64,000 nt of DNA, from the NCBI RefSeq assembly GCF_000526495.1, contig NZ_JAGE01000001.1, forward strand, positions 1,300,001 to 1,364,000, written 5' to 3'. The first letter of the stretch is position 1, and each line of letters begins with the position of its first letter. The notes beneath the pieces are model-generated. The model made no database searches and was not told the origin of the DNA. It was given only the letters and a program-made list of their open reading frames with translations. The stretch comes from Ruminiclostridium josui JCM 17888. GTDB taxonomy: Bacteria > Bacillota > Clostridia > Acetivibrionales > DSM-1351. The position numbers and the translations under genes were made by a program. Positions 1-64,000 of the stretch are shown here, one piece after another.

Positions 1-248
1 TTATTGATAAAAACAAAGAATTACGCTCAAAAATTGAGGATTTCAAGAAAAAAAAGGAGGCCTTATACAAAGGAAAGCTTTCTACAAGCGAAGCCCAAAA
101 AAGGGCAGCAGAGTTGAACAAAATCTTTGAAAATCTGAATAGTATACCTGAGGTTAACAGGTTTGTTAATGCAGAGAAGTCCTTCAATGATATGCTTCAA
201 AAAGTTTACAGACAAGTCAATGACGCTCTTGAAGCATCCTTAAAATAG
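1..248 (+). CDS. YlbF/YmcA-family protein (3' part only)
   Basis: The last 82 codons of a gene that begins before the window, read in the frame starting at base 3 and ending in TAG. The protein is highly charged and helical. Its end, with a pattern like FVNAEKSFNDMLQKVYRQVN, matches the C-terminal helix of the YlbF/YmcA (Com_YlbF) family, where a conserved Asn-Ala-Glu is followed by an amphipathic helix. In Bacillus, family members form a complex with RNase Y and affect competence, sporulation and biofilm formation. The function here is inferred from the family. A strong terminator follows, so this gene ends its transcription unit. Confidence 0.75.
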   Translation, partial: IDKNKELRSKIEDFKKKKEALYKGKLSTSEAQKRAAELNKIFENLNSIPEVNRFVNAEKSFNDMLQKVYRQVNDALEASLK

Positions 249-265
249 TTATTTTATTATTAATT

Positions 266-309
266 CGCTAAAAAGCCGGATTGCATTTTCCGGCCTTTTT
301 AGCGTTTAA
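266..309 (+). terminator. Rho-independent terminator after the YlbF-family gene
   Basis: A perfect 15-bp stem (CGCTAAAAAGCCGGA paired with TTCCGGCCTTTTTAGCG across a 7-nt loop) starts 18 nt after the stop codon. The A/T-rich flanks would let it act on both strands, which suits the convergent gene that ends at 312. Confidence 0.85.
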
Positions 310-311
310 AT

Positions 312-740
312 TTAAACTGCATTATGAACAAAGGAAACTATTGATGCTACAGGTATATCAGTTACCGAGCCTACTGTATAAACAGGTAAGGAATCCCAAC
401 CTCCTGCAGCTGCAGCTCCGTTTATACTTGCCGGCAAAACCGGTCCCATGCCATATCCCCCGGATGAACCACATCCGATGCCCATATCAGCACTACTGCC
501 GTGTCCGTATTCCGAATTAAATCCGGTACATGCATTACCCAGTGAACATCCTGGTGATGGCCCTATTCTAGTTATCAATCTAACAAAAACATTGTTTACT
601 GTTAATAAAACTCCGGTAAAGCCTGAGCCAGACTCTCCTCCGCTGCTTGTGAAAATAGTTACAGTCTGGCCTATATAATTTGCAAGCAGTGCGTCCCATT
701 TACCTACTGATGCTCCTGTAAATCCGCATCCTTCTCCCAT
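312..740 (-). CDS. Putative spore-coat-like Gly/Cys protein, paralog A
   Basis: A 142-residue protein. The start at 740 is chosen because AAAGGAG lies 8 nt upstream; a longer frame to 776 has no such site. It has a conserved N-terminal block (LLANYIGQTVTIFTSSGG followed by SGSGFTGVLLTVN and VFVRL), a CX5C pair in GCSLGNAC, a variable Gly-rich middle with further Cys, and a C-terminal block GGWDSLPVYTVGSVTDIP ending in VSFVHNAV. Two paralogs lie at 912-1358 and 1774-2163. I do not recognise the family. The beta-rich pattern resembles a small Sm/SH3-like barrel interrupted by a Gly-rich insert (inference). A SigK-like promoter upstream suggests mother-cell expression during sporulation. No signal peptide is seen. 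Confidence 0.7.
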   Translation of the reverse strand: MGEGCGFTGASVGKWDALLANYIGQTVTIFTSSGGESGSGFTGVLLTVNNVFVRLITRIGPSPGCSLGNACTGFNSEYGHGSSADMGIGCGSSGGYGMGPVLPASINGAAAAGGWDSLPVYTVGSVTDIPVASIVSFVHNAV

Positions 741-787
741 TTGAATAACTCCTTTCAAAATACATTTATCGAGCAATAACTCTAGTT

Positions 788-818
788 CATATTATGTTGA
801 CGATATACATATTGTTAC
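788..818 (-). promoter_or_regulatory. SigK-like promoter of paralog A
   Basis: Reading the minus strand, GTAAC (818-814), a 17-bp spacer, then CATAATATG (796-788). This fits the SigK pattern (AC at -35, CATAnnnTA at -10). The same arrangement precedes the genes starting at 1358, 2163 and 2613. Confidence 0.65.
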
Positions 819-844
819 TTTTATATAATTCAAGCCTTAAAAGA

Positions 845-875
845 CAAAAATAGAGACTGGTAAATAACCAGTCTC
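845..875 (-). terminator. Terminator after paralog B
   Basis: GAGACTGGT and ACCAGTCTC form a 9-bp stem around AAATA, followed on the minus strand by a T-rich tract. It lies 36 nt past the stop of the gene at 912-1358 and separates it from paralog A, so each paralog appears to be its own unit. Confidence 0.8.
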
Positions 876-911
876 ATAAAGCATTGCTATCTTTTCATAC
901 TATTACATACT

Positions 912-1358
912 TTAAACTGCATTATGGACAAAGGATACTATTGATTTTATAGGTATATCTGTTACTGAACCCACCGTATATACCGGAATCGAATCCCAGC
1001 CTCCTGCAGTTACAGCGCCGCTTACGCCCCCTGGAACTATAGCACCCGACATTCCTGTACCTTTTCCGCCGAAACCGGAACCGCAGCCAGCTCCGTATCC
1101 TTCACCCGCTGAAAATTTTGAACAGGAATTTCCTAGAGCACATCCCGGAGGTGGACCTATTCTGGTAAGTAATCTTACAAATACAGAATTAACAGTCATT
1201 AGCACACCTGTAAAACCTGAGCCAGACTCTCCTCCACTGCTTGTAAAAACAGTTACAGTCTGACCTATATATTTTGCGAGCAGTGCTTCCCAGTTCACAG
1301 CCTGTGAACAAGATGGTGCTTTTGCTACTCCACGTTCAAATTCAAATTCTTCTGACAT
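912..1358 (-). CDS. Putative spore-coat-like Gly/Cys protein, paralog B
   Basis: A 148-residue paralog of the proteins at 312-740 and 1774-2163. It has an acidic N-terminus (EEFEFE) absent from the other two, then WEALLAKYIGQTVTVFTSSG, GFTGVLMTVNSVFVRLL, RIGPPPGCALGNSC with the conserved CX5C, a Gly-rich variable middle containing GAGCGSGFGG, and the shared C-terminal block ending in SIVSFVHNAV. AAGGAGG supports the start at 1358. It is probably a structural protein of the spore surface; that role is inferred from composition, paralogy and the SigK-like promoter at 1390-1420. Conserved cysteines could allow disulfide cross-linking (inference). Confidence 0.7.
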   Translation of the reverse strand: MSEEFEFERGVAKAPSCSQAVNWEALLAKYIGQTVTVFTSSGGESGSGFTGVLMTVNSVFVRLLTRIGPPPGCALGNSCSKFSAGEGYGAGCGSGFGGKGTGMSGAIVPGGVSGAVTAGGWDSIPVYTVGSVTDIPIKSIVSFVHNAV

Positions 1359-1389
1359 TCCACGTCCTCCTTAATACTTAAATCTACTT

Positions 1390-1420
1390 CATCTTATGTG
1401 AACTTAAGAAGAAATGTGAC
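1390..1420 (-). promoter_or_regulatory. SigK-like promoter of paralog B
   Basis: Minus strand: GTCAC (1420-1416), 17 bp, CATAAGATG (1398-1390), followed by AAGTAGA. Same layout and spacing as three neighbouring promoters. Confidence 0.65.
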
Positions 1421-1430
1421 TGATTGTAAA

Positions 1431-1468
1431 TAAAAACAACAACCTGACTGTATTCCGTCAGATTGTTG
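1431..1468 (-). terminator. Terminator after paralog C and the Tyr-rich gene
   Basis: CAACAACCTGAC (1437-1448) pairs with GTCAGATTGTTG (1457-1468) with one mismatch; on the minus strand it is followed by TTTTTATTTA. It closes the unit that starts at 2163. Confidence 0.8.
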
Positions 1469-1486
1469 CTTTTATTTATATTAGAT

Positions 1487-1749
1487 TCAATAATAGTTAT
1501 TGTCACTGCAGTCATTACCTCTTCCATAACCGGAGTTCCTATGATATTCCAAAGAAGCATCATAGTTATTTCCATAGTACTGCTTTAGTACTGCTTTTCA
1601 TTCCAACCATATAATCCGTATACACCGTAAACCATGTTTCCGTAGAATCCAAAGGGATATACGTAATTACACCAACTGTAAAGTAAATACAGATATGGCT
1701 GTATGAACCCTCCATAAAAAGGTAAATATCTTGTATCTGCAGTACTCAC
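1487..1749 (-). pseudogene. Tyr/Gly/Asn-rich small protein, reading frame split by an 11-bp tandem duplication
   Basis: From the GTG at 1749 the frame gives 54 residues (stop TAA at 1585-1587), rich in Tyr and Gly: it starts MSTADTRYLPFYGG and includes VYGVYGLYGWNEKQY. The stop lies at the junction of two adjacent copies of an 11-bp unit (1575-1585 and 1586-1596). If one copy is removed, translation runs on for 29 residues of the same composition (YGNNYDASLEYH, then GYGRGNDCSDNNYY) to a TGA at 1487-1489, giving 83 residues. The gene follows paralog C by 24 nt, probably in one transcript. The start site is weak, with a G-run directly before GTG. It could be a broken gene, a working truncated form, or a slippage-variable gene. 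A coat-associated role is inferred. Confidence 0.6.
1575..1596. repeat. 11-bp perfect tandem duplication
   Basis: TAGTACTGCTT occurs twice with no gap. Eleven is not a multiple of three, so the duplication shifts the frame of the Tyr-rich gene on the minus strand. Confidence 0.95.
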
Positions 1750-1773
1750 CCCCCAGGCTAAAATTGCTTTTTA

Positions 1774-2163
1774 TTAAACTGCATTGTGTACAAAAGAAAC
1801 AATTGCTGTAATAGGTATATCTACTACAGAACCAACAGTATAAACAGGCATATTATCCCATCCACCTGCATTAACAGCTCCGACCTGTCCTGCCGGGCCA
1901 CCTGCTACATAACCTGAACCACATCCTGCTCCGTATCCTCCACCATAAGCACCTTGTGAAAATCCACTGCAGGAATTACCAAGAGAACATCCTGGAGGTG
2001 GACCAATTCTGGATATTAATCTTACAAAAACAGAATTTACTGTTAGAATTACTCCAGTGAAGCCAGAACCTGACTGACCACCGCTACTTGTAAAAATTGT
2101 TACTGTCTCTCCAACATAGTTTGCAAGCAAAGCGCCCCAATTTGCACATCCACAATCTGACAT
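1774..2163 (-). CDS. Putative spore-coat-like Gly/Cys protein, paralog C
   Basis: A 129-residue paralog, the shortest of the three. It starts MSDCGCANWGALLANYVG, followed by ETVTIFTSSGGQSGSGFTG, then TVNSVFVRLISRIGPPPG, the CX5C pair CSLGNSC, a Gly/Tyr/Ala-rich middle (AYGGGYGAGCGSGY), and GGWDNMPVYTVGSVVDIP ending in IVSFVHNAV. AAAGGAGA supports the start. The small Tyr-rich reading frame lies 24 nt downstream, so the two are probably co-transcribed from the SigK-like promoter at 2197-2227. A structural role on the spore surface is inferred; no enzymatic motif is visible. Confidence 0.7.
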   Translation of the reverse strand: MSDCGCANWGALLANYVGETVTIFTSSGGQSGSGFTGVILTVNSVFVRLISRIGPPPGCSLGNSCSGFSQGAYGGGYGAGCGSGYVAGGPAGQVGAVNAGGWDNMPVYTVGSVVDIPITAIVSFVHNAV

Positions 2164-2196
2164 AGTACGCTATCTCCTTTCATTTATTTTATACTA

Positions 2197-2227
2197 TACT
2201 TTATGTCTACTAATCAGTTTGTGTTAC
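2197..2227 (-). promoter_or_regulatory. SigK-like promoter of paralog C
   Basis: Minus strand: GTAAC (2227-2223), 17 bp, CATAAAGTA (2205-2197), followed by TAGTATA. Same layout as three neighbouring promoters. Confidence 0.65.
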
Positions 2228-2247
2228 TTTTGATATAACTTTTAATC

Positions 2248-2613
2248 CTATGTATCCTTGGTTATTTCTACCCTGACTTTTTCATAAGGTTCTTCGTTCC
2301 TGCCTTTTGATTGTGAAAAAACATGGATATCCAGACATGCGTTTTGCATATTTTCATATCCGGTACCATCATTTGATATCACATCATAGTTAGTTATGTT
2401 ATGGAGATTAAAAGGTATTATATTGCCGGAATCATCCATATAGTTGATTTCCAGTTTTTCAATCTTGGAATCCACAGGACTGGTCCAATATGGCTTAAAA
2501 CCAACTCCTATAATTCTTCCGCTAATACCATGAGAAGGTATATTCAGTCTGCACCCTTGCCTGGCAAGATTCAAGAGAGCAAACTTTAGATTTTCGATTC
2601 GTTTGTAATTCAT
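2248..2613 (-). CDS. Uncharacterised 121-residue protein, probably sporulation-associated
   Basis: I do not recognise this protein. It starts MNYKRIENLKFALLNLARQG and has no signal peptide or membrane segment. The predicted structure is an N-terminal helix followed by mixed beta strands, with charged residues at the C-terminus (EKVRVEITKD). The ATG at 2613 is preferred because GGAAG lies 8 nt upstream; a GTG nine bases further upstream is possible. The promoter at 2656-2686 is the best of the four SigK-like promoters here, so co-expression with the Gly/Cys paralogs is likely (inference). Confidence 0.6.
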   Translation of the reverse strand: MNYKRIENLKFALLNLARQGCRLNIPSHGISGRIIGVGFKPYWTSPVDSKIEKLEINYMDDSGNIIPFNLHNITNYDVISNDGTGYENMQNACLDIHVFSQSKGRNEEPYEKVRVEITKDT

Positions 2614-2655
2614 CAATGTCACTTCCGTAAACCTACCACCAATAATCAGCTACTA

Positions 2656-2686
2656 TATCTTATGTTCACTTGCCTGTTAAGGTTAC
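2656..2686 (-). promoter_or_regulatory. SigK-like promoter of the 121-residue protein gene
   Basis: Minus strand: GTAAC (2686-2682), 17 bp, CATAAGATA (2664-2656), followed by TAGTAGC. This matches AC-N17-CATAnnnTA exactly. Confidence 0.7.
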
Positions 2687-2750
2687 ATAAATTATTTGCC
2701 AGGTTAGAGAATAGAGGGAATCCTCCATATTTTTGAAATGAATAAGTATA

Positions 2751-3164
2751 CTATATCTCTATCTCTTGGTACAGGTTAGAGTTTTCTTTTGCTATTCTTT
2801 GCTCAAGAATGTCAAAAATTTTTTTAGATTCACTAACAAACAAATCTATGTCATTAGTTATTTTTGATCTTGTATTAAAACGATCTTTATACGCCATAAA
2901 TTGGGTACTTATAGTTCCCATTTCATCTATATAAGCCTGTGCTGTTTTTCGTATTTCAGAATTACTGCTTTTAAGAAGCTGAGGATACATGTACTGGTCT
3001 TCTGTATTGAGGTGAACTTTAAGTTTACCAGCAAGGTTACTTATCTTTGATGAAATTTCAAGAGCCTCTTTTGCAATATCCTTATGAAGTATATGAAATT
3101 TAATATCTGATAAAATTTCCGCTATTTCCTCATGCTGTCTTTTTAAGGTTTCTAAATATATCAT
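2751..3164 (-). CDS. Hemerythrin-like (HHE) protein
   Basis: A 137-residue all-helical protein of the hemerythrin HHE type, in which four helices hold a non-haem di-iron site that binds O2 or NO, or serves in iron-sulfur repair. Visible candidate ligands are His11 and Glu12/13 (QHEEI), His24, His51 and Glu55 (HLNTEDQ). The usual histidine of the last helix is not evident: the region reads KENSNLYQEIE, so the iron site may be altered. A GGAGG sits before the start at 3164. Its neighbours are ygbA and hcp, both linked to nitric oxide stress in other bacteria, which suggests a role in NO or O2 handling. The family assignment is good; the exact role is inferred. Confidence 0.75.
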   Translation of the reverse strand: MIYLETLKRQHEEIAEILSDIKFHILHKDIAKEALEISSKISNLAGKLKVHLNTEDQYMYPQLLKSSNSEIRKTAQAYIDEMGTISTQFMAYKDRFNTRSKITNDIDLFVSESKKIFDILEQRIAKENSNLYQEIEI

Positions 3165-3279
3165 ATATCGTCCTCCTGCAATTTTTTATATTCTTTATAT
3201 ACCCTATATAATAGCTCTAAAACAGAATACATCACATGACAAAATGACAAATCAAAAAAACCTGAAAAACTTAACTTCT

Positions 3280-3600
3280 CTATGGGTGTTTTTTATATTT
3301 GTATATCAAGTGCTTAACTGATATTATAGGGTGATATATCATCATTCTGGGACCTGAATATCGCATTACTTTAATTATTCTCTCCCTCATATCATTTTTG
3401 TAACAATGTATTTTACAATCTCCGCAATTTGATTTTTTATTACCAAATTTGCACCCATCAAGACGTTTAAAGGCATATTCTTTAAGTTCTAGGCACTCAG
3501 TGCATAACTGCTTTTTAATATTGTGATTTTTATTGCAATACAAGGTAATCATAGTTGCTACAACCTTTTTTTCATGAGTAATTCTGTCACTACATCTCAT
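3280..3600 (-). CDS. ygbA: YgbA-family protein (nitrous-oxide-stimulated promoter family)
   Basis: A 106-residue Cys-rich protein. The motifs LCTECLELKEYAFKRLDGC, then NCGDCKIHCYK, then RERIIKVMRYSGPRMMIYHP match the E. coli YgbA family, whose gene is induced by NO through NsrR. The Cys pattern (CxxC, then C, CxxC and a further C) suggests bound metal or an iron-sulfur site. GGGGGGAA lies 8 nt before the ATG at 3600. It sits between the hemerythrin gene and hcp, and hcp has its own terminator at 3659-3690, so ygbA probably has its own promoter in 3601-3658. Family assignment is confident; the molecular function is only partly known. Confidence 0.85.
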   Translation of the reverse strand: MRCSDRITHEKKVVATMITLYCNKNHNIKKQLCTECLELKEYAFKRLDGCKFGNKKSNCGDCKIHCYKNDMRERIIKVMRYSGPRMMIYHPIISVKHLIYKYKKHP

Positions 3601-3658
3601 TTTTTATTCCCCCCAAGGCTATCAAATATACACATTATTCACGTATAAATGATAAAGA

Positions 3659-3690
3659 AAAAGTATTGACTTTAATAATCAGTCAATACT
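3659..3690 (-). terminator. Terminator after hcp
   Basis: A 12-bp perfect stem, AAAGTATTGACT with AGTCAATACTTT around a 9-nt loop, runs into a T-rich tract on the minus strand, 56 nt past the hcp stop. Confidence 0.75.
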
Positions 3691-3745
3691 TTCTTTATTT
3701 GTGTATTATTTTACCTTAGTTTTAATATTTTGAGAACTATTTATC

Positions 3746-5449
3746 TTATGCTAAAAACATTTTAATATCTTCATCTACAGTTCCTATTCCTGATATTCCA
3801 AAATTCTCTACCAATACTTTAGCTACATTTGGTGATAAGAAAGCAGGAAGTGTTGGCCCCAAGTGAATGTTTTTAACTCCAAGATGCAACAAGGATAGCA
3901 ATACTATTACAGCCTTTTGCTCATACCATGCAATATTATAGGATATTGGAAGCTTATTAACATCATCCAAACCAAATACTTCTTGAAGCTTTAATGCAAT
4001 TACAACCAATGAGTATGAATCATTACATTGTCCTGCATCAAGCACTCTTGGAATTCCGCCAATATCTCCAAGATTCAATTTATTATATTTATACTTTGCA
4101 CAACCTGCAGTTAATATAACTGTATCCTTTGGAAGCTTTTCTGCAAATTCAGTATAGTAGTTTCTTGATTTAGCTCTGCCATCGCAGCCAGCCATTACAA
4201 AGAATCTCTTTATTGCCCCCGTCTTAACGGCATCAACTACCTTGTCAGCCAGAGCTAATACTTGGTTGTGAGCAAAGCCTCCTATGATTTCTCCCTTTTC
4301 TATTTCAGTTGGCGCCTTACACTTTTTTGCCATAGCAATTAATTCTGAAAAGTCCTTATTTCCATTTTCATCTGCAACAATGTGTTTGCAGCCTGGTACT
4401 CCAGTTGCACCTGTTGTAAATAATCGATTCTTATATGAATCCTTCGGAGGAACTATACAGTTTGTAGTCATTAAAATTACTCCGTTGAATTTTTCAAATT
4501 CTTCGCCCTGCTTCCACCATGCATTACCGTAGTTTCCTGCAAAGTGTGAATATTTCTTAAAAGCCGGATAATATTGTCCTGCCAGCATTTCACTGTGGGT
4601 ATAAACATCTACTCCTTTTCCTTCTGTTTGCTCTAATAGCATTTGAAGGTCTCTTAAATCATGTCCCGAAATTAATATTCCGGGGTTATTTCTAACTCCA
4701 ATATCAACTTTAGTAATCTCAGGATTTCCATAAGTTTCTGTGTTCGCTTTATCAAGTAATGCCATTGCGGTAACTCCATATTTTCCTGCTTCTAATGCAA
4801 GAGCTACTAAATCATCTGCAGATAACGAATTATCTAATGTTGCAGCTAAAGCTTTCGCCATAAACCCATGAACTTCTATATCATTGTATCCTAAGTTCAT
4901 AGCATGCTTCATATATGCTGATAAACCTTTCAAGCCATATAATATAAGCTCTCTTAAGCTTCTTATATCTTCATTTTCAGTGGCCAATACTCCCACTTTT
5001 TCAGCTTTCGCATCAAATTCACTTACATTATTAGCTGACCATACTGCTGCATCTGGAATATCAATTTCGTTTGATGACGCTCCAAATAATTTCTTAAAGA
5101 AATTACTTATACCTTTAGCTTCTCCTACTTGCCCACCAGCTTTTGCAACCTTAGCTTTTAAATCTTCTCTTAAATTTAAAGTTTCCTTAACTCTTTCAAT
5201 AAGTGCTTCCCTGTCAAAGTTAGCATTTGTAATTGTCGAGAATAAACTTTCAGTAATATATTTGTCTACATTACTATCAACAACACCAACTTTTCTTCCT
5301 TCATTGCTTACTACAGCTAAGCCTTTAGTTACAAAAACTAATAAGTCCTGAGCTTTTGCTACATCTGCAGTTTTACCGCAAACACCATTTACAGTACAAC
5401 CCTTACCACCCGCAGCTTCTTGACATTGATAACAAAACATGTTTGACAT
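3746..5449 (-). CDS. hcp: Hybrid cluster protein (hydroxylamine reductase / NO-detoxifying)
   Basis: A 567-residue hybrid cluster protein. The N-terminal cysteine motif [19 protein letters not shown] (CX2CX8CX5C) holds the cubane cluster, with spacing of the strict-anaerobe type. Later conserved Cys and His segments such as [34 protein letters not shown] and AGQCNDSYS supply the Ni/Fe-free hybrid Fe-S-O cluster. Hcp reduces hydroxylamine and, in E. coli, acts as an NO reductase with Hcr; no hcr-type reductase gene is adjacent. The ATG at 5449 is chosen because AAGGAGG lies 5 nt upstream; a frame extending to 5476 lacks support. Regulation is probably by a CRP/FNR-type factor at 5562-5575. Confidence 0.95.
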
Positions 5450-5533
5450 AATATCCTCCTTATAAAAAACTTTCATTTATTCGTAAATAATATTAATAAT
5501 TTAATTTTTACTGCTTGGCATTTCAATGAGTTA

Positions 5534-5575
5534 ATTATATTAGTTTACATAGAGTAATTCGGTATCTGAGGATAC
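5534..5575 (-). promoter_or_regulatory. hcp promoter with a palindromic activator site at -41.5
   Basis: Minus strand: -10 TATAAT (5539-5534) with no recognisable -35 box. Instead a perfect palindrome GTATC-TGAG-GATAC occupies 5562-5575; its centre is at -41.5 if the -10 hexamer is placed at -12 to -7. This is the geometry of class II CRP/FNR-family activation. The 5-4-5 layout resembles clostridial HcpR sites (GTAAC-N4-GTTAC as I recall). Confidence 0.6.
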
Positions 5576-5579
5576 AAAA

Positions 5580-5863
5580 GTCGGGCCTTTTAGAATAAAT
5601 ATATTTTCAACAGAAAGATATGGTGGTAAATGAACTTTTACCTTTTGAAACTAAAACCTTATGGCTCTCCCCGCCTTAGCAGGAAGATTATTATTATAGA
5701 CAAAAAAGCACCGCCGTTTCCCTTTAGAAACGGCGGTGCCAATAAGTGGTAATGTAAGCATATATTAATAATGTACACAGTGTAAACTACTTATGGGATA
5801 ATTACCATAAGACACTTTAATGACATAAACCACAAGTTTATTATAACAACAGTTGATTATAAA
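5580..5863. other. Intergenic region without a gene
   Basis: Apart from the hcp promoter on the left and a terminator at 5708-5739, nothing codes here on either strand. The A/T-rich stretch 5740-5863 is the 3' trailer of the SDR gene. Confidence 0.6.
5701..5739 (-). terminator. Strong terminator downstream of the SDR gene
   Basis: A perfect 13-bp GC-rich stem, GCACCGCCGTTTC with GAAACGGCGGTGC around a 6-nt loop, is followed on the minus strand by TTTTTTG. It lies about 125 nt beyond the SDR stop codon. Confidence 0.85.
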
Positions 5864-6610
5864 TTATGCCAGGGATAGTCCACCATCTAATACTAATGCT
5901 TGACCAGTGATATATGAAGATTCATCACTAGCCAAGAAAAGAACCCCATTTGCAATTTCTTCTGGCTGCGCACCACGTCCCATAGGAACCCCTGGTAATA
6001 CAGCCTTATCAAAATCGTTACCTGGTTCAACCATTTCTGAATAAGTCAAACCTGGGCACACAGAGTTAAAACGAATACCTTCTTTAGCATAAGTTTTTGC
6101 CAATGTACGTGTCATGTGGATAATTGCTGCCTTAGATACGGAATAAGGAATGTTATTTGGCATGGTTATAATACCACCAACGGATGCTGTGTTAATGACA
6201 GAACCGCTTTTCTGTTTTAGCATAACTGGAAGTACTAATTGCATAACACTAATCTGGCTTCTCAAATTTGTGTTTATTGTTCTATCAAAGTTTTTCACTA
6301 AATCGATACCCAAGAAATCTGCATCTATCAGAATACCTGCATTATTATGAAGAACATCAATTCTACCATATTTCTCAACTACATAATCAACTAAAGCTTT
6401 ACATTCTTCTTCCACAGTTGCATCACATTTGAAGAACTCAACCTGACCACCTTGCGCAATAATCTCTTTCTCAACCTTTTTACCTACTTCTTCACGTCTA
6501 CCAGTAAAGATGACTTTTGCGCCCTCTTTTGCAAATAGAGCAGCAGTTGCCTTACCAATACCAGATGTTGCGCCAATTACTACTGCAACTTTACCATTAA
6601 GTCTATCCAA
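5864..6610 (-). CDS. Short-chain dehydrogenase/reductase (SDR)
   Basis: A 248-residue classical SDR using NAD(P)H. The N-terminal Rossmann motif is GATSGIGKATA; the NNAG motif and the Ser-Tyr-Lys catalytic set (NTASVGG with YSVSKAA) follow. The C-terminus has the usual FLASDESSYITGQ and LDGG pattern. TGRRE after the second strand suggests NADP preference. The substrate cannot be told from sequence; the nearest families are 3-oxoacyl-ACP reductase-like and alcohol or steroid dehydrogenases. The start is TTG at 6610 with GGGGG 7-8 nt upstream. It is monocistronic, with a strong sigma-A promoter overlapped by an inverted repeat, so it is probably repressed by an unidentified regulator. Confidence 0.85.
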   Translation of the reverse strand: MDRLNGKVAVVIGATSGIGKATAALFAKEGAKVIFTGRREEVGKKVEKEIIAQGGQVEFFKCDATVEEECKALVDYVVEKYGRIDVLHNNAGILIDADFLGIDLVKNFDRTINTNLRSQISVMQLVLPVMLKQKSGSVINTASVGGIITMPNNIPYSVSKAAIIHMTRTLAKTYAKEGIRFNSVCPGLTYSEMVEPGNDFDKAVLPGVPMGRGAQPEEIANGVLFLASDESSYITGQALVLDGGLSLA

Positions 6611-6667
6611 GTTAAAAGCCCCCGATCACATTAGATTATTGTTAAAAATTTATCATTTCATGTTAAT

Positions 6668-6710
6668 ATTTTATCAATATAAGCGTGTTTTGTCAACCTT
6701 AAGTTAACAA
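6668..6710 (-). promoter_or_regulatory. SDR promoter with an overlapping inverted repeat
   Basis: Minus strand: -35 TTGACA (6696-6691), 17 bp, -10 TAAAAT (6673-6668). The inverted repeat TTGTCAAC-N5-GTTAACAA (6690-6710, one mismatch) covers the -35 box, the expected place for a repressor. Confidence 0.7.
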
Positions 6711-6860
6711 GTTATGTAAATATATTTTGAACATAAGAGTTAAACGAAATCTTTATCCATTAATTATTAGTAGAATGTTAAAGAAGCCAGAATGTAACTT
6801 TCTAAAAAGTCACATTTTGGCTATGTTATAGGAACCTGGTTAGTTTGAAAATAAAATAAA

Positions 6861-6884
6861 CCCACGGATTATTAATTCCGTAGG
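6861..6884 (-). terminator. Terminator of the tRNA cluster
   Basis: CCCACGGA pairs with TCCGTAGG (one mismatch) across ATTATTAA; the minus-strand continuation is T-rich (TTTATTTTATTTTC). It lies just past the tRNA-Cys gene. Confidence 0.65.
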
Positions 6885-6887
6885 CTT

Positions 6888-6962
<75 letters not shown>

Positions 6963-7006
6963 ATCAATATTAAGGCAGACTACGTAAGCAATCTGCCTCA
7001 TTTGTT

Positions 7007-7081
7007 TGGAGCGGGTTACGAGATTTGAACTCGCGACTTTCACCTTGGCAAGGTGACACTCTACCGCTGAGTTAAACCCGC
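7007..7081 (-). tRNA. tRNA-Gly (GCC)
   Basis: A 75-nt cloverleaf; acceptor GCGGGTT/AACCCGC, anticodon loop TTGCCAA (GCC), T-loop GTTCAAAT, CCA encoded. Confidence 0.95.
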
Positions 7082-7120
7082 ATGTTAAATTGAAAAGCTT
7101 TCTTGCTTATCAATTTAATC

Positions 7121-7196
7121 TGGTGCCCAGAGCCGGAATCGAACCAGCGACACGGGGATTTTCAGTCCCCTGCTCTACCGACTGAGCTATCTGGGC
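7121..7196 (-). tRNA. tRNA-Phe (GAA)
   Basis: A 76-nt cloverleaf; acceptor GCCCAGA/TCTGGGC, anticodon stem GGGGA/TCCCC with loop CTGAAAA (GAA), T-loop GTTCGATT, CCA encoded. Confidence 0.95.
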
Positions 7197-7200
7197 AAAT

Positions 7201-7277
7201 TGGCGACCCGGAACGGGCTCGAACCGTCGACCTCCAGCGTGACAGGCTGGCATTCTAACCAACTGAACTACCGGGCC
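7201..7277 (-). tRNA. tRNA-Asp (GTC)
   Basis: A 77-nt cloverleaf; anticodon stem CCAGC/GCTGG with loop CTGTCAC (GTC), T-loop GTTCGAGC, CCA encoded. Confidence 0.95.
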
Positions 7278-7299
7278 AATTTGTATCTCTCACGGAAAA

Positions 7300-7375
7300 T
7301 GGTGGGAACTATAGGGCTCGAACCTATGACCCTCTGCTTGTAAGGCAGATGCTCTCCCAGCTGAGCTAAGCTCCC
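7300..7375 (-). tRNA. tRNA-Val (TAC)
   Basis: A 76-nt cloverleaf; anticodon stem TCTGC/GCAGA with loop CTTACAA (TAC), T-loop GTTCGAGC, CCA encoded. First gene of the cluster, directly after the promoter at 7404-7432. Confidence 0.95.
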
Positions 7376-7403
7376 AAGATTATTTCCGTGAGCGACAATT
7401 GAT

Positions 7404-7432
7404 AGTATACATTGCTTGCCTATTAAAGTCAA
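7404..7432 (-). promoter_or_regulatory. Sigma-A promoter of the tRNA cluster
   Basis: Minus strand: TTGACT (7432-7427), 17 bp, TATACT (7409-7404), about 30 nt upstream of tRNA-Val. Confidence 0.8.
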
Positions 7433-7520
7433 CAGGTTTTTTTCCTTTTTTTTTAAAATATTTCAAGTTGACTTTAAATTACTCGGTAAATCTTAAAATA
7501 TCAGCTTTTATTGACTATTA

Positions 7521-8399
7521 TCATTTAGCATTTTCTTTTATAATGTTCTCGATGTCTTGATGAGAAAAGTTATATTTTGTATTGCAGAAATGACACTGCA
7601 GTTCAGCACCCTTGCCATCATCAAGAATCTCAAGTAAGTCATTTTTACCAATACTGATTAGATTTCTCTCCATTCTTTCTCTCGAACAATTACACTTATA
7701 ACTGCAAGGAACTGTTTCAACTATTTTGGGATCCATACCTTCTAAAAGCATATTCAAAATTTCTTCTGGCGTAGTTCCCTCAGATATGAGTTTTGAAATA
7801 GGAGGAAAGCCTATTAGTCGTTTTTCCAAAGTGTCAATAGTTTCTTCCTCTGCTCCGGGCATCATCTGTATTATAAATCCTCCTGCACTCGTTACTCCTG
7901 AAGAGTCTATTAACACGCCTAACGCTACCGTAGAAGGTACTTGTTCAGATGTTGCAAAGTAATATGTCAGGTCGTCGGCTATTTCCCCTGAAACAAGCTG
8001 TGAAAGGCCAACATAAGGCTCCTTAAGACCCATATCCTTTATAACGTTAATATAACCTTCCCCCATTGCAGTTCTTATATCAAGCTTACCACGTTCATTA
8101 AGGGGAAGATACACATTAGGATTATGCACATAACCTCTTACATTCGCCTTGGAATCAGATGCTACAACAATCCCTCCTAACGGCCCGTCTCCCTTTATCT
8201 GTATGGTGAGCTTGTCTTTTTCTCCTTTAAGCATTCTGGACATCATACCCGCCGCTGTCAGTGTTCTTCCTAAAGCGGCTGTTGCTATGGGGGACAGTCC
8301 GTGTATTTCTGAAGCTTGTCCAACCAATTCAGTAGTCTTAGCCGCAAAAGCTCTCACCGTTCCCTGAGCGGCAGTTACTCTTACTATATAATCACCCAT
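7521..8399 (-). CDS. hslO: Hsp33 redox-regulated chaperonin
   Basis: A 292-residue Hsp33. The protein is a redox switch: four cysteines near the C-terminus bind zinc when reduced and form disulfides under oxidative stress, turning on its holdase activity. Here they are Cys236 and Cys238 (KCNC) and Cys269 and Cys272 (CHFC), the canonical CXC and CXXC spacing. The N-terminal core has the family pattern GRTLTAAGMMSRMLKGE and LTIQIKGDGPLGG. It lies alone between the tRNA cluster and cspA. The start at 8399 reads MGDYIVRVTA, matching the family N-terminus. Confidence 0.95.
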   Translation of the reverse strand: MGDYIVRVTAAQGTVRAFAAKTTELVGQASEIHGLSPIATAALGRTLTAAGMMSRMLKGEKDKLTIQIKGDGPLGGIVVASDSKANVRGYVHNPNVYLPLNERGKLDIRTAMGEGYINVIKDMGLKEPYVGLSQLVSGEIADDLTYYFATSEQVPSTVALGVLIDSSGVTSAGGFIIQMMPGAEEETIDTLEKRLIGFPPISKLISEGTTPEEILNMLLEGMDPKIVETVPCSYKCNCSRERMERNLISIGKNDLLEILDDGKGAELQCHFCNTKYNFSHQDIENIIKENAK

Positions 8400-8486
8400 A
8401 TAACCTCCGTGCTCTGTAGCTAAACTCGTTACAGATTCAATAATATTTTTTAATGTGTAAACTTAAATGACCCATATATATTGAAA

Positions 8487-8511
8487 GCCCCGATATCTAA
8501 AATATCGGGGC
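8487..8511 (-). terminator. Terminator after the cold-shock gene
   Basis: A perfect 10-bp stem, GCCCCGATAT with ATATCGGGGC around CTAAA, lies 36 nt after the csp stop; the T-tract is short. Confidence 0.7.
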
Positions 8512-8546
8512 GTTAATGGCTACTTCAGTATATAGTTAAAGCAAAA

Positions 8547-8747
8547 TTATGCTCTCTGAACGTTTGCAGCCTGAGGACCCTTAGCTCCTTCAACAACGTC
8601 AAATACTACTTCTGAGCCTTCCTCAAGTGTTTTGTATCCATCCATGTTGATAGCTGAAAAATGAACAAATACGTCATTTCCGCCATCTCTTTCGATAAAT
8701 CCAAATCCCTTTTCGGCGTTGAACCACTTAACTCTACCTTTTTCCAT
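8547..8747 (-). CDS. csp: Cold-shock protein (CspA/CspB family)
   Basis: A 66-residue nucleic-acid-binding OB-fold protein. RNP1 is KGFGFIE and RNP2 is VFVHFSAI; it starts [12 protein letters not shown] and ends QAANVQRA, as in most bacterial Csps. It binds single-stranded RNA and DNA and keeps mRNA unfolded. The ATG at 8747 follows AGGAGG by 9 nt; a longer frame to 8807 is the untranslated leader. The roughly 64-nt leader between the promoter at 8818-8846 and the start may fold in a temperature-dependent way, as in other csp genes (inference). Confidence 0.95.
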
Positions 8748-8817
8748 TAATAAATTCCTCCTGAATATAACTAAACTGAGCAACGAACGATGTCGCCACT
8801 TTTTCATAACATATAGA

Positions 8818-8846
8818 AGTTTAACACATAAGACTTAAACTGTCAA
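8818..8846 (-). promoter_or_regulatory. Sigma-A promoter of the cold-shock gene
   Basis: Minus strand: TTGACA (8846-8841), 17 bp, TAAACT (8823-8818). Confidence 0.75.
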
Positions 8847-9002
8847 ATTATATTTAACTTATAATATGCTATTTATAAATCTATTCATCCGATGAATTCG
8901 ATTCAAGGTTATTTTTTCACCGTCATCAGCATTTATTCTTCTTCAGCACTGGAATGTCTTTCAAATTGATAACGTAAATTCCATCTGTTTTATGTAACCT
9001 TT

Positions 9003-9749
9003 TTATTTCCTGCAAACATAGAAATTTCTTTGGCTTGTGGGTGAAGGTTTTCTTAAAGTTAATTCTCCAAAGCGGGATACAAACTCCATGCCTGAATTTT
9101 TTATAAAATCCATTATTTCATCATGGGTGTAAGACTTTTCATAATGTGTCTCATCAAACCTTTCGTACAAACCTTCCTTCTTTACAAAAAAGGTAAGATC
9201 AAATCTTGCTTTTTTTGTCTTTGGGTTATAATTATTCTCCCATATATATGTAACCTCGTCGTCAATTTCATAAAAAAGATTGTCCGCAATTATATTTTCA
9301 AATTTGTACTGTGTATTTACATCAAAAATGAACAAACCTCCTGGATTGAGGTAATTCTTTATTAACTTAAACATTTTATTAATTTGTGAGGAATTAGTAA
9401 TATAATTAAAGCTATCTAGAAGACATACAATTGCATCCACTGTTCCATAAAGCTCAAAGTTGCACATATTCTGATTTAAGAATAGTATATCCAATCCCTC
9501 TTTTTCAGCCTTTTCAGCTGCACAGTCCAACATGTCTGAGGACAAATCAAGGCATATCATATCGTAACCTCTGCGTGCCATTTCAACGCCAAAGCTGCCC
9601 GTACCGCATCCAAGTTCAAGTATCATAGAAACATTCAGATTATTCTTCTTAAATATACTTTCAACATAATCTGCCCATTTATTATAATCAATATCCAGAG
9701 TTAATTTGTCGTAAACATATGCAAAATTATTATAAATAATTAAACACAC
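9003..9749 (-). CDS. Class I SAM-dependent methyltransferase
   Basis: About 248 residues. Motif I is ILELGCGTGSFGVEMARRG, with an acidic residue ending the next strand (CLDLS) and motif post-I/II in VDAIVCLLDSFNYI; the SAM-binding Rossmann fold is clear. The N-terminus (FAYVYDKLTLDIDYNKWADY) is typical of the YodM/UbiE-like group in Firmicutes. The substrate is unknown. The start is uncertain: GTG at 9749 overlaps the only good ribosome site (AAAGGTG), so initiation may lie a few codons downstream at a non-ATG codon. No partner gene is adjacent. Confidence 0.8.
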   Translation of the reverse strand: MCLIIYNNFAYVYDKLTLDIDYNKWADYVESIFKKNNLNVSMILELGCGTGSFGVEMARRGYDMICLDLSSDMLDCAAEKAEKEGLDILFLNQNMCNFELYGTVDAIVCLLDSFNYITNSSQINKMFKLIKNYLNPGGLFIFDVNTQYKFENIIADNLFYEIDDEVTYIWENNYNPKTKKARFDLTFFVKKEGLYERFDETHYEKSYTHDEIMDFIKNSGMEFVSRFGELTLRKPSPTSQRNFYVCRK

Positions 9750-9801
9750 CTTTCTGATTTATGTTATTGAAATAGTATCATATAATACTCAAAATATACA
9801 A

Positions 9802-9832
9802 GAAAGCCAGCAAATTATGTCTGCTGACTTTC
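9802..9832 (-). terminator. Terminator overlapping the SASP stop codon
   Basis: GAAAGCCAGCA and TGCTGACTTTC form an 11-bp stem with one G-U pair; the left arm of the hairpin includes the last codons of the SASP gene. The minus-strand tail is TTGTATATTTT. Confidence 0.6.
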
Positions 9833-9982
9833 CTGAACCTGCATTTTTTTTCTTTTTGTAACCAATCCTCCAATGCGTCCTGTTTCTTTTGGAGTTAGAC
9901 TTTTCCATCCGCCTTCCATGACTTTTTCTATCAAACCAAGTTCCCGAGCAATTTCATACTTTAATTTTTCATTATCATCCAC
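9815..9982 (-). CDS. Minor alpha/beta-type small acid-soluble spore protein
   Basis: A 55-residue protein that starts at GTG 9982, with AGGAGG 10 nt upstream. It has both alpha/beta SASP signatures: KYEIARELGL in the first half (the germination-protease region) and LTPKETGRIGG followed by LVTKRKK in the second half, which contacts DNA. These proteins coat spore DNA and protect it from UV and peroxide. It is shorter than the major SASPs and has IEKVMEGGWKS between the two motifs, as in the minor clostridial forms. Expression in the forespore is expected, but I could not place a convincing SigG promoter. Confidence 0.75.
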   Translation of the reverse strand: MDDNEKLKYEIARELGLIEKVMEGGWKSLTPKETGRIGGLVTKRKKMQVQESQQT

Positions 9983-10043
9983 TTTTTCTGCACCTCCTAT
10001 TGGTATTATGTGGATAATAATAAATATTTATACCTATTTCGTG

Positions 10044-11279
10044 TTATTTTTGACTAATAACTTCAATGGCTTTCTGAAGCTGTAAATCATCTTCTCTTGG
10101 AATTGCAGCAACATCTGTATCTTTATACTTGTCGGGTAGTTTAACCTCAATATCAGGCTTTATACCCTCTCCCTGAATACAAACACCGGAAGGTGTATAA
10201 TATCTTGCTATCGTCACCTTTAATCCCGTACCGTCCTTAAAAGAATATGTTGTTTGAACCAAACCTTTTCCAAAGGTTTTTGTTCCTATTAATGTTCCTT
10301 TTTTAAAGTCCTTTATAGCTCCAGCAAGAATTTCAGAGGCACTTGCACTGTTGCCGTTTGTTAGTACTGCAATTGGCATATTTAATTCTGTTGCATCTGA
10401 TGTCTGCACATGTTTTTTACCGTTTTTATCCTTTGTAAATACTATATCCCCCTTAGGAAGCAGCCTATCCGCAAGTGACACTACTTCATCATATAACCCT
10501 CCCGGATTATCTCTGACATCTATTATTAACCCTTTAGCTCCCTGTTTTACCAAGGTGTTTAGCTGGCTTATAAAGTTCTTACTTATATTTTTATCAAACA
10601 TTTTGAGCTTGATATATGCAATATTTCCATCGAGCATTTCGCTCCTTATATTTACCAAGGCCTTTATCTTTTTACGCATCACAGGAATATCTTTGGTACT
10701 GCTTTCGGATTCTCTTAATATTGTAAGGACTGTCTCCGTATTTTCAGGCCCCTTTATCATGTTGGCTATTAGTGTTTCATCCTTTATCCCCGTAATATCT
10801 TTTCCGTCAATTTTAAGTATTTTGTCCCCCTGCTTTATTCCTGCAGCTTTTGCAGGAGAATTATCATAAGGCTCCAGCACTGTTACTATTCCATTTTTAT
10901 CTAGTATTATGGGCAGCCCCACACCTACGTACTCATTCTCCGTGTTATTCTGAAGACCTGTAAACCATTTCATTTGCTCCTTATTATAATATACGGTATA
11001 CGGGTCATTCAATGAATCTGCCATGCCACTTATTGCACCTTCAACCAGCTTGTTTGTGTCTACATTTTCATAGTAAGACTTCTGCAGTATGCTCCTTGCT
11101 TCGTTAAATTTCTGTATTGTGGCCCTGTCTACACTATTTTTATTAAAAATAAGGGAGTAACTTCCATTAAAATACATTAATCCGCCGTACACCAAAATTG
11201 ATATTGTAAAACATACTATTGCCGTCATTGTTATTACTGAAAACAAACGTTTTGATTCTTGGTCTTTCATATTGAGCAT
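10044..11279 (-). CDS. ctpA: Carboxyl-terminal processing protease (S41, CtpA-like)
   Basis: A 411-residue membrane-anchored serine protease. There is an N-terminal transmembrane segment (about residues 15-37), a PDZ domain (about 110-190, GVGLPI then VLEPYDNSPAKAAGIKQGD) and the S41 catalytic domain with Ser in NGNSASASEI and Lys in GTKTFGKGLV. It cleaves proteins outside the membrane at their C-termini. The ATG at 11279 is preferred, with AGAGGTG 6 nt upstream. The M23 hydrolase and ftsEX lie upstream on the same strand, the common clostridial order ftsE-ftsX-M23-ctpA, but a hairpin at 11375-11401 separates it from them. Confidence 0.92.
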   Translation of the reverse strand: MLNMKDQESKRLFSVITMTAIVCFTISILVYGGLMYFNGSYSLIFNKNSVDRATIQKFNEARSILQKSYYENVDTNKLVEGAISGMADSLNDPYTVYYNKEQMKWFTGLQNNTENEYVGVGLPIILDKNGIVTVLEPYDNSPAKAAGIKQGDKILKIDGKDITGIKDETLIANMIKGPENTETVLTILRESESSTKDIPVMRKKIKALVNIRSEMLDGNIAYIKLKMFDKNISKNFISQLNTLVKQGAKGLIIDVRDNPGGLYDEVVSLADRLLPKGDIVFTKDKNGKKHVQTSDATELNMPIAVLTNGNSASASEILAGAIKDFKKGTLIGTKTFGKGLVQTTYSFKDGTGLKVTIARYYTPSGVCIQGEGIKPDIEVKLPDKYKDTDVAAIPREDDLQLQKAIEVISQK

Positions 11280-11374
11280 TAAGAACACCTCTTGTTGATT
11301 TTTTCTTAGTTATATTCTTCCAAATTTTCCGACTTTTAAGTATACAAAAACAGATATGTCTAAAATATAATATT

Positions 11375-11401
11375 AAACCCGCATTTATAATATGCGGGTT
11401 T
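11375..11401 (-). terminator. Probable terminator after the M23 hydrolase gene
   Basis: AAACCCGCAT pairs perfectly with ATGCGGGTTT across a 7-nt loop, 15 nt after the stop; the minus-strand tail is AATATTATATTTT, so termination may be partial. Confidence 0.6.
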
Positions 11402-11416
11402 GTCTGAATATATATT

Positions 11417-12544
11417 TTATTTATAGTAAGTAAGGGGGTCTGTTGTTTCTCCGCCTTTTCTGACTTCAAAGTGTAAATGAGGCCCGGTAGACAAGCCTGT
11501 ACTTCCAACCTTTCCTACGGTATCACCTTTTTTCAATGTATCTCCCACTTGCACCAATATCTTGCTCTGGTGAGCATAAAGTGTTGCAAGTCCTCCACCA
11601 TGGTCAATTATGACACAATTACCATAACCGCCGTTCCAACCTGCCATAATTACTTTTCCGCTATTTGCGGCAACAATTGTTGCACCCGATGGAGCATCTA
11701 TATCTATACCTGTATGAAGCTTTCTGACTTTATATATAGGATGTATTCTATATCCATATGGAGATGAAATTCTAGTATACCCTGGGGTTGGCCAAGACAA
11801 GACTCCTCCCGCATACTTTGCTGTGGTACTACTGAGCTGAGTTATAGTTTTTGCCAGTTGCTTTGATAAGGCTATCATTTCATCTTCTTTTTTTTCAAGG
11901 TCTTTCAGTTTTGATTTTGAAGCCTCTATTTCAGATTGAACCTTTTTACTTGTGTTTTTTATATCAGCAACTTTATTTGTCAAAGTTTTTAACTGTTGAT
12001 TTTTTTCCTCAAGTTCTCTAAGCTTATCCTGTTTTTGAAGTTCAGTACTCTCTCGTCCTGTAACTATTTCCTGTATAAGCTTGGTGTCATTTTCCTTTAC
12101 CAGAGAAATTATCTCCAATCTGGAAAAAAACTCACTAAGGCTCTTTGATTCTACAAAAACTTCAAAGGGAGATTGATTCATATTCTGATACATAATTCTC
12201 ATTCTAGTCTTAAAAAGCTCTGTTTTAGCCTTATAATCCTTCTCAATCTGCTCAATCTCTTTTGTAATACGTTCAATATCCGCCTTTACATCAGAAATCT
12301 CCTCTGCCTTTTTGTTCAAACTGTTTTGAGCCTTCTGTGCTTGGGAATCCAGATTTTCCTTGTCCTCTTTACCCTGCTCAATCTGATTTGATAATGCTTT
12401 CTTTTCACTAGCAATCTGATTAAGCTCACCTTTAACATTTTTCTGCTGTTCTTTTGCTTTATCCAAAGTGGTTGCGCCGGCAGGTATAATTACACATGAA
12501 AATATGTACAATATAACCATTAGCAAAGTTAACTGTTTTTTCAT
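11417..12544 (-). CDS. Coiled-coil M23 peptidoglycan hydrolase (EnvC-like)
   Basis: A 375-residue secreted protein: signal peptide (residues 1-24, ending PAGATT), a long coiled coil (about 25-245) and a C-terminal M23 endopeptidase domain (about 260-375). The zinc site is intact: HTGIDID gives His and Asp, and HLHFEVR the last His, with YGNCVIIDHGGG between. In other bacteria FtsEX drives such hydrolases through the coiled coil to split septal or side-wall peptidoglycan (EnvC, PcsB or CwlO systems). The adjacent ftsEX just upstream supports this pairing. GGGGGG precedes the ATG. Confidence 0.92.
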   Translation of the reverse strand: MKKQLTLLMVILYIFSCVIIPAGATTLDKAKEQQKNVKGELNQIASEKKALSNQIEQGKEDKENLDSQAQKAQNSLNKKAEEISDVKADIERITKEIEQIEKDYKAKTELFKTRMRIMYQNMNQSPFEVFVESKSLSEFFSRLEIISLVKENDTKLIQEIVTGRESTELQKQDKLRELEEKNQQLKTLTNKVADIKNTSKKVQSEIEASKSKLKDLEKKEDEMIALSKQLAKTITQLSSTTAKYAGGVLSWPTPGYTRISSPYGYRIHPIYKVRKLHTGIDIDAPSGATIVAANSGKVIMAGWNGGYGNCVIIDHGGGLATLYAHQSKILVQVGDTLKKGDTVGKVGSTGLSTGPHLHFEVRKGGETTDPLTYYK

Positions 12545-12600
12545 TTTACCCCCCCTATTTATCCTACGTATAAAATTTAGTTAAAATTTAATTATTTATA

Positions 12601-13515
12601 CTAAACATGAAGGTGTTTGCGGATTGACATTATACTTCCGGATGCACCTATCAACGCACTAACCCCCACATAGAAGAAAACAAGTGTACTCCATATATAC
12701 TTGTAATCCATTATTTCAAATCCATCACCCAATGCAGCAAGGTTGTTTGTTACTCTTGGCTGAGTAAATCCATAAAGATACGAAATAATTATAAACGCAA
12801 ATAATGCCCCCGTTAACCCTATGAGTATTCCCTCAAATATAAACGGCCATCTAATAAACCAATCGGTAGCACCTATATATTTCATAATATTTATTTCCTT
12901 GCGCCTAGCAAATACTGTAAGCTTAATTGTGTTTGAAATTATAAACAGCGAAATAATTAATAATACTCCAATCAAAACAAGACTTACAATTCTCACCCAT
13001 CTTGAAACAGTATCAATCAAATCTATAGTTTGCTGGGAATATTTTACATTCTCCATACCCGCCAAAGCACGAAGCTGGCTTGCTACAAGTTTACTGTTCT
13101 GAGGGTCTTTCACCTTTATTATAAATGATACGTTCATGGAACTTTCATCGTATCCTTCAAGTATATTAGCTCCACCCTCGTTTAACTTATCATTTGCAAG
13201 AAATTTTTTAAATTGCTCAAAAGCTTCTTTTTTAGTTACTATGGAATAGCTTTCAATATATTTGTTATTCTTTATCTCAGTCTCGATTCCAGCAATCTGC
13301 TGGTCTGTCAATGTAGGTAAACAATATGCCTGCATCTGAGGTTGGTCATACAATATATCAAGATTGTGATTCAGATTGACAAGTATCAGATAAAACCCGC
13401 CAAAAAGAATCAGAGCCGCACTTATTATACTGATTGAAGCTAATGACATAAGTTTGTTTCTATATGCATTTTTGAAACTCTCTTTAAGAATATATTTGAA
13501 ACTCCGTATCTTCAT
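12601..13515 (-). CDS. ftsX: FtsX, membrane subunit of the FtsEX complex
   Basis: A 304-residue protein with four transmembrane segments (near residues 25-45, 175-197, 225-247 and 275-297) and a large external loop of about 130 residues between the first two, the FtsX topology. It begins MKIRSFKYILKESFKNAYRN, the family N-terminus. The loop would contact the coiled-coil hydrolase encoded downstream. It overlaps the end of ftsE by 32 bases, indicating translational coupling. It does not transport a substrate; it passes the ATPase signal to the wall hydrolase. Confidence 0.95.
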   Translation of the reverse strand: MKIRSFKYILKESFKNAYRNKLMSLASISIISAALILFGGFYLILVNLNHNLDILYDQPQMQAYCLPTLTDQQIAGIETEIKNNKYIESYSIVTKKEAFEQFKKFLANDKLNEGGANILEGYDESSMNVSFIIKVKDPQNSKLVASQLRALAGMENVKYSQQTIDLIDTVSRWVRIVSLVLIGVLLIISLFIISNTIKLTVFARRKEINIMKYIGATDWFIRWPFIFEGILIGLTGALFAFIIISYLYGFTQPRVTNNLAALGDGFEIMDYKYIWSTLVFFYVGVSALIGASGSIMSIRKHLHV

Positions 13516-14197
13516 CCACGTAAAGCCCTTTCTGCTGATCCCTTATTATCTTGCCTTTCTCAATGGCTATTACTCTTTTCTTCATGGCATCGACTATGCT
13601 TCTTTCGTGAGTAGCCACTACAACAGTAGTCCCTCTCTGATTTACCTCAGTCAAAAGCTTTACAATCTCCCATGAATTTTCAGGGTCAAGATTCCCTGTA
13701 GGTTCGTCCGCAATAAGCAGTGCAGGATTATTTACTAAAGACCTTGCAATAGCTACACGCTGCTGTTCTCCTCCCGATAACTGGTGAGGATACGCATTAG
13801 CCTTCCGGCTCAAACCAACAAGTGCAAGGGACATCGGTACCTGTCTACGTATTTCACGAGGAAGGCACTCTGTTATTTCCATTGCAAATGCAATATTTTC
13901 ATATACAGTTTTATTTGGCAGAAGTCTGAAATCCTGAAACACCATACCTATACCTCGGCGCAAATATGGCACCTGTCTTGTATGCAATTTTGAGAGCTGG
14001 TACCCATTTACAATAACCTCGCCCTGAGTTACGGATTCTTCCTTCATTAAAAGTTTAAGTAAAGTAGATTTACCTGAACCACTGGAGCCGATGATAAAAG
14101 CAAAATCTCCCTTATTTATTTTAAGGTTAATTCCTTTTAACGCTACAGTACCGTTCGGGTATTTTTTATACACGTCAATAAATTCTACCACCTGCAA
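13484..14197 (-). CDS. ftsE: FtsE, ATPase subunit of the FtsEX complex
   Basis: An ABC ATPase of 235-237 residues. Walker A is GSSGSGKST, the Q-loop region VFQDFRLLP, the signature [14 protein letters not shown] and Walker B LLIADEPT; the H-loop is VATHE. It binds FtsX on the cytoplasmic side. Two starts are possible: TTG at 14197 (AGGGAG only 4 nt upstream) or GTG at 14191, which gives the family-like N-terminus MVEFIDVYKKYPNG but with a longer spacer. It is the first gene of ftsE-ftsX-M23. Confidence 0.95.
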   Translation of the reverse strand: MQVVEFIDVYKKYPNGTVALKGINLKINKGDFAFIIGSSGSGKSTLLKLLMKEESVTQGEVIVNGYQLSKLHTRQVPYLRRGIGMVFQDFRLLPNKTVYENIAFAMEITECLPREIRRQVPMSLALVGLSRKANAYPHQLSGGEQQRVAIARSLVNNPALLIADEPTGNLDPENSWEIVKLLTEVNQRGTTVVVATHERSIVDAMKKRVIAIEKGKIIRDQQKGLYVDEDTEFQIYS

Positions 14198-14242
14198 TTA
14201 ACTCCCTTATTTGGATTTTGTGACAGTGCCATACAGTATTGG

Positions 14243-15322
14243 TTAACCGTTAATATTAGCCAGATACTTTTTGACAAGTATTGCAACTTTAAATATAACT
14301 GCGTCATCAAAGCTGGTAAGCTCGAGACCTGTGAGTCTCTTTATTTTTTCCAGTCTGTACACAAGAGTATTTCTGTGAATATAGAGCTGCCTTGCAGTTT
14401 CGCTGACATTCAAATTATTCTCAAAGAATTTCTGTATTGTCAGCATTGTCTCATTGTCCAGAGAATCTGCGGAGTTGTCCTTGAAAACCTCCTCAAGAAA
14501 AAGCTGGCACAATGTAGTTGGAATATGATATATCAGACGCCCCATGCCCAAATTATTATAATCATATATATTTTTATCTCCAGTAAATATATTACCGATT
14601 ATCATGGACATCTGTGCTTCTTTATATGATTTTGTAATATCTTTAAGGTTATCAATGATAGTACCTATTCCTATATAGGCTTTTACCATAAGTTCCGAAT
14701 TAAGGGTATCTACAATCACTCTTGCAAGTTTATACACTTCCTTGTAGTCATCCTTATTCTTGACCTCTTTTACAAGAACTACGTTGTCATCGTCGATAAC
14801 CACAACAAAATCCTTTCCTTTATTAGGAAAAAGACTTTCTATAACTTCATGGACATGAACATCCTTATCACTGGTGGCATTTATCAGGTATACAACTCTC
14901 ATTGCATTATAATCAATATGAAGTTCTTTTGACTTTACAAGAATGTCACCAGGTAAAATATTTTCAACAACAATATTTTTGACAAAAGTATTTTTATCAT
15001 ACTTTTCATCATAGTAACTTTTAAGGTTAAGTATATTTAAAGTAAACAGTTCAAGAAATTTAGAATCCTGCGGGTCAGCCGCCTGTATAAAAGTAATAAA
15101 CTCTATTTTATTCTTTAAAATAACCTTATTATATAGTTTCCCGTCGATAAGCGCTTGTTGGTCTTTTTCCAGTGCAAAAGAAGCAGCTTGCTGGTCTTGT
15201 TGTCCTATCATCTGAAAATTCGAATGGGCAATAACAACACCACTGTCGTCAGTTACCCCAACCTCTTTGCCCAGTATTTCACTATATTTATCAGACAGCG
15301 TCTGGAATAATTTTACAGACAT
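14243..15322 (-). CDS. PucR/CdaR-type transcriptional regulator
   Basis: 359 residues. The N-terminal part (SVKLFQTLSDKYSEILGKEVGVTDDSGVVIAHSN) resembles the sugar-diacid recognition or GAF-like sensor of CdaR proteins. The middle has the GGDEF-related CdaR fold (YIGIGTIIDNLKDITKSYKEA). The C-terminus is the PucR helix-turn-helix (FFENNLNVSETARQLYIHRN, then TLVYRLEKIKRLTGLEL). The ATG at 15322 is chosen because AGGGAGGT lies 5 nt upstream. It is likely a metabolite-sensing activator; the ligand and targets are unknown. The gene lies between ftsE and an MFS transporter, which might be a target (weak inference). Confidence 0.85.
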   Translation of the reverse strand: MSVKLFQTLSDKYSEILGKEVGVTDDSGVVIAHSNFQMIGQQDQQAASFALEKDQQALIDGKLYNKVILKNKIEFITFIQAADPQDSKFLELFTLNILNLKSYYDEKYDKNTFVKNIVVENILPGDILVKSKELHIDYNAMRVVYLINATSDKDVHVHEVIESLFPNKGKDFVVVIDDDNVVLVKEVKNKDDYKEVYKLARVIVDTLNSELMVKAYIGIGTIIDNLKDITKSYKEAQMSMIIGNIFTGDKNIYDYNNLGMGRLIYHIPTTLCQLFLEEVFKDNSADSLDNETMLTIQKFFENNLNVSETARQLYIHRNTLVYRLEKIKRLTGLELTSFDDAVIFKVAILVKKYLANING

Positions 15323-15456
15323 TGTAACCTCCCTGCTTATAATGAGCATAGTAAATTGCCGTAAATGTATCACAATTAATTAGAATTATACACTATATCA
15401 TTTTTTTTTACTAGAACGCATATTATAAATTTACTTTTAATGACCTTTAAATATCA

Positions 15457-16704
15457 CTATATATTAATAATTGCAGGCTTATTCTTATTCTTAAACAAGC
15501 TTAGGCCAATAATCATTAAAAGGGGAAAAACTGCAGCAGCAAATATTCCCGTTTTTAAGCCTACCTGTTGAGGATTCAAACCATAAATCCCTCCAAACTC
15601 AACAAGTTTAGCTGATTTTTGAGAATAATCCGATATCAGCCCGGCAATCCAAGGCCCCACTGAACATCCTAAATCTCCAAAAATTGCAAGTATTCCAAAC
15701 ATTGCCGTACTTCCACCAGGGTATTTTTCGGAAGTAAGGCTGAAAATACCCGGCCACATAAGAGCTACAGATAAGCCACACAATGCGCAGCTAAGCAAAG
15801 ATATAATCGGTATCTGTGCAAAAACAGCAATGTTATAGCAAATTAAGCACAATACGCTGCTTGCCAACAAGGCCTTTTTAAGATTAATCTTATGTCCATA
15901 AATACCATAGAGAATTCTCACCAATCCCATTAATATCGCAAACAAACAAGGCCCCAGCAAATCTCCCATAAATTTTGACACCTTTAGACCTTTTTGAGCA
16001 AACAAGGATGACCATTGAGACATTGCCAATTCAGAGGCACCTGCACACACCATAAGAATCATTGCAATTAAAAAGAGCCTTGACTTAAGTAAAATCTTTA
16101 CCGGAATCCTTTCATGCTCAGGTATGGCAGGAACCATGGGTACACCCATAAATTTGAAAAAATTATACGCAGGAATAGTCGCCCACATTATTGGTAAGAT
16201 ATACCAACGCCCTTCCCCGGCTATCTTAATAAATAACGTAGATATTAATACTACAGCAACCTGTCCCCAACAGTAAAAAGAGTGAAGAAGGCTCATAGCA
16301 GAAGCCTTTGCATCACTGGGAATAGAGTCCACAATAGGACTAATCAAAACCTCAATCAAGCCCCCGCCTATTGCATACAGCACTACAGCCATAATCAGTC
16401 CCAAATATGGCCTTGACAATAGCCCCGGCAATGTACCCAGTCCTATCAGTCCTAAAACACAAAAGAAATGAGCTGCTACTGCCGATATTCTATACCCTAT
16501 CTTATCCACAAACTTCACTGCCAAAGCATCTACAATAAGTTGTGTTCCAAAATTTATTAATATCAGCCTTCCTATCATTTCAAATGAAATACTATACTCA
16601 TTCTGAAATATTATAAAAAGCAGCGGTGCAAGATTATTTACAATTGCTTGTGAAATGTACCCTAGATAGCATGCATGTAGAGTACTTTTATATGTTTTAT
16701 CCAT
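15457..16704 (-). CDS. Major facilitator superfamily transporter
   Basis: A 415-residue protein with about 12 transmembrane helices. The N-terminal half has the pattern LGYISQAIVNNLAPLLF with GRLILINFGTQLIVDALAV; the layout resembles the FucP/YbjJ-like sugar and drug MFS groups. The substrate is not predictable. The ATG at 16704 is preferred over 16716 because the first ATG overlaps the TGGAG ribosome site that serves the second. Monocistronic, with the ugpC-type gene upstream on the same strand but separated by a terminator. Confidence 0.85.
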   Translation of the reverse strand: MDKTYKSTLHACYLGYISQAIVNNLAPLLFIIFQNEYSISFEMIGRLILINFGTQLIVDALAVKFVDKIGYRISAVAAHFFCVLGLIGLGTLPGLLSRPYLGLIMAVVLYAIGGGLIEVLISPIVDSIPSDAKASAMSLLHSFYCWGQVAVVLISTLFIKIAGEGRWYILPIMWATIPAYNFFKFMGVPMVPAIPEHERIPVKILLKSRLFLIAMILMVCAGASELAMSQWSSLFAQKGLKVSKFMGDLLGPCLFAILMGLVRILYGIYGHKINLKKALLASSVLCLICYNIAVFAQIPIISLLSCALCGLSVALMWPGIFSLTSEKYPGGSTAMFGILAIFGDLGCSVGPWIAGLISDYSQKSAKLVEFGGIYGLNPQQVGLKTGIFAAAVFPLLMIIGLSLFKNKNKPAIINI

Positions 16705-16936
16705 TTTTTGCTCCATTTAATTATTTGTTTTGATATACAAACTTAGTTTCAAATTGATTATAGCATCTCAATTAATAATATCGTATGTCTTCACGAATAT
16801 AATTATTTAATATACATATATTTCTAAAGTTATCCCAAATCAGATAATATTGCAAATGTAAATAAGCCGGCATAGTGATAGAGACTGTTTCATTTTGGTA
16901 AGAACAGCTAAATTATAAAACCCAACAAATAAACAA

Positions 16937-16964
16937 GCCTGACACCTTTAAAGAGGCGTCAGGC
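16937..16964 (-). terminator. Terminator after the sugar ABC ATPase gene
   Basis: GCCTGACACC pairs with GGCGTCAGGC (one mismatch) around TTTAAAGA; the minus-strand tail is TTGTTTATTTGTT, 31 nt beyond the stop. Confidence 0.8.
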
Positions 16965-16994
16965 AGTTATTTTTTATAAGTATATAAATTTATA

Positions 16995-18113
16995 TTAGTT
17001 AATAATTGTACGCTCAGTTTCCTTATCAAAGATATGAACCTTGTTAGCGTCTATAGCAACCTTAATAACATCTCCAGCCTGAGTCTTTGTTCTAGCATTA
17101 ACTCTTGCAGTAACAGTTCCAGTTGCACCTTCAATTATCATATAGAGATAAGTTTCAGCACCCAACATTTCAACCAAATCAACTTTAGCTTCTACTATAC
17201 TGTCTGGCATTGATTCAATAAACATTGCCTCGTCATGGATATGTTCTGGTCTAACACCAACAACAACTTCCTTGCCGATGTAATCAGTTCCTTCCAATTT
17301 CTTAGCCTTACCTTCAGGAATCTTAATATCATTCTTACCGAATACGAGATGTAAGTCATTTCCTCTCTTAGTAAGAACAGCATTCAAGAAGTTCATTTGA
17401 GGGCTTCCTATGAAACCTCCAACGAAAATGTTACATGGTCTGTCATACAGAGCTGTTGGAGTATCAACCTGTTGGATGTATCCATCCTTCATAACAACGA
17501 TTCTTGTACCCATTGTCATAGCTTCTGTCTGGTCATGTGTTACATATATAAATGTTGTGTTAAGTCTGTTGTGAAGTCTTCCTATCTCAGTTCTCATCTG
17601 AACTCTGAGTTTAGCATCCAAGTTTGAGAGAGGTTCGTCCATTAAGAATACTTTAGGTTCACGAACGATAGCACGTCCTAACGCAACTCTCTGTCTCTGA
17701 CCGCCTGATAAAGCCTTTGGCTTTCTGTCAAGCAAATGCTCGATATCGAGGATTTTTGCTGCTTCCTGAACACGCTTCTTTATTTCTTCCTTTGGGGTCT
17801 TTCTCAATTTTAAACCAAATGCCATGTTATCAAATACTGTCATGTGAGGATACAATGCATAGTTCTGGAAAACCATCGCTATATCTCTATCCTTTGGAGC
17901 AACATCATTTACTAATTTATCTCCAATGTACAATTCACCTTCTGAAATTTCTTCCAGACCAGCTATCATTCTAAGTGTAGTAGTTTTACCACATCCTGAA
18001 GGACCAACCAAAACAAGGAATTCATTGTGTTCGATATCAAGATTAAAATCGTTAACAGCAGTAACCCCACCTGCATATCTTTTGTAAATATTCTTTAGCT
18101 TTAGACTAGCCAT
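16995..18113 (-). CDS. ugpC: Sugar ABC transporter ATPase (UgpC/MsmK family)
   Basis: A 372-residue ATPase of the carbohydrate CUT1 type. Walker A is GPSGCGKTT, the signature [15 protein letters not shown] and Walker [17 protein letters not shown]; the C-terminal TOBE/OB region (about 240-372) includes VGVRPEHI. In Firmicutes one such ATPase often serves several sugar importers whose permease and binding-protein genes lie elsewhere, and here no permease genes are adjacent, which fits that model. The ATG at 18113 has AGGGAGG 8 nt upstream; the frame to 18134 is leader. Confidence 0.93.
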
Positions 18114-18449
18114 TTTTATACCTCCCTGAAACATCCTTATAAATTTAAATTATCAACGTATCACGATTTATATATATTATGATACACTGCCGGCCTATCA
18201 CAAACCATATTGTTTTTTACCAAAATTAATTTTTTGCTTTTAGTACTTTTGTATAGTAATGAAAAAATAATTCTGATATTGCATAAAATTTGCATAAATA
18301 AAATAAAAGTCCCCTGTTATATTGAATTTTTATACATCGCATTGTATAATTATAAAATAATATTCATTTTATGCATAAATTTTCAATAGCCGAATTTTAT
18401 TGAGAATATATCTATCTGCTATGTATTATATAGAAAGGATTGAATCCAT
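18114..18449. other. Divergent control region between ugpC-type ATPase and argC
   Basis: 336 bp without a gene. On the left, GTATCA (18158-18163) and TGATAC (18180-18185) form an inverted repeat upstream of the ATPase. On the right are two TTGCATAA half-sites (18279-18299) and the argC promoter with its operator. Confidence 0.6.
18322..18378 (+). promoter_or_regulatory. argC promoter with ArgR-type operator
   Basis: -35 TTGAAT (18322-18327), 17 bp, -10 TATAAT (18345-18350). Just past the expected start lies TATTCATTTTATGCATAA (18361-18378), an ARG-box-like inverted repeat. A related box precedes argD. Two more half-sites lie upstream at 18279-18299. Confidence 0.75.
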
Positions 18450-19391
18450 ATGAAATATAAAATTTATGTAGACGGAAGTGAAGGTACTACAGGATTAAAG
18501 ATAAATGAAAGATTAGAAAAAAGAGATGACATTGAAATATTAAAAATAGACCCTGAAAAACGTAAAGATATTAATGAAAGAAAAAAATACATAAATAATG
18601 CTGATATCGTTTTTCTCTGTTTGCCGGATTCAGCAGCAAAGGAAGCAGTCGCACTTACAGAAAATCCTTCTACTAAAATTATTGATGCAAGTACTGCTCA
18701 CAGGGTTGACAACAACTGGGCTTACGGCTTCCCTGAATTAAGCAGTAAACACCGTGAAAAAATTCAAAATTCTAAAAGAGTTGCTGTTCCGGGCTGTTAC
18801 GCAACAGGATTTATCAGTATAGTGCATCCTCTTGTTTCAGGTAATATTCTTCCAAAAGATTATCCTGTAACTTGCCATGCTCTTTCCGGATACAGCGGCG
18901 GAGGCAAGAAACTCATTGCACAGTATGAGTCTTCTGAAGGACACAAATTTGAGAGTCCCCAGCTTTATGCCTTGGGCTTGTCACACAAACATATTCCTGA
19001 AATGACTGTTATTAGCGGACTTAAATACCAGCCTATTTTTTCTCCCATAGTATGTTCTTATTACAAGGGTATGTCGGTATGCATTCCTTTATATAGAAGA
19101 CTTCTTCCTGATAATCCTTCTGTTGAAAAGATTCATGAATTCATTTCCGACTATTATGGTAATGAAAAGTTTATAAAAGTCATGCCACTAGGTATGGAAA
19201 AGGAGTTTCCCAACAGTTTTCTTGGTGCTACCCGCGTCAATGATACAAACAACCTTGAAATCTATGTTACGGGAAATGAAGATCAAATCATGCTTGTAGC
19301 TGTTCTGGATAATCTAGGTAAGGGTTCTTCCGGTGCTGCCATACAAAATATGAATATAATGTTGGGATTCGACGAGGATACCGGACTTTAA
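18450..19391 (+). CDS. argC: N-acetyl-gamma-glutamyl-phosphate reductase, type 2
   Basis: A 313-residue ArgC of the short type 2 class. It reduces N-acetylglutamyl phosphate to the semialdehyde with NADPH, the third step of arginine synthesis. It shows [10 protein letters not shown] at the nucleotide-binding N-terminus, the catalytic Cys in VPGCYATGF and the conserved [19 protein letters not shown] precedes the ATG. argB follows 52 nt downstream in the same unit. No argJ or argH lies in the window. Confidence 0.95.
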
Positions 19392-19443
19392 TAAAATTTT
19401 AAATTATCTGAGCCATATTTCAGATTTAATGGAGGCCAATTTT

Positions 19444-20355
19444 ATGAATTACGATAATTTGATTAAGAAAGCAGAAATATTAATTGAAGCACTTCCTTAC
19501 ATACAAAAACTATATGGTAAAACCGTTGTAATAAAATACGGCGGTAACGCAATGATTAATGATGAACTTAAAAATTCAGTAATGGAAGATATTACTCTTT
19601 TAAAATATATAGGAATGAACCCAGTGCTGGTACACGGCGGCGGTCCTGACATAAATAAAGCCTTGCAGAACTATAACGTAAAGAGTGAGTTTGTAAACGG
19701 TTTAAGAGTAACAGACGCCCAGACTATAGAAGTTGCTCAAATGGTTCTTGTTGGAAAAACCAACAAGCAAATTGTATCAATGCTCAATCACAAGGGCGGG
19801 AAAGCCATAGGCTTGTGTGGTATTGATGGAAAGCTCATTGAATGTGAACAGTATAAAACAGAAATAGACGGAGAACTAAAAGACATAGGATATGTCGGTA
19901 CAATTACTAAAATTAACTCAAAGGTTCTGGAGCTTATTTCAAAAGATGAATATATACCGGTTGTAGCTCCAATAGGAGTAGGTCCTGACGGTGAGAGTTA
20001 CAATATTAACGCAGATACTGTAGCGGGCGAGATTGCGGCTGCATTGAAAGCAGAAAAGCTCATGCTTCTTACAGATGTAGAGGGTGTTAAGCCTTCAAAG
20101 GAAAGCGAATCAATAATTCCTGCTCTTACTATCGACGAGGTTTATGACCTTATTGATAAAAAAGTAATTGCCGGCGGTATGATTCCAAAAGTTTTAGGTT
20201 GTGTTGACGCTCTTGAAAAAGGCGTTGGAAGAACACACATAATTGATGGACGTATTCCTCACTGTATCCTTCTTGAAATATTCACTTACAAGGGAATTGG
20301 TACAATGATTATGAAGGATAAGAAGCTTTATCACGAAAACGAGGCTTTGTATTAA
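19444..20355 (+). CDS. argB: Acetylglutamate kinase
   Basis: A 303-residue amino-acid kinase that phosphorylates N-acetylglutamate. Motifs: [10 protein letters not shown] (phosphate-binding Lys and Gly-Gly), [10 protein letters not shown] (substrate loop), LLTDVEGV, and IAGGMIPKV near the end. The ATG at 19444 is chosen because GGAGG lies 8 nt upstream; an ATG at 19429 overlaps that site. The N-terminal helix [16 protein letters not shown] resembles arginine-inhibited forms, so feedback inhibition by arginine is likely (inference). Confidence 0.96.
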
Positions 20356-20401
20356 TATTAATTAATATAACCCCACCTAAAGTAATTTTTTAAATATTTC
20401 T

Positions 20402-20440
20402 ACACTTCCTGTACTGACTAGCATAGGAAGTGTTTTGATT
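20402..20440 (+). terminator. Terminator after argCB
   Basis: ACACTTCCT (20402-20410) pairs with AGGAAGTGT (20425-20433), followed by TTTGATTTTT. It separates argCB from argD, which has its own promoter. Confidence 0.75.
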
Positions 20441-20468
20441 TTTAAGGAAAAACACATACATAAACTGG

Positions 20469-20497
20469 TTGCATTTTTATGCATATCAATGTATAAT
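20469..20497 (+). promoter_or_regulatory. argD promoter with overlapping ArgR-type operator
   Basis: -35 TTGCAT (20469-20474), 17 bp, -10 TATAAT (20492-20497). TTGCATTTTTATGCATA (20469-20485), an inverted repeat TGCAT-N4-ATGCA, covers the -35 box and half the spacer. The same motif is found at the argC promoter. Confidence 0.75.
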
Positions 20498-20550
20498 TAT
20501 AAATTATAAATAACCCATTGATACATTATCAGCACAAAGGAGTGATTGCC

Positions 20551-21753
20551 ATGGATTTTGAAAAAATTCAGGAATATGATGATAAATATTACATGAATAC
20601 TTTTGGTAAAAGAATACCTGTTGCTTTTAAAAAGGGTAAGGGTATACATTTATGGAGTACAGAAGGAGAAAAGTACACAGACTTTTTCTCAGGGATTGCT
20701 GTTAATTCCATAGGTTACAGTCATCCGATTTTTACCGAAATGGTTACTGAGCAGTTAAGCAATCTTGTACACTGTTCAAATCTTTACTACATAGAGCCAC
20801 AGGCTCAGCTTGCTAAAGAGCTGGTAGAAAACTCCTGTGCAGATAAAATATTTTTCGCCAACAGCGGTGCTGAAGCAAATGAAGGTGCTATAAAGTTGGC
20901 AAGACTTTATTTCAAAAAACAGGGTTTGTCAGAAAAATATGAAATTATAACCCTTCAAAAGTCTTTCCATGGAAGAACTATTACAACTCTTAGTGCTACA
21001 GGTCAGGATAAATATGCAAAGCCCTTTGAGCCTCTTACACAAGGCTTTAAGAAGGTTCCTCAAAACGATATAGCTGCTTTGGAAGCTGCCATTACTGAAA
21101 ACACATGTGCAATTATGTTGGAGCCAATTCAAGGAGAAAGCGGAGTTTATCCATGTGACTATGAATATATGAAAAAAGTCAGGAAATTGTGTAATGACAA
21201 AAAACTGCTGCTTATATTCGATGAAGTTCAGACTGGTATAGGAAGAACTGGTAAACTCTTCGGATATCAAAATTTTGACGTTGAGCCAGATATATTTACT
21301 CTTGCAAAGGCTTTGGGAGGAGGAATTCCTATAGCTGCGGTGTGTGCCAAAGAATCAGTTGCAGAGGCCTTTGCCCCCGGCGACCACGGTTCAACTTTTG
21401 GAGGAAATCCTTTAGCGTGTACAGCAGGTCTTGCAGTTTTGAAAATAATGAAGGAGGAAAACCTTCCTGAAAATGCTGAGAAAATCGGCAGTTACATTAA
21501 GAATGAACTGGAAAGAATGTCATCTGGTACCTACCCCATAATTTCTGAAGTGAGAGCGGCAGGCCTTATGATTGGTATAGAGCTTAACAAGCCTATAGCT
21601 CCTGACGTCAAAAACAAAATGTTTGAAAAGAAATACCTTATTGCCAATATAGGCCAGAATATTTTGAGAATCCTTCCACCTCTTATTATTACCCAGAAGG
21701 ACGCAGATGATTTTATTTCAACATTAAAAGAATCATTGGAAGAATTAAATTAA
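20551..21753 (+). CDS. argD: Acetylornithine aminotransferase
   Basis: A 400-residue class III PLP-dependent aminotransferase that makes N-acetylornithine. Motifs: FFANSGAEANEGAIKLAR, SFHGRT, FDEVQTGIGRTGK, and the PLP lysine in TLAKALGGGIP, followed by HGSTFGGNPLAC. AAAGGAGTG lies upstream of the ATG at 20551; the frame extends to 20518 without a ribosome site. It is the first gene of argD-carA-carB-argF-GNAT, with short intergenic gaps. Confidence 0.95.
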   Translation: MDFEKIQEYDDKYYMNTFGKRIPVAFKKGKGIHLWSTEGEKYTDFFSGIAVNSIGYSHPIFTEMVTEQLSNLVHCSNLYYIEPQAQLAKELVENSCADKIFFANSGAEANEGAIKLARLYFKKQGLSEKYEIITLQKSFHGRTITTLSATGQDKYAKPFEPLTQGFKKVPQNDIAALEAAITENTCAIMLEPIQGESGVYPCDYEYMKKVRKLCNDKKLLLIFDEVQTGIGRTGKLFGYQNFDVEPDIFTLAKALGGGIPIAAVCAKESVAEAFAPGDHGSTFGGNPLACTAGLAVLKIMKEENLPENAEKIGSYIKNELERMSSGTYPIISEVRAAGLMIGIELNKPIAPDVKNKMFEKKYLIANIGQNILRILPPLIITQKDADDFISTLKESLEELN

Positions 21754-21796
21754 TCAAATTAGCGAGTCTATGTCAGGCTCACGGAGGTTTATATAA

Positions 21797-22852
21797 ATGA
21801 AAGCAGTTTTATTACTTGAAGATGGCACATATTTCTCAGGAGAAGGTTTTGGAAAAAGCGGAGAAACAGCCGGAGAAATTGTTTTTAATACTAGTATGAC
21901 AGGGTATCAGGAAATAACCACTGACCCTTCCTATAACGGACAAATTGTAACCATGACATATCCCCTCATAGGAAACTATGGTTTCAATTCTATAGATAAT
22001 GAATCCTACAAGCCTCATGTTCAGGGATTTATAGTTAAGGAGCTTTGTTCCACTCCTAGCAATTGGAGAAATGATATGGATCCGGATCAATACTTTGCAA
22101 AACATAACATTGTAGGCATTAAGAGTATTGACACCAGAGCGTTGACCCAGCATATCCGTAAACATGGCAGTATGTATGGAATCATATCAACTGAATGCGG
22201 GAATCTGGATACTTTACGAAAAAGTCTTGAAACCTATAAAAGTATCCCAAGGAATCTGGTAATGGAGGTTACATCAAAAACTCCCACTCACATTTCTGGT
22301 CCGGGTAAGAAAGTGGTCCTACTGGATTTTGGTGTAAAAAGCAACATAATACGTTCTCTTGAAAGCAGAGGCTGCGATATACACATCCTCCCAGCTTTTA
22401 GCACCTTTGATGAGATTATGGAATTGAATCCTGACGGTATTCTTCTTTCCAACGGTCCCGGCGACCCAAGAGATTTGACTGTTGCTAAAAAAACAGTTCA
22501 GAAGCTTCTGGGAATAAAGCCAATCATGGGAATTTGCCTTGGTCATCAACTTTTGGGGCTCTCATTGGGATGCAATGTTAAGAAACTCAAGTTCGGCCAC
22601 CACGGCGGCAACCATCCTGTTAAGGATTACATTACAGGAAGATGTTATATAACTTCTCAAAATCACAATTATGCAATAGACAGCAGTTCCAACGATGATA
22701 TCGTAATAACACACAGAAATGTAAATGACGATACAATTGAAGGCTTCAGACACAAAACCCTTCCATTGATAAGCGTACAGTATCATCCTGAAGCTGCACC
22801 GGGTCCGCAGGATTCCGCATATATTTTTGATGACTTTGTAAAAATGCTATAG
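21797..22852 (+). CDS. carA: Carbamoyl-phosphate synthase, small (glutaminase) subunit
   Basis: 351 residues. The N-terminal CPSase domain ([17 protein letters not shown]) is followed by a class I glutamine amidotransferase with the catalytic Cys in [12 protein letters not shown] and the His-Glu pair in [11 protein letters not shown]. It releases ammonia from glutamine for CarB. GGAGG precedes the ATG. It is placed between argD and carB, so the pair serves arginine synthesis here, though it could also feed pyrimidines. Confidence 0.97.
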
Positions 22853-22896
22853 TTTATAATTTTATTACCGCATTGCGGCTCATGGAGGCGAATGGT

Positions 22897-25800
22897 ATGC
22901 CAAGGAATATAAATATAAAAAAAGTTTTGGTAATAGGTTCAGGGCCTATCGTAATAGGTCAGGCTGCAGAGTTTGACTATTCCGGCACTCAAGCCTGCAA
23001 GTCCTTACGGGAAGAAGGTATTGAGGTTGTTCTGATTAACAGTAATCCTGCCACAATTATGACAGATACCCAATCAGCAGATAAGGTATATATTGAACCC
23101 ATTACTCTTGAATTTGTTAAGAAAATCATATACAAAGAAAAGCCAGATGGAATTCTTGCTTCACTTGGGGGGCAAACAGGCCTTAACATGGCTGTTGAAC
23201 TAGCTGAAGACGGAATTCTTGATGAGCTTAATATAGAACTTCTGGGAACTTCCCTCTCCTCTATAAAAAAGGCAGAGGACAGAGAGCTTTTCAAGGAAAC
23301 AATGCAAGAAATCGGTGAAAAGGTTGCACCAAGTAAAATTGTAACAAACATGCAGGATGCTATCGACTTTGCAAAAGAAATCGGGTTCCCAATTATTATC
23401 AGACCTGCTTACACACTCGGAGGTTCCGGAGGCGGAATTGCAAATAATATGGAAGAATTCAAATATATTTGCGGAAAAGGCCTCAAGCTCAGTATGATTA
23501 GTCAGGTTCTTCTGGAGCAAAGCGTTGCAGGCTGGAAGGAAATAGAATACGAAGTAATGCGAGATAGCAATGACAACTGCATTATCATATGTAATATGGA
23601 AAATTTTGACCCGGTTGGAGTACATACCGGAGACAGTATAGTTGTTGCTCCCAGCCAGACATTATCTGATGTTGAATATCAGATGCTAAGAACCTCTTCC
23701 ATTAAGATAATAAGGGCGTTGGATATAAAGGGTGGCTGTAATATACAGTTTGCTTTAAATCCCAATAGCTTTGAATATGTTGTTATCGAAGTGAATCCAA
23801 GAGTCAGCCGTTCAAGTGCATTGGCTTCAAAAGCCACTGGATATCCTATTGCAAGAGTTACTGCAAAAATAGCTATAGGAATGACTCTTGACGAAATAAA
23901 GAACTCAGTTACAAAAACCACCAGTGCGTGCTTTGAGCCATCTTTGGACTATGTTGTGACAAAAGTTCCCCGCTGGCCCTTTGATAAGTTCGCCAACGCT
24001 GATAGAAGTCTTGGAACCCAGATGAAGGCTACAGGCGAGGTTATGGCCATTGGACGTACCTTTGAGGAATCATTGCTCAAAGCAATTGACTCTCTGGATA
24101 TAAAATTTAATTATCAGTTAGGTCTCAGTCTCTTTGACAACATGAGTCGAGAAGACCTTGTTGAGTATATAAAGCACCCAAGTGACCAGAGAATATTTGC
24201 AATTTGCAAAGCAATACAAAAAGGTGTTTCAGCAGGTGAGATAGTAAGAATTACAAAAATTGATGACTTCTTTATTAGAAAGTTAAAAAAGATTGTAAGA
24301 CTTGGTGAAGAAATAACAAATGCAGGTATTGCATGGCTTGATTATGATTTGTATGCAAAGGCAAAGAAAATAGGGTTTGCAGATTCCTATATAGCCAATC
24401 TTGCCAACGTACCTCTTGAAAAGATACTTGAATTGAGACAAAAGTATCCTATCAACCCTGTTTACAAGATTGTTGATACCTGTGCGGGTGAATTCGAAGC
24501 CGCTACTCCGTACTATTATTCAACCTACGAGGAAAAAGACGATGTGGAAGTTACCACAGGAGATAAGGTTCTTGTTATAGGTTCAGGTCCCATAAGAATC
24601 GGTCAGGGTATAGAATTCGACTATTGTAGTGTACATTCCGTTGAAACCCTTAAAGAAATGGGAATTGAATCAATTATTATAAACAACAATCCAGAAACTG
24701 TAAGTACGGACTTTGATACCTCCGACAAGCTGTATTTTGAACCACTTACAAAAGAATGTGTTCTGGACATTATTGAAAAAGAAAAACCACTGGGGGTTAT
24801 TGTTCAATTTGGCGGTCAGACCGCAATAAATCTGGCTGAAACCCTACATCATGAAGGTGTTAATATTCTTGGGACATCAGTTCACAGTATAGACGTAGCA
24901 GAGGACAGGGATAAATTCTTAAAGCTTTTAGAATCTTTAGATATTCCTATTCCGGAAGGTAATACAGCTTATTCCTTCCAGCACGCTAAAGAAATTGCTA
25001 ATAAAATCGGTTATCCCGTTCTGGTAAGGCCATCCTATGTACTTGGGGGCCGTGCCATGGAAATTGTATATAACGACAAAACTCTCGAAGAATATATTAC
25101 TATGGCTTCAGAAATTTCCACTGAACATCCTATATTAATCGACAAATATGTAGTCGGTAAAGAAATGGAGGTTGATGGAATATGTGATGGAAATGAGGTT
25201 CTAATTCCTGGAATCATGGAACACATAGAACGTGCGGGAGTTCACTCCGGAGACAGTATTGCCGTTTATCCTCCGAGAAATCTTTCTCAAAAGGTAAAAA
25301 ATACCATCGAGGACTATACCATCCGTCTTGCCAAGGCTCTGCAAATAAAAGGGTTGTTTAATATACAATTTGTTATGGATAGTAATGAAAAAGTTTATGT
25401 AATTGAGGTTAATCCTCGTGCCAGCAGAACTGTCCCCATTATGAGCAAGATAACGGGAATTCCTATGGTAGGTGTAGCCACTAAGTTGATTATGGGCAAA
25501 ACCCTTAAAGAATTGGGTTATAAAAATGGCCTTGCCAAAGAATCCGATTTTTACGCAGTAAAAGCGCCAGTGTTTTCTTTCGCAAAGCTGACTACAGTGG
25601 ATACATTCCTTGGCCCTGAAATGAAATCTACAGGCGAGGTTATGGGTGTTGACAGAGACTATTATAATGCATTGTACAAGGCTGTCGCTGCTTCCGGTAC
25701 TAAGATACCATCCGGCGGAAATGTACTATTATCAGTTGCTGACAGAGATAAGGTCGAATGCAGAGATATCGCTAATAAGTTACTAGAACTTGGATTTAAA

Positions 25801-26109
25801 CTTTTGGCTACAAAAGGTACTTATGAAGCATTAAATTATGCAAACCTTCCTGTTAAATATGTTGATGATGAAAAAGTTCTTGATTTGATTAAGGAAGATA
25901 CTATTACACTGGTAATTAATACTCCTACAAGAGGCAAAATACCTGAGCGAAAAGGTTTTATACTAAGAAGAACCGCAATGGAATACAATATTCCATGCAT
26001 AACTTCTCTGGATACAACCAATGCAGTTTTAAGTATTCTGGAGCGTCTCATAGCGGACAATAAAGCGGACGTTTATGCCCTTGATGAATATTCGGTATAT
26101 AGAGGATAA
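22897..26109 (+). CDS. carB: Carbamoyl-phosphate synthase, large subunit
   Basis: 1070 residues with the usual duplicated structure: an N-terminal carboxyphosphate half ([20 protein letters not shown]) and a C-terminal carbamoyl-phosphate half ([20 protein letters not shown]), each with an ATP-grasp domain, then a MGS-type allosteric domain at about residues 935-1070. The ATG at 22897 is used because GGAGG lies 7 nt upstream; the longer TTG frame to 22873 overlaps that site. It follows carA by 44 nt. Confidence 0.97.
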
Positions 26110-26135
26110 AATCTTTTTATGGAGGTAATATTGTT

Positions 26136-27053
26136 ATGAAACATTTATTAAGTCTTAATGATTTAAGTGCTGATGAAATACATGATTTATTAAAACTTTC
26201 GGAAAAACTAAAGAGACAGACTAAGGAAGGAGTTCAGCACCACCTGCTAAAGGGTAAAACACTTGGAATGATCTTTTCAAAGTCATCTACCAGAACCAGA
26301 GTTTCCTTTGAAGTCGGCATGTACCAGTTAGGTGGATACTCCCTGTTTCTAAGTTCTAATGACATACAGTTGGGCCGCGGAGAATCTATTTTTGATACGG
26401 CAAATGTTCTGTCCCGTTATATAGACGGTATTATGATAAGAACCTATAAGCAAAGCGACGTTGAAGATCTTGCAAAGTACGGAAGTATCCCAGTTATAAA
26501 CGGCTTGACTGATGAAATGCATCCGTGTCAGATACTTGCTGATTTGCTGACTGTTTATGAACATAAAGGCAAACTTGAGGGCCTGAAGCTTGCATACATA
26601 GGTGACGGCAACAACGTTGCCCACTCTCTGCTCCATGGCTGCGCTAAGACAGGAATGGATATTGCCATAGCGTCTCCAAAAGGCTATGAATGCAGCAGTA
26701 TATATGTGGATGAGGCAAAAGAAGCTGCAAAATCCAGCGGTTCAAAGGTTATATTAACCCAAGACCCTGTTGAGGCAATTTCTAATGCAGACGTTGTTTA
26801 TGCAGATACATGGATAAGCATGGGCCAAGAAGACCAAAAGGAAGAAAAGCTTAACATATTTATGCCTTATCAGATTAATTCTCAGTTGTTTGCTAAAGCA
26901 AATGAAGACGCAATATTCCTTCACTGCTTGCCGGCATACAGAGGCTACGAAGTAACTGAGGACGTTATTGACGGAGCTCAATCAGTTATATTTGACGAAG
27001 CGGAAAATCGTCTCCATGCTCAGAAAGCAGTAATGGCAACACTAATGGGTTAA
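26136..27053 (+). CDS. argF: Ornithine carbamoyltransferase
   Basis: 305 residues, close to the family norm. It joins carbamoyl phosphate to ornithine to give citrulline. Motifs: SKSSTRTRVSFE (carbamoyl-phosphate loop), HPCQILADLLT, LAYIGDGNNVAHS, and HCLPAYRG (ornithine loop). GGAGG precedes the ATG by 10 nt. It lies 26 nt after carB in the same operon, so carbamoyl phosphate is made and used by neighbouring products. Confidence 0.96.
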   Translation: MKHLLSLNDLSADEIHDLLKLSEKLKRQTKEGVQHHLLKGKTLGMIFSKSSTRTRVSFEVGMYQLGGYSLFLSSNDIQLGRGESIFDTANVLSRYIDGIMIRTYKQSDVEDLAKYGSIPVINGLTDEMHPCQILADLLTVYEHKGKLEGLKLAYIGDGNNVAHSLLHGCAKTGMDIAIASPKGYECSSIYVDEAKEAAKSSGSKVILTQDPVEAISNADVVYADTWISMGQEDQKEEKLNIFMPYQINSQLFAKANEDAIFLHCLPAYRGYEVTEDVIDGAQSVIFDEAENRLHAQKAVMATLMG

Positions 27054-27073
27054 AAGTAGAATGAGGAGTCAAC

Positions 27074-27550
27074 ATGAATTATTCATTTATTATCAGAAAA
27101 GCCACTATAGAAGATGCCCCTGCTATTGCAACTATTATACAGGAATCTTTTAAAAAATATATGCAGGATACAGGGTTATCTGTTATGATGGATGCTTTGA
27201 CAGAAAGTATTGATACTATAGAAGCAGATATTGCTGAAAAAGAAGTATACATAGCTCTCATTGATAATAATCCCGTGGGTACTATCAGAATTAAGATAAT
27301 GCCTGATAAAACGGCTTATATAAGCCGTTTTGGGGTTATGCTTGATTACCACAATATAGGTATTGGAAAATCCCTTATGAATCTTGCAGATAAGATTCTT
27401 ATACATCATGGTGTAAAAAAGGTCAGTCTCCATACTGCTTCAAAATATCGTGACCTTATTCGCTTTTATTACGGCAGAGGCTTTTACATAGAATCTACTA
27501 GTACAGACAGAGGTTACATAAGAGCATTGCTGGTAAAAGAATATAATTAG
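27074..27550 (+). CDS. GNAT-family N-acetyltransferase in the arginine operon
   Basis: A 158-residue GNAT protein. The acetyl-CoA site is in LDYHNIGIGKSLMNLA (an R/Q-x-x-G-x-G/A variant), and the last strand is FYYGRGFYIEST. It follows argF by 20 nt with its own GAGGAG site, so it is part of the argD operon. Its substrate is unknown. Because argJ is absent from the cluster and the acetylated pathway needs N-acetylglutamate, a short N-acetylglutamate synthase role is possible; this is only inference. Other GNAT roles, such as protein or antibiotic acetylation, are equally open. Confidence 0.8.
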   Translation: MNYSFIIRKATIEDAPAIATIIQESFKKYMQDTGLSVMMDALTESIDTIEADIAEKEVYIALIDNNPVGTIRIKIMPDKTAYISRFGVMLDYHNIGIGKSLMNLADKILIHHGVKKVSLHTASKYRDLIRFYYGRGFYIESTSTDRGYIRALLVKEYN

Positions 27551-27565
27551 AATGTAAATAAGTAA

Positions 27566-27620
27566 AAGGGGTATGAAAGTCTGAAAACTTTCATACCCCC
27601 TCTTTTGCTTATTTTGTTAT
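27566..27620 (+). terminator. Bidirectional terminator after the arginine operon
   Basis: GGGGTATGAAAGT (27568-27580) pairs perfectly with ACTTTCATACCCC (27587-27599), followed by TCTTTTGCTTATTTTG. The minus-strand side is also T-rich and suits the convergent gene ending at 27637. Confidence 0.85.
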
Positions 27621-27636
27621 ATTAATCTTAAATTTT

Positions 27637-28236
27637 TTATGGGCATATATTATGTTTTTCAGGTTTTACAGTTATTTGTACATTTCTTAGTACTTTAATG
27701 TCTATCTTTACAATAACCTTTTCTCTTAATTTTCTGTACTGCGTAACTGCTCCTTTTTGCCAAATTGGATCTTCCAAAATATCTATCTCGCAGGAATCTT
27801 CAACGTCAGCGTATTCTATTTCATAGTCATCACCGGGACGAGCTCCGGGGATTTCTATGAAACATGCGAATGGTATATTAACTGCAACATGCCTTACGTC
27901 TCCGTAAAAGCTGTCGTATCTCTGACAAGCGTAATAGAAATCACTTTTGCCTTCATAAGTTTTGTAATTGATATTCTTATGCAAAATGCCGTTAATTAGA
28001 ACTTTGTTTTTACATACGTGTACTATTATGTCTCTTATCTCTTTTTGAATATCCTTGATCTCAACAGCAGGGTACTGCTCAGGAAATGGAACAACACATT
28101 CTACCAATGTCTGGCAGATGTTTCTGCCAATGACCTCAGGAACCATAATGCACTTTTCACTCAGTTTTTTCCCTGCGTCATAATCAAATTCGCCACCACA
28201 GCACTGGCTTTTCTGATTAATTTCAAATTGTGACAT
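27637..28236 (-). CDS. SPOCS-domain (DUF3794) protein, spore-associated
   Basis: A 199-residue protein whose central part (about 55-185) fits the SPOCS/DUF3794 domain: VLINGILHKNINYKT, then VRHVAVNIPFACFIEIPGA and VKIDIKVLRNVQITV. Such domains occur in spore-coat morphogenesis proteins, often with LysM; no LysM is present. The N-terminus has Cys-Cys (QCCGGEF). No signal peptide is visible. A SigK-like promoter can be drawn at 28268-28300 (GTAAC, 16 bp, AATAGTATATAG), weaker than those near 1-3 kb. Confidence 0.75.
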   Translation of the reverse strand: MSQFEINQKSQCCGGEFDYDAGKKLSEKCIMVPEVIGRNICQTLVECVVPFPEQYPAVEIKDIQKEIRDIIVHVCKNKVLINGILHKNINYKTYEGKSDFYYACQRYDSFYGDVRHVAVNIPFACFIEIPGARPGDDYEIEYADVEDSCEIDILEDPIWQKGAVTQYRKLREKVIVKIDIKVLRNVQITVKPEKHNICP

Positions 28237-28267
28237 TTTTTTATCCTTTCTATAATATTTAATCCTA

Positions 28268-28310
28268 CTATATACTATTTTACATAACGGAAAATGTTAC
28301 ATTATGTAAA
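28268..28310. promoter_or_regulatory. Divergent control region with overlapping palindromes (SPOCS gene / cooS)
   Basis: TTTACATAA (28279-28287) and TTATGTAAA (28302-28310) form a perfect inverted repeat with a 14-bp spacer; inside it TTACAT-T-ATGTAA (28297-28309) is a perfect 13-bp palindrome. The arrangement overlaps the SigK-like promoter of the SPOCS gene. Confidence 0.55.
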
Positions 28311-28337
28311 CTTTATTTTTCTACAAATTTCTAACTA

Positions 28338-28386
28338 TATATGGATGTATGCATGCATTATATCTTATGCATATAGAAATCCATAA
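28338..28386 (+). promoter_or_regulatory. Nested inverted repeat upstream of cooS
   Basis: TATGGAT and ATCCATA flank a second pair, TATGCAT and ATGCATA. The element lies about 45-90 nt before the cooS start and may be a leader hairpin or operator for cooS; its function is unknown. Confidence 0.4.
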
Positions 28387-28429
28387 GTGTACAACATATA
28401 TATGAAATTACAATTTAGGAGGATTTATA

Positions 28430-30562
28430 ATGTCAGATAAGGAGATAAAAAATTCTTTTGAAAAAAGTGCTGGAACTATGAGAGGAGATAACACTACCTT
28501 TGGCTCAAAGCTTACAAAAGAAGACTCAAATGATCCCAACACACACTCGGATATTCATAATCGCATCAAGGTTGATTATGATAAGATTGAAAAATCTCCG
28601 TCAATGGAGGAAGTTCATAAGTGGCAAAGAGAACATATTAAGAAAAATGACCAGTCCAAGGAAGGTTATCCACTTAATGTAATTATTGACCCTGCCATGA
28701 GAGAAATGTACCAGGTTGTTCACAACTCTGGAATGACCAATGTATTTGACAGATTCAGCCAGCAGCAACCCATTCAATGTAAATTCTGTATTGAAGGTCT
28801 TTCCTGTCAGCTTTGTGCAAATGGCCCTTGCCGTATTAATGATAAAGTACCCAGAGGAACCTGTGGTGTTGACGCACACACAATGGTAGCCAGAAATTTC
28901 ATGTATCGTCATGTAACCATAGGCACATCAGCAAATATATTTCACTGTCATCAAGCTGCAAGAACCTTGAAGGCTGCCGGAGAACACCTTGATAGCGGAC
29001 TTAAAATAAGAGACCCCGAAAAGTTAAAGAAGTATGCGGACATGGCAGGTCTTAATGCTAACCAGCCTATTGAAAAACTAGCCATAGATTTTGCTGAATG
29101 GGTTATGAATGACATCCACTCTCCGTTCCATATTCCGTCAAAGGCTGTAGAGGCCTTCGCTCCGACCCAACGTAAGGAGCTTTGGAAAAAGCTTGGATTG
29201 TTCCCCGGAGGCGGTTACAGCGAAGTAGCCTATGCACAGACACGTTGTATGACAAACTTTACTTCAGATCCCGTAGAATTCCTATTAAACAGTGTACGTC
29301 TTGGTATTGCAAATGAGTATCAGGGACTATTCCTTCTGGACATTATACAAGAAATACTCATGGGAACTCAGGAAATCGCTCAAAAGAAGCAGAACATGGG
29401 ACTATTGAAGGAAAATATGATAAATATTGTTACAAACGGACATATGCCATTGCTTGCTCATGTTGCAATCGATTTGGCATCAACAGATGAGTGGCAGCAA
29501 AAGGCCAAGGCAGCAGGTGCAGAGGGAATTCAGATATTGGGCCATGTCTGTGAAGGTCAACAGTTAATGAACTATGAGGGAACACACAACCAGAAGGGCT
29601 ATGGAGGTCAGGAAGGTGAGTGGCTTTCTCAGGAATACCTCCTTGCAACGGGAGTTGTTGACCTATTTATGTTTGACTATAACTGTACAGTAGCTACCAT
29701 GCCTTTGTATGCAAAAAGATTTGGTACAAAGCTTTTAAGTACTCATCCTGTTATACAGCTTCAAGGAACAGAAACTTTGGACTTCATTCCCGAAAAAATG
29801 AACCAGCAGGCTTCAAAAGCTCTTGATATGGCAATTGATGCTTTCAAGCAACGTAAATCTGAAAATAGAAAAACCTATATTCCACCTCACGTTTCCGATT
29901 GTACAGTTGGTTTCAGTACAGAACCTATTAGAAATGCTCTTGGCGGAAGCTTTGATCCACTCATTGAACAGATAGCAAACGGTAATATCAGAGGTATTGC
30001 TACCATAGTTGGATGTACCACAGCCCGCTTTGGCCAAGGTGGAAGCAATATATTCAAAATAACCAAAGGACTTATTGCCAATAATATTCTGGTTCTTTCA
30101 GGCGGATGTACTTCCTCTGTAATGGAATACACCGGTTTAACAGACCCCAAGGCAGCTGATGAATGCGGCGAAGGTCTGAAGGCAGTTTGCAAACAGCTTG
30201 GAATCCCTCCAGTACTCTCATATGGTGCATGTGTGGATATCGGAAAAATGACGCATACTGCAAAAGAACTTGCAGATGCCTTGAAAGTGGACACAAATAA
30301 GCTGCCACTGGTTATCGGAGCTCCCGAGTACCTTGAACAGAAGGCCGTAGCAGATGCCTGTACCGCAGTGGCTCTTGGCTGGCTTGTGCATATAGCCCCT
30401 GTACCATCTATTACCGGAAGCGATGTGGTTGTAAAAACCCTTACCGAGACAACAGAAACTCTTGGTTTAGGTAAAGTAGTAGTAGAACTGGATGCTGAGA
30501 AAACTGTTCAAATTTATATTGACCACATTGAAAAGAAACGTAAAGAACTGGGCTTGAACTAA
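28430..30562 (+). CDS. cooS: Ni-containing carbon monoxide dehydrogenase, catalytic subunit
   Basis: A 710-residue CooS that interconverts CO and CO2 at a Ni-Fe-S C-cluster. Compared with Carboxydothermus CODH-II, the C-cluster ligands are all present: His338, Cys374, Cys419, Cys529, Cys560 and Cys601; Lys638 matches the catalytic lysine and His172/His174 the proton path. B-cluster Cys are 126, 129, 134 and 145. The D-cluster pair is altered: Cys117 and Cys120 form CX2C and the usual second Cys is Ser125. An extra N-terminus of about 80 residues has no clear domain. No cooC, cooF or acetyl-CoA synthase gene is adjacent; a cupin gene follows by 34 nt. AGGAGG precedes the ATG. Confidence 0.93.
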   Translation: MSDKEIKNSFEKSAGTMRGDNTTFGSKLTKEDSNDPNTHSDIHNRIKVDYDKIEKSPSMEEVHKWQREHIKKNDQSKEGYPLNVIIDPAMREMYQVVHNSGMTNVFDRFSQQQPIQCKFCIEGLSCQLCANGPCRINDKVPRGTCGVDAHTMVARNFMYRHVTIGTSANIFHCHQAARTLKAAGEHLDSGLKIRDPEKLKKYADMAGLNANQPIEKLAIDFAEWVMNDIHSPFHIPSKAVEAFAPTQRKELWKKLGLFPGGGYSEVAYAQTRCMTNFTSDPVEFLLNSVRLGIANEYQGLFLLDIIQEILMGTQEIAQKKQNMGLLKENMINIVTNGHMPLLAHVAIDLASTDEWQQKAKAAGAEGIQILGHVCEGQQLMNYEGTHNQKGYGGQEGEWLSQEYLLATGVVDLFMFDYNCTVATMPLYAKRFGTKLLSTHPVIQLQGTETLDFIPEKMNQQASKALDMAIDAFKQRKSENRKTYIPPHVSDCTVGFSTEPIRNALGGSFDPLIEQIANGNIRGIATIVGCTTARFGQGGSNIFKITKGLIANNILVLSGGCTSSVMEYTGLTDPKAADECGEGLKAVCKQLGIPPVLSYGACVDIGKMTHTAKELADALKVDTNKLPLVIGAPEYLEQKAVADACTAVALGWLVHIAPVPSITGSDVVVKTLTETTETLGLGKVVVELDAEKTVQIYIDHIEKKRKELGLN

Positions 30563-30596
30563 ATACCACTTGTAACCTTGGAAAGGAGGCCCCGGA

Positions 30597-30941
30597 ATGG
30601 AATTGAAAAATATTCAGGATAGTATGGTTTTCAATGAAAAAAATCTTACTAAGCGAATACTATTTGCCAATCCAAAAGTACTGGCCTTTGTATTAAATTT
30701 AAAGGTAGGACAAACCCTGCCTGTACACAAACATGAAAATTCAGAACTAATTTACTACGTTCTTACAGGCAGCGGTCAAGTCAGAATAAATGATAATGTG
30801 TCTGAAATCTCTTTTGGCTCAGTAGGCACTGCCAGTGGTCAGGACAATTTCAGTATTCCTTTGGTAAAAGAAGATTTAAGTCTTTATGTTACAATCAGCC
30901 CTAATCCGTCAAATGAAATGTACTCAAAAGAAATAGACTAA
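30597..30941 (+). CDS. Small cupin-domain protein linked to cooS
   Basis: A 114-residue single-domain cupin. Motif 1 is LPVHKHENSELIYYVLTGSG (two His and Glu as metal ligands); motif 2 is weaker (SFGSVGTASGQDNFSIP), lacking the usual His, so the metal site may be incomplete. It is cytoplasmic by sequence. AAAGGAGG lies before the ATG, and the gene follows cooS by only 34 nt and shares its terminator, so they are co-transcribed. It might sense a ligand or assist the enzyme (inference); no known CO-metabolism accessory is of this type to my knowledge. Confidence 0.8.
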   Translation: MELKNIQDSMVFNEKNLTKRILFANPKVLAFVLNLKVGQTLPVHKHENSELIYYVLTGSGQVRINDNVSEISFGSVGTASGQDNFSIPLVKEDLSLYVTISPNPSNEMYSKEID

Positions 30942-30952
30942 CACTGTAAAGA

Positions 30953-31000
30953 AAAATAACCGCTTATTTCATTTAATTTGAATTTAAGCGGTTATTTTTT
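30953..31000. terminator. Bidirectional terminator between the cupin and YitT-like genes
   Basis: AAAATAACCGCTTA (30953-30966) pairs perfectly with TAAGCGGTTATTTT (30985-30998) and is followed by a T-run on the plus strand; it ends a few bases from the stop of the convergent gene. Confidence 0.85.
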
Positions 31001-31004
31001 TATT

Positions 31005-31919
31005 TTATTTCTTATCAACCATTCCTGTAAATCCCTCTCCCAAAACCTCCCTAACATCGGTAAGTATCATAAAAGCATTTTTATCAATTTCATGTACGAT
31101 TTCTTTAAGCTGTTGAACTTGCGTTCTTGCCGCTACACACAGCAGTACATTTTTGTCTCTTCCGGAATAAACTCCTCTGCCTTTTAATTCAGTAACTCCT
31201 CTATCAAGTTCTATAAGCAGTCTTCGGGATATTTCATCCTGTTTCTCTGAAATAATAAAAATAGCTCTGGCGTAGTCTACCCCCTCAACAATAGCATCTA
31301 TTACTTTGATAGTGATAAAAAGACTTACAAGAGAATATAATCCTATTAAAATACTGTTAAAAACTATAATGGCAAACATAATTATTATTGCATCTATGGC
31401 AAGGAGCATTTGACCTATAGTAAGACTGTGAAACAGCTTATTTAAAAGCTTTGCAGCAAGTTCAGTTCCGCCTGTGGTAGCATCCATTTTTAGAACAATA
31501 CCAAGACCTATACCGCTTAAAAAACCCCCGATTATACTATATAGCAGTATGTCGGGAGTCGCAGAACTTGATGTTTCGTCAAGCAGCAGTTTTTGTGCTA
31601 TATTTCCCATATACTTTTCAGTTGCATCTATTATTACCGACAGAATAACCGTTCCGTACAGTGTTCTTATAAAGAATTTTCTTCCTATAAACTTGTAACC
31701 CATAAGAAATAGTGGAACATTTATTGCAAGCATTGTTATTCCTATACTGAGTTTGCCCTTTGTAAGATAATAGAGAACTGTTGCCAGTCCGCTGAGTCCT
31801 CCGGGGGCTATCTTGTAAGGAACAAGAAATATATTTATTGCTAAAGCGGTTATTCCTGCACCTACTGTTATCAGTAAATAGCTTTTAAGGGTAGATAGAA
31901 TTTTTCCCATATTTAACAA
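31005..31919 (-). CDS. YitT-family membrane protein (DUF161/DUF2179)
   Basis: 304 residues: five or six transmembrane helices (about 10-220; GLSGLATVLYYLTKG is a family motif) and a C-terminal cytoplasmic DUF2179 domain (RGVTELKGRGVYSGRDKNVLLCVAARTQ). The family is widespread in Firmicutes and its transport role is not settled. Either TTG at 31919 (AGGAG 4 nt upstream) or ATG at 31910 (13 nt) could be the start. It probably forms its own unit. Confidence 0.9.
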   Translation of the reverse strand: MLNMGKILSTLKSYLLITVGAGITALAINIFLVPYKIAPGGLSGLATVLYYLTKGKLSIGITMLAINVPLFLMGYKFIGRKFFIRTLYGTVILSVIIDATEKYMGNIAQKLLLDETSSSATPDILLYSIIGGFLSGIGLGIVLKMDATTGGTELAAKLLNKLFHSLTIGQMLLAIDAIIIMFAIIVFNSILIGLYSLVSLFITIKVIDAIVEGVDYARAIFIISEKQDEISRRLLIELDRGVTELKGRGVYSGRDKNVLLCVAARTQVQQLKEIVHEIDKNAFMILTDVREVLGEGFTGMVDKK

Positions 31920-31944
31920 CTAACTCCTATCTGAATTTAAAAAT

Positions 31945-31978
31945 AAAAAACATATATACATAATATATGTTTTTTTTA
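31945..31978 (-). terminator. Terminator after the amino-acid ABC ATPase gene
   Basis: AAAAAACATATAT and ATATATGTTTTTT form a 13-bp A/T stem around ACATA; T-runs lie on both sides. Confidence 0.65.
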
Positions 31979-32017
31979 CATTAAATAAACAGTTATTTAA
32001 TTTAGCAGTGTTTAATG

Positions 32018-32779
32018 TTATAAAACTTTTTGAAGAAAAGCTCTTGTCCTTTCATTTTTAGGATTAATGAAAATCTCCTCCGGAAGCCCCTCTTCGCTTA
32101 TTTCACCCTTGTCCATAAATATTACTCTTGAGCCGACTTCACGTGCAAATCCCATTTCATGTGTAACCACAATCATGGTCATTCCGTCTTTAGCTAGTTT
32201 CTTCATAACTTCCAGAACCTCACCTACAAGTTCCGGGTCAAGTGCAGATGTAGGCTCATCAAACAACATGATTTTGGGCTTCATAGCCAATGCTCTCGCA
32301 ATCGCCACTCTCTGTTGCTGACCCCCGGAAAGCCTTGCAGGGTATTCATCCTTCTTATCCTCAAGACCAACCATTTTAAGAAGTTCCATTCCATATCTGA
32401 CAGCTTCATCCTTACTGACTTTTTTTACCTGTATAGGTGCCTCAATTACATTTTGAAGTACTGTCATATGAGGAAAAAGGTTAAACCTCTGGAAAACCAT
32501 TCCCAGTTCGGTGCATATCCCAGATATTTCTTTATGCGATATTTTAAAATTGTCTTTACCTTCTGCCCTATCAGCCAGAAGCTTATTTTCTATCATTATT
32601 TTTCCACTTGTAATTATTTCCAAATGATTCAGACACCTGAGGAGCGTACTCTTTCCTGAACCGCTTGGTCCGATAATACAAAGCACCTCTCCCTGCTGAA
32701 CCTCGAGATTTATGTTTTTCAGTACCTCAAGGTTACCAAACGACTTACTTACATTTTCAACTGTTATCATTTTGCCCAT
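32018..32779 (-). CDS. glnQ: Polar amino-acid ABC transporter ATPase (GlnQ family)
   Basis: A 253-residue ABC ATPase: Walker [10 protein letters not shown], signature [15 protein letters not shown], Walker [21 protein letters not shown] and the H-loop [12 protein letters not shown], all typical of the polar amino-acid (PAAT) family. The ATG at 32779 follows GGGGGAGG; the longer frame lies within the permease gene's end. It is third in binding protein - permease - ATPase order. Regulation would come from the promoter at 34490-34518. Confidence 0.93.
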
Positions 32780-32792
32780 ATCGTTCCTCCCC

Positions 32793-33455
32793 CTATTCGT
32801 ATACTGAATATTTCTTTTCAAGTCTTTCAAACACAAAAGTAAACAACGAAGTCATTATTAGATATAAAGCTGCTGAAGGCAGGTAAATCAAAGCACTGGT
32901 GGTTGCATTTGAAATCTGAACTGTTGTTCTCATCAACTCAGTCAATCCTATAGTAGAAACAAGAGCTGAGTCTTTAAGTAATGCAATGACTTCATTTCCA
33001 ACAGGAGGTATTAACCTTCTGTAAGACTGAGGAACAATAACTCTTTTCATAGCTTGTCCATAGCTCATTCCCAAAGCCTTTGCAGCCTCCATCTGACCTT
33101 TGTCTATGGATTGTATCGCAGCTCGGATTATTTCAGCAAGGTATGCAGCGGAATTTAATGATAATGCTATATATGCTGCAGTCATATCATTAAATGTTAA
33201 TACCTTTGACATTCCTTCTGGGACCGCCAAAGGTAATGCATAGTAAAAGAAAAATATCTGCATCATAAGAGGAGTACCTCTGAATACCCATATATAAAAC
33301 CAACATAACTTATCAACTATAACATTTTTTGATAGCCTTCCCAAAGCTAAAAACAATCCCAGCAGCATTCCAAAAACTACCGACACCAGAGTAAGTTCCA
33401 AAGTAATGCCGCTTCCCTTTAAAAGCTCTGGTATACTATTAATAATATTATCCAA
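32793..33455 (-). CDS. Polar amino-acid ABC transporter permease
   Basis: A permease of about 220 residues with five transmembrane helices (HisM/GlnP type). It begins near [22 protein letters not shown], and the EAA loop is [39 protein letters not shown] segment is characteristic of the PAAT family. TTG at 33455 is preferred over TTG at 33464 because AGGGAG lies 9 nt before it. It probably acts as a homodimer with the neighbouring ATPase and lipoprotein; substrate not determined. Confidence 0.92.
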
Positions 33456-33556
33456 AAAGAACAACTCCCTATTATAACCTTATTAGATTCTATCTTATTT
33501 GCTACTAACCAATAATCGAACAGGAAACACTATAGTTCCCCATTCGATTAAATTCA

Positions 33557-34435
33557 TTATTTTATATCCTTTACATTACCTGTCAAATCTTCATTAAACC
33601 ACTTTTCAGATAACGTTTTCATTGTTCCATCTGCAAACATTCCATCGAGAGCCTTCTGAGCTTTATCACGAAGATCTGTGTTATTCTTCGCAAAGCACAT
33701 ACCAATGGGCTCATTTGTCAATCTTGCACTTGAAACCTTATAGTGTTTAGGGTCCTTTTTAACGTAGTAGCGTGCTACTACTTCATCAACAACTATAGCA
33801 TCAATTCTTCCAACCTTCATATCTGAAAATGGCTGAATTACCTGATCATACTTCTTTAAATTAAACTTTGTAGTTTTTTGATATTTTGTACATGATTCAT
33901 CTGCTGTAGTTCCAACCTGCACACCTACATTCTTACCAGTCAAATCTGTAGGCTTTGTTATCGTTGTATTATCAGCAGGCACAACTATAACCTGAGCATT
34001 TGCAATATACGGTGTAGACATGGCGTATTTTGCAAGTCTCTCATCATTACGTGTAACAGACGAGATTATTGCATCGAATTTATTTGATTCAAGTGCCAAA
34101 AATATTCCAGCCCAGTCATTTGAAACAAATTCAACTTTCATGTTAAGTCTTTTAGCAACCTCCGTTGCCACATCAATATCAAAACCTACAGTCTTGTTGT
34201 TTTCATCCTTAAACTCCATTGGAGGATAGGTATCATCAACTCCAACTTTTAAAACACCATTGGTTGAAGGTGTTGCTGAATTTGAAACTGTTGAGCTTAC
34301 AGCTGCTTCAGAACTGCTGCCGGTTGTAGCAGAACTCCCACTTGCCTCACTCTGGCTTTCAGATGATGCACCGCAAGCTGTGAAGATAAAAGTCGCTGCC
34401 AAAATCAGCAAAATAAAATTTAAAAACTTTTTCAT
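33557..34435 (-). CDS. Amino-acid-binding lipoprotein of the ABC transporter
   Basis: 292 residues. The lipobox FTAC (Cys21) and preceding hydrophobic stretch mark a lipoprotein, followed by a Ser/Ala/Glu linker to about residue 60. The solute-binding family 3 domain includes LKVGVDDTYPPMEFKDENN, VGFDIDVATEVAKRL and SVTRNDERLAKYAMSTPYI. The ligand-pocket Arg in TRNDER is present, which contacts the amino-acid carboxylate. The side-chain specificity (cystine, Gln, Arg and so on) cannot be told. It is the first gene of the transporter unit. Confidence 0.93.
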   Translation of the reverse strand: MKKFLNFILLILAATFIFTACGASSESQSEASGSSATTGSSSEAAVSSTVSNSATPSTNGVLKVGVDDTYPPMEFKDENNKTVGFDIDVATEVAKRLNMKVEFVSNDWAGIFLALESNKFDAIISSVTRNDERLAKYAMSTPYIANAQVIVVPADNTTITKPTDLTGKNVGVQVGTTADESCTKYQKTTKFNLKKYDQVIQPFSDMKVGRIDAIVVDEVVARYYVKKDPKHYKVSSARLTNEPIGMCFAKNNTDLRDKAQKALDGMFADGTMKTLSEKWFNEDLTGNVKDIK

Positions 34436-34489
34436 TAAGTATCTCCCCTCTTTCCCTATTATTTTTTGTATATTTATTCATTAAAATAA

Positions 34490-34518
34490 ATGATACCTTA
34501 AAACTGTTCTTTTTACAA
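34490..34518 (-). promoter_or_regulatory. Sigma-A promoter of the amino-acid transporter
   Basis: Minus strand: TTGTAA (34518-34513), 17 bp, TATCAT (34495-34490). Confidence 0.65.
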
Positions 34519-34523
34519 GATTT

Positions 34524-34554
34524 TTTGCAAGTTTCAGGGGGTCAAACTTGCAAA
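34524..34554. promoter_or_regulatory. 31-bp palindrome upstream of the amino-acid transporter
   Basis: TTTGCAAGTTT and AAACTTGCAAA are perfect 11-bp arms around CAGGGGGTC. It is centred near -56 of the transporter promoter and has no T-tract on the side needed for a terminator in either direction, so an operator is more likely. Confidence 0.55.
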
Positions 34555-34579
34555 CCAAAGTAATTGTCCCAATAAAGTA

Positions 34580-34975
34580 CTACAAATTCAACTTCTTAAA
34601 TATATTGTCCTTAACTTTCGAGTTTACTCTCAGGTTATTGACTCCCTCATTTATAAGAGCTTGTCTGATGTATTCAATCTCAGCTTCGGTAAGCAAGATA
34701 ACCCTGCCCTTCTTTTCAGACTTAATATTTCTGACAATCTCGTCAATTGCGGCCTTTGCCTTATCTAGATCAGTAAAATAGTATACATCCAGTTCCTTAA
34801 AATACTCCGCACCGTATTTTGCATACTTTTCTTTAATAAAGGATACCTCAAGATGAACCAATTTGGATATATCAACAACCTTATAATATCCAAGGTAGTC
34901 AACATAATATCTATTGGCCTCTTTTCCGGACTTTCTTACAATAAAATTTGTTTCATTGATATAATCTGCTGCCAT
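34580..34975 (-). CDS. Uncharacterised 131-residue protein
   Basis: I do not recognise this protein. It is soluble and charged, with alternating beta and alpha segments (NFIVRKSGKEANRYYVDYLG, then KVVDISKLVHLEVSFIKEKY) and a helical C-terminal part (LTEAEIEYIRQALINEG). The ATG at 34975 follows GGAGG by 8 nt. It is a single gene, divergent from the tagA-like gene and upstream of the amino-acid transporter. No export signal is present. Confidence 0.6.
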   Translation of the reverse strand: MAADYINETNFIVRKSGKEANRYYVDYLGYYKVVDISKLVHLEVSFIKEKYAKYGAEYFKELDVYYFTDLDKAKAAIDEIVRNIKSEKKGRVILLTEAEIEYIRQALINEGVNNLRVNSKVKDNIFKKLNL

Positions 34976-35124
34976 AATCGATTCCTCCATTATATACTTT
35001 GAATACAATTATTATATCAGAAAAGTTTTGTCTAAAAACGTAAGTCATTGCAACATTGACAAATAAATATAGATAATCTAAACTTTATAGTGTTTTAACA
35101 AACAATGGAGGTTTTTATTTTTTT

Positions 35125-35868
35125 ATGAGAAAGCTGGTTAATATAGCGGGAATTAATATAGATAATATAACCATGGAACAGGCAGTTGAAAGAGTTTATG
35201 AATTTATAGAATCAGATACAAACCATTCAATATATACTCCAAACGCAGAAATTATGATGGACGGAATTACAAACAAAGAACTTAAAGAAATTCTTAACTC
35301 AGCAGACATGCTAGTTGCAGATGGTGCCGGAGTAGTTCTTGCCTCAAAAATATTAGGCAACAGCGTGGCAGAAAAGGTTTCAGGCTTTGACTTGGCTAAA
35401 AATCTCCTTATAGCTTCATCAAAAAGACCTTTAAAGTTTTTCTTTTTCGGTGCAAAACCGGGGATACCTGAAAGAGCCCATGCTAACGTAATATGCGATT
35501 ATCCTGGCGCTGAAATCGTGGGTACTAGAAACGGCTACTTTTCACAAGAAGATGAAAGCGAAATAATTAACCAGATAAACAATTCAGGAGCCGATGTTCT
35601 GTTTGTCTGTCTTGGAGCTCCAAAACAGGAACAGTGGATTCATCGGTACAAGGACCAGCTAAAGGTTAAGGTATGTATAGGTTTAGGCGGTACAATTGAT
35701 ATTCTAGCAGAAAACGTTAAGCTTGCACCTGATTTTTTCCGAAATCACGGCTTAGAATGGCTCTATAGGCTTTATAAAGAGCCGTGGCGTTTCAAAAGAA
35801 TGTTAAGACTTCCCAAATTTATACTTTACATTTTAGGTATAAAATTTGGATTTGTTAAGGTTAAATAA
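35125..35868 (+). CDS. tagA: WecG/TagA/CpsF-family glycosyltransferase
   Basis: A 247-residue GT26 enzyme that transfers N-acetylmannosamine (or related sugar) to an undecaprenyl-linked GlcNAc in wall teichoic acid or surface polysaccharide synthesis. Motifs: YTPNAEIMMDG, VADGAGVVLASK, FFFGAKPG, VGTRNGYF, and FVCLGAPKQEQWIHR. The C-terminal segment DFFRNHGLEWLYRLYKEPWR is typical. The GGAGG site is about 13 nt from the ATG, longer than usual. It is alone here; wecC at 43084 may act on the same sugar branch. Confidence 0.92.
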   Translation: MRKLVNIAGINIDNITMEQAVERVYEFIESDTNHSIYTPNAEIMMDGITNKELKEILNSADMLVADGAGVVLASKILGNSVAEKVSGFDLAKNLLIASSKRPLKFFFFGAKPGIPERAHANVICDYPGAEIVGTRNGYFSQEDESEIINQINNSGADVLFVCLGAPKQEQWIHRYKDQLKVKVCIGLGGTIDILAENVKLAPDFFRNHGLEWLYRLYKEPWRFKRMLRLPKFILYILGIKFGFVKVK

Positions 35869-35898
35869 CCCCCGTATAAATTATATCAATGATTGCAT

Positions 35899-35952
35899 CC
35901 AAGATATTTGCAGACATTTTACCAGTAAACATCTGCAAATATCTTTAATCAG
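35899..35952 (+). terminator. Probable terminator after the TagA-family gene
   Basis: AAGATATTTGCAGA (35901-35914) pairs perfectly with TCTGCAAATATCTT (35932-35945). The downstream T-tract is weak. Confidence 0.55.
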
Positions 35953-35999
35953 GCTTCTATTTATATTTGCAACATTCACATTTAGTTCCTGCACACAGC

Positions 36000-37877
36000 T
36001 TATTTTATGGATTTTCCCGTTATCTTCTCAATAGTCTTTACAGCAGCATAATACATTTCGGAGTACTCAACATCCGATTTATTCTTGAGTTTCTGTATTA
36101 GTGTTTCATCAATAAGTCCTTGCTTGCAGGCTTCATCATAATATTTTTTATCTGTAGCCTTCTTACCTGACACATCCAAAAGTATTTGTCCAAGCTTGTC
36201 CTTTGTTAAAGGTTCATCCTTTAAATATACTCTAAGGGTTGTGTCAAAATCATAATTATACTTATCCGGTGCCAATCTAACCACGCCATTTAGTATAACG
36301 TATGCAAAATCTTGGCTTGCAGCCTTCTTGTTATATTTAAGGTCGTTTGTTATTCCTCCGCTGAGCAAACCTATATTAAGTAACTTCTCAGCATAGGGAT
36401 AACTCCAGTTTCCAGTCAGACTTGTTAAATCTTCTTTTATATCTGACATAAATATTCCTTTTTTCCGCAGCACCGTTTCCACTTCAGCCTGAGTATCCAA
36501 ATTGTAATCCTCAACTATTTGAGGAATATCTATTTTCTTTGAAATACTGTAGGCAGAAATTATCCCTGCCGCATACCCTGAACCCGACTTACTAGAATTT
36601 GAATTTATAGCACTTTGTACCAGAGAAGAGCAGGAGATTTTATCACCTGTCATAAGAACATTGCTCAAACCTTGGGGAATCATTGACCTCAGCGGAATAT
36701 AAAATATCTTTGGATTACAGATGATATACCCGTTTCCGTCCTCCATAGTCATTGTAACGGGTCTTGAAGCAGTACTTATTCTGTCGCTAAATCTCTTACC
36801 TGTAAGTACATCTCCAAGTGTTAAATTATAAAGTCCTTTGAAATGATATGCCGATGGTCTGATAAATTGTGCTGCAACGTTTAAACCTCCTGCATTTTTA
36901 AAGGGCTCCAGGTTTAGCTTTAAAAATTGAAACAAGTCCATACATTCTTTTGAAGCAATATTATAATATTCCTGAATCTTCTTTTCATTTTGCAAATCAA
37001 CATTTTTTACGGTAATTCCTTCTATAAGAACCTTGTTGTCTCCTTGGTCTGAAATATTAAACCCTGAAACGGAAACATTTGAATTACTTGTATGATATTG
37101 TTTTAACAGACTGCTAATAAGCAGTTTCTGCTCATCCATTAATTTTTCAATCTGTTCGTAATCAACTCCTGATACCATAAAATTTAGATATACGGGAGGG
37201 AACAGATTTTTTATACCAATATCGCTATATCCTGTGCTATATGGCACATTACTCTTTTTAAGCATTTCTCCGTCTTTTGTTGCATCAATGTACTGTTTAG
37301 CGGTTATTGTTCTTTTTCCCTCAGGAGTATTAAACTCTATTTTCTGAACCACACCGTTTTGGATATCCATTTCAGAAATCTCGGAATCATAAATTACATC
37401 AATGTTCTTTTTCTCTGTGACCATTTCCTTGACTGCTTTTAGATAATTACCTATGTTTATAGCTTCCCCTGCTTTGTATCTGATTTCTTTAAAAATGTCT
37501 GAACTTACATTATTTCCTGTGGGAGTAACATCCGGTGACCATCTTGTGTCATAGGAGTCTCCCATTTGACTACCAAGTTCCTTATCTGAGCAAATCAGAA
37601 GGGTTTTAGCGCCTACATCCGCTGCTCCCAGTGCTGCACTAATTCCATCAATACCATCGCCGATAACTGCTATATCATAATTATCAGAACCTTTGTCTCT
37701 TCCCAAATTTTCAAGAGTAACATCATCGCCGGTTTCAAAATAATAATCTTTCTTAAAAATCATTGGCCGGATTGCGAAGAAAAAGACTATTATAGCAATT
37801 GTCAGAACTAACGCGACCCTGACCAAAATATCAATCCTTTTATCCAGTTTGGTTGTTGGCTTGTTTTTCTTTTTCAT
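36000..37877 (-). CDS. Membrane-anchored, probably extracellular FAD-dependent oxidoreductase
   Basis: 625 residues. One N-terminal transmembrane segment (about 18-40) follows a basic tail, so the rest is likely outside. Residues about 65-470 form an FAD_oxidored-type fold: DIAVIGDGIDGISAALGAA is a slightly altered GxGxxG motif, and ATKDGEMLKKSNVPYSTG fits the ADP-ribose and FAD contacts. Residues about 490-560 resemble a degenerate SLH-type wall-binding module (WSYPYAEKLLNIGLLSGG). No twin-arginine signal is present, so how cofactor would be loaded outside is unclear. It follows the 176-residue gene, after a terminator. Confidence 0.7.
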   Translation of the reverse strand: MKKKNKPTTKLDKRIDILVRVALVLTIAIIVFFFAIRPMIFKKDYYFETGDDVTLENLGRDKGSDNYDIAVIGDGIDGISAALGAADVGAKTLLICSDKELGSQMGDSYDTRWSPDVTPTGNNVSSDIFKEIRYKAGEAINIGNYLKAVKEMVTEKKNIDVIYDSEISEMDIQNGVVQKIEFNTPEGKRTITAKQYIDATKDGEMLKKSNVPYSTGYSDIGIKNLFPPVYLNFMVSGVDYEQIEKLMDEQKLLISSLLKQYHTSNSNVSVSGFNISDQGDNKVLIEGITVKNVDLQNEKKIQEYYNIASKECMDLFQFLKLNLEPFKNAGGLNVAAQFIRPSAYHFKGLYNLTLGDVLTGKRFSDRISTASRPVTMTMEDGNGYIICNPKIFYIPLRSMIPQGLSNVLMTGDKISCSSLVQSAINSNSSKSGSGYAAGIISAYSISKKIDIPQIVEDYNLDTQAEVETVLRKKGIFMSDIKEDLTSLTGNWSYPYAEKLLNIGLLSGGITNDLKYNKKAASQDFAYVILNGVVRLAPDKYNYDFDTTLRVYLKDEPLTKDKLGQILLDVSGKKATDKKYYDEACKQGLIDETLIQKLKNKSDVEYSEMYYAAVKTIEKITGKSIK

Positions 37878-37936
37878 TTCGTCATCCTCTTATATTTTTA
37901 TTTTTATATCCGGTTATTCTGTTTTCAAACAAACAA

Positions 37937-37978
37937 AAAAAAGAAGCTATTTATAATATCGACTATAAGCTTCTTTTT
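37937..37978 (-). terminator. Terminator after the 176-residue membrane protein gene
   Basis: AAGAAGCT (37941-37948) pairs with AGCTTCTT (37968-37975) and the minus-strand tail is TTTTTTTTG. Confidence 0.8.
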
Positions 37979-38012
37979 CTTAATAATTGTATTTTATATG
38001 TAAGACTAGCTA

Positions 38013-38543
38013 TTATTTTATAGTATATGTACCTTTTATCATTATATCTGCAGGTGCATTAGCCTTAATACCTCTTCCGTCAGCTTTGGGTATAAGCAGA
38101 AGCTGATTGTCGGGAATTGTCTCTCCGTTTTTAATATCTCTTCCTGATATCAAGTTTGAAATTCCGCCTGTTGCCGTGGAAGATACATAAGCCACAACTT
38201 TGTTTTTAGTCCTAACAATGATTTCACTACTTTCACTGCCAATAAGTGTCTGCCCGGTCTGAAGCTTGATTATTTTGAAAGTCATGCCTGCTTTCAGAGC
38301 AGCAATTTCTTTTTCAAGCTCCGCTACCTTTTTTTGTGCATCATTTGTCTGTATAAGAGTTTTTAGTTCAGTCTCCAAAGCATCTATGTAAGTTTTGTCA
38401 TATAGAACCGGAGAACTGCTTGTGGAAGTTTGCGTTGTAGAAGCCATAACAGCAGGAGCAATATGTAGCAATGCAAATCCGCCAATCAGTACTAAAGCCG
38501 TAATTATATACTCTTTCTTTATTCTTCTAAACAATCCTCTCAT
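38013..38543 (-). CDS. Uncharacterised membrane-anchored coiled-coil protein
   Basis: A 176-residue protein of unknown function. It has a basic start (MRGLFRRIKKEY), one transmembrane segment (about 12-34), a Ser/Thr-rich stretch, a coiled coil (about 48-88, LETELKTLIQTNDAQKKVAE) and a beta-rich C-terminal domain with FKIIKLQTGQTLIGSE and LLIPKADGRG. The domain is probably outside the cell. It is 30 nt after mazF on the same strand and may share its transcript. The C-terminal domain is close in general pattern to sortase- or copper-amine-oxidase-associated modules, but I cannot assign it. Confidence 0.6.
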   Translation of the reverse strand: MRGLFRRIKKEYIITALVLIGGFALLHIAPAVMASTTQTSTSSSPVLYDKTYIDALETELKTLIQTNDAQKKVAELEKEIAALKAGMTFKIIKLQTGQTLIGSESSEIIVRTKNKVVAYVSSTATGGISNLISGRDIKNGETIPDNQLLLIPKADGRGIKANAPADIMIKGTYTIK

Positions 38544-38572
38544 AAAAGTACCTCTCTTTCGTATATTAATGT

Positions 38573-38923
38573 CTATATTTCTGAAAGTCCGAAGCTAATC
38601 TCCAGAGCATTATTGACTTTTGTCATTAGGTCATCGTCAAGGTGCCCTATTTTTTCTCTTAGTCTCTTTTTGTCAATAGTCCTTATCTGTTCAAGAAGAA
38701 TAACCGAATCTTTTGCAAGACCGTATTCCAGAGCACCTATTTCAATATGAGTCGGCAACTTAGCCTTATTAATTTGAGAAGTAATTGCAGCAGCAATTAC
38801 CGTAGGACTATATTTATTGCCAACATCGTTTTGTATAATTAAAACCGGCCTAACGCCGCCCTGTTCTGAGCCTATAACCGGGCTCAGATCAGCGTAATAA
38901 ATGTCTCCTCTTTTAATTACCAC
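38573..38923 (-). CDS. mazF: EndoA/MazF endoribonuclease toxin
   Basis: A 116-residue MazF/PemK-family toxin that cuts single-stranded RNA at short sequences. Motifs: [32 protein letters not shown] and IAAAITSQ; the catalytic Arg-Pro pair and Thr are present. It starts with GTG at 38923, 4 nt after GGAGG, and overlaps the antitoxin gene by 7 bases, giving translational coupling. The alr-mazE-mazF arrangement is typical of Firmicutes (B. subtilis ndoAI-ndoA). Confidence 0.95.
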
Positions 38924-39201
38924 GTTTCCTCCATCTCCTCAAGCCGTTCCTCATACTTGCGCTGCTGCTCATTGTCGGCTGCAAGGCAAACCTCCGCCAG
39001 CTTAAGATTTATTTCAGCCATTTCTTCGTAGCCAAGCTTCATTTCTTCCCTCAAACGAATTTTACGTCTTTCCTTCAAATAGAGTATCATCGCTTCTCTG
39101 ACGAGTTCACTTCTATTTGTTTTTTCGACGTTAACCATGTTATCTATTTCCTCAAGTAAATTATCCGGAATACTGACCATTATCTTTTTATACTGAGACA
39201 A
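38917..39201 (-). CDS. mazE: MazE/NdoAI-type ribbon-helix-helix antitoxin
   Basis: A 94-residue antitoxin. The N-terminal ribbon-helix-helix ([20 protein letters not shown], then [18 protein letters not shown]) would bind operator DNA as a dimer; the acidic, helical C-terminal tail ([20 protein letters not shown]) would block MazF. The start is TTG at 39201, with GGGGG 6 nt upstream. A promoter lies just before it at 39290-39319, so the pair can be transcribed apart from alr. Confidence 0.92.
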
Positions 39202-39289
39202 TTTAAACCCCCACTCTCTACTTTAACCCTTATTATTATTCTATGCGGTTCAAAGAAGATAATTATAGTTTATGTTATCATATAGTAGT

Positions 39290-39319
39290 ATTATAATATT
39301 CCGACATATACGAGGTCAA
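39290..39319 (-). promoter_or_regulatory. Sigma-A promoter of mazEF
   Basis: Minus strand: TTGACC (39319-39314), 18 bp, TATAAT (39295-39290), between alr and mazE. Confidence 0.7.
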
Positions 39320-39353
39320 ATTAAGTTTTTATTACCATTTCCTCCAAAACCGC

Positions 39354-40523
39354 TTATATCAAGTAATTCAGAATCTTCGATATCTTTCCATCTTTGACAA
39401 AAGCCCTTGGAATTCTTTTACCAACTATACAAACCAATTCATAATTAATCATACCGATTGTGTGGGCAACATCCTCTGCTGTAATATTGTTTTGTCCCTG
39501 AGAACCAATTAATACAACCTCATCCCCTACTTCAACATTGCTTTCAATATCAGTTACATCTACCATGCACTGGTCCATGCATATTCTTCCTACTACAGGT
39601 GCAAACTCACCGTTAATAAGCACCTTCCCTTTATTGCTTAGCATGCGGTTGAATCCGTCGGCGTAACCGATGGGTATTGTAGCAATCTTTGATGTTCTGT
39701 CGGTTGTAAATATTCTTCCGTAGCTTATAGAAGTATTTTTTTCCACCTCCTTTACCATTATTACGTTTGCTTTAAGAGTCATGGCCGGTTTCAAATCTAT
39801 CTTTGACTTGTCAACTTCATCTGAAGGATACATGCCATAAAGTATTATTCCCGGCCTTACCATATCAAGATGCATCTCAGGATATTCAATGATTGCCGCA
39901 CTATTTGCACAGTGCTTTACCGGAATATGTATTCCTATTCGCTGAAGCTCACAGCAAATACTCATGAACCTTTCAAACTGAGTGTAGGTGTATTCCCTGT
40001 TTTTTTCATCGGCAGTAGCAAAATGTGTAAACAGCCCTTCAATTATGATATTGGGAAGACGGCTTATTTCAACAACGTTTTTTACTGCACTATATCCCGG
40101 TAGAAATCCTATTCTGGACATTCCGGTGTCAATTTTAATATGAATTTTTACCTTTCTGCCCTGTTTTACTGCTTCATCGGATAATGCCTGTGCCAAATCA
40201 TGGCTGAACACCGACTGTGTAACATCATATTCTATTATTTCACTGGCTCTTATAGGATCAGTATATCCAAGAATAAGTATAGGAACATCTATACCTGCTC
40301 TCCTTAACTGAATTGCCTCATCCAGCATTGATACCGCAAACCGCGATGCCCCATTCTCAAGTAGGGTTTTTGCCACCTCCATTACTCCGTGTCCATAAGC
40401 GTCCGCCTTGACTACTCCCATTATCTCAGCATTTTTGCTGGTAATTTTCCGTATTTCTCTAATATTGTATGCAATATTATCAAGGCTTATTTCAGCCCAT
40501 GCCCTGTTAAGCTTGTATTCCAT
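39354..40523 (-). CDS. alr: Alanine racemase
   Basis: A 389-residue PLP enzyme that makes D-alanine for peptidoglycan. The PLP lysine is in VVKADAYGHG, and ISYGRIF and ADGFNRMLSNKG belong to the C-terminal beta domain; the catalytic Tyr is in ISYGR. Full length. It lies in the run nnr-alr-mazE-mazF, an order seen in many Firmicutes. The 5' end is well placed at the ATG (MEYKLNRAWAEISLDNI). Confidence 0.96.
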   Translation of the reverse strand: MEYKLNRAWAEISLDNIAYNIREIRKITSKNAEIMGVVKADAYGHGVMEVAKTLLENGASRFAVSMLDEAIQLRRAGIDVPILILGYTDPIRASEIIEYDVTQSVFSHDLAQALSDEAVKQGRKVKIHIKIDTGMSRIGFLPGYSAVKNVVEISRLPNIIIEGLFTHFATADEKNREYTYTQFERFMSICCELQRIGIHIPVKHCANSAAIIEYPEMHLDMVRPGIILYGMYPSDEVDKSKIDLKPAMTLKANVIMVKEVEKNTSISYGRIFTTDRTSKIATIPIGYADGFNRMLSNKGKVLINGEFAPVVGRICMDQCMVDVTDIESNVEVGDEVVLIGSQGQNNITAEDVAHTIGMINYELVCIVGKRIPRAFVKDGKISKILNYLI

Positions 40524-40612
40524 TTTACTCTTGCCCCCACAAAACTTTATCTTTATGTCTTTTATTATCTTTTAGTATATCCAAATAATGTTTTTTGAAA
40601 ACATATAATTCA

Positions 40613-42163
40613 TTAAATTGTTTCAATTATGGCAGCGGGTATATTTTCTACAATATCCATTGCGTTAAGTCCGTATTCACCTTTAGAAAGCGCAGCTATG
40701 TCTCCTGCCAGTCCGTGGAGATACACCCCTGCGATTGCAGCATTGACGGAATCAGCTCCCTGTCCCATCAAAGATGCTATTATGCCTGTGAGGGAATCCC
40801 CGCTTCCTGCAGTGGCCATACCTGCATTTCCCGTAGAATTAATAAATACATGTCCTTCTTTATCTGCAATAACCGTTCTTGCACCTTTTAGTACAACAGT
40901 AACACCCCATAGTGCGGAAAACTTTTTTGCTATTTCAATACGGTTATTCTGTATATATGAAATATCAAGGCCTGTAAGTCTTGACATCTCTCCAGGGTGT
41001 GGAGTTACAACAACCTGATTTCTGAAAGTTCTAAACAGTTCTGTGTTTTGTGAAATTATATTCAAAGCATCAGCGTCAAGAACCATAGGTAAATCTGATG
41101 TCTCCGCCAACCTTTTTATTATATTATATAAACTTTTTTCAGAAGAAAGACCCGGACCTATAGCAGCAACATCACATTTTTTTAATAATAGAGTTATTTC
41201 ATCAAGATTCTTTTCACTGATTGTATCTATGCTCTCAGAAAGGTTAATGGCTACTGCTTCAGGTACAACTGTTTGGCAAATATTTATAAGATTTGACGGA
41301 ACCGCCATATACACAAGTCCTGCTCCCGTGCGAAGACAAGCCTTGGCAGTAAGACATCCTGAGCCAGCCATGCCCGTTGAGCCTGAAACAACTGCCACCT
41401 TGCCGCAGTTACCTTTATTGTATTCTGCTTTTCTGGAAGGAATTAAAGATTTGACAACTTCACGGTCAATCCATGTTGTTGTCTCAGTTATATATTCAAC
41501 TGCCTGACTTGGCATACTAATGCTTTCCACTACCAGTTCACCCGTATAGTCTGCTCCGGGATAAACCAGCTGCCCTATTTTCGGACATTGGAAGGTAACG
41601 GTTTTATGTGATTTTATACATGCCCCTGAGGTTCTTCCCGTGGCTGAATCAATACCTGATGCAATATCTATTGAAATAGTATGACGGGAATATCTGTTTA
41701 CGATTCCTACAACCTGCTTTATTAATCCCTGTATATCTCCCCTGAACCCTGTTCCGAAAATACCATCCAAAACCAACTCTGCTTTTTCAATATCACTCTG
41801 AAGTTCTTCAATGGACGAATTAACACTCAGATATTTTATAGGTACATCCATATTCTCCAGTATCTCAAAATTCACCTTTGCATCACCTGCTAAAGTTTCC
41901 TTTTCAAAAAGGCAATATACCTCTATTCTCTTACCTTGAATCCAAAGGTGTCTTGCTGCTGCAAAGGCATCTCCGGCATTATTCCCTTTTCCTGCTATTA
42001 TTACTGCATGTATTGGTAAACTATTTTCCTTTTCCAAATATAAAATTACATGTTTCACTACTTTTAAAGCGGCGTTTTCCATAAGTACAATACCGGGTAT
42101 CCCAATATTATTAATGCAGTACTTATCTATCATTCCCATTTCTTTTCCAGTAACAGCTTTCAA
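40613..42163 (-). CDS. nnr: Bifunctional NAD(P)H-hydrate epimerase / ADP-dependent dehydratase
   Basis: 516 residues. It repairs hydrated NADH/NADPH. The N-terminal YjeF epimerase domain (about 1-210) includes VIIAGKGNNAGDAFAAARHL; the C-terminal ribokinase-like dehydratase (about 230-510) includes AVVSGSTGMAGSG, VVTPHPGEMSRL and the ATP/ADP motif AGMATAGSGDSLTG. TTG at 42163 is preferred (AGGTG 7 nt upstream) over the TTG at 42169. It is followed by alr, the usual order. Confidence 0.94.
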   Translation of the reverse strand: MKAVTGKEMGMIDKYCINNIGIPGIVLMENAALKVVKHVILYLEKENSLPIHAVIIAGKGNNAGDAFAAARHLWIQGKRIEVYCLFEKETLAGDAKVNFEILENMDVPIKYLSVNSSIEELQSDIEKAELVLDGIFGTGFRGDIQGLIKQVVGIVNRYSRHTISIDIASGIDSATGRTSGACIKSHKTVTFQCPKIGQLVYPGADYTGELVVESISMPSQAVEYITETTTWIDREVVKSLIPSRKAEYNKGNCGKVAVVSGSTGMAGSGCLTAKACLRTGAGLVYMAVPSNLINICQTVVPEAVAINLSESIDTISEKNLDEITLLLKKCDVAAIGPGLSSEKSLYNIIKRLAETSDLPMVLDADALNIISQNTELFRTFRNQVVVTPHPGEMSRLTGLDISYIQNNRIEIAKKFSALWGVTVVLKGARTVIADKEGHVFINSTGNAGMATAGSGDSLTGIIASLMGQGADSVNAAIAGVYLHGLAGDIAALSKGEYGLNAMDIVENIPAAIIETI

Positions 42164-42183
42164 ACTCAATCACCTGCTTTTTT

Positions 42184-42810
42184 CTATTTGCTAAAATAAA
42201 TTTCATCCAATTTTTGCAGCTCATCTTTTCCTAGTAAATCATGGAAGTATGAATACGTGTCCGAGTAATCTTCCGCAAGAAACTCCCTTTCCTCAATCAT
42301 TTTCTTGAGATTTTCTTTAGTTTGTGCAATCTCCTTGTCAAGTTCTGCAACTCTCATCTGGTTTTCCTTTATTGAAAAGTACACCTGCTTTACAGTGTAC
42401 TCCAAAAGTCGGAGATTTTCTTCTCTGATTTCCTTTGGGATATCCAGAAGCCTTTCTTCATTTTCTTCCATCTTCTTATTTATAGCTACTATTGTTTTTT
42501 CACATTCCTGCATTTTAGTATGTGCTTCCTTGTTGTTTTTGTCAAAAACCTCTGTTGTCAGCTTAATAATGCTGTCCATGCACTCTTTCTTTTTAATTGA
42601 AATTTCCTTAGATTCTGTAATTAATCGGGATTGTTCTTTTAATAGCTCCTTTATACGATTTTCAGATTCTATTATATCATTGGTCTTTACCATATTTTTG
42701 AAAAGTCCATTCCATCTTTCGTCAAGTGTAAGCAACGAAATATCGTTTTTGAAAAGAACCTTTAAGTCAAAACTGTGAGCTTTATTCTTTTTATTAAAAA
42801 TATTCCACAT
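42184..42810 (-). CDS. Uncharacterised coiled-coil protein upstream of nnr
   Basis: A 208-residue, mostly alpha-helical protein, rich in Glu and Lys with long heptad-like runs (about 45-190). It has no signal peptide or transmembrane segment and I do not recognise it. It begins MWNIFNKKNKAHSFDLKVLF and ends LGKDELQKLDEIYFSK. GGAGG precedes the ATG at 42810. Only 20 nt separates it from nnr, so the two are co-transcribed. Confidence 0.65.
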   Translation of the reverse strand: MWNIFNKKNKAHSFDLKVLFKNDISLLTLDERWNGLFKNMVKTNDIIESENRIKELLKEQSRLITESKEISIKKKECMDSIIKLTTEVFDKNNKEAHTKMQECEKTIVAINKKMEENEERLLDIPKEIREENLRLLEYTVKQVYFSIKENQMRVAELDKEIAQTKENLKKMIEEREFLAEDYSDTYSYFHDLLGKDELQKLDEIYFSK

Positions 42811-43083
42811 TTCAGCCTCCGCAGCATTAAGCCTTATTCTCTAACTAACAATTGCACACATTTTTAAATTATACATCAAGAGTCAATTGAAAGGATTAAT
42901 TTAGTATATTAATATATCGGTATAAACAGGAAAATCTTTCACTTATTAATACTTATTAATTTAATGTAAACATTATATACATGACCCCTTAAAATTTGAC
43001 ATTAAAAAATGGAAATGTTAAACTATTGTAGTGTCAAAATATTGTCAATACTTGTTTTTGGAGTATTTTTACATTACATTTAG

Positions 43084-44385
43084 ATGTTCATTTTTTTAAC
43101 AATAAGGGAAGTGATTGTCATTAGCAATAAGAAAAAAATATGTATTATCGGACTTGGTTATATTGGGCTTCCAACTGCCGCTATGTTTGCAACACACGGA
43201 CACAATATTGTAGGCGTTGACGTAAAGAAAGAAGTCGTTGATTCACTTAACCAGGGAAAGATAATCATAGAGGAACCTTATCTAGACATTATGGTACAGG
43301 CAGCTGTCACATCAGGGAATTTAAAAGCACAGCTAACCCCTGAGGAAGCTGATGTATTTATTATATCGGTACCGACACCAATTAACGCTGACAAAACTGC
43401 TGATATGAGGTTTGTACGTTCGGCAACCGAATCAATTGTGCCTTATCTTCGTGAAGGTAATGTTGTAATATTGGAATCAACATCTCCTCCGGGAACTGTT
43501 GAAGGATTGATGCTTCCTATTTTGAAGGAATCAGGTCTTGAGATAGGAACTCAGCTTTTGGTTGCACATTCTCCTGAGCGTGTATTACCAGGTAAAATTT
43601 TGGTTGAGCTTGTAGAAAACAATAGAATTGTCGGAGGCATAAATACGGCATCCAGCGAAGCTGTACGAGATCTTTACAGAACATTTGTAAAGGGAGAAAT
43701 CTTCCTTACCGACGCTACAACTGCTGAAATGTGTAAGCTCATGGAAAACACCTTCAGAGATGTTAATATTGCTCTGGCTAACGAACTTGCAAAACTTTGC
43801 GAAAAATTTGGAATAAATGCATGGGATGTTATTAAGTATTCAAACAAGCACCCCAGAGTTAATATTCACCAGCCGGGCCCCGGAGTTGGAGGACACTGCC
43901 TTGCAGTTGACCCTTGGTTTATTGTTGAAAAGGAGCCTGAGCTTGCAAAGATAATTAAACTCAGCAGAACAACCAACGACAGTATGCCTCATCACGTATT
44001 CAATCGCTCAAAGACTATTCTTTCAGAAATTGGCGGAGTTAAAAAAGTCATAATACTCGGTGCTACTTATAAACCAAATATTGATGACATTCGTGAAAGT
44101 CCGGTTATGGAACTGGTTGAACTGTTCAAACAAGATCCAAATTTCGATGTTTGTATTTATGATCCTCACATTGCTTCACATGAACTTCTCTGTACTGACC
44201 TTGAAGAAGCAGTAAGTGGAGGACATCTGATTATACTTGGTGTTAATCATGATGAATTTGCTAAAATTAATTTTTCAAAGCTGCAGCCGCTAATGGCGCA
44301 AGCCAACATATTTGATACAAGAAACTTCTATGACAGATCGGCGTTGATAGCAGCAGGCTTCAATTCTTATCTGCTTGGAGCGTAA
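43084..44385 (+). CDS. wecC: UDP-N-acetyl-D-mannosamine dehydrogenase (WecC-like)
   Basis: About 420-433 residues. It oxidises UDP-ManNAc to UDP-ManNAcA using NAD. The Rossmann motif is IIGLGYIGLPTAAMFA; the substrate site includes TSPPGTVEG and KLMENTFRDVNIALANEL; the catalytic Cys is in GPGVGGHCLAVDPWF. The start is uncertain: the ATG at 43084 has no ribosome site, whereas AAGGGAAGTG lies just before the conserved N-terminus (SNKKKICIIG), so initiation may be at GTG 43111 or an ATT nearby. It leads a short surface-polysaccharide group, with a terminator right after it. Confidence 0.92.
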   Translation: MFIFLTIREVIVISNKKKICIIGLGYIGLPTAAMFATHGHNIVGVDVKKEVVDSLNQGKIIIEEPYLDIMVQAAVTSGNLKAQLTPEEADVFIISVPTPINADKTADMRFVRSATESIVPYLREGNVVILESTSPPGTVEGLMLPILKESGLEIGTQLLVAHSPERVLPGKILVELVENNRIVGGINTASSEAVRDLYRTFVKGEIFLTDATTAEMCKLMENTFRDVNIALANELAKLCEKFGINAWDVIKYSNKHPRVNIHQPGPGVGGHCLAVDPWFIVEKEPELAKIIKLSRTTNDSMPHHVFNRSKTILSEIGGVKKVIILGATYKPNIDDIRESPVMELVELFKQDPNFDVCIYDPHIASHELLCTDLEEAVSGGHLIILGVNHDEFAKINFSKLQPLMAQANIFDTRNFYDRSALIAAGFNSYLLGA

Positions 44386-44397
44386 AAACAACAGACT

Positions 44398-44432
44398 GCC
44401 CTTCGGTTTTTAGGCTCCGGAGGGCTTTTCTT
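44398..44432 (+). terminator. Terminator after wecC
   Basis: GCCCTTCGG pairs with CCGGAGGGC (one wobble), followed by TTTTCTT, 12 nt after the stop. Confidence 0.8.
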
Positions 44433-44449
44433 GAATTGAAAGGAATCTC

Positions 44450-45697
44450 ATGAAAAAAGTACTTATGATTGCACACCAGTTCCCCCCTATTGGAGGCTCT
44501 GGTGTTCAAAGAACTGTAAAATTTGTTAAATATTTGAGAAATTTTGATTATGAACCTATTATACTAACCAGAGATGCCTCGAAAGCGGCTTTAAAAGATG
44601 AAACTCTTTTAAAGGACGTTCCTGACGGGATAAAGGTAATCAGAACAATGGCTTGTGATTTTGCTGCTCTTCCTGGAGTATTCAAATATTTCGGAAAGAT
44701 TGTAAACAAGCTTCTGATACCCGACTCTGAGCGAATATGGCAGCGGTTTGCCCGTAAGCAGGCTTTGGCTGCAATAAAAGATAACAAAATAGATGTAATA
44801 TATACCACGTCTGCGCCTTACAGTGATCATCTGCTTGGTGTGTACCTGAAAAAGCAGTACCCTGAAATTCCACTTGTTTGCGATTTCAGAGACGAATGGA
44901 CTAATAACCCTTACCATGTAAGAAAGGGTTTAAGAGCAAAAATTGAGCGTAATCAGGAAAAAATGGTTCTCAAGTACGCTGACTGTCTTATTACCAATAC
45001 TCCTGTAATGCTTTCAAACTTTTTGAGGGACAACCCTGAAACCAAAGATAAATTTTATGTTATACCAAACGGCTATGACGATGAGGATTTTGAAGGTATT
45101 GAAGGTATTGAACCTTCAAACGACAAGTTCACACTGACATATACAGGACTTTTATACGGCAAGAGAAAGCCTGACAATTTCTTTGAAGCTCTAAAAAGAG
45201 CTATTGATGAAGGAAGTGTGGACAAGTCCAAAATTAGGGTCAGACTCATAGGAAATTATAAGGTTGAGCAGTTGCAAGAGGTTATTGACAGCTACAAATT
45301 AAGGGAAATTGTTTCTCTTATGCCTTACATGAAGCACAGAGAATGTCTTACTGAACTTATGAAATCTGACGCCCTTCTACTTATAGAACCGTCAGGCCCA
45401 GGTGCTGAAGCTTTTTATACTGGGAAGGTTTTTGAGTACATGAACACCAAACGGCCAATATTAGCGTCAATTCCCCAGCATGGTGCTGCAGCACAGCTTA
45501 TAAAAGCTACAAAAACCGGTCTGGTTTCAGACTTTAATGATATTGAAACTACCAAAAAGAACCTTATTCAACTATATAATTGCTGGAGAAATGGTACAAA
45601 TTCAGTAAATCCCGTAGTTGAGGAGGTTAAGAAGTTTGAAAGAAAAGAGCTTACAAAGTCACTGGTAGAAGTATTAAATAATTCATTTAAAAAGTAA
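44450..45697 (+). CDS. Family 4-type glycosyltransferase
   Basis: 415 residues with the GT-B fold of glycosyltransferase family 4. The N-terminal domain starts with MIAHQFPPIGGSGVQRTVKF, a GT4-like pattern; the C-terminal donor site shows LTYTGLLYGKRKPDNFFEAL and the acidic region AEAFYTGKVFEYMNTKRPIL. The donor and acceptor sugars are unknown. AAAGGAATCTC precedes the ATG. The DUF4330 gene follows closely. It is part of the envelope glycan group 43-50 kb. Confidence 0.85.
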   Translation: MKKVLMIAHQFPPIGGSGVQRTVKFVKYLRNFDYEPIILTRDASKAALKDETLLKDVPDGIKVIRTMACDFAALPGVFKYFGKIVNKLLIPDSERIWQRFARKQALAAIKDNKIDVIYTTSAPYSDHLLGVYLKKQYPEIPLVCDFRDEWTNNPYHVRKGLRAKIERNQEKMVLKYADCLITNTPVMLSNFLRDNPETKDKFYVIPNGYDDEDFEGIEGIEPSNDKFTLTYTGLLYGKRKPDNFFEALKRAIDEGSVDKSKIRVRLIGNYKVEQLQEVIDSYKLREIVSLMPYMKHRECLTELMKSDALLLIEPSGPGAEAFYTGKVFEYMNTKRPILASIPQHGAAAQLIKATKTGLVSDFNDIETTKKNLIQLYNCWRNGTNSVNPVVEEVKKFERKELTKSLVEVLNNSFKK

Positions 45698-45713
45698 CTT
45701 GGAGGATTTTAAC

Positions 45714-46208
45714 ATGAAACTAATTGATGAAAAAGGCAGACTATTCGGTAAGGTTAATATTATTGATCTGGTAGTGGTTTTACTGGTTCTGTTATTGGCA
45801 GCAGCAGTCGGATACAAGGTATTAAGTCCAAAAATAGCTTCATCTCCTACAGCACAAGGAGAAGTAACAGCGGTTGTAAAATGTACTTTCAGAACCGATA
45901 CAGTTGTTAGTCAAGTGAAGGCAGGACAACAGCTTGTTTTTGGTACTGACTATGTTCCAAATGCAACTATTGCAGAAGTTAAAGTAGTACCCTCGGATTA
46001 TGTAACTACTGATGCCCAGGGTAAGGTTCATGTTGAGAAACACCCTACATTAAAAGATTTATATATAACCATAAAGGCAAAAGTTAATACAAATGCAGCA
46101 ATATTAAAAGTTGGTACACAGGACCTTTGTCTTGGTAAGAAGTTTACAGTGAAAACACAAACTATGGAAATTGATGGTAACGTTGAAGTGGTCAATATCG
46201 CCAAATAA
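45714..46208 (+). CDS. DUF4330-family membrane protein
   Basis: 164 residues. The start (MKLIDEKGRLFGKVNIIDLV) is the DUF4330 signature; one transmembrane segment (about 18-39) then a periplasm-side beta-rich domain with VVKCTFRTDTVVSQVKAGQ and ILKVGTQDLCLGKKF. Function unknown; such genes often sit beside exopolysaccharide or O-antigen ligase genes, as here. GGAGG before the ATG at 45714 rules out the upstream ATG at 45699. Confidence 0.75.
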   Translation: MKLIDEKGRLFGKVNIIDLVVVLLVLLLAAAVGYKVLSPKIASSPTAQGEVTAVVKCTFRTDTVVSQVKAGQQLVFGTDYVPNATIAEVKVVPSDYVTTDAQGKVHVEKHPTLKDLYITIKAKVNTNAAILKVGTQDLCLGKKFTVKTQTMEIDGNVEVVNIAK

Positions 46209-46242
46209 TCAATTAACTTAATTTGAACAGGTGGTGATATAC

Positions 46243-46764
46243 ATGGAAAGCCTTACCAGTACAAGTGTTATTTATAGAATATTAGCGACCTTGAGCCGTT
46301 GGTTTAAATCTTCAGTTTTTTACAAAGTAATTTGTGTAATACTGGGATGGTGCAAAAATAGTCAGATAAACCGTTTTATATTGTGGTATCTTGGAAAAGA
46401 TTCTTCTTTGAAACATTCTGTAACCTACAGGGTGTGTTCTAAGATTTTCGGATTATTTGACAGGCTTTGGGACAAGCTGTGTAACTTTGGTGTAAATTGC
46501 GGAAATTCCAGTGCTTTTATTTCCTTTATAAGAAATACATTTTGTGGTTCCGGCAGTTTTATCTCCTTTTCCCTTATAATACTGTTTTTTAGTATAGGTT
46601 TTGGAGTAACAACCTTTGCTTTAGGAACATTTAACACGATGAAGGCTGCTTTTATTATATTGGGAATAGTAGTGTCTCTGCTGCTTTTACCCGGCAGGAG
46701 AAAATGGAAAGCTTGCCTTGAAAACAGCATGTTCTGGCACTTTATGAAATACATTTTTGATTAA
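46243..46764 (+). CDS. Uncharacterised membrane protein next to the O-antigen ligase
   Basis: A 173-residue protein, basic and Trp/Phe-rich, starting MESLTSTSVIYRILATLSRW. The N-terminal 100 residues hold amphipathic stretches (SSVFYKVICVILGWCKNS); two transmembrane segments are clear at about 110-155. AGGTGGTG lies before the ATG at 46243. It is 26 nt from the ligase gene and probably made with it. I cannot assign a function; it may be a partner of the ligase (inference). Confidence 0.65.
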   Translation: MESLTSTSVIYRILATLSRWFKSSVFYKVICVILGWCKNSQINRFILWYLGKDSSLKHSVTYRVCSKIFGLFDRLWDKLCNFGVNCGNSSAFISFIRNTFCGSGSFISFSLIILFFSIGFGVTTFALGTFNTMKAAFIILGIVVSLLLLPGRRKWKACLENSMFWHFMKYIFD

Positions 46765-46790
46765 ATAGTCAGTAAGGATAAACAAATACT

Positions 46791-48167
46791 ATGAATAAAA
46801 AAACTGCTGTAATATTATTGATATTGGGATTGCTGGCAGGAGTGTGCGGAGCTTTTGCACCGACCTTTCTGCTGGTTGCATTTATTGCAGGCGTAATATT
46901 TACTGCCGCAATGATGTTTGATTATTCAAAATTTCTATATGTTCTGGGGTTTTATGTGTTGATTGACTACGTATTAAGGTATGTCATATCAAGTGCTTTG
47001 CTTGCAAGTTTCTGGGATGAACTGCTTTTTGTATTTGCACTGTGTTTGTGGCTATACAAATGGGTGGTTTATCGTAAACTAGACGGTTATGTTGCGACAC
47101 CGTTAGATATACCTCTTGTATTCTTTGTGGTAATCTCAATATGTTTGCTTCTGGTTAATGCGCCTATAATGGCAATAGGTATTGCTGGTTTCAGACAGGT
47201 TGTGCAGCAGATGCTGTGGTACTTCGTCGTTGCACAGCTTGTAACATCTAGCAAAAACATAAGATGGTTCCTGTATATTATGGTATTTATCGGAGGCGTT
47301 CTGGGGCTTCATGGAATCTACCAATATATTACCCATGCAGAAATGCCGTCCTACTGGGTTGACAGGCTTGAATCCGGAATAAAAACAAGAGTTTTCTCAA
47401 TAATAGGAAGCCCCAATATTTTGGGAAGCCTTATGGTATTGCTGATACCTGTGGCAATTTCCTTTGTTTTCAGTGAAAGGAAAATATTCAAGAAAATTCT
47501 ATTCGCCGGAATAACTCTTGCAATGACTGCAACTCTTATATTTACATCCTCAAGGTCTGCATGGATAGGCTTTGTGGTAGCTATGGGCGTGTATTTCTGG
47601 CTCAAAGATAAGAGACTCATTTTATTGCTTGTTTTGATGGTTGCTGCCGCATATTTTGCAGTACCAACTATTGCACACAGAGTAAATTATCTATTAAGTC
47701 CTCAATACATGATAAGCAGTGCCGCTGGAGGAAGAATTGCAAGATGGACCATAGGTATTGCGGCGCTTAAGCAGCATCCTTGGTTCGGCCTTGGACTTGG
47801 ACAATTTGGTGGCGCAGTTGCTCAGAATTTTAAAATACCAGGTGCATTCTACGTTGACAGTTATTTCTTAAAGATTGCTGTTGAAATGGGGCTTGTAGGC
47901 CTTACATCATTCTGTATTCTAATATATAATACTCTGGCATGGGGAATTCGTGCGGTTAAGAGAACAGTAGACCGCCAAAGCCTTAGCATGGCACAGGGTG
48001 TGTTTGCAGGAATGGTTGGCGTTGTGGTTCCTAACTTTGTTGAAAATGTATTTGAGGTTCCAATGATGACCGCTTATTTCTGGATGTTTGCAGCTGTCCT
48101 TATAGCCCTTGGCTTCACTATTCCTAATCAAGGACTGAAGCGACTCAATGTGGGAAGTATTAGATAG
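46791..48167 (+). CDS. O-antigen ligase / Wzy_C-type polymerase
   Basis: 458 residues with about 11-12 transmembrane helices. The Wzy_C region holds SSRSAWIGFVVAMGVYFWL, and the loop with RIARWTIGIAALKQHPWFGL is the characteristic external segment. It would attach or polymerise lipid-linked glycan at the outer membrane face; in Gram-positive bacteria the acceptor is probably a wall polymer or surface glycan. It follows the 173-residue membrane protein gene and ends at a strong terminator. Confidence 0.88.
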   Translation: MNKKTAVILLILGLLAGVCGAFAPTFLLVAFIAGVIFTAAMMFDYSKFLYVLGFYVLIDYVLRYVISSALLASFWDELLFVFALCLWLYKWVVYRKLDGYVATPLDIPLVFFVVISICLLLVNAPIMAIGIAGFRQVVQQMLWYFVVAQLVTSSKNIRWFLYIMVFIGGVLGLHGIYQYITHAEMPSYWVDRLESGIKTRVFSIIGSPNILGSLMVLLIPVAISFVFSERKIFKKILFAGITLAMTATLIFTSSRSAWIGFVVAMGVYFWLKDKRLILLLVLMVAAAYFAVPTIAHRVNYLLSPQYMISSAAGGRIARWTIGIAALKQHPWFGLGLGQFGGAVAQNFKIPGAFYVDSYFLKIAVEMGLVGLTSFCILIYNTLAWGIRAVKRTVDRQSLSMAQGVFAGMVGVVVPNFVENVFEVPMMTAYFWMFAAVLIALGFTIPNQGLKRLNVGSIR

Positions 48168-48187
48168 CTGAAGCTTGGGAAGATATT

Positions 48188-48232
48188 ATAAAAGCCGTTT
48201 ACCTCATTTGAAGTGAACGGCTTTTATTTGTG
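48188..48232 (+). terminator. Terminator after the O-antigen ligase gene
   Basis: ATAAAAGCCGTT pairs perfectly with AACGGCTTTTAT, followed by TTGTG. It may also slow traffic from the convergent gene. Confidence 0.8.
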
Positions 48233-48324
48233 CAAGGTGTTTTAATAGCAAAAAAATAATGCTGAAAATATATCCATAGTGCAAGGGATACATTTCCGCA
48301 TGAGTAGTATTCATTTTTTAAATC

Positions 48325-49788
48325 TTATATCTCATATCGCTTTCCCGCTTCAAGAAAGCCTGTCCCAAAAACTATCAGCAGCGGAATAACAGGCATATGG
48401 TATCTGGACTGAACCTCCAGAAAAGTGTATGAAAGCAGTAATCCTCCAAATATCATTAAAACTATAAGGGAATCATAGCGCTTCTCTTTTAGAGTATAAA
48501 AGCAAGTACATACAGCCATAAGAATAACCAAGATGTAAAATAGTTGGGATACTGCATAGAATGTTCTCGGGTGAGACTTCACAGTATTTTCCGCTTTGGA
48601 ATCCTTTGATGAAATAGTGCTCCAATAATAACCGTAATTTTCATTTCCCCATTGTATTTCAAATTTTCTAAGTGCAAGTTTTGCAAAACCAACAGGATCA
48701 TTTTTAATTCTGTTAAAGGCTATGTCCTTGGCTTCTTTCTGAACTTTTTCAAAATCAAAATTATTTTTCTCGATTAATGAAAAATCTTCATTGTTAAACA
48801 TTCCATTAGCTTTGCTGTTTGTTCCAATCATAAGGTTAAAGCCTGAATCAGATTTTGTAATGTCAACACCTGTTGCCTTTTGTATTGGTAAATTTATTAG
48901 GTTAATAACTGCAAAATACACAGCTATAAAAAGCAATATTGATTTAAAACTCAATACTAAACTGGTAAAGTTATCAGCCCTGTAACGTTTGTACAGAAGT
49001 ATGAACACTGCAAAAACAGGCAGCATAATCATTGCCATAGGTCTGATGAGCTGAGCTAAAGCCGTAACTAATCCTGCTCCAATAAGCACAATGTTGCCAT
49101 TCCAAAACTCATGATTTTTGTAAGTATATTTCTTAATAAAATAAAGTGTCAGCAAAACTGCTCCTGTAAAAAACACCAAAAATACATGTTCTGAGGCAAT
49201 AACAGAGGTATACATAATTTGTGCCGGCCACAAAGCACATAGCAATGAAGCCACTCTTCCTGCCCTTTCACCGTATAGCATTTTACCTCCGGCATAAATA
49301 ATAAATACAAGTGCCAATGAAAGTAGCATGTTAAAGATTTTTATTGTCCATAAACCCGAACCGAAAATTGAAAAAAGTCCTGCCAATGTCATTCCAAAAC
49401 CTATTTTAAAGGGAAATACTGCATAAAAATCTACAAATCCTTTGAAATCCCCTTGGCTTGCATTAACACCATAGTTGTACAAATGCAAAAAGTCTGAAAA
49501 AGGCTGAGTCTGAATATACCAATTCCATATTAAACGTGGTATCAAAACAGCCAAAACCAGCAATGTTACGAAAACTGCCTTATTTATCTTTATCAGAATA
49601 TTAAACTTATATATTGCAAGTAAACCCGCACCGGCTCCAATAAAGTATATAATTCCAGCAAAGAAAGGTAATTTCAGCGCTGAAGGCCCTGATTTAAAAG
49701 CAGCAATCAAAGCAACTGATGTTAGAAGTACAATAGCACCAAATACTATAATATAAAATATAATGTCCTTGATTCTTGTTTTTTTCAA
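48325..49788 (-). CDS. GT-C type membrane glycosyltransferase (PMT-like)
   Basis: 487 residues, about 11 transmembrane helices, with a GT-C pattern: the first external loop holds WNWYIQTQPFSDFLHLYNYG (acidic site) and IASEHVFLVFFTGA lies in the core. The nearest families are ArnT and dolichyl-phosphate-mannose transferases (PF13231). It would use a polyprenyl-linked sugar to modify a surface molecule. TTG at 49788 is preferred (GAGGAG 6-8 nt upstream). It is convergent with the ligase gene and divergent from nudC. Confidence 0.85.
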   Translation of the reverse strand: MKKTRIKDIIFYIIVFGAIVLLTSVALIAAFKSGPSALKLPFFAGIIYFIGAGAGLLAIYKFNILIKINKAVFVTLLVLAVLIPRLIWNWYIQTQPFSDFLHLYNYGVNASQGDFKGFVDFYAVFPFKIGFGMTLAGLFSIFGSGLWTIKIFNMLLSLALVFIIYAGGKMLYGERAGRVASLLCALWPAQIMYTSVIASEHVFLVFFTGAVLLTLYFIKKYTYKNHEFWNGNIVLIGAGLVTALAQLIRPMAMIMLPVFAVFILLYKRYRADNFTSLVLSFKSILLFIAVYFAVINLINLPIQKATGVDITKSDSGFNLMIGTNSKANGMFNNEDFSLIEKNNFDFEKVQKEAKDIAFNRIKNDPVGFAKLALRKFEIQWGNENYGYYWSTISSKDSKAENTVKSHPRTFYAVSQLFYILVILMAVCTCFYTLKEKRYDSLIVLMIFGGLLLSYTFLEVQSRYHMPVIPLLIVFGTGFLEAGKRYEI

Positions 49789-49932
49789 ATCATCACTCCT
49801 CTTATTAAAATATTCCAAATGAAGAATACAATTAATTTTAACATAACCAGGTAAATAATACCTTATAAATTGATTTTAAAATACTCATATGGTAAGCTAA
49901 AAATTATTATTTTTCCTTTGAGAGGTAAACTT

Positions 49933-50769
49933 ATGCGTACACAAAATATATACAAGAATTATGAACCTGCCGTTACCGATACTAACAAGGATTTCAAATG
50001 CGGTTATTGGTTTGTTTATTCCTCAAATAAACTGTTGATTATAAATGAAGAGAATGGAGGAAAAATTCCTCTTTACAGCCAATTAGAAGAACTTAGGCAA
50101 ATATTAACTACACCCTTGTATCTGGGGAAATTTTATGGTCAACCTGCATATTGCATTGGAGTTTCCGACAACATAAAAGTACCAACTGGAATGTCTTTTG
50201 TAGATTTGAGGTCAACCTTCGGAGTACTTGATGAAGATTCTTTTTTACTGGCAAGTAAGGCTGTGCAGATAGTTGTTTGGGAGCAAACCCACCGTTTTTG
50301 TGGAAAATGCGGTTCTTTAACCCAAGAGCTCTACGGCGAACGTGCAAAGGTTTGTCCTGAATGTGGGTTTATAAGCTATCCTAGAATATGTCCCGCTGTA
50401 ATTACCGCTGTTTTTAAAGAAAACAAGATACTCTTAGCCCATGCTCGCTCCTTTAAAGGTGACATGCACAGTCTGATAGCTGGTTTTGTTGAGGCTGGTG
50501 AAACGTTAGAAGAAGCTGTTGAAAGAGAGATAATGGAGGAAATCGGTATAAAGGTAAAAAATATAGCGTATTGGGGCAGTCAGCCGTGGCCTTACCCAAA
50601 CTCACTAATGCTTGGTTTTACAGCAGAATATGAAAGTGGAGAAATAAATGTAGACGGAATTGAAATATCCCATGCTGACTGGTATGACGTTGAAAATTTA
50701 CCCGAACTGCCTTCAAAAGTCAGTATTGCTAGAAAGATAATAGACTGGTATTCACAAGGACGTCCCTAA
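49933..50769 (+). CDS. nudC: NADH pyrophosphatase (NudC)
   Basis: 278 residues. The zinc ribbon CGKCG...CPECG precedes the Nudix box (GFVEAGETLEEAVEREIMEE), and SQPWPYPNSLMLGF is the NADH-specific motif. It cleaves NADH and removes NAD caps from RNA. AGAGGT before the ATG at 49933 sets the start; the frame to 49870 is not supported. A 155-bp palindromic element follows the stop. Confidence 0.95.
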   Translation: MRTQNIYKNYEPAVTDTNKDFKCGYWFVYSSNKLLIINEENGGKIPLYSQLEELRQILTTPLYLGKFYGQPAYCIGVSDNIKVPTGMSFVDLRSTFGVLDEDSFLLASKAVQIVVWEQTHRFCGKCGSLTQELYGERAKVCPECGFISYPRICPAVITAVFKENKILLAHARSFKGDMHSLIAGFVEAGETLEEAVEREIMEEIGIKVKNIAYWGSQPWPYPNSLMLGFTAEYESGEINVDGIEISHADWYDVENLPELPSKVSIARKIIDWYSQGRP

Positions 50770-50791
50770 AACTAAATTAATATGTACTAAA

Positions 50792-50946
50792 AAATGGGCT
50801 GTCGCAAACTAATTCTTACCATTCTTAACCTGTACGTGAGAGTATAATTTGCATCAATGGAAGCTTGAAAGCAATCATTGATGCATCTTTATACGGAAGT
50901 ATCAGTGTTAAAACAGTAAGTATTTCTGTTTTGCAACAGCCCATTT
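50792..50946. repeat. 155-bp element with terminal inverted repeats (MITE-like)
   Basis: The 17-bp ends AAATGGGCTGTCGCAAA (50792-50808) and TTTGCAACAGCCCATTT (50930-50946) are inverted repeats with one mismatch. An inner pair GCATCAATG / CATTGATGC (50851-50884) adds a second stem. The GGGCTGTCGC ends resemble those of some transposons. It contains no gene. It could be a MITE, a structured RNA, or a terminator-like trailer. Confidence 0.6.
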
Positions 50947-50952
50947 ATGATT

Positions 50953-51390
50953 TTATTGAATTTCTATTCTATTATTAACCTTTTTGGTTTCACTCTTTGG
51001 AAGAACAATTGTGAGAATTCCATTTTCATACTTTGCAGAAACATCCTCATTTTTAACATTTTCAACATAGAAGCTTCTGCTGAAAGAACCGTATCTTCTT
51101 TCCTTTCTTATATAATTGTCTCGCTCTTCCTTTGTCTCCTGGTTCTGCTCAACTGCAATAGTAAGTGTATCATCTCGCAAATCCAGCTTGATATCTTCTT
51201 TTGCAACACCAGGAATTTCCGCTTCTACGATAAATTCCTTTTCATTTTCCTTGATGTCTGCTCTTATAGGGTTTACACCTGTAAATCCAAAAAAAGAATC
51301 ATTGAAAAAACTATTGAACATATTTTCAATATCAAAAATACTTCCTCTCTCCTGCATTCTGTTGTTTCTGAATGGTACTATTCCAAACAT
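50953..51390 (-). CDS. hsp20: Small heat-shock protein (Hsp20/alpha-crystallin)
   Basis: 145 residues. The alpha-crystallin domain (about 40-130) has the pattern ADIKENEKEFIVEAEIPGVA, LDLRDDTLTIAVEQNQ and YENGILTIVLPK; the C-terminal IxI-like motif is NRIEIQ. It starts MFGIVPFRNN, typical for clostridial Hsp18. GGAGG precedes the ATG. It prevents aggregation of unfolded proteins under heat. Two CtsR boxes flank its promoter. Confidence 0.95.
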   Translation of the reverse strand: MFGIVPFRNNRMQERGSIFDIENMFNSFFNDSFFGFTGVNPIRADIKENEKEFIVEAEIPGVAKEDIKLDLRDDTLTIAVEQNQETKEERDNYIRKERRYGSFSRSFYVENVKNEDVSAKYENGILTIVLPKSETKKVNNRIEIQ

Positions 51391-51430
51391 AAAAACACCT
51401 CCAAATAATTTATATTTTATTTAATTTGAT

Positions 51431-51511
51431 TTTGACTTTCTTTGACCTTATGATTTTATTCTACTCTCATCCCATTAATCTTTCAATATTATATTTTGAC
51501 TTTCTCTGACC
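51431..51511 (-). promoter_or_regulatory. hsp20 promoter with two CtsR operators
   Basis: Minus strand: -35 TTGAAA (51486-51481), 17 bp, -10 TAGAAT (51463-51458). Operator 1 (51447-51431) reads GGTCAAAGAAAGTCAAA, a full match to the CtsR consensus; operator 2 (51511-51495) reads GGTCAGAGAAAGTCAAA, one mismatch. One lies just upstream of -35, the other just past the start. Confidence 0.85.
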
Positions 51512-51557
51512 TTAGTGTATTGCAAAATTTGATTAAGCTTAAATATATTAAAAATAC

Positions 51558-53129
51558 TTATTCTTTCTTAAAATTTCTCACTTTTTTATTTTTAATCCCT
51601 AACAACTGCAACACTTCATGCCAGTCTATAACTCCAACTAAAGCCATTAAGAAAATAGCTATTATAATATATGCACATACAGCGAATAATGTTTGCCATG
51701 CTGCTGAAAGGTTCATAAAATTGAAAAAGCTATATATGTATTTGCTTGATAAAACAAGGACTACAGTTACACCTGCCGGCAGTACTACCCACCTTCTTAA
51801 ATCAATCATCATTCCTGTTTTTTTGGTTATTATAATAAAATTAAGTATACAGAATACGAAATAGCTGATAATTATACCAAAAACATATGCAGGTATGCCA
51901 TAAACAGGTATCAGATAAAATACACAAAGTATTCTTATAACTGAGCCGATTATTGAATTTGTAAGTAAAAGTCCTTGCTTTCCCAAACCATTCATGATTC
52001 CGGTTAGTATTTGCTGTAAGTAAATAAATATACAAGTAAAGGACAATAAAAACATTGTACTTCCAACATTCTGACCGGGGTATACCAAGTTTGATATTTT
52101 GCCTGGATAGCAGGCAAATAGCGCCATAAACACAAACCCAACAACCATAGTAATCTGAATTGATTTTGATATTCTGAAATTAACCCTGCTGTAATTCTTT
52201 AATGACATGGATTCAGAAATAGCAGGAACAAGTGTTGTTGCTAGAGATGTTGTTACCAACGCTGGAAAAAATATCAGGGGCATTGCCATACCTGTCAATT
52301 TTCCATATTCTTCCATGCACTGTATATAATTCAGCCCCCCTACAAGAAGTCTTCTTGGAATCAGAATTACTTCTATGGCCTGCATAACAGACATTATAAA
52401 ACGGTTAAAGGAAATTGGCACCGCACAATTCAGAATTGATTTTACCAGTTCTCTCTTTCTGGTACGGCCTTTAGTATTTTTTATAGCAGTATGGGGGTAT
52501 TTCTTATATCTGTAGTAAATCGCAAGAACAAACAAATTGGACATTTCCCCCAATGCCATGCCCAACGTAGCCAAAGCGCATGCATATTCAAGTCCTGCTT
52601 TTAGAAACTGTGAAGCGAATATCAGCACTATAGCTATTTTAACAAGCTGTTCAACAATCTGTGATACGGCTGTAGGCGTAACTTCCTGAATTCCATAAAA
52701 ATAGCCTTTATAGGCTGAAGCCGCAGCAATAAAAGGTATGCACGGCAGTAATATCCACACTGAAAAATATGTGCGGCTGTCTTTTAATAAAACATCTACT
52801 ATAAAATCAATATTAAAGTACAGTACTATCGATACAAAAATACCTGTAACAAATACTGCAAACAATCCTACCTTAGATATTCGTTTTATGTTAACAGCAT
52901 TTCCTTTTGCAAGTTCCTCCGCAACCATTTTTGAAACTGCAATGGAAACACCTGAAGTTAGTGTCAGAATTATCAAAGTGTAAAGTGGTACAATAAGCTG
53001 ATAAACTCCCATGCCCTCTGCGCCAATAAGGTTTGACAGATATATTCTGTAAACAAAACCGATTAATCTTGTCACCAAGCCTGCGGCCATCAAAATTATT
53101 GCACCTGTTATAAACGTTTTTTTAGTCAT
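51558..53129 (-). CDS. spoVB: SpoVB-like polysaccharide/lipid flippase
   Basis: 523 residues with about 14 transmembrane helices, of the MOP/MATE (MurJ-like) family. It begins MTKKTFITGAIILMAAGLVT, then RLIGFVYRIYLSNLIGAEGM, matching SpoVB. In B. subtilis SpoVB is needed for spore cortex formation, probably flipping lipid II. TGAGG precedes the ATG. An alternative is a general polysaccharide flippase. It sits between hsp20 and an NlpC/P60 gene. Confidence 0.88.
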   Translation of the reverse strand: MTKKTFITGAIILMAAGLVTRLIGFVYRIYLSNLIGAEGMGVYQLIVPLYTLIILTLTSGVSIAVSKMVAEELAKGNAVNIKRISKVGLFAVFVTGIFVSIVLYFNIDFIVDVLLKDSRTYFSVWILLPCIPFIAAASAYKGYFYGIQEVTPTAVSQIVEQLVKIAIVLIFASQFLKAGLEYACALATLGMALGEMSNLFVLAIYYRYKKYPHTAIKNTKGRTRKRELVKSILNCAVPISFNRFIMSVMQAIEVILIPRRLLVGGLNYIQCMEEYGKLTGMAMPLIFFPALVTTSLATTLVPAISESMSLKNYSRVNFRISKSIQITMVVGFVFMALFACYPGKISNLVYPGQNVGSTMFLLSFTCIFIYLQQILTGIMNGLGKQGLLLTNSIIGSVIRILCVFYLIPVYGIPAYVFGIIISYFVFCILNFIIITKKTGMMIDLRRWVVLPAGVTVVLVLSSKYIYSFFNFMNLSAAWQTLFAVCAYIIIAIFLMALVGVIDWHEVLQLLGIKNKKVRNFKKE

Positions 53130-53510
53130 GTGTACCTCAGTTTTTTTAATCTTAAACTATAATATTGATGTTGTTAACCTTTTATGACTCTAGGTTTCAA
53201 GGCTCATGGCATATATTACAGGTTGATACTCTAGAGCATGTCATTTATAATAGCCTCATCAGCTGCTAACACACCAGCCAATTGCTGTAAGCAGTCTACA
53301 GTTTATATAAGCATGCAGGCCTTTGGCCTAAAACTTAATCCAGTGAACACTTTGTTCGTCACTAAAAAGATCAAGTTTTTTGAACATTTATTAATTTTCA
53401 CAACGGTCATTTAGATATAGAGAAAGACGATGACAGGGATAAAAAATAACCCCTTTGTTCATTTGCCTTATTTTTTTATGCCTTTGAACAAGGGCAACAG
53501 GAGGTCAAAT
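53130..53510. other. 381-bp gap upstream of the NlpC/P60 gene with hairpins, no gene seen
   Basis: Hairpins: AGGCC-TTT-GGCCT near 53317, AGTGAACA/TGTTCGTCACT near 53342, and CCCTTTGTTCA with TGAACAAGGG right before the ribosome site of the NlpC/P60 gene. No c-di-AMP (ydaO) riboswitch core could be recognised. The last hairpin could limit translation. Confidence 0.45.
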
Positions 53511-54326
53511 ATGATTAATCTTAACAAGAGGTTTGCATCTGGCATTATTGCTTTGTCTTTATGTGCAGTTTCAGCTCTACCTATTTACAATCTTGCAGCA
53601 GTAAAAAGTGAGAAAATTGTTTTTCCGGAAACAGAGTCATACATGTCTGATACAGAAAATGCAGTAAGTGCAGAACGTAAAATATTATATAGTAATTTAA
53701 ACTATTTAGCAGCAAAAGAAACTACAACAGAACCTACCAAAGCAGTAATTAAACCCGCACCGGCAAAAAAAACTGTAAGTCCTGCAAAAAAAGCAACTAC
53801 AAGTAAGACAAAAACATCAGCTCCAAGTACGGCTAAAAAAACAACCACAGTAAAGAAAGCAACCACAGTGAAAAAAACAACTGTGTCAAAAACCACCAAA
53901 AAAACTACCACTAAACCAACCACAAGCAGAAGCAATACAAGTACAGCTCCTGCAGCAAATTCAAAGGCATCTGCAATAATATCTACTGCAAAAAAATATA
54001 TAGGTGTACCCTATGTATGGGGTGGTACAACTCCAAGTGGCTTTGACTGTTCCGGTTTTATTCAGTACGTTTTTGCAAAACACGGAATTAATCTTCCCAG
54101 AACATCCGCAGAGCAATACAATGTTGGTTCATCTGTTTCAAAGGCAAATCTTAAAGCCGGAGACTTAGTTTTCTTTACAACATATAAGGCAGGTCCGTCC
54201 CATTTGGGTATTTATCTGGGTAATGGAAGTTTTATTCATGCAAGTTCTTCAAAAGGAGTTGTTATCACCAGCCTTAGCAACAGCTACTTTTCTCAAAGAT
54301 ATATAGGTGCAAAAAGAGTACTTTAA
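53511..54326 (+). CDS. Secreted NlpC/P60 cell-wall hydrolase
   Basis: 271 residues: signal peptide (1-25), a low-complexity linker rich in Lys and Thr (about 60-145) with short repeats such as [10 protein letters not shown], then an NlpC/P60 domain (about 155-271). The catalytic Cys is in [12 protein letters not shown], His in [10 protein letters not shown] and the third polar residue in FIHASS. It cuts peptide links in peptidoglycan. GGAGG before the ATG at 53511 sets the start. The linker may span the wall. The amidase gene follows after a terminator. Confidence 0.92.
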
Positions 54327-54355
54327 AAACCTAATTTTTGTTACGCAAATTTTAC

Positions 54356-54386
54356 AAAAAGGTTGCAGAAAACTGCAACCTTTTTT
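54356..54386 (+). terminator. Terminator after the NlpC/P60 gene
   Basis: AAGGTTGCAG pairs with CTGCAACCTT around AAAA, then TTTT. Confidence 0.9.
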
Positions 54387-54444
54387 GTTGTTCTTATGGT
54401 AGAATGATAGTATGTCGCTTTTTAACGGAGGATGAAAATAGCAT

Positions 54445-55176
54445 ATGAAAATGGATAAATTGATTGAAAAAATAAGTCGTCGCCTTAGTCATAAAAATCT
54501 CATAACCCTGATAGTTATCCTTTCAGTAGCTATTATTGCTTTTTTGGGGCTTATTTTCAGAAATGATATTATTTTCCCCCTCAGTAATCTTGTATCTCTC
54601 GGCGAAGATTCCAATGCTGCTTCACTACCTCCTTTAGTTGTAATAGACCCCGGACATGGAGGAAGCGAACCTGGAGCAGTCAGCGGTTCAATCCATGAAA
54701 AAGAAATTACTCTTGCTATTTCATTGGAAGTTGAAAAACTACTTAATGAAAAACATATTGATAATATACTTACCAGAAGGGATGATACTGCTGTAAGTCT
54801 AGAAGATAGAGTAAAACTTGCCAACGAAAAAAAGTGCTCACTGTTTATAAGTATACATAATAATTCCTTTACTGACCCGGCTTCCCACGGGATACTTACA
54901 ACTTATAACCCATACTCAGATACAGGTGAGCGTAATGCTGAAATTATGCAATCAAAACTCAAAACTCTTGGCATGTTTAATAGAAAAATTGTTCCACGCC
55001 CAAATCTGTATGTTTTGCGTCACACAGAAATGCCATCACTCTTATTGGAAATAGGCTTTATCTCCAATAAAAATGATTTAAAGCTATTAACCTCTTCCGA
55101 TTTCCAGAAGAAATGCGCTGTACAAATAGTAAATGGTATAGAAGAAATACTTGAGGCAAATGCTATTGCCTCATAA
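54445..55176 (+). CDS. N-acetylmuramoyl-L-alanine amidase (Amidase_3)
   Basis: 243 residues. One transmembrane or signal segment (about 18-40) then an Amidase_3 domain: VVIDPGHGGSEPGA (zinc His), IHEKEITLAIS (Glu), LFISIHNNSF (second zinc His) and LLLEIGFISNK (catalytic Glu). It frees the peptide from muramic acid. The GGAGG site is about 13 nt before the ATG. The frame overlaps the end of the convergent dus gene by 14 bases. Confidence 0.92.
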   Translation: MKMDKLIEKISRRLSHKNLITLIVILSVAIIAFLGLIFRNDIIFPLSNLVSLGEDSNAASLPPLVVIDPGHGGSEPGAVSGSIHEKEITLAISLEVEKLLNEKHIDNILTRRDDTAVSLEDRVKLANEKKCSLFISIHNNSFTDPASHGILTTYNPYSDTGERNAEIMQSKLKTLGMFNRKIVPRPNLYVLRHTEMPSLLLEIGFISNKNDLKLLTSSDFQKKCAVQIVNGIEEILEANAIAS

Positions 55177-56125
55177 GAAAATTCTTCAGAAGAATGATAA
55201 TTTCTTCTTTATCTGTCATTTGGAATATTTTTTGTTTTGTATAAGCCGCGTCCCTCATACCTTTTATATACCAGGCTATGTGTGAACGCATTTCAAGTAT
55301 ACCAGTTCTTTCGCCTTTCAAGTCAATAAGCATATTCATATGCCTTATAATTGTATCTATTTTCTCTTGGGGCGAAGGGTCAGGAACTATTAATCCATCT
55401 TCCAAAAACCTGATTATTTTTTTAAATATCCATGGATTTCCCTGTGCTCCCCTTCCAACCATTATTGCATCGCACCGCGTTTCTTCAAAAAGCTTTTGAG
55501 CTTCTTTGGGACCGGTTACATCACCGTTTCCTATTACAGGTATCGAAACAGCCTCTTTTACTTGTCTTATTATGCTCCAGTCAGCTTTTCCACTGTAGTA
55601 CTGCTCTCTGGTTCTACCGTGAACAGCAATGGCGCTGGCACCGTTTTCTTCGGCAATACGTGCTATTTCAACAGCATTAATAAGGCTGTCATCCCAACCT
55701 TTTCTAATCTTAATGGTAACAGGTTTTTTAGAAGCAGATACAACCGCTCTGATTATTTCTCCAATCAGTTTGGGATTTTTCATCAACGCACTGCCCTCGC
55801 CGTTTTTAGTTATTTTTGGCGCAGGACAGCCCATATTTATATCAATTATTGCTGCATCAGAGGTGTTCAGCTTATCCGCAACCTCTGCCATGATTTCAGG
55901 ATCAGAACCGAAAATCTGAACAGCCCCAGGCTTTTCTATATCATGCATCAGAGTAAGTTTATTGCTTTTATCATCATCGTAGTGCATACCTTTTGCACTT
56001 ACCATCTCAGTATATACAAGTCCGCATCCCTGTTCCTTGCAAAGAATACGAAAAGGCATGTCCGTTACTCCCGCCATAGGAGCTAAAAATATATTGTTTT
56101 CTAATTCAACATTACCTATTTTCAA
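55163..56125 (-). CDS. dusB: tRNA-dihydrouridine synthase (DusB family)
   Basis: 320 residues, a flavin TIM barrel plus helical C-terminus. Motifs: NNIFLAPMAGVTDMPFRIL (FMN), INMGCPAPKITKN with the catalytic Cys, and AIAVHGRTREQYYSGKADW. It reduces uridines in tRNA. No nusB or lysS is adjacent, unlike in many bacteria. The gene is convergent with the amidase gene. Confidence 0.94.
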   Translation of the reverse strand: MKIGNVELENNIFLAPMAGVTDMPFRILCKEQGCGLVYTEMVSAKGMHYDDDKSNKLTLMHDIEKPGAVQIFGSDPEIMAEVADKLNTSDAAIIDINMGCPAPKITKNGEGSALMKNPKLIGEIIRAVVSASKKPVTIKIRKGWDDSLINAVEIARIAEENGASAIAVHGRTREQYYSGKADWSIIRQVKEAVSIPVIGNGDVTGPKEAQKLFEETRCDAIMVGRGAQGNPWIFKKIIRFLEDGLIVPDPSPQEKIDTIIRHMNMLIDLKGERTGILEMRSHIAWYIKGMRDAAYTKQKIFQMTDKEEIIILLKNFLMRQ

Positions 56126-56558
56126 AAGTAGTAGCCCTCATTCAATTTATTATTTATATGAATATTATTTTTTGCAATCGCAATGATATTATAGCAATTT
56201 ATGTGCATCGGGTCAAAATCGATGAATTAGAGCTGCAAACTTTTTGTATTTATCTATACTCATCAGAATCAAATGTTTCTATTAATAGGCATTAGGTACA
56301 AAATTTTACAACACAAGTGCAAAAATTTACAAAAATAATAGCTATAAATAGCAAAATTGCACAATTTTGCGGTAAAATATAGAAATATATTGTATATATT
56401 TACAAAGTAAAATATAATAAAAATACAATATATTACGGAATTAGTACAAAATTTTACAAGCTTGTTTATGCCAGGGAACATAATATATCCGAAACAATAC
56501 AGATATTATTTACAAGAATGTCTGTTTTGTTAATAAATAATTTAAAGGAGAGGAAAAA
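56126..56558. other. 433-bp control region of the first GH11 gene
   Basis: No gene is seen. It holds a promoter at 56390-56418 and TACAAAATTTTACAA at 56297-56311 and 56445-56459 (perfect repeats), plus a degenerate copy near 56318. Part of it is homologous to 60318-60579 before the second GH11 gene. Confidence 0.6.
56390..56418 (+). promoter_or_regulatory. Promoter of the first GH11 gene
   Basis: TTGTAT (56390-56395), 17 bp, TATAAT (56413-56418), giving a leader of about 134 nt. TACAAAATTTTACAA copies lie on both sides. Confidence 0.7.
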
Positions 56559-58283
56559 ATGTTTAACAAAGCAAAAGGCAAGTTCAAAAAACTCGCAATA
56601 ACTGCAGTGGCAATAGCATCGCTATTAGTTCCATCTGTAGCCTTTGCAGGACAAACCATCACTTCAAATCAAACTGGCTATGAAGATAATTTCTTCTGGT
56701 CATTCTGGACTGATGGTGGCGGGTATGCTTCCATGACTTTAAACGGTGGTGGTAGCTACAGCACTAGTTGGAGTAATTGCGGTAATTTTACTGCAGGTAA
56801 AGGTTGGAGAACAGGATCAGACAGAGTAATCAACTTCTCAGGTACTTTTAATGGTGGTAACAATGGATATTTAGCCATTTACGGATGGACTCAGAATCCT
56901 CTTGTTGAATACTACATAATTGAAAACTATGGTGCTTGGACTCCTCCGGGAGCACAATCTGTTGGAACTTTCAACTCCGATGGAGGAACATACAACTTAT
57001 ATCGTACAACAAGATATAACCAACCTTCAATCGTTGGTACTGCAACTTTCGATCAGTACTGGAGCGTACGTACTACAAAGAGATCTAGCGGAAGCGTAAC
57101 TACTGCAAACCACTTCAATGCTTGGAAGAGCAAAGGATGGAACATGGGTAGCCATGATTACCAGATAGTTGAAACTGAAGGTTACCAGAGCAGCGGTAAC
57201 TCCAACATAACAGTAAGCGAAGGCAGCAACAATGGTGGAAACAATGGCGGTAATACTGGTGGAAACAACGGTGGAAACAACGGTGGAAACACTGGTGGTA
57301 ACAACGGTGGAGACACTAGCGCTATTAATCTCAATTCATGGCAGTGCAACAATCGCAGCAGCAATCTGAATGTATGGACAGGTGCTGTAGGTGGTTGGAA
57401 TGTAGGAGATTGGATTGAATTCAACAACGTTGATCTTACAGGTAAAACTTACTTGAACTTCAATCTTGCATCCGGACAAAACGGTAGCTACAAAGTAGTT
57501 ATTGACAATTACTATGGTACACAAATTGGTACACTGAATTTCACATCAACTGGCGGTTGGGATACTTATAATAACCAAAGCTGCAACATAAGCAGTGTAA
57601 GCGGAAGCCATAATGTATATATCATATGTACTAGTGGTGCGGCAAACATCGGTACTTTGACATTTGGTGGTTCAGGCTCAACAGGTGGAAATAACGGCGG
57701 TAATACTGGTGGAAACACTGGCGGAAATACTGGTGCAAACGGCAATGTTTACCTTTGCTTTGATGATGGCCCAAATAACGGTAACTCATCTACTCTTATA
57801 AATGCTCTGAAATCTGCAGGAGTAAACAAAGCTACTTTCTTCGTCTGGGGTAACAGAATCAGCAGTAACTCAAATGCTTGGAATGCTTATGTAAATTCAG
57901 GATTCAGTCTGCAAAATCATAGCTGGACTCACTCTCACATGACAAGCTGGAGCTACCAACAGGTTTATAATGATTTACAGCAATGTAATCAAGCTATCAT
58001 TAGCGCTGGAAAACCTGCTCCTACCAAGGTTAGATTGCCTTATCTCGAGAGCAACGGTACTATACAGCAAGCTTGTTCAGCACTAGGTTTACAAATAGTA
58101 TCACCTAATGTTGACACTCAGGACTGGAACGGAGCAAGCACACAAGCAATCATTAACGCTTGCAATAACTTGAATGCTAATGGCAATGCATTGATGCATG
58201 ATGCTTATGCAACAACTAATGCAGCTATTCCTACTATCGTTCAGAATCTCAAAAACCGCGGACTTGGTTTCGCACAATACTAA
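56559..58283 (+). CDS. Secreted GH11 xylanase - CBM6-like - CE4 deacetylase
   Basis: 574 residues. Signal peptide (1-30, ending VAFAG); GH11 xylanase (about 31-222) with catalytic Glu in [12 protein letters not shown] and [14 protein letters not shown]; a Gly-Asn linker; a CBM6-type beta-sandwich (about 250-370); a second linker; and a CE4 deacetylase (about 395-574) with [11 protein letters not shown] (metal Asp), [12 protein letters not shown] (two His) and LPYLESNG. It cleaves xylan and removes acetyl groups. No dockerin is seen, so it is a free enzyme rather than a cellulosome part. GGAGAGG precedes the ATG. Confidence 0.93.
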
Positions 58284-58299
58284 AAAATAGAATAGTCTC

Positions 58300-58338
58300 A
58301 AAAGTCGCCTGTTTATTACGGGCGGCTTTTGTATTGAC
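58300..58338 (+). terminator. Terminator after the GH11-CE4 gene
   Basis: AAAAGTCGCC pairs with GGCGGCTTTT (one wobble), then TGTATT. Related to the terminator at 61701-61740. Confidence 0.8.
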
Positions 58339-58486
58339 TATGTGGATTTCCCGTTTTCAGTTGAAATTCTTTTTTCACAAATTTCCTTTAAGCAATAATT
58401 TGTTTTAGCAGCCACTTTATTTTCTAGAATGCAGATTTGTCCACATAATAAAAAAATAGCTGAATATAAATAAGGAGGAGAAAAAC

Positions 58487-60289
58487 ATGAAGAAGGTTAA
58501 CCGAACCTTACTTAAGTCTTTTCTAGCGCTCATAGCTTTGTTATTGATTGTGTCTATCATATTATTTATTCCCCAAAAAGTATCATCTAAACCATGGGCA
58601 CAAACCAATGGACCATATGGTGGTTATATCCATTGTTTTGCAATAGAGGATAAAGATATTTTTGTGGGTACAGAAGGAAGCGGCGTTTTTCACTCAACAG
58701 ACAATGGCAAAAGTTGGAGCGAGATTAACTCCGGATTAACAAGTAAGAATGTATATTCATTAGCTATTAGCGGCAAAAAGATTTTTGCTGGAACCAACGG
58801 CGGTGTTTATACCTCCGACAATAACGGCGTAAGCTGGAATCTAATCGATTCGGACTTAAAAAATACTATTGTCCTCTCTCTTGCTGCCAGTGGTACTAAT
58901 ATTTTTGCCGGAACCAGCAGTGGCGTTTTTCTTTCTACAGACAATGGCGCAAACTGGAAGGCAGTAAATTCAGGTTTGACATTCCTTAGTGTCAATTCTT
59001 TGGCTATAAAGGACAATAATATCTTTGCTGGAACTGAGGACGGCGGCATTTTTCTTTCCACTAATAACGGTGAAAGTTGGAGTCCGGTTAATTCAGGTCT
59101 GACGACCACACAAATTAATTCCCTTCTCGTAAGTGGTACAACAATCTTTGCAGGAACTTATGGCGGAGGAGTTTTTGTTTCCACCAATAATGGTGCAAGT
59201 TGGGATGCAGTTAATACCGGTTTGACAAATAAAAATATCTACTCTCTTGTATGCAGTGGTTCAAATATTTTTGCTGGTACTGATGACGGCATTTATTTTT
59301 CTACTGACAATGGTGCAAACTGGATAGCAGTTTCCTCTGGTTTAACAAATAAATATGTTTTTTCGCTTGCCGCCAATGGCAATAATATCTTCGCTGGAAC
59401 CAATGGTGGAGGAATATTCCTTTCTACTGATAACGGTGCGAGTTGGAAAGGCGTAAATTCAGGTTTGACAAATACCCATGTTGGCTCTATAACCAAGAGT
59501 GGTTCCTTCATTTATGCCGGAACTAATGGAGCTGGAGTATTTCTCTCTGATGATAATGGTGAAAACTGGAAAGAAATTAATTCAGGTTTAACTAATCCTT
59601 ATGTTTTCTCTCTTGCTGTTATGGGCAATAATATCTTTGCCGGAACTAACGGAGGGGGCGTTTTCCTCTCAACTGACAATGGGACAACCTGGAAAGAATC
59701 CAATTCAGGTTTGAGTAACAAATATGTCTACTCACTTGCAGTTAGTGGTTCCAATATCTTTGCTGGAACCTTGGGTGGTGGTGTTTTTCTTTCTACCGAC
59801 AACGGCACAAGCTGGAATCCGGTTAATTCAGGGCTTCCAAATCCTAATATTGGGTCTCTTGCTGTTATCGATAAAAATATCTTTGCCGGGACTTTTGGTA
59901 ATGGTGTTTTTCTTTCTAATGACAACGGAGCAAGCTGGAAAGAGATCAATTTGGGTTTGACAAGTACTCAGATATTTTCACTTGCTGCCAGCGGCACAAA
60001 ACTCTATGCAGGAACTCCCGAAGATGGTGTTTTTCTCTCTACAGATAACGGAACAAGCTGGAACATGATTAATTCAGGTCTGACAAACACAAAAATAGAT
60101 ACTCTTTCAGCAAGTGGTGAAACTGTCTTCGCAGGAACTTATGGCGGCGGGGTTTTTACATCTACAGATAGCGGTAAAAACTGGAAAGAAAAGAATTCAG
60201 GGTTGGAAAATATTGATGTCTATTCTTTTTGTATAAGCGATTCTAATATCTTTGCCGGAACTAATGGTAAGGGTATTTGGGTAAGATAG
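58487..60289 (+). CDS. Anchored 13-repeat BNR-type beta-propeller protein
   Basis: 600 residues. An N-terminal transmembrane or signal segment (about 12-34) is followed by 13 repeats of about 41 residues, each with GVFLSTDNG, a Trp (DNGASW), NSGLT and IFAGT. The STDNGxxW element is the Asp-box of sialidases and related propellers. No catalytic acid set for sialidase is visible, so it is more likely a binding or scaffold protein. It lies between the two xylanase genes and may act on plant polysaccharide (inference). GGAGGAG precedes the ATG. Confidence 0.8.
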   Translation: MKKVNRTLLKSFLALIALLLIVSIILFIPQKVSSKPWAQTNGPYGGYIHCFAIEDKDIFVGTEGSGVFHSTDNGKSWSEINSGLTSKNVYSLAISGKKIFAGTNGGVYTSDNNGVSWNLIDSDLKNTIVLSLAASGTNIFAGTSSGVFLSTDNGANWKAVNSGLTFLSVNSLAIKDNNIFAGTEDGGIFLSTNNGESWSPVNSGLTTTQINSLLVSGTTIFAGTYGGGVFVSTNNGASWDAVNTGLTNKNIYSLVCSGSNIFAGTDDGIYFSTDNGANWIAVSSGLTNKYVFSLAANGNNIFAGTNGGGIFLSTDNGASWKGVNSGLTNTHVGSITKSGSFIYAGTNGAGVFLSDDNGENWKEINSGLTNPYVFSLAVMGNNIFAGTNGGGVFLSTDNGTTWKESNSGLSNKYVYSLAVSGSNIFAGTLGGGVFLSTDNGTSWNPVNSGLPNPNIGSLAVIDKNIFAGTFGNGVFLSNDNGASWKEINLGLTSTQIFSLAASGTKLYAGTPEDGVFLSTDNGTSWNMINSGLTNTKIDTLSASGETVFAGTYGGGVFTSTDSGKNWKEKNSGLENIDVYSFCISDSNIFAGTNGKGIWVR

Positions 60290-60413
60290 GTAACCTAAAA
60301 AAGTTCACCTGTTATGTGAATAACAATTTTTACAACATAAGTACAAAATATTCCAGTATAAATAAATATCCATAGTAAATATGTATAATTTTTTTGTAAT
60401 TTATATAAATATC

Positions 60414-60442
60414 TTGTATAAATTACCAAAACAGAGTATAAT
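60414..60442 (+). promoter_or_regulatory. Promoter of the second GH11 gene
   Basis: TTGTAT (60414-60419), 17 bp, TATAAT (60437-60442). The same -35, -10 and spacing as the first GH11 promoter, with a diverged spacer. Confidence 0.7.
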
Positions 60443-60579
60443 ATAGATACAATATATTACTACTTTGTGCAATATTCTACAACACTAAATAAATATTCAA
60501 CTTGAATTTATTTGAAACAATGCAGATATTTATAAAAATGTCTGTTTTGTTAATAAATAATTTAAAGGAGAGGAAAAAA

Positions 60580-61686
60580 ATGTTTAACAAAGCAAAAGGC
60601 AAGTTCAAAAAACTCGCAATAACTGCAGTGGCAATAGCATCGCTATTAGTTCCATCTGTAGCTTTTGCAGGACAAACCATCACTTCAAATCAAACTGGCT
60701 ATGAAGATAATTTCTTCTGGTCATTCTGGACTGATGGTGGCGGGTATGCTTCCATGACTTTAAACGGTGGTGGTAGCTACAGCACTAGTTGGAGTAATTG
60801 CGGTAATTTTACTGCAGGTAAAGGTTGGAGAACAGGATCAGACAGAGTAATCAACTTCTCAGGTACTTTTAATGGTGGTAACAATGGATATTTAGCCATT
60901 TACGGATGGACTCAGAATCCTCTTGTTGAATACTACATAATTGAAAACTATGGTGCTTGGACTCCTCCGGGAGCACAATCTGTTGGAACTTTCAACTCCG
61001 ATGGAGGAACATACAACTTATATCGTACAACAAGATATAACCAACCTTCAATCGTTGGTACTGCAACTTTCGATCAGTACTGGAGCGTACGTACTACAAA
61101 GAGATCTAGCGGAAGCGTAACTACTGCAAACCACTTCAATGCTTGGAAGAGCAAAGGATGGAACATGGGTAGCCATGATTACCAGATAGTTGAAACTGAA
61201 GGTTACCAGAGCAGCGGTAACTCCAACATAACAGTAAGCGAAGGCAGCAACAATGGTGGAAACAATGGCGGTAACAACGGTGGAAACAACGGTGGTAACA
61301 ATGGTGGAAACAACGGTGGTAACACTGGAAGTAGTATCAATCTCAACTCATGGCAGTGCAACAATCGCAGCAGCAATCTGAATGTATGGACAGGTGCTGT
61401 AGGCGGTTGGAATGTAGGAGATTGGATTCAATTCAACAATGTTGATCTTACAGGTAAAACTTACTTGAACTTCAATCTTGCATCTGCACAAAACGGTAGC
61501 TACAAAGTAGTTATTGACAATTACTATGGTACACAAATTGGTACACTGAATTTCACATCAACTGGTGGTTGGGATACTTATAAGAACCAAAGTTGTAGCA
61601 TAAGCGGTGTAAGCGGAAGTCATACTGTATATATCATATGTACTAGTGGTGCGGCAAACATTGGTACTTTGACATTTGGAAGTTAA
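60580..61686 (+). CDS. Secreted GH11 xylanase - CBM6-like
   Basis: 368 residues: the same signal peptide and GH11 domain as the protein at 56559, a NNGG linker with regular GGNNGGN repeats, and a CBM6-like module (about 250-368). It ends after the CBM, without the CE4 domain and without a dockerin. From the ribosome site to the start of the linker the DNA differs from the first copy by one substitution and one A insertion on my reading. ATG at 60580 is the start; a frame to 60502 is the leader. Confidence 0.94.
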
Positions 61687-61700
61687 GTCTCCTAGTAACA

Positions 61701-61740
61701 TACAAAAGTCGCCTGTTCTTATACAGGCGACTTTTGTATT
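61701..61740 (+). terminator. Terminator after the second GH11 gene
   Basis: TACAAAAGTCGCCTG pairs perfectly with CAGGCGACTTTTGTA around TTCTTATA. Confidence 0.85.
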
Positions 61741-61761
61741 GATAATGATGAATTTTAAAAT

Positions 61762-61841
61762 TTACGCATGAACCAATAAAAATTACGCAGTCACCTATTA
61801 ATCTTACGCAGAATTACACAGACAACCCTTAAAATTACACA
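61762..61841. repeat. Phased TTACGCA / TTACACA direct repeats
   Basis: TTACGCA begins at 61762, 61783 and 61804; TTACACA begins at 61814 and 61835. Spacings are 21, 21, 10 and 21 bp, on the same helical face. No gene is here. It may be a relic end of an IS21-like element or a protein-binding array. Confidence 0.6.
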
Positions 61842-61928
61842 AAAAACATTAAAACACAGTCCCCTCATATAAAAGCCTTGTATATGTGAATTTGATGTAA
61901 AAGTGGGTATATTGGTACAGGAATTAAC

Positions 61929-62597
61929 TTACTTTGATTTAAAAATTATTGCCATTTTAAAAAGTATAAATTTGAAGATTAAAAATCCAATCATGCAACC
62001 TATAAAATTTAACATTGCAATATCAACGTTGACAAGCCCTACTGGAAAAATCGCCCTAATTAATTGGACAGCTAATATGGAGGCGATGTAACATTTAATA
62101 ATCAATGAATTATTAAAATATCTGTTAATTCCAAATGGTATTAGAGCACCTAGTGGAACAAATAATAAAATATAAAGAAACCAGAAAACATATGGAGAGT
62201 TTCTTGTAAACATAAGAGGTAAGGTTTTAAAAGGTATCAGTTTAATAGAATGAGTGTATCCAAAAGACCGAATAGTCCTTGCAGCATCCCCTTCATTTGT
62301 AGCAGGATTAAGAAAGCAAATAGCAATTAATGCTATACTTAAAAATAAAAGTATCACCATTATTTTTCTAAAAGTGTTATTAATACAAAAATTCTTTCTC
62401 AAATTTTGCTCTATATTATTTCCAAATTGTGTAAATGCTTTTACTGAAGCATCATTTTGATTAAGTCCATTTTGTATATATTCATCTTGTAAATTATTCA
62501 AATGGTCAACATATTGTGCTTTGAGTTCCTGTCTTGTCTTTCTGTCAAAGTCTAAATTACCTACTAATCTAGAGGCACGTTTTTCAATATTATTCAT
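61929..62597 (-). CDS. Membrane protein with permease-prefix and VanZ-like parts
   Basis: 222 residues. The N-terminal 75 residues are helical (RKTRQELKAQYVDHLNNLQD) like the permease-prefix domain seen with PadR partners. About four transmembrane helices follow with a VanZ-like pattern: FWFLYILLFVPLGALIPFG and VNVDIAMLNFIGCMIGF. ATG at 62597 is preferred, with AGGGAG 9 nt upstream. It overlaps padR by 8 bases. Function unknown; glycopeptide resistance should not be assumed. Confidence 0.7.
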   Translation of the reverse strand: MNNIEKRASRLVGNLDFDRKTRQELKAQYVDHLNNLQDEYIQNGLNQNDASVKAFTQFGNNIEQNLRKNFCINNTFRKIMVILLFLSIALIAICFLNPATNEGDAARTIRSFGYTHSIKLIPFKTLPLMFTRNSPYVFWFLYILLFVPLGALIPFGINRYFNNSLIIKCYIASILAVQLIRAIFPVGLVNVDIAMLNFIGCMIGFLIFKFILFKMAIIFKSK

Positions 62598-62934
62598 TGT
62601 ATCCATCTCCCTTTTTAGCTAAAAATTTATTTATTAAAATGTTGATTGCTTGCCAACTATCTAGCTTCGATTCGAGTTCAACCTGACCTTTATTAGTTAT
62701 CTTATAATATTTTCTATTCATATTTTTCTGAAGTATTTTTTCCCAATATGAACTTATAAAACCTTTGTCTTCAAGTCTCTTGAGTGCTAGGTACATGGTA
62801 CCTTCTCCAAGCTCATAATATTCCCCCGTAGTACTTTTTATCTCTTTTCCAAGTTCATATCCATACATCGGCTTATATGATATTAAAATAAGTAAAATGA
62901 TATCTATATTACCTTTTAATAATTCTTTGTCCAT
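62590..62934 (-). CDS. PadR-family transcriptional regulator
   Basis: 114 residues. The winged helix is clear: ILLILISYKPMYGYELGKEI, then GEGTMYLALKRLEDKGFISS, then the wing KYYKITNKGQ and a helical C-terminus. Such regulators usually repress themselves and a neighbouring membrane protein gene, here the overlapping VanZ-like gene. Palindromes in 62962-62988 are likely operators. Confidence 0.9.
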   Translation of the reverse strand: MDKELLKGNIDIILLILISYKPMYGYELGKEIKSTTGEYYELGEGTMYLALKRLEDKGFISSYWEKILQKNMNRKYYKITNKGQVELESKLDSWQAINILINKFLAKKGDGYNE

Positions 62935-62961
62935 AAAAATCTCTTTCTATAAATATTTTTT

Positions 62962-62988
62962 ATACTAATAGTATTACAGTATTATACT
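62962..62988 (-). promoter_or_regulatory. padR control region: two adjacent palindromes
   Basis: ATACT-AAT-AGTAT (62962-62974) and AGTAT-T-ATACT (62978-62988), both perfect, the second covering a TATAAT -10 box on the minus strand. This suits autorepression. Confidence 0.65.
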
Positions 62989-63062
62989 CTGTATTGCAAG
63001 GTGTTTTTGTTGAATTTTTTATAATTTGGAATAAATTGTAATGTAATTATAGAATCCGACGT

Positions 63063-63539
63063 TTAATATGTTACCCCGGAACAACTGCAAAATACAGGTA
63101 CATTATTATTCCAATCCTTTGGTCTAGAACTAATTACCTTTGTGATAGGTCTTACTGTTTCAATACTAAGGGGTAACGTCCTTGAAACTCCTGTTTTTGC
63201 CAATTCAGCAAGGATAGTTACACAATTATGTTTAATATCAAAATCAGATACCTTTAATGTAAGAGCTTCTTTGGGTCTTATACCGCAGTCCATCATGAGT
63301 AAAATGAGGCAATGGTCTACTAAACCTGTGAAACTAGTTTTATCTGGTAATGCTAAAAGTTGTTGAAGTACATCAATAGGAATATCAATTATTTTGTCTT
63401 GAGCCTTGCGTTTAGGTAACGTTGTAACTGGATTGCTTGATATTATATCTTCTTCCTTAAGATATTCAAAGAAACATTTAAGGTATGCTCTTCTAAGATT
63501 ATACGTTGCTGGCTTAATATTCTCTTCCATATATCCCAA
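63063..63539 (-). pseudogene. Tyrosine recombinase (integrase) remnant
   Basis: 158 residues from the middle of a phage-type integrase. The core-binding helices (NIKPATYNLRRAYLKCFFEY) and the first part of the catalytic domain with Arg in MDCGIRPKEALTLKVSDFDI are present. It stops at VPVFCSCSG, so the second half with the HxxR box and the active Tyr is missing, and the N-terminal arm-binding domain is also absent. It lies downstream of tRNA-Arg, a common integration site, and is most likely a dead fragment of an integrated element. Confidence 0.75.
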
Positions 63540-63680
63540 TCAGCCTTTTTGATTTGTTTGTTTTTCATACAAAATCTCCTCTGAAATATCAATTTCAAAA
63601 AGGTGAGTCCACTGTACTTTAAGCACATTTGTTACAGTCTAGTGGATTCGTTAATTTCAAAGCCACTATATCAAAAAAAT

Positions 63681-63718
63681 AAAAAGTGCCATAACCCTTA
63701 TGATTACTGACACTTTTT
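63681..63718 (-). terminator. Terminator after tRNA-Arg
   Basis: AAAAAGTG and CACTTTTT form the outer stem; the minus-strand continuation is TATTTTTTTG. Confidence 0.75.
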
Positions 63719-63735
63719 ACTTATTCTTAAAAATT

Positions 63736-63810
63736 TGGCGTCCCGGACAGGAATCGAACCCGCATCAGTGGAACCGGAATCCACCGCTTTATCCATTAAA
63801 CTACCGAGAC
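63736..63810 (-). tRNA. tRNA-Arg (CCG)
   Basis: A 75-nt cloverleaf; anticodon stem GTGGA/TCCAC with loop TTCCGGT (CCG), T-loop GTTCGATT, CCA encoded. Confidence 0.93.
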
Positions 63811-63859
63811 ATATTAATAAATACACTGATATTATAGACTATTAAAGCTTACTTTACAA

Positions 63860-64000
63860 CTAAGAAGATTGAATTCTTTTCATCATCAGGTACTCTGCTA
63901 TCCCTTTCTTATACAAATCAGGAATAACACAGACTTCTTGATACCCCATACTCTGGTATAATCGTTTAGCTCCCTTATTAAAATCTGCAACTACTAGAAA
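63860..64000 (-). CDS. GNAT-family acetyltransferase (3' part only)
   Basis: The last 46 codons of a gene that begins beyond the window. The segment LVVADFNKGAKRLYQSMGYQ is the C-terminal GNAT motif (the helix with N and A/Y before the last strand), followed by EVCVIPDLYKKGIAEYLMM. The acetyl-CoA loop itself is outside the window. Substrate unknown. Confidence 0.75.
   Translation of the reverse strand, partial: FLVVADFNKGAKRLYQSMGYQEVCVIPDLYKKGIAEYLMMKRIQSS

What the first reader, a model, noticed from the sequence alone, without database searches (positions are those of the whole stretch)
788..2686. Four neighbouring genes share one SigK-like promoter design
Upstream of the genes starting at 740, 1358, 2163 and 2613 the minus strand reads GT[AC]AC, then exactly 17 bp, then CATAANNT[AG], then an A/T-rich tail ending in TAG/TAT. 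The four sites are unlikely to match by chance at identical spacing. The AC / CATAnnnTA pattern fits mother-cell SigK. This ties three paralogs and an unrelated unknown gene into one late-sporulation regulon, and makes them candidate coat or exosporium proteins.
Basis: partly seen in the sequence, partly recalled or inferred. Interest (0 to 1): 0.75.

Follow-up and report, generated by a model that had tools for sequence, protein, structure and literature searches.

The report
Spore-coat gene cluster with SigK promoters
Four neighbouring genes of a spore-forming clostridium each carry the promoter signature of the late mother-cell factor SigK, conserved in front of the same genes in other species, which makes their uncharacterised proteins strong candidates for parts of the spore's outer shell.

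Summary
It is a conserved promoter, not chance. The general form AC-N15-18-CATANNNT[AG] lies upstream of 33 of 40 homologs of the three paralogs in other clostridia, 24 of 25 loci of the fourth gene, 28 of 30 dpaA-like and 24 of 26 yabG loci (SigK genes in C. difficile), but 0 of 30 spoIVA loci (SigE control) and 1 of 47 other window ORFs. The genome has a sigK in two pieces 16.4 kb apart. SigK control is thus well supported, without expression data. The paralogs match no named family; a partly confident model suggests a small Sm/SH3-like barrel with a long Gly-rich insert, with weak structural matches to Sm/Hfq proteins, spore coat protein GerQ and the spore-borne Mnx complex. The fourth gene is unrelated in sequence, but 16 of its 25 copies lie beside a family member. 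Best reading: a late mother-cell spore-envelope cluster, new families in a known kind of regulon.

The parts
788..818 (-). SigK-type promoter of gene 1: -35 GTAAC (814-818), N17, -10 CATAATATG (788-796)
   Evidence: footprint across homologs
1390..1420 (-). SigK-type promoter of gene 2: -35 GTCAC (1416-1420), N17, -10 CATAAGATG (1390-1398)
   Evidence: footprint across homologs
2197..2227 (-). SigK-type promoter of gene 3: -35 GTAAC (2223-2227), N17, -10 CATAAAGTA (2197-2205)
   Evidence: same design and position before the R. papyrosolvens homolog in L031
2656..2686 (-). SigK-type promoter of gene 4: -35 GTAAC (2682-2686), N17, -10 CATAAGATA (2656-2664)
   Evidence: 24 of 25 gene-4 loci carry the general motif
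312..740 (-). gene 1: 142 aa paralog (ATG at 740), putative spore-envelope protein with a Gly-rich insert
912..1358 (-). gene 2: 148 aa paralog
1774..2163 (-). gene 3: 129 aa paralog; modelled as helix, three strands, low-confidence Gly-rich stretch, two strands
2248..2613 (-). gene 4: 121 aa protein (ATG at 2613), a separate family that often lies next to the paralogs
1585..1749 (-). 54 aa Tyr/Gly-rich ORF (GTG start) 24 nt after gene 3, no SigK-type site of its own in the 260 nt upstream; probably co-transcribed with gene 3
   Evidence: partly conserved in L031 (65% over residues 1-33) and L234 (71% over 1-37)
853..875 (-). terminator-like hairpin after gene 2
1444..1461 (.). terminator-like hairpin between the gene 3 / Tyr-rich unit and the promoter of gene 2 (scored on + only; by eye also followed by T-runs on -)
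275..294 (.). terminator-like hairpin after gene 1 (scored on + only; by eye usable from both sides)

Best explanation
The four sites are promoters read by the late mother-cell sigma factor SigK, presumably after its interrupted gene has been made whole. Each paralog has its own such promoter, and gene 4 with its own promoter lies immediately upstream of gene 3, so all are made together late in sporulation. The three paralogs and gene 4 are most likely structural proteins of the spore coat or outermost spore layer. The paralogs are predicted to have a small Sm/SH3-like barrel core that could assemble through its edge strands into rings, filaments or sheets, with a long Gly-rich loop exposed. 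Shown: motif, placement, conservation, agreement with SigK-type genes, absence before a SigE gene, presence of sigK in two pieces. Inferred: actual SigK dependence, excision of the sigK insertion, location in the spore, assembly.
For: Four strict sites against 0.02 expected. Footprint 33 of 40 and 24 of 25, against shuffle means of 1.33 of 40 (max 4) and 1.15 of 25 (max 4) and 1 of 47 window ORFs. Preferred spacing 17: AC at N17 before CATA-N3-T[AG] counted 29 times in the 40 family regions and 23 in the 25 gene-4 regions. Aligned on CATA, the sites also conserve GTAAC and a following TA (CATA and T[AG] are there by construction). dpaA-like 28 of 30, yabG 24 of 26, spoIVA 0 of 30. In C. difficile dpaA and the YabG-like CD3569 have SigK promoters and spoIVA a SigE promoter (PMC3789822, passages). 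Split sigK in this genome. Other strict sites precede a YmaF gene (a YmaF-like gene falls to 0.04 in the C. difficile sigK mutant) and a 138 aa gene with the general motif in 20 of 24 loci. Fold; weak RimP-SH3 profile hits in 17 of 41 members, best E 0.015. Gene 4 beside the family in 16 of 25 copies, and all 24 gene-4 genomes hold the family (hand count).
Against: No expression or proteomic data. Outside the cluster the strict pattern is no commoner than its reversed control (9 against 9). The near-full-length yabG-like gene of this genome lacks the motif. The fourth, divergent paralog (L057) has GTAAC and CATA only 14 nt apart, not 17 (read). Seven of 40 homologs lack the general motif (L014, L015, L019, L020, L033, L044, L050; L033 has a run of N there and L050 follows another copy). 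The same regions carry the motif on the opposite strand in 5 of 40 and 7 of 25 cases, above the shuffles. All dpaA-like matches score below NCBIfam's cut-off (0 of 60 over it) and the profile gives weak matches in all 14 control genomes, so that set is named by strong best match only. The paralog model has mean pLDDT 59 and no Foldseek hit with E below 0.08. GTAAC is not general to SigK genes: GCAC in 24 of 25 dpaA-like contexts, TCAC in 13 of 21 yabG contexts.
Confidence: 0.82

Rival explanations
1. The promoters are read by SigE (early mother cell), or by SigE and SigK in turn, since the two factors have very similar -10 elements.
For: C. difficile work reports very similar -10 sequences for the two (PMC3789822, passages).
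Against: The -35 here is AC at N17, the reported SigK form, not ATA. spoIVA, SigE-dependent in C. difficile, has the motif in 0 of 30 loci. In the aligned homolog sites the -35 positions read GTAAC. Only one SigE gene was used as a control.
Confidence: 0.1
2. GTAAC is the binding site of a further regulator, for example a SpoIIID-like repressor or activator, that overlaps the -35 and marks a coat sub-regulon within the SigK genes.
For: GTAAC recurs in the family, gene 4 and the L012 gene, while dpaA-like sites have GCAC (24 of 25 contexts) and yabG sites mostly TCAC (13 of 21).
Against: The element stays at fixed distance from CATA and all forms end in AC, as expected of one -35 element with variable neighbours. 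I did not search for a regulator with this site.
Confidence: 0.12
3. The proteins are late mother-cell proteins but enzymes or metal- or RNA-binding factors (Sm/Hfq-like, Mnx-like), not structural coat components.
For: Foldseek hits include LSm/Hfq proteins and small chains of the Mnx complex, a spore-borne manganese oxidase (PMC5622069, passages).
Against: Multiple paralogs with long variable Gly-rich inserts suit structural proteins. Conserved metal ligands were not looked for. Weak evidence either way.
Confidence: 0.15
4. The four sites match by chance or by recent duplication of one promoter with its gene.
For: Three of the four genes are paralogs, so their sites could be copies.
Against: Gene 4 is unrelated in sequence yet has the site. 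The spacers of the four sites share little by eye, and the pattern holds across genera.
Confidence: 0.01

Closest known systems
SigK regulon promoters of Clostridioides difficile
   Same: AC as -35, CATA-type -10, late mother-cell genes such as dpaA and a yabG-like gene (PMC3789822, passages)
   Different: here the -35 reads GT[AC]AC and the -10 CATAANNTR; none of the four proteins matches a named family
SigK promoters of Bacillus subtilis
   Same: two-block promoter; PMC517825 (passages) gives a 5 nt -35 and a 10 nt -10 block 14-16 nt apart, which fits if the -10 block starts before CATA
   Different: the letters of the logos are in figures that are not held; the consensus AC-N17-CATAnnnTA is recalled
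GerQ, Bacillus spore coat protein that forms filaments
   Same: small fold with five strands; Foldseek rank 5 (8zra_A, prob 0.87, E 0.24); the GerQ core has two helices and five strands and stacks in rings of nine (PMC11405398, passages)
   Different: GerQ is not among the four PDB sequences that the family profile reaches at E up to 10; long Gly-rich insert in the paralogs; assembly untested
Small chains of the Mnx complex of Bacillus sp. PL-12 (9bxa chains E and B, by size MnxE/MnxF, inferred)
   Same: Foldseek ranks 1 and 3 (E 0.085 and 0.15); MnxE and MnxF form a hexamer in a spore-borne complex (PMC5622069, passages)
   Different: weak E-values, low-confidence model; an mnxG-like partner was not searched for
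YmaF-family sporulation genes
   Same: a YmaF gene elsewhere in this genome carries the same strict promoter; a YmaF-like gene is in the C. difficile SigK list
   Different: a different protein family from the four in the window

Membership tests
SigK-dependent promoter | -35 element with AC | tested here: met
   all four sites; conserved in homologs
SigK-dependent promoter | -10 element of the form CATAnnnT[AG] about 17 nt downstream (exact consensus recalled; PMC3789822 passages give AC and a CATA-type -10) | tested here: met
   N17 in all four; N17 is the peak in homologs
SigK-dependent promoter | same architecture before SigK-type genes of relatives and not before a SigE gene | tested here: met
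   28 of 30 dpaA-like, 24 of 26 yabG, 0 of 30 spoIVA
SigK-dependent promoter | same architecture before SigK-type genes of this genome itself | tested here: inconclusive
   own dpaA-like gene has it, own near-full-length yabG-like gene does not; only these two were looked at
SigK-dependent promoter | genome encodes SigK | tested here: met
   two pieces, residues 4-118 and 109-226, 16.4 kb apart, each 173.5 bits; whether they are rejoined was not tested
SigK-dependent promoter | transcription depends on SigK | not testable with these tools
   no expression data
Spore coat or exosporium protein | present in purified spore envelopes | not testable with these tools
   no proteomic data; inferred from regulation and composition
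Sm-like / small beta-barrel fold (paralogs) | N-terminal helix and five strands (defining features recalled) | tested here: inconclusive
   model shows H9-14, E20-25, E35-42, E46-51, E112-117, E121-126, mean pLDDT 59, residues 53-110 below pLDDT 50; many Sm/Hfq hits, best E of all hits 0.085
Known Pfam, NCBIfam or PHROGs family | profile match above cut-off | tested here: not met
   no Pfam match over its cut-off was seen for the paralogs or gene 4, and no NCBIfam or PHROGs match at the E-values asked (PHROGs searched with genes 1, 3 and 4 only)

The most novel reading that the evidence does not exclude
The cluster defines a new class of spore-envelope building block in Clostridia, an Sm-like barrel with a long Gly-rich loop that polymerises like GerQ, with gene 4 as a conserved partner or scaffold. 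Its GTAAC -35 marks a coat-specific sub-class of SigK promoters distinct from the GCAC/TCAC forms of dpaA-like and yabG genes.
Probability: 0.3. Interest if true: 0.65.

Novelty: new member of a known kind. Interest (0 to 1): 0.45.

Why it matters
Coat proteins are hard to find by homology because they diverge quickly (general knowledge). Here a promoter footprint ties two unnamed protein families, present in many Clostridia genera, to the late mother-cell programme, and gives a concrete motif for finding more of the SigK regulon in this order. If the paralogs are Sm-like building blocks similar in design to GerQ, they would suggest a common architectural principle for spore shells across Bacilli and Clostridia.

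Tried and rejected
Rejected: chance (and the controls); simple promoter duplication with the paralogs (gene 4 is unrelated); a Shiga-toxin B-like reading of the paralogs (Pfam E 0.19, below cut-off) and a KAS III reading (phmmer E 0.015 over residues 24-94), both taken as noise. A relation of gene 4 to the paralogs was tested and not supported (hhalign probability 0.3%). Gene 4's fold gave no convincing PDB match (best E 0.075 with probability 0.18). The family profile reaches only weak PDB sequence hits, among them Rof (E 0.65).

Led nowhere or weak: the general genome search GTAAC-N16-18-CATANNNTR gave 34 sites against 21 in the reversed control; I did not analyse these site by site beyond the strict 13. 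The class-wide family search found it in 11 of 147 genomes; I did not run the matching SpoIVA search there, so no sporulation co-occurrence is claimed at class level. In the 60 genomes searched near home (the window's own included), 29 of the 30 that hold the family have a spoIVA match (the exception is G043), but 56 of all 60 do, so this says little. The VIA-align library was not available. No published name or study of the family appeared in the listings; with no family name to search for, and no family papers opened, that is a weak negative. One search scanned the gene-4 loci without turning the minus-strand ones round and is void; one search repeats it correctly.

Rows dropped before counts: yabG was scored on 26 of the 30 loci given, leaving out L168-L171, whose matches begin at residue 71 or later. 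The dpaA-like and spoIVA sets are the best 30 loci returned, not all matches, and do not include the window's own genome. In one search, 24 of the 25 loci given were scored (L271, a second piece, left out). In one search, 41 sequences were aligned: 3 from the window, 31 of the 40 matches and 7 further copies on those loci. In one search, 35 of the 40 regions could be anchored on CATA; L014 and L044 were anchored on other CATA words and L034 on a CATA further upstream than its real site, so its counts are slightly diluted.

Full report
What was claimed.

Check of the observation. A search of the window finds exactly four matches, at 788-818, 1390-1420, 2197-2227 and 2656-2686, all on the minus strand, with 0.02 expected and none of 100 shuffles reaching four. 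They lie 31-47 nt upstream of the ORFs starting at 740, 1358, 2163 and 2613. In the whole 4.47 Mb genome the strict pattern occurs 13 times, against 9 for the reversed pattern. By bare count, the nine sites outside the cluster are therefore at background. By placement they are not: with one fixed rule for a nearby Shine-Dalgarno-led ORF, 8 of 13 motif sites qualify and 0 of 9 reversed-pattern sites do. The fourth cluster gene misses that rule for want of a clear Shine-Dalgarno.

What the genes are. Genes 1-3 are paralogs; genes 2 and 1 are 75% and 68% identical to gene 3. A fourth, divergent copy lies elsewhere in the genome. No Pfam match over a cut-off and no NCBIfam or PHROGs match was found. 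A scan of the species-genome collection gave 40 relatives, in Acetivibrio, Ruminiclostridium, Defluviitalea, Alkalibaculum, Clostridium prolinivorans and many uncultured Clostridia. The scan uses two conserved peptides, so it will have missed distant members. R. papyrosolvens has the same cluster, with gene 4 at 93% and the neighbouring hemerythrin gene at 88%, which places the window in or near that genus (inference). Gene 4 (121 aa) is unrelated to the paralogs by profile comparison. It is found in 24 of 60 genomes, the window's own among them, all of which hold the paralog family, and 16 of its 25 copies lie within about 2 kb of a family member (hand count). Nine of the 40 named loci hold gene 4 within their flanks. 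A 54 aa Tyr/Gly-rich ORF follows gene 3 by 24 nt and is partly conserved in two relatives.

Phylogenetic footprint. AC-N15-18-CATANNNT[AG] was sought in the 220 nt upstream of each homolog. It is present in 33 of 40 paralog loci, nearly all starting about 60-85 nt before the start codon, and in 24 of 25 gene-4 loci, 56-194 nt before the start (this set includes the window's own copy and close relatives). Shuffles of the general form give means of 1.33 of 40 and 1.15 of 25, and 47 other mechanically called ORFs of the window give 1. On the reverse strand of the same regions there are 5 and 7, some of which may serve divergent family members (not checked). Seventeen is clearly the preferred spacer. 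Aligned on CATA, the sites also conserve GTAAC and a following TA. The seven paralog loci without the motif are L014, L015, L019, L020, L033, L044 and L050.

Which sigma factor. In C. difficile the -10 elements of SigE and SigK are very similar, while the -35 is ATA for SigE and AC for SigK; dpaA and a YabG-like gene have SigK promoters and spoIVA a SigE promoter (PMC3789822, passages). I used these as controls in the relatives: dpaA-like 28 of 30, yabG 24 of 26, spoIVA 0 of 30. In the window's own genome the dpaA-like gene has the site and the yabG-like gene does not. All dpaA-like matches are below the NCBIfam cut-off, and that profile also gives weak matches in all 14 control genomes. The genome has a sigK gene in two pieces, 16.4 kb apart, as expected of a skin-type insertion; its excision was not tested. 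Two other strict sites support a regulon: one precedes a YmaF gene, a family with a SigK-dependent member in C. difficile, and one a 138 aa gene with the general motif in 20 of 24 loci, 56-199 nt upstream. GTAAC is common to the family, gene 4 and that gene, while dpaA-like sites read GCAC (24 of 25 contexts) and yabG sites mostly TCAC (13 of 21); the AC core is shared by all.

What the proteins may do. The paralog model has a helix, three strands, a low-confidence Gly-rich stretch (53-110) and two strands; its core blocks score well but the mean pLDDT is 59. Foldseek's best matches are two small chains of the Mnx complex (a spore-borne oxidase; by size MnxE and MnxF, inferred), LSm and Hfq proteins, Rpp29 and the spore coat protein GerQ, with E-values of 0.085 and up. 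GerQ has five strands and forms stacked nine-membered rings (PMC11405398, passages). MnxE and MnxF form a hexamer (PMC5622069, passages). Seventeen of 41 members hit the RimP SH3 profile weakly. An Sm/SH3-like barrel is thus likely but not proven. Gene 4 is modelled well (pLDDT 88) but matches no known fold convincingly.

Conclusion. SigK control is strongly supported by sequence evidence; a role as coat or outer-layer structural proteins is the most likely reading and is inferred. The kind of system is known; the two protein families and their link to SigK did not show in the paper listings, which is a weak negative because the families have no name to search for.

Noticed in passing
own genome G000:C1:294795-302564 (locus L225): spoIVA is split at about codon 400 by some 6.3 kb that hold a 550 aa serine-recombinase-like ORF, a dockerin-type glycoside hydrolase-like ORF and two ORFs resembling AgrC and AgrB (all named by eye); a 10 bp direct repeat, CAATACATAT, lies at both junctions. 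A split at the same place is listed for G002, G005, G007 and G009 (5.4-6.3 kb between), G003 (about 39 kb between) and G052 (two contigs); what lies between was read only in G000. G001, G004, G006, G008 and G010 have uninterrupted matches. It looks like a skin-type intervening element. Searches listed papers on sigK, gerE, yabG and spsM insertions, none titled for spoIVA.
   Followed up: partly
own genome G000:C1:3338635-3355696: sigK is in two pieces with 16.4 kb between them; two pieces are also listed for G001-G005 and G007-G009, while G006 has an uninterrupted match (list cut).
   Followed up: no
own genome G000:C1:1823253-1823456: A short N-terminal yabG-like piece (residues 2-69) stands apart from the yabG-like gene at C1:2072155; similar short pieces are listed for other genus members. 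A yabG insertion element is reported in C. botulinum (PMC10747680, abstract start only).
   Followed up: no
own genome, loci L007, L008, L011: Three more genes with the strict promoter 29-35 nt upstream: a 112 aa protein, a 65 aa Cys/Gly-rich protein and a DUF2935 protein; candidates for the same regulon.
   Followed up: partly
L057 (G000:C1:2898948-2899124): The divergent fourth paralog has GTAAC and CATAGTAT upstream but only 14 nt apart (read), so it may be controlled differently.
   Followed up: partly
27637-28236: The only one of 47 control ORFs in the window with the general motif, 152 nt upstream of its start; may be chance.
   Followed up: no
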